Positions 1 to 11,879 of a stretch of 11,879 nt of DNA are shown in pieces. The position numbers and the translations under genes are program-made. How positions within the stretch are numbered: position 1 is the first letter of the stretch; each line of letters opens with the position of its first letter. The notes beneath the pieces are model-generated. The model was not told where the DNA came from. It saw nothing but the letters and a program-made list of their open reading frames with translations, and made no database searches. Source of the stretch: Pseudomonadota bacterium (GTDB lineage: Bacteria > Pseudomonadota > Gammaproteobacteria > Xanthomonadales > Rhodanobacteraceae). Location of the stretch: assembly GCA_018241165.1 (NCBI GenBank), contig JAFEEK010000506.1:1-11879 (forward strand), read 5' to 3'.

Positions 1-82
1 ACAGCACCAGCATGACGTCGACGAGCGGCGTCACGTTGATGTCGGCCATCGCGCCGCTGCTGCTGTTGGTGGAAAATGCCAT
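1..82 (-). CDS. exbD2: ExbD/TolR-family protein, second copy (5' end only)
   Basis: Only the first 27 codons are inside the window; the gene continues past position 1. The visible protein starts MAFSTNSSSG and runs into ADINVTPLVDVMLVL, the family's cytoplasmic tail and start of the single membrane helix. It includes the Asp (residue 22) that matches the proton-path Asp25 of E. coli ExbD. The ATG at 82-80 is preceded by GAGGTAA, a good ribosome-binding site. It lies 50 bp downstream of the first exbD and shares the block INVTPLVDVMLVL with it, so this is a tandem paralogue. ExbD works with ExbB to pass proton-motive-force energy to TonB. Two exbD genes after tonB-exbB is a layout known from Xanthomonas. 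Which partner or substrate this copy serves cannot be read from the fragment. Confidence 0.9.
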   Translation of the reverse strand, partial: MAFSTNSSSGAMADINVTPLVDVMLVL

Positions 83-109
83 GTCGCGTTACCTCGATGC
101 GAAAGCGCG

Positions 110-127
110 CGCCGCCCGCGGGCGGCG
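110..127. other. 18-bp perfect GC palindrome between the exbD genes
   Basis: The stretch from 110 to 127 equals its own reverse complement and is entirely G and C. As RNA it can fold into a stem of about 7 bp with a CGCG loop. It sits between the exbD stop (133) and the ribosome-binding site of the second exbD. There is no T-tract after it, so an intrinsic terminator is unlikely. It may act as an mRNA processing or stability element that sets the ratio of the two ExbD proteins. That role is inferred. Confidence 0.5.
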
Positions 128-132
128 GCGTG

Positions 133-561
133 TCATTGCGTTGTGGCGCTGTGCGCCTGGGTGATGAAGCCGAGCTTGACCATGCCAGCGGCCTTGGCGT
201 CGCCCATCACCGTGGAGATGAGCGAGTATTCGGTATCCTTGTCGGCGCGAATCTGCAGTTCCGGCTGCGGTTGGCGCTGGGCGGCCACGCGCAACTTCGC
301 CTGCATGCTCGCTTCGGTGACCGGCTCATCGTCCCAGTACAGATCGCCGGTGTCCTTGACGGCCAGCGTGATCGGGTGGTTCTGGCCTTCGTCGGGCGGA
401 TGATCCAGGCTCGCGATCGGCAGTTCGACCTTGATCTTGTGCGAAGCCAGGGGCGCCGTGATCATGAAGATGATCAGCAACACCAACATCACGTCGACCA
501 GCGGCGTGACGTTGATTTCCGCCATCACGCCGCCTTCATTGCCGCCCACACTCATCGACAT
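133..561 (-). CDS. exbD: Biopolymer transport protein ExbD/TolR
   Basis: The protein has 142 aa, a normal length for the family (E. coli ExbD has 141). It has a short cytoplasmic N-terminus, then INVTPLVDVMLVLLIIFMI (residues 16-34), the single membrane helix. Asp23 is the expected essential proton-carrying residue. A periplasmic domain follows, with the typical IRADKDTEY segment near residue 104. ExbD and ExbB form the inner-membrane motor that energises TonB. The start at 561 lies 3 bp after the exbB stop, so the two are probably translationally coupled. A GGAAG ribosome-binding site overlaps the end of exbB. An in-frame ATG two codons later (555) is a possible alternative start. The gene belongs to the tonB-exbB-exbD-exbD2 operon. 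Confidence 0.95.
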   Translation of the reverse strand: MSMSVGGNEGGVMAEINVTPLVDVMLVLLIIFMITAPLASHKIKVELPIASLDHPPDEGQNHPITLAVKDTGDLYWDDEPVTEASMQAKLRVAAQRQPQPELQIRADKDTEYSLISTVMGDAKAAGMVKLGFITQAHSATTQ

Positions 562-564
562 GGC

Positions 565-1407
565 TTACTTCCTCGGCGCGGCCGCGGCAGCCTTGCCCAT
601 GGTCGGCGCAGCGCCAGCTTCCACACGTGCGCCGGTGGCGAAGAAGTCGTGCAGGTCGTGCGCGAATTCGTCGAATTGGGCGTTGGTCACGCGGTTGGCG
701 CGGACGAAGACGTTGTAGGCGAGCACTGCCGGAATGGCGACGCCCAGACCGATGGCGGTCATGATCAGCGCTTCGCCGACCGGTCCGGCCACGGTTTCGA
801 TGCCGGCGTTGCCGGACGCACCGATGTTGATCAGGGCGTGGTAGATGCCCCAAACGGTACCGAGCAGGCCGACGAACGGAGCGGTGGAACCGCTGGTGGC
901 AAGCCAGGTCAGGCCGCCTTCCAGTCTCGCGCTTTCGCGCGCCACGCCTTGGCGGAGAGCGCGATCGATGAACTCGGACCGGTTCAGGGCCTCGACCATG
1001 CGGCTGCCTTCATGGCGTTGGTGGTGGGCCGCGGCCGAAGCGCATTCGAGTGCAATCTTCGAGAACGGTTCCCACTTGGGCTGATCTTCCATCACCCGCA
1101 CGGCTTCCTGCGCGGACGAGGTTTCCCAGAACACATGGCGAACGCGGTCAGCGCGCGAACGAATGGCGAGTACGCGCCAACCGTTGATCACGATGAACAG
1201 CCATGTACCGATAGACATCACAACCAGCACGATCAGCGTGATCCAGCTCAACCAGTCGAAATGGTGAACCAGATCGGCAAAACCCATGTGGGTGAGAGCC
1301 GCGGCATCGCCGTGACCGGCGACGGGAGCGCCGGCGGGTGCTGCCGTAACCGCAGCAGCGGCGTCAGCCGGCGGTGCGGATTGAGTCGAACCTGCATCTT
1401 GTAACAT
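565..1407 (-). CDS. exbB: TonB-system proton channel ExbB (MotA/TolQ/ExbB family)
   Basis: The protein has 280 aa, longer than E. coli ExbB (244). The extra length is an Ala/Pro-rich N-terminus (residues 1-40) of a kind seen in other extended ExbB proteins. Three membrane helices are visible at about 54-76, 173-195 and 210-234. The second contains STAPFVGLLGTVWGIYHAL and the third MTAIGLGVAIPAVLAYN. These carry the conserved Thr residues that line the proton path in this family. ExbB forms the inner-membrane pentamer that houses ExbD and drives TonB. The ATG at 1407 has a modest AGGG site upstream. tonB ends 66 bp before it and exbD starts 3 bp after it, which supports one operon. The family also includes TolQ, but linkage to tonB favours ExbB. 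Confidence 0.95.
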   Translation of the reverse strand: MLQDAGSTQSAPPADAAAAVTAAPAGAPVAGHGDAAALTHMGFADLVHHFDWLSWITLIVLVVMSIGTWLFIVINGWRVLAIRSRADRVRHVFWETSSAQEAVRVMEDQPKWEPFSKIALECASAAAHHQRHEGSRMVEALNRSEFIDRALRQGVARESARLEGGLTWLATSGSTAPFVGLLGTVWGIYHALINIGASGNAGIETVAGPVGEALIMTAIGLGVAIPAVLAYNVFVRANRVTNAQFDEFAHDLHDFFATGARVEAGAAPTMGKAAAAAPRK

Positions 1408-1473
1408 AACGCTACCCTTGAAGTGAGAGGCCTATGGTGTCACCAGTTGCGGACGGATGCTAGCCGCCGCCAA

Positions 1474-2127
<654 letters not shown>

Positions 2128-2153
2128 CGTGTGAACCAGTCTTTGTCAGTCGC

Positions 2154-2192
2154 CACCCGCACACTGCCATTGTGGCCGTCGTCGTGCGGGTG
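2154..2192 (-). promoter_or_regulatory. Inverted repeat in the tonB leader
   Basis: CACCCGCAC (2154-2162) and GTGCGGGTG (2184-2192) are perfect 9-bp complements separated by 21 nt. An inner GCCA/TGGC pair with a 3-nt loop lies between them. The structure ends 26 bp before the tonB ATG, so it would fold in the tonB leader RNA. No T-tract follows on the tonB strand, so it does not look like a terminator for the upstream TPR gene. Further upstream (2211-2252) the DNA is AT-rich and includes the inverted repeat GTATAGATAC (2239-2248). I could not fit a standard -35/-10 pair there. The regulatory role is inferred. Confidence 0.5.
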
Positions 2193-2298
2193 TTTGGTTG
2201 AGTGGGAGCGGATTAAATTACACCAGCGCCTTGATTTTGTATAGATACTCTAATCGATGTCTGTGTCGCGCGGCTTTCGCACGCGCGCAAATCCCGGA

Positions 2299-3582
2299 TT
2301 ACTTGCCGCCCAGTTTGGCCAGTTGCGCTTGCGCTTCATCATGCGTATCGGCTTCCTGCGCGGCCTTCTGGAACGCCGCCTTGGCCGCAGCCTTGTCCTT
2401 GTTGCCAAGATCGAGCTTGCCCAGCAACAGGTATGCCTTGCCTTTCTGGGTGACGCCGCGTGCAATGCCTTTTTGCAAGACGTCGCGTGCTTGCGCCCAT
2501 TCGGTTTGAGAACCCAGGATTTGCGCACGCAGGTAGTCGATGTCGCCATTTGCGGCCAGTGGTGAGGCCTTGGAATAGGCGGCCAGGGCCTGATCCTCCT
2601 TCTGCCCGATCATGTAGCAATCGCCCATCAACTTGTAGTTTTCCATGCTCGCCGTTACCGCGGCCTTGTCCAGGCCTTGCTGCAACAACGCCGCGCCCTT
2701 GAGCGCGACCTCGGGCTTGGCATCGCTCTGGGCGATGCTGGCATAAAACTTGGCGGCCGAGACGTAATCCTCATTGGTGGTGATCATGCCGCTGGCCTGC
2801 TCGTGATCGAGCAGCGCCAGCGCCTTGTCACTTTGGTTGGCCTGGGTGTAGATGACCAGTGCGTTGTGTGCCAGCGCCTTGTTCGTCGGATCCTTGGCCA
2901 GTTGCTCGTCGATGACACCGGAGGCCTGGCCGGCCTGGCCGCTCTCGGCATAACTTGCCATCAGGATGCTGTTCCACGATTCCTTCGGCTTGTCGGTCAG
3001 CGACATCGCCTTTTTCATCGCCACGATCGCTTCCGGGTACTTCTGCAGGCGATATTCCGCATTGCCTTCGAGGGCGTAGGAGTCCGCGGTCTCGCGCTTG
3101 CCCTGTGCGCGCCAGATTTTCAGCTCGTCCAGTGCCGCCTGGTATTGGGTGTCGGCGACGTAAGCAGCAGCCATGTTGTACATGGAGTCGAAATACGTAT
3201 CGTTGGGGACCGAGTCCAGTTCGACCAGCTTCTTGTAGTCTTCGATCGCGCCCTTGTAGTCCTGCTCATTGAACTTGATGTTCGCCAGCACCTGCAGCGC
3301 GATGCCCTTGGCGTATTTGCTGCGGCTGCCATCGGCGACTTTCTGCGCTTCCTGTTGCGCCTTGGCGTCATCGCCGGCATTGACCGCGTCGATCGCGGCT
3401 TGCAGCGCTTTCTGATCCGCCTGGCTGGAAAGGTCCGACTTCGGCGCACTCCGTGTCGCATCCGGATAGCGCGCTTCTTCCTTCTTGTCCTTGGCGATCG
3501 CCGCGACGCTCGCGACGGCAATCACGGTTGCCAGCAGCGTGCTCAGCGCGGCACGGATGAAATGCTTCGGGTTGTTGCGCAT
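2299..3582 (-). CDS. Exported tetratricopeptide-repeat protein, function unknown
   Basis: The protein has 427 aa. Residues 1-30 (MRNNPKHFIRAAL, then a hydrophobic run to SVAAIA) look like a Sec signal peptide cleaved before KDKKEE, so it is probably periplasmic. The rest is helical repeats with TPR features, for example QVLANIKFNEQDYKGAIEDY and AYLLLGKLDLGNKDKAAAKA. These suggest a protein-protein scaffold; no catalytic motif is visible. The start at 3582 is chosen because a strong GGAGG lies 8 nt upstream and the signal peptide begins there. A start at 3666 would bury the signal behind 28 odd residues. It lies between gyrB and tonB, all on one strand. Position next to tonB hints at a link with TonB-dependent transport, but the gap and the tonB leader suggest separate control. 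I do not recognise a named orthologue. Confidence 0.85.
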   Translation of the reverse strand: MRNNPKHFIRAALSTLLATVIAVASVAAIAKDKKEEARYPDATRSAPKSDLSSQADQKALQAAIDAVNAGDDAKAQQEAQKVADGSRSKYAKGIALQVLANIKFNEQDYKGAIEDYKKLVELDSVPNDTYFDSMYNMAAAYVADTQYQAALDELKIWRAQGKRETADSYALEGNAEYRLQKYPEAIVAMKKAMSLTDKPKESWNSILMASYAESGQAGQASGVIDEQLAKDPTNKALAHNALVIYTQANQSDKALALLDHEQASGMITTNEDYVSAAKFYASIAQSDAKPEVALKGAALLQQGLDKAAVTASMENYKLMGDCYMIGQKEDQALAAYSKASPLAANGDIDYLRAQILGSQTEWAQARDVLQKGIARGVTQKGKAYLLLGKLDLGNKDKAAAKAAFQKAAQEADTHDEAQAQLAKLGGK

Positions 3583-3590
3583 GGCCCTCT

Positions 3591-3595
3591 CCTCC
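3591..3595 (-). promoter_or_regulatory. Strong Shine-Dalgarno site of the TPR gene
   Basis: GGAGG on the - strand lies 8 nt before the ATG at 3582. It is the clearest ribosome-binding site in the window and decides the start of the exported TPR protein over the upstream in-frame start at 3666. Confidence 0.8.
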
Positions 3596-3697
3596 AATGT
3601 CCAACTTGCACAGTCTAACGCACGCCGGGGAAAACCGGGGCTAATCCGGCTGATCGCGTCTCTCAAGGTTTTTGTTGGCGTTTATACGTCCAGAACC

Positions 3698-6160
<2,463 letters not shown>

Positions 6161-7240
6161 TTATAGCAAGCCGCGCAGACCGCCATGTTCCACGTGGAAC
6201 AGCGTGATGGCATCGGGTTCGGCGCGCAACGGCTCGGGGATTTCCACGCCGGAAATCAGCACCTGCTCGGCATCGCGGCGTAGCCAGCCAAGCACGCGCG
6301 CCTGGTGTTCGAGATCCAGTTCCGAACCCAGGTCATCCAGCGCGATGATCGGCCACTGCCCGCTTGCATCCGCGTGAACCTGTGCCTGGGCGAGTACGCA
6401 TGCGAGCGCGCAAAGCTTTTCCTGCCCGCGTGACAATTGCCCGCGTTGCGGCGCCTGTTCGAAACGAATCGTCCAGTCGGCTCGGTGCGGGCCGCGGCTG
6501 GTGTGACCACGCATGCGGTCGTGGCTTCGTCGCAGCGCAAGCAGATCCCGCAGATTCGCATCGATCGGCCAACCGCGATCCCATTCGATGCTGAACTCCC
6601 CCAACTCGGGCAGGAATTGCCCTGCGAGTTGCGTCAATCGGTCGCAGAACCGCGAAAAGTACTGCTGGCGATGAAGGTCCATCGGTGCCGCTGCGCTGGC
6701 GAGTTCCGTATCCCAGGCATCAAGTTCACTGTCGGTCGCCCCGCCTTTCAGGGCCATGTTGCGCTGGCGCAGGATGCGCCGATAGCGCGCTGCCGTCGCG
6801 AGATAAGCATGTTCCACGTGGAACACGCCCCAATCCAGAAAGCGCCGGCGCTCGCGGCCGGAACCGGCAATCAGTTCATGACTGCCGGGTTCGAAACACA
6901 CCACGGCGGTTTCACCCAGTACGGCGCCAAGGTTCGTGGCGGCGGTTTGATCGATGCGACCATTCCAGCCCGAGTCGTCCCGAATAAGCACGATTCGGCG
7001 AGCGCGTTCTGCGCTGCACACGGTTGCAGCTGCCGCTAGACGCTTCTCGCCGCGCCGGATCAGGTCTTGCGTCGCCCCCAAACGGAAACTTTGCGCGTGG
7101 GACAGCAGGTAGGCGGCTTCAAGGATACTGCTCTTGCCGGCGCCATTGGGCCCGACAAAGACATTGATGCCCGGCGCCAGCGCCACGTCGAGCGTGGCGA
7201 TATTGCGCAGGTTTTCGATGTGCAGTTGCTCCAGGCGCAT
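6161..7240 (-). CDS. recF: DNA replication and repair protein RecF
   Basis: The protein has 359 aa, normal for RecF (E. coli 357). It is an SMC-like ATPase that, with RecO and RecR, helps load RecA at single-strand gaps. Walker A is GPNGAGKSS (30-38), the ABC signature is LSRGQEK (269-275) and Walker B is IIALDDLGSELD (298-309). RRRFLDWGVFH (131-141) is also typical of the family. A GGAG about 9 nt before the ATG supports the start. The gene follows dnaN by 31 bp, and its stop is 36 bp before the gyrB ATG, in the classic dnaN-recF-gyrB order. Two perfect parS palindromes lie inside the reading frame and encode FHVEH at residues 140-144 and 348-352. Confidence 0.97.
   Translation of the reverse strand: MRLEQLHIENLRNIATLDVALAPGINVFVGPNGAGKSSILEAAYLLSHAQSFRLGATQDLIRRGEKRLAAAATVCSAERARRIVLIRDDSGWNGRIDQTAATNLGAVLGETAVVCFEPGSHELIAGSGRERRRFLDWGVFHVEHAYLATAARYRRILRQRNMALKGGATDSELDAWDTELASAAAPMDLHRQQYFSRFCDRLTQLAGQFLPELGEFSIEWDRGWPIDANLRDLLALRRSHDRMRGHTSRGPHRADWTIRFEQAPQRGQLSRGQEKLCALACVLAQAQVHADASGQWPIIALDDLGSELDLEHQARVLGWLRRDAEQVLISGVEIPEPLRAEPDAITLFHVEHGGLRGLL
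6186..6201. promoter_or_regulatory. parS: parS centromere-like site (3' end of recF)
   Basis: TGTTCCACGTGGAACA is a perfect 16-bp palindrome and matches the parS sequence bound by ParB in Pseudomonas and close to that in Bacillus subtilis. It lies about 2.2 kb from the candidate oriC, where chromosomal parS sites are expected. It encodes FHVEH at residues 348-352 of RecF. An identical copy is at 6810-6825. ParA and ParB are not encoded in the window, so binding is inferred from sequence alone. Confidence 0.88.
6810..6825. promoter_or_regulatory. parS: parS centromere-like site (middle of recF)
   Basis: Second exact copy of the 16-bp palindrome TGTTCCACGTGGAACA, about 1.5 kb from the candidate oriC. 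It encodes FHVEH at residues 140-144 of RecF, within the conserved DWGVFH region. Two identical 16-bp palindromes in one 1.1-kb gene are very unlikely by chance, which strengthens both calls. Confidence 0.88.
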
Positions 7241-7271
7241 GGCTGCGACTCCAGCCCGCGCTAGCGACGGA

Positions 7272-8372
7272 TCAGAGGCGCAGCGGCATGATTACATGCC
7301 GCGACTGCTCGCTGCCCGGGATGCGCAACAGGCAACTGGAGTTGGCGTCGCGCAGGCACAGCAGTACTTCTTCGCCTTGCAGGGCATTGAGCGCATCCTG
7401 CAGGTAATTGACGTTGAAGCCGACGCTGAGCTCGTTCACGCCGGTGCGCGCTTCGAGTTCTTCGACCGCTTCTTCCTGTTCCGGATTGTGCGCGACGATG
7501 CGCAGCTTGCCGGGACTGACTTCGAGTTTCACGCCGCGGTATTTCTCGTTCGACAGGATCGCCGCGCGCTGCAGGGCGCCGCGCAGCGATTCCCGCCCGA
7601 TATGCACTTCCTTGTCCGCGCCGATCGGCACGACCGCTTCGTAATCCGGAAAGCGGCCATCGATCAACTTGGAAGTAAACACGACATCGTTGTGGCGCAC
7701 GCGCAAGTGGTTGCGGCCAAACTGAAGCTCCACATCGCCTTCGCCGGACTCGAACAAGCCCTGCAATTCGACGACACCCTTGCGCGGGATGATGATCTGG
7801 CGCTGTGCTGCCTTGCCCCCTTCCAGCGCGGTTTCCGACATCGCGAGCCGGTGCCCGTCCGTGGCGACGCAACGCAAGGACTTCTCGCGCAGGTCCAGCA
7901 AAAGTCCGTTGAGGTAGTAACGCACGTCCTGGTTTGCCATCGCGAACGCGGTGCGATCCATTAATTCCTTGAGCGTATTTTTCGGCAGCGTGATCTTTTC
8001 GATCACCTCGATGTTTTCGATGACCGGAAACTCGGTGGCCGCCAGGGTCGCCAGGGTGAAACGGCTGCGGCCGGAGCTGACTGTCACGCGGTCGTTGGCG
8101 AGCTTGAACTGAATCTTGCTGCCATCCGGAAGAGCACGGCAGATATCGAAGAGTTTGCGCGCCGGAATCGTCACTTCGCCAGCGTCCGCGTCAACGGCAT
8201 CCACGCTCGCCGACATTTCCACCTCGAGATCGGTGCCGGTAAAGCTCACCTTGCCCGATCCGGAAACCACCAACAGGTTGGACAGCACCGGGAGCGTCTG
8301 CCGGCGTTCCACCACACCAATGACCTGTTGCAACGGCTTGAGCAAAACTTCGCGTTGGATACTGAAGTGCAT
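7272..8372 (-). CDS. dnaN: DNA polymerase III beta subunit (sliding clamp)
   Basis: The protein has 366 aa, the exact length of E. coli DnaN. It forms the dimeric ring that holds DNA polymerase III and many repair proteins on DNA. The start MHFSIQREVLLKPLQQVIGVVERR, the segment TLPVLSNLLV (about 26-35), CVATDGHRLA in the second domain and the end HVIMPLRL are all family hallmarks. The three repeated clamp domains of about 120 aa account for the full length. A GGAAG lies about 10 nt before the ATG at 8372. The gene is separated from dnaA by the 209-bp candidate oriC and followed after 31 bp by recF. The weak -10-like TATAAC in the gap (- strand) could serve a dnaN promoter, but I see no good -35 for it. 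Confidence 0.98.
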   Translation of the reverse strand: MHFSIQREVLLKPLQQVIGVVERRQTLPVLSNLLVVSGSGKVSFTGTDLEVEMSASVDAVDADAGEVTIPARKLFDICRALPDGSKIQFKLANDRVTVSSGRSRFTLATLAATEFPVIENIEVIEKITLPKNTLKELMDRTAFAMANQDVRYYLNGLLLDLREKSLRCVATDGHRLAMSETALEGGKAAQRQIIIPRKGVVELQGLFESGEGDVELQFGRNHLRVRHNDVVFTSKLIDGRFPDYEAVVPIGADKEVHIGRESLRGALQRAAILSNEKYRGVKLEVSPGKLRIVAHNPEQEEAVEELEARTGVNELSVGFNVNYLQDALNALQGEEVLLCLRDANSSCLLRIPGSEQSRHVIMPLRL

Positions 8373-8426
8373 GGTGGTTGCTTCCGTGATTTTGGTTATT
8401 TATGTGGAAAGAGCTGTTATAGGGCC

Positions 8427-8435
8427 TGTGGATCA
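8427..8435 (-). promoter_or_regulatory. DnaA box, one mismatch
   Basis: TGATCCACA on the - strand differs from TTATCCACA at one base. It lies on the dnaN side of the AT-rich stretch and just upstream of a TATAAC element, so it could also affect dnaN transcription. Confidence 0.5.
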
Positions 8436-8455
8436 TGGGGACTGTTTTTTTCCCC

Positions 8456-8484
8456 TTGTAAATCAAATAAATACATTCACATTT
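8456..8484. other. AT-rich DNA-unwinding candidate
   Basis: Only 5 of 29 bases are G or C, in a strongly GC-rich window. It lies between DnaA boxes, as expected for the region first melted by DnaA. The placement is inferred from composition and position. Confidence 0.6.
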
Positions 8485-8519
8485 CCGGCTGAAAGCATGT
8501 TGAGCGTTTCTTGCTTGCT

Positions 8520-8528
8520 TGTGGATAT
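8520..8528 (-). promoter_or_regulatory. DnaA box, one mismatch
   Basis: ATATCCACA on the - strand differs from the consensus at the first base. It faces the perfect box at 8555-8563 in opposite orientation, forming an inverted pair next to the AT-rich stretch. Confidence 0.65.
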
Positions 8529-8532
8529 GTCG

Positions 8533-8573
8533 GTGCGCCGCATTGTTGCACAACTTATCCACATCCGGCGCAC
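8533..8573. other. Inverted repeat enclosing the perfect DnaA box
   Basis: GTGCGCCG (8533-8540) and CGGCGCAC (8566-8573) are perfect 8-bp complements. The 25 bases between them hold the perfect DnaA box and a smaller GTTGCACAAC near-palindrome. The structure starts 8 bp after the dnaA stop, so it could also fold at the 3' end of dnaA mRNA. No T-tract follows, so a simple intrinsic terminator is not supported. Confidence 0.6.
8555..8563 (+). promoter_or_regulatory. Perfect DnaA box
   Basis: TTATCCACA matches the high-affinity DnaA box exactly. It lies 18 bp downstream of the dnaA stop codon in the candidate origin. Confidence 0.85.
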
Positions 8574-8581
8574 AGTTGTCT

Positions 8582-9901
8582 TCATCCAGTCAACTGGCGC
8601 AACAGCATTTCCCAATCCTGGCGCAATTTGCCGTCCTTGTGGGTCAGATCCCGGATCGTGCGGCAGGCATGCAACACCGTCGTATGATCGCGCCCGCCAA
8701 ACGCCCTGCCAATTTCGGGCAGGCTGTGGTCGGTGATTTCCTTGGCCAGCGCCATCGCCAATTGGCGTGGCCGCGCCAGCGAGCGGCTACGGCTGGTCGA
8801 TAGCAGGTTCGGCAAGCTGATCTGGTAGTAGTCGGCTACCGTTTTCTGGATATTCGAAAGCGTGATCGCCTGACTATGCACGGTGAGCAGGTCACGCAGG
8901 GCTTCCAGCGCGAAGTCTTCCGTGATCGGCACGCCCTGGAAATTTGCGCGCGCCGCCAGCGTGTTGAGCGCGCCTTCCAGATCGCGCACGTTCGAACGCA
9001 TGCGCTTGGCGACGAGAAACGCCACGGATTCGGGAATATCCAGACCGCGCGCCGAGGATTTCGCGAGCAGGATCGCCGCGCGCGTCTCGAAATCCGGTGG
9101 TTCGATCGCCACCGACAAACCCCAGCCCAGGCGCGATTTCAGGCGCGGCTCGAGGTTTTCTACTTCCTTCGGAAACTTGTCGCAGGTCATGATGATCTGC
9201 TGTTTGCTTTCGAACAACGCGTTGAAGGTGTGGAAAAACTCTTCCTGGGTACGATCCTTGCCGGCAAAGAACTGGATGTCGTCGATGAGCAACGCATCCA
9301 CATCGCGGAAGCGGCGCTTGAACTCGTCCATGCCTTTTTGCTGCAACGCCCGCACCATGCCGTTGACGAACTGTTCCGAACGCAGGTACATCACCCGCAT
9401 TGCCGGATTGTTGGCGCGAATCAGGTTTCCAGCCGCATGCATGAGGTGGGTCTTGCCAAGGCCGGTGCCGCCATAGAGCAGCAACGGGTTGTAGGCGCGG
9501 CCGGGATTCATCGCCACCTGCATCGCCGAGGCCTTGCCGAGCTGGTTGGACTTGCCCTCGACGAAGGTGTCGAAGGTGTAGTGCGGATCCAGGTTGTGCT
9601 CGAAATCCTCGGATTCGGCAGCGGCGTTCGCGCGCCCGCCGGACTTTTCCGCACGCCGACTCGCCAGCGTGCCGACCTCCAGGCGTAACGCAACCGGCTC
9701 GCCGTGCACATGCGCGAGCACGCGTTCGATCAGGCCCTGGAACTTCGTGCGCACGAAATCCAGTGTGTAGGCATTCGGTGCGAGCAGGCGCAGCCCTTCG
9801 CTGTCCTCGCTGGCTTGCAAGGGCATCAGATAGGTGTGCAGGTCCTCGACGCTCAGTTCGCCTTCCAGGCGTTCCAGGCAGCGCCGCCACAATTTGCTCA
9901 T
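8582..9901 (-). CDS. dnaA: Chromosomal replication initiator protein DnaA
   Basis: The protein has 439 aa (E. coli 467; the shorter length fits a short domain II linker). It binds DnaA boxes, melts oriC and helps load the helicase. Domain I is [20 protein letters not shown] onward, and the linker lies at about 78-100. The AAA+ domain has Walker [10 protein letters not shown] (144-152) and Walker B LLIDDIQ (204-210). The C-terminal DNA-binding domain carries the DnaA signature [15 protein letters not shown] (402-416). The ATG at 9901 is chosen because homology begins there and the predicted promoter lies just upstream. The open frame continues upstream to 10102, but that part overlaps rpmH and looks non-coding. 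No clear ribosome-binding site is seen. The gene diverges from rpmH and precedes the candidate oriC. Confidence 0.98.
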
Positions 9902-9924
9902 GATGGAATTGATTACCGGTACAT

Positions 9925-9940
9925 CCGCCGCAGCGGGCGG
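9925..9940 (-). other. Hairpin in the dnaA leader
   Basis: CCGCC and GGCGG flank a 6-nt loop. The hairpin lies between the predicted start of transcription (near 9941) and the dnaA ATG at 9901. It could affect leader stability or translation start, which is notable since dnaA lacks a clear ribosome-binding site. Confidence 0.4.
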
Positions 9941-9947
9941 ATCACGA

Positions 9948-9976
9948 AGTCTAGCGCCCGACGCGGGCGGCGCCAA
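9948..9976 (-). promoter_or_regulatory. dnaA promoter candidate
   Basis: On the - strand, TTGGCG (9976-9971) and TAGACT (9953-9948) are separated by exactly 17 bp, a good sigma70-type pair. The predicted leader is about 40 nt. The spacer contains a GCCCG/CGGGC inverted repeat (9956-9968). Confidence 0.55.
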
Positions 9977-9987
9977 GCGCGAAAACA

Positions 9988-10017
9988 TTGACGCAAGTAC
10001 ACATTTACCCCTAGAAT
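9988..10017 (+). promoter_or_regulatory. rpmH promoter candidate
   Basis: TTGACG (9988-9993) and TAGAAT (10012-10017) with an 18-bp spacer closely match sigma70 consensus. It is placed to start an RNA of about 25 nt leader before the rpmH ATG. It would drive rpmH-rnpA and perhaps yidC. It is back to back with the dnaA promoter candidate. Confidence 0.7.
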
Positions 10018-10048
10018 CGCGATCCTTTTTTGCAATGATATCCGTGCC

Positions 10049-10189
10049 ATGGCTACCAAGCGCACTTTCCAACCCGGCAATCTCAAGCATGCCCGCACGC
10101 ACGGCTTTCGCGCGCGCATGAAAACGCGCGGCGGACGCGCGGTGATCAATGCGCGCCGTGCCAAGGGCCGCAAGAAACTCATCCCGTAA
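10049..10189 (+). CDS. rpmH: 50S ribosomal protein L34
   Basis: The protein has 46 aa, the usual L34 length. It begins [20 protein letters not shown] and ends with [11 protein letters not shown]; the KRTFQP start, the GFRARM segment and the basic tail are family hallmarks. L34 is a small protein of the large ribosomal subunit. No clear ribosome-binding site is seen before the ATG. It is too short to stand out as an open frame but is certain from sequence and position between dnaA and rnpA. rnpA begins 8 bp after its stop, so they form one operon. Confidence 0.97.
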
Positions 10190-10197
10190 GGATTGGA

Positions 10198-10560
10198 GTG
10201 GCGCTGCGCCACCCGCAAAGCGCCCGCTTGCTGCGACCCGCGGACTTCGCGCGCCTGCGCGAATCCGGTCGCCGGCTCAATGCGCAACAACTGAGTATCC
10301 AGTTCCTCAAACGCGACGTACCCGGCGCACGCCTGGGCATGGCGGTATCGAGGCGCGTGTCCAAGCTGGCCGTGGTCCGCAACCGCATTCGCCGCCAGAT
10401 TCGCGAGAGTTTTCGCCTGCACCGCGCGCGCCTGCCCGCCTGCGACATCGTGGTGAGCGCACGCCCATCCGCGGCAACGCAGACGAATGCGCAATTGCGC
10501 GCAGACCTGGACGCGCTCTGGTCGCGGCTTGCCGCGCAGGACACCGCCATTGAACGCTAG
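10198..10560 (+). CDS. rnpA: Ribonuclease P protein component
   Basis: The protein has 120 aa (E. coli 119). It is the protein cofactor of RNase P, which trims the 5' ends of tRNA precursors with the RnpB RNA. The family motif [13 protein letters not shown] (61-73) provides the RNA-binding helix. LGMAVSRRV (46-54) and CDIVVSARP (82-90) are the expected flanking strands. The start is a GTG at 10198 with AAGGA just upstream that overlaps the rpmH stop, so translation is probably coupled to rpmH. There is no nearby ATG that would keep the N-terminal [11 protein letters not shown] segment. Confidence 0.95.
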
Positions 10561-10582
10561 GCGCATGACCGGCACAATGCGC
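10561..10582 (+). other. Inverted repeat directly after rnpA
   Basis: GCGCAT (10561-10566) and ATGCGC (10577-10582) are perfect complements around a 10-nt loop, starting at the base after the rnpA stop. The stem can extend as AGGC/GCCT with a 2-nt bulge. No T-tract follows, so it is not a standard terminator. It may be a processing or stability element between rnpA and yidC. Confidence 0.45.
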
Positions 10583-10607
10583 GCCTCTTGAGTATTCCCC
10601 TTGATCC

Positions 10608-10626
10608 GGTGGCAGGCACCGCCACC
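10608..10626 (+). other. Inverted repeat upstream of yidC
   Basis: GGTGGC (10608-10613) and GCCACC (10621-10626) form a perfect 6-bp stem with a 7-nt loop, followed by TGATTCTT. The T-content after it is weak, so a terminator is possible but poorly supported. It lies 42 bp before the yidC ATG. Confidence 0.4.
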
Positions 10627-10668
10627 TGATTCTTCACGCGCATCCGCGCCGCCAACCGGTTTTTCTTC

Positions 10669-11879
10669 ATGCCCACGACCCGTTCCTTGTTGTTCATGGC
10701 CCTTGCCTTCGTGGCATTGATGATGTGGCAGGCATGGGAGCAGGACTACGCTCCGAAACCAGCGCCGGCACCGGCCGCGGCAACCGCGAGTACGCCGTCT
10801 GCCGCGCCGAGCACCACCACGCCGGGTGCGGATGTCCCCGCCGCAAGCGCGAACACCGCGCCCGTCACGCCGGCCACCAATGCGCCCGCCGTGCCGGAAA
10901 GCACGAACACGGCAAGCACGCCTGTGCCGACGATCACGGTCACAACCGACGTGTTGCGACTGACCATCGATACCCGCGGTGGCAGCATTGTGCGCGCGGC
11001 GCTGCTGGCCTATCCGGCCGATGCGGACAACAAGCACGAGCCGGTGCGCCTGATGGACGATACGGCCACGACGTATTACGTGGCCCAATCCGGACTCGTC
11101 AGCGCGGCGGGCGCTGGCGCAGCGCCGGATCACCAGGCCGAGTTCCATGCCGACCAGACCGAATATGCGTTGGCGGCAGGCGCGAACACACTGGAAGTCC
11201 CGCTGACCTGGTCGGATGCCGCCGGCCTGAAGGTCACAAAAGTATACATTTTCCAACGCGGCAGCTACCTGATCGGCACGCGCCAGGACATCGTCAATGG
11301 CGGCAACACGGCCTGGTCCGGAAATGCGTACCGCCAGTTGCAACGCGTCGCGCCGCCTGCCGCCACCGGCTTCAACAATCCCGAACGCTACGCCTACGTC
11401 GGCGCCGCCTGGTACAGCCCCGAACACAAGTTCAACAAGCTGGCGTTCGACAAGTTCGCCAAGGAGCCGCTGACCGGCAGCTTTGCCGGCGGCTGGGCGG
11501 CGATGCTGCAACACTATTTCTTCAGCGCCTGGATTCCCGACAAGGCCGAGGTCGACACGTATTCGAGCACCGTCGTGGATGCCGCGAACGGCGCACCGCG
11601 CTACCTCGTGCGCGCATTGTCGCCATCGATCACGGTGGCGCCGGGGCAGTCGCACAGCGTCGATGCGCACTTGTACGTCGGTCCGACCCTGCTCGGCCAG
11701 CTCGATGCGATCAGCGACGCCGGCATCGCCAAGGGCCTGGCCCTGACCGCCGACTACGGCATGCTCACGCCGATCGCGCAGCCCATGCACTGGTTCCTGC
11801 TGCAATTGCACGCACTGGTGCGCAACTGGGGTCTGGCCATCATCCTGCTCGTGCTGCTGATCAAGCTCGTCATGTTCAA
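10669..11879 (+). CDS. yidC: Membrane protein insertase YidC (3' end beyond window)
   Basis: The window holds 403 codons, open to the edge; the full protein is usually about 550-570 aa. YidC inserts and folds inner-membrane proteins, alone or with SecYEG. The N-terminal helix (about 4-20) is followed by MMWQAWEQD, almost as in E. coli YidC. An Ala/Pro/Thr-rich linker (about 28-86) leads to the periplasmic P1 domain (about 87-365), with typical DVLRLTIDTRGGSI and NPERYAYVG-type segments. LTADYGMLTPIAQPMHWFL and the helix NWGLAIILLVLLIKLVMF begin the conserved insertase core; the rest is cut off. The ATG at 10669 fits the family start, though its ribosome-binding site is weak. It follows rnpA by 108 bp with no yidD between. 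Confidence 0.96.
   Translation, partial: MPTTRSLLFMALAFVALMMWQAWEQDYAPKPAPAPAAATASTPSAAPSTTTPGADVPAASANTAPVTPATNAPAVPESTNTASTPVPTITVTTDVLRLTIDTRGGSIVRAALLAYPADADNKHEPVRLMDDTATTYYVAQSGLVSAAGAGAAPDHQAEFHADQTEYALAAGANTLEVPLTWSDAAGLKVTKVYIFQRGSYLIGTRQDIVNGGNTAWSGNAYRQLQRVAPPAATGFNNPERYAYVGAAWYSPEHKFNKLAFDKFAKEPLTGSFAGGWAAMLQHYFFSAWIPDKAEVDTYSSTVVDAANGAPRYLVRALSPSITVAPGQSHSVDAHLYVGPTLLGQLDAISDAGIAKGLALTADYGMLTPIAQPMHWFLLQLHALVRNWGLAIILLVLLIKLVMF

Follow-up and report, generated by a model that had tools for sequence, protein, structure and literature searches.

The window, which is the whole stretch of 11,879 nucleotides that was analysed, is one entire contig of the source assembly (2.45 Mb in 515 contigs, 89.55% complete). 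The genes dnaA, dnaN, recF and gyrB follow each other in this order on the minus strand (Table 1), dnaA, dnaN and gyrB being named from sequence. The gap between dnaA and dnaN is the putative oriC. The recF gene carries two copies of a perfect palindrome that lie 624 bp apart and in the same reading frame, so that the peptide FHVEH is found both at residues 140-144 and at residues 348-352.

Table 1. Positions of the genes and features in the window.
Feature	Position	Strand	Remarks
gyrB	3698..6160	-	Longest ORF, with the true start probably internal
recF, 359 aa, carries both parS sites	6161..7240	-	TIGR00611; matches solved RecF structures
dnaN (beta clamp)	7272..8372	-	Named from sequence; its translation locates the gene beside gyrB in relatives
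dnaA-dnaN gap, candidate oriC	8373..8581	.	Exact DnaA box at 8555-8563
dnaA	8582..10102	-	Longest ORF, start codon uncertain; named from sequence and gene order
parS site 2 (probable), perfect 16-bp palindrome TGTTCCACGTGGAACA	6186..6201	.	C-terminal end of recF; read L-FHVE-H
parS site 1 (probable), identical palindrome TGTTCCACGTGGAACA	6810..6825	.	Middle of recF; read V-FHVE-H

An earlier, sequence-only reading of this DNA had pointed out the two identical palindromes in recF as unique in the window, and a scan of the 11,879 bases allowing up to three mismatches confirmed this, giving no further copies. Shuffled versions of the window contained on average 0.03 matches, and two matches were reached in none of 200 shuffles. 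From the base composition of the window about 0.0004 exact copies would be expected in 2.45 Mb, against the two that are found, and a chance palindrome was rejected on these grounds. These two are the only exact copies in the 89.55%-complete assembly, so that the origin bias predicted for a genome-wide scan is borne out in that the exact 16-mers are confined to the recF of the window, close to the candidate oriC and beside dnaN and dnaA. A third place in the assembly (C39:5201-5216) differs from the palindrome by two mismatches. The proposed location within about 2.2 kb of the candidate origin also holds, the exact DnaA box lying within the putative oriC. The parS family has been described by the consensus forms TGTTNCACGTGAAACA and TGTTCCACGTGGAACM (PMC7022226; PMC5098823), and the palindromes fit the second of these. 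Both are very probably the parS sites of this chromosome, and the suggestion that they mark its centromere gains support from the same two recF positions recurring in relatives.

The sequence-only reading had further held that a genome lacking parB would speak against a parS function. In the source assembly a search with the TIGR00180 profile gave no ParB match, which at first looked like such a case; an assembly gap is the better explanation. ParB is present in all 59 other order-level relatives. The nearest of these, G015, has a RecF that is 91% identical, and its parB is found on a 4-kb contig together with parA and an rsmG-like gene. This rsmG-parA-parB contig matches positions 3607-5075 of contig C497 in the source assembly (G000) at 92%. 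The C497 locus (length 2,969) is flanked by 1,500 bases on one side only, which means that the contig ends at 5075; it carries rsmG, and its end falls inside parA. ParB is thus probably missing from the assembly and not from the organism. The expectation that parA and parB would be found nearby was only partly borne out, parAB often being distant from recF in relatives. On single contigs G019 has parB and recF about 489 kb apart, G008 about 444 kb and G031 about 39 kb. In G021 the distance is about 240 kb if the contig is circular; G019, G008, and G021 all belong to the same family. One could also imagine that the lineage has lost ParABS and that the palindromes are left over from it, as the missing TIGR00180 match in the assembly would suggest. 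Both copies are perfect, however, the nearest relative encodes ParB, and C497 holds rsmG and breaks off within parA, making such a relic most improbable; the apparent loss was accordingly judged to be the same assembly gap.

ParB residues that contact parS have been described, among them an arginine and a glycine, as has the set Gln/Lys/Lys/Arg that gives Noc its specificity (PMC7383237). All of 13 ParB-family proteins, taken from relatives only and chosen by the motif GERRWR, display GRSR (R173) and GHA[RK] (G201) and have no lysine at 179 or 184, the residue register being taken from an alignment to 6t1f. The Noc-type set is absent from all 13.

Among the matches listed, the closest named RecF proteins are about 50-51% identical and include those of Luteibacter and Rhodanobacter. 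Xanthomonas citri is presumably also a relative, the order having been assigned from gene order. Sites with at most one mismatch to TGTTYCACGTGRAACA are present in all 60 order-level genomes, the source included, and their number is exactly two in 47. recF could be aligned from 58 of the 60, G053 and G046 being dropped as they gave partial matches only. Site 1 is intact in all 58 genes and site 2 in 54, the four broken ones having CAT instead of CAC. In G053 (L078, L076) the match to recF is only weak and partial and contains no parS, and two TGTTTCACGTGAAACA sites are found near genes named from sequence as mnmG, rsmG, and parAB. L032, L071, and L072 have additional parS copies 47-191 bp from site 2 of recF. 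A recF pseudogene keeping its parS was considered for G043 and rejected; the ORF is intact, and the apparent stop comes from the alignment running past the ORF end.

The class was sampled by 106 genomes, one per family label. A recF match was found in 88 of these, while at least one exact 14-bp parS core is present in 92 and exactly two in 66. ParB was found in 101 (E <= 1e-20). The class-level set consists of the 86 recF genes that had not been collected before. Of these, 71 have an intact site 1. Site 2 is intact in 67 of the 84 with data, or in 68 of 85 when corrected for L167, where the alignment has shifted a site that is in fact there; L088 is cut by a contig end and has no data for site 2. 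By alignment, 60 of the 86 genes have both sites intact. Counting by position also gives 60, now with L167 and without L111, whose site 2 is found 102 bp ahead of the stop. Combining the two approaches gives 61 genes with both sites, seven with site 2 only, nine with site 1 only, eight with neither and the one that is cut. The spacing of the sites ranges from 600 to 669 bp. Fourteen of the 106 genomes have no exact core, and 11 of these encode ParB (G061, G063, G083, G096, G097, G105, G133, G141, G142, G157, and G158); their sites or the specificity of their ParB may have drifted. The opposite case is seen in G159 (L093), an assembly of 300 contigs with two cores at the end of recF and no ParB match, where the absence of ParB is possibly an assembly gap.

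A separate scan with the site-1 pattern gave at least 118 loci, and recF was readable in 115 of these. Among the matches listed, 92 of the 108 with data have an intact site 2, a site for which the pattern had not selected. Titles are listed for 80 of the 118 loci and include Pseudomonas, Acinetobacter, Lysobacter, Rhodanobacter, Marinobacter, and Alcanivorax, as well as Methylophaga, Legionella, Chromohalobacter, Pseudidiomarina, and Photobacterium. Two contigs titled as Klebsiella pneumoniae MAGs (L264 and L220) also match the recF-parS pattern. L264 encodes a RecF with just 36% identity to its E. coli counterpart, and the label is therefore probably wrong; the L220 locus contains no recF ORF. 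A 22-bp pattern covering the recF context, which misses variant contexts, was found in 36 of 89 genomes of the same class and, outside the class, in five of 160 genomes of the phylum, these five being counted irrespective of the gene in which the match falls. Taken together, comparison of the genomes supports the parS pair being an old element of the class.

That the same peptide is read at both sites raises the question of whether the protein or the DNA is conserved. When the 90 conserved recF columns of the order set were ranked by codon uniformity, ranks 1-6 were occupied by the histidine, valine and glutamate codons of the two sites, five of the six columns using one codon exclusively. When the order and class sets are combined, 61 columns are conserved, and ranks 1-5 all come from the two sites. 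Elsewhere in the recF genes of the order set histidine is encoded by CAC in 51% of cases, valine by GTG in 48%, and glutamate by GAA in 47%. The glutamate is replaced by lysine at 15 places in the order set and 23 in the class set, always encoded by AAA, which preserves a valid parS half-site; elsewhere 62% of the lysines are AAA. GAG is found three and two times in the respective sets. In one named genome (L301) the lysine at site 2 is encoded by AAG, and there the core is broken. AAA also tends to be paired with TTT, as palindrome symmetry would demand. The pairing is seen at site 1 in both sets (p=0.0003 for the class, p=0.03 for the order); at site 2 it is seen in the order (p=0.003) but does not reach significance in the class (p=0.084). 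Little weight is given to this pairing because an AT-rich base composition could favour both codons. Judged from the codons as a whole, selection acts on the DNA of the sites, beyond the peptide they encode.

The palindromes could alternatively be by-products of a peptide, FHVE, that RecF needs twice, the likeness to parS then being incidental. The residues found where the DNA site has been lost bear on this, and they were counted in a pool for which the class set was supplemented by E. coli and by 24 recF genes read from 35 genomes hand-picked for lacking the site-1 pattern; these 24 were used for the residue counts only and not for any frequency. The core is lost from 37 sequences at site 1 and from 39 at site 2, the latter number and the site-2 residue counts including one wrong row (L167); L102 and L161 are also poorly aligned. 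At site 1 phenylalanine is then found in 37 of the 37, histidine in 28, glutamate in 20, and valine in three, and at site 2 phenylalanine in 32 of the 39, valine in 26, glutamate in 20, and histidine in 11. Three of the four residues at each site thus remain common without the DNA site, as would be expected if the protein itself needs them. Moreover, six of the sequences that keep the peptide at site 2 belong to a single Vibrio-like genus (f122, g154; six genomes), which has FHVEH there with a broken core and another codon, indicating that the site-2 peptide is of some value of its own in this genus. On the other hand, FHV[EK] as a whole is retained in only two of 37 sequences at site 1 and nine of 39 at site 2, E. 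coli RecF has FHNE and FTVE at the two positions, the synonymous positions are nearly frozen, and parS stays at its chromosomal spot in genomes without recF (see below). A twice-needed peptide is hence a very unlikely main cause and was rejected as such on the codon uniformity, the parS sites at recF-less junctions and the lost-site residues, even if part of the peptide is supported by the protein. What we infer instead is that parS settled on stretches that RecF already offered, F-H-x-E at site 1 and F-x-V-E at site 2, and that V142 and H349 are present mainly for the centromere.

Eighteen of the 106 genomes sampled from the class gave no match to recF. A gyrB-grade locus was found in 14 of these, 11 of them with dnaN upstream of gyrB. 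G142 stands apart among the 11 in having a remnant of recF (matching residues 3-62, without a 200-aa ORF) between dnaN and gyrB, together with a two-mismatch site. dnaN adjoins gyrB in the other ten, and in seven of these (G145, G161, G067, G117, G122, G152, and G104) the junction contains one parS core or two closely spaced ones; loci with such junction cores and no recF match are L173, L175, L176, L177, L178, L181, and L182. The junction is without parS in G141, in G073, which has no ParB, and in G140, where parS is found near parAB instead. In G068 a core is located just upstream of gyrB, with a different gene in the place of dnaN, and the loci of G147 and G084 contain neither dnaN nor a parS core, with no ParB match in either genome. 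A related pattern is seen where a single site has been lost. In five of the 16 class genomes with one site (L093, L127, L131, L151, and L129) a parS starts 1-10 bp past the recF stop, compared to two of the 61 with both sites (L120 and L146) where parS overlaps the stop or lies within about 10 bp of it. We read the post-stop site as a replacement for the lost internal one, although it might also be an older third copy. As far as these loci tell, the parS element persists at its spot in the chromosome after recF is gone, and its persistence at the dnaN-gyrB junction suggests that there the centromere, and not the gene, has probably been held more strongly.

Placement of parS within recF is already known from Pseudomonas aeruginosa, where parS1 and parS2 are found within this gene (PMC5521831) and the consensus is TGTTCCACGTGGAACM (PMC5098823); the interesting part here is the age of the arrangement and its hold on RecF. 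P. aeruginosa has in addition parS3, parS4 and further sites, ten being reported in all (PMC5521831). The source assembly differs in that the recF pair is its only exact set, in line with the two sites per genome, at up to one mismatch, that are the rule in the order (47 of 60). Inactivation of all four oriC-proximal parS sites of P. aeruginosa led to about 25% anucleate cells, while a single site suffices (PMC5098823; PMC4368675). X. citri has a near-identical chromosomal parS, TGTTCCACGTGGAACG, at a distance of about 3 kb to its origin; at least one site is placed at the 3' end of dnaN, and the available text describes no pair in recF (PMC3937727). Caulobacter crescentus uses the same palindrome family and the same ParB contact residues (PMC7383237; 6t1f alignment), but its native parS cluster is not placed in recF in the text available. 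Among recovered parS insertions in Caulobacter, recF-gyrB was a hot spot (PMC5815017), which fits this being a spot suited to a centromere. Neither a class-wide recF pair nor the codon lock nor persistence without recF was found in the literature searched, a coverage that leaves out many subscription papers and, with regard to the pair, Livny et al. 2007, a parS survey according to papers citing it.

The P. aeruginosa work also suggests another reason for the sites to stay where they are, namely that, besides serving segregation, ParB loaded in recF would tune the expression of the dnaA-dnaN-recF-gyrB operon. An excess of ParB lowers the transcription of genes near parS1-4 in this species, and the authors tie operon interference to the two sites in recF (PMC5521831). 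The retained position in seven genomes without recF would also agree with such a role. However, ParB at its native level was described to affect only genes beside the intergenic parS3 and parS4, and not those at the intragenic parS1 and parS2 (PMC5521831), and nearness to oriC may alone account for the position. We regard a regulatory contribution of this kind as rather unlikely, though less so than a peptide by-product or a relic.

In our opinion the palindromes are, with high probability, parS sites at which ParB is loaded, an old element of the class that is held in recF by selection at the DNA level. By analogy with the known systems, a CTP-bound ParB dimer would bind each site, close as a clamp and then slide off over recF and the neighbouring genes, and ParA would move the ParB-coated origin regions apart; both the clamp loading and the ParA-driven movement are presumed for the source organism. 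The sites would exploit the F-H-x-E and F-x-V-E stretches of RecF and add to them the fixed codons for histidine, valine, and glutamate, and would probably also demand valine as residue 142 and histidine as residue 349. Robustness may be the simple reason for which two sites are so often kept, although one suffices in P. aeruginosa.

It seems probable, from the comparison of genomes, that a two-site centromere has resided in recF since early in the history of the class, that it sets the codons and in part the residues V142 and H349, and that it outlasts recF and is held above the gene. A bacterial centromere and a repair gene would then have shared the same letters over a long evolution, in a case where the constraint on the DNA and that on the protein can be told apart. 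Many ParB-bearing members of the class are predicted to load ParB in the middle and at the end of recF or, if they lack this gene, at the dnaN-gyrB junction. Deleting recF in such bacteria may also remove the centromere, and the resulting phenotype may then not concern repair at all.
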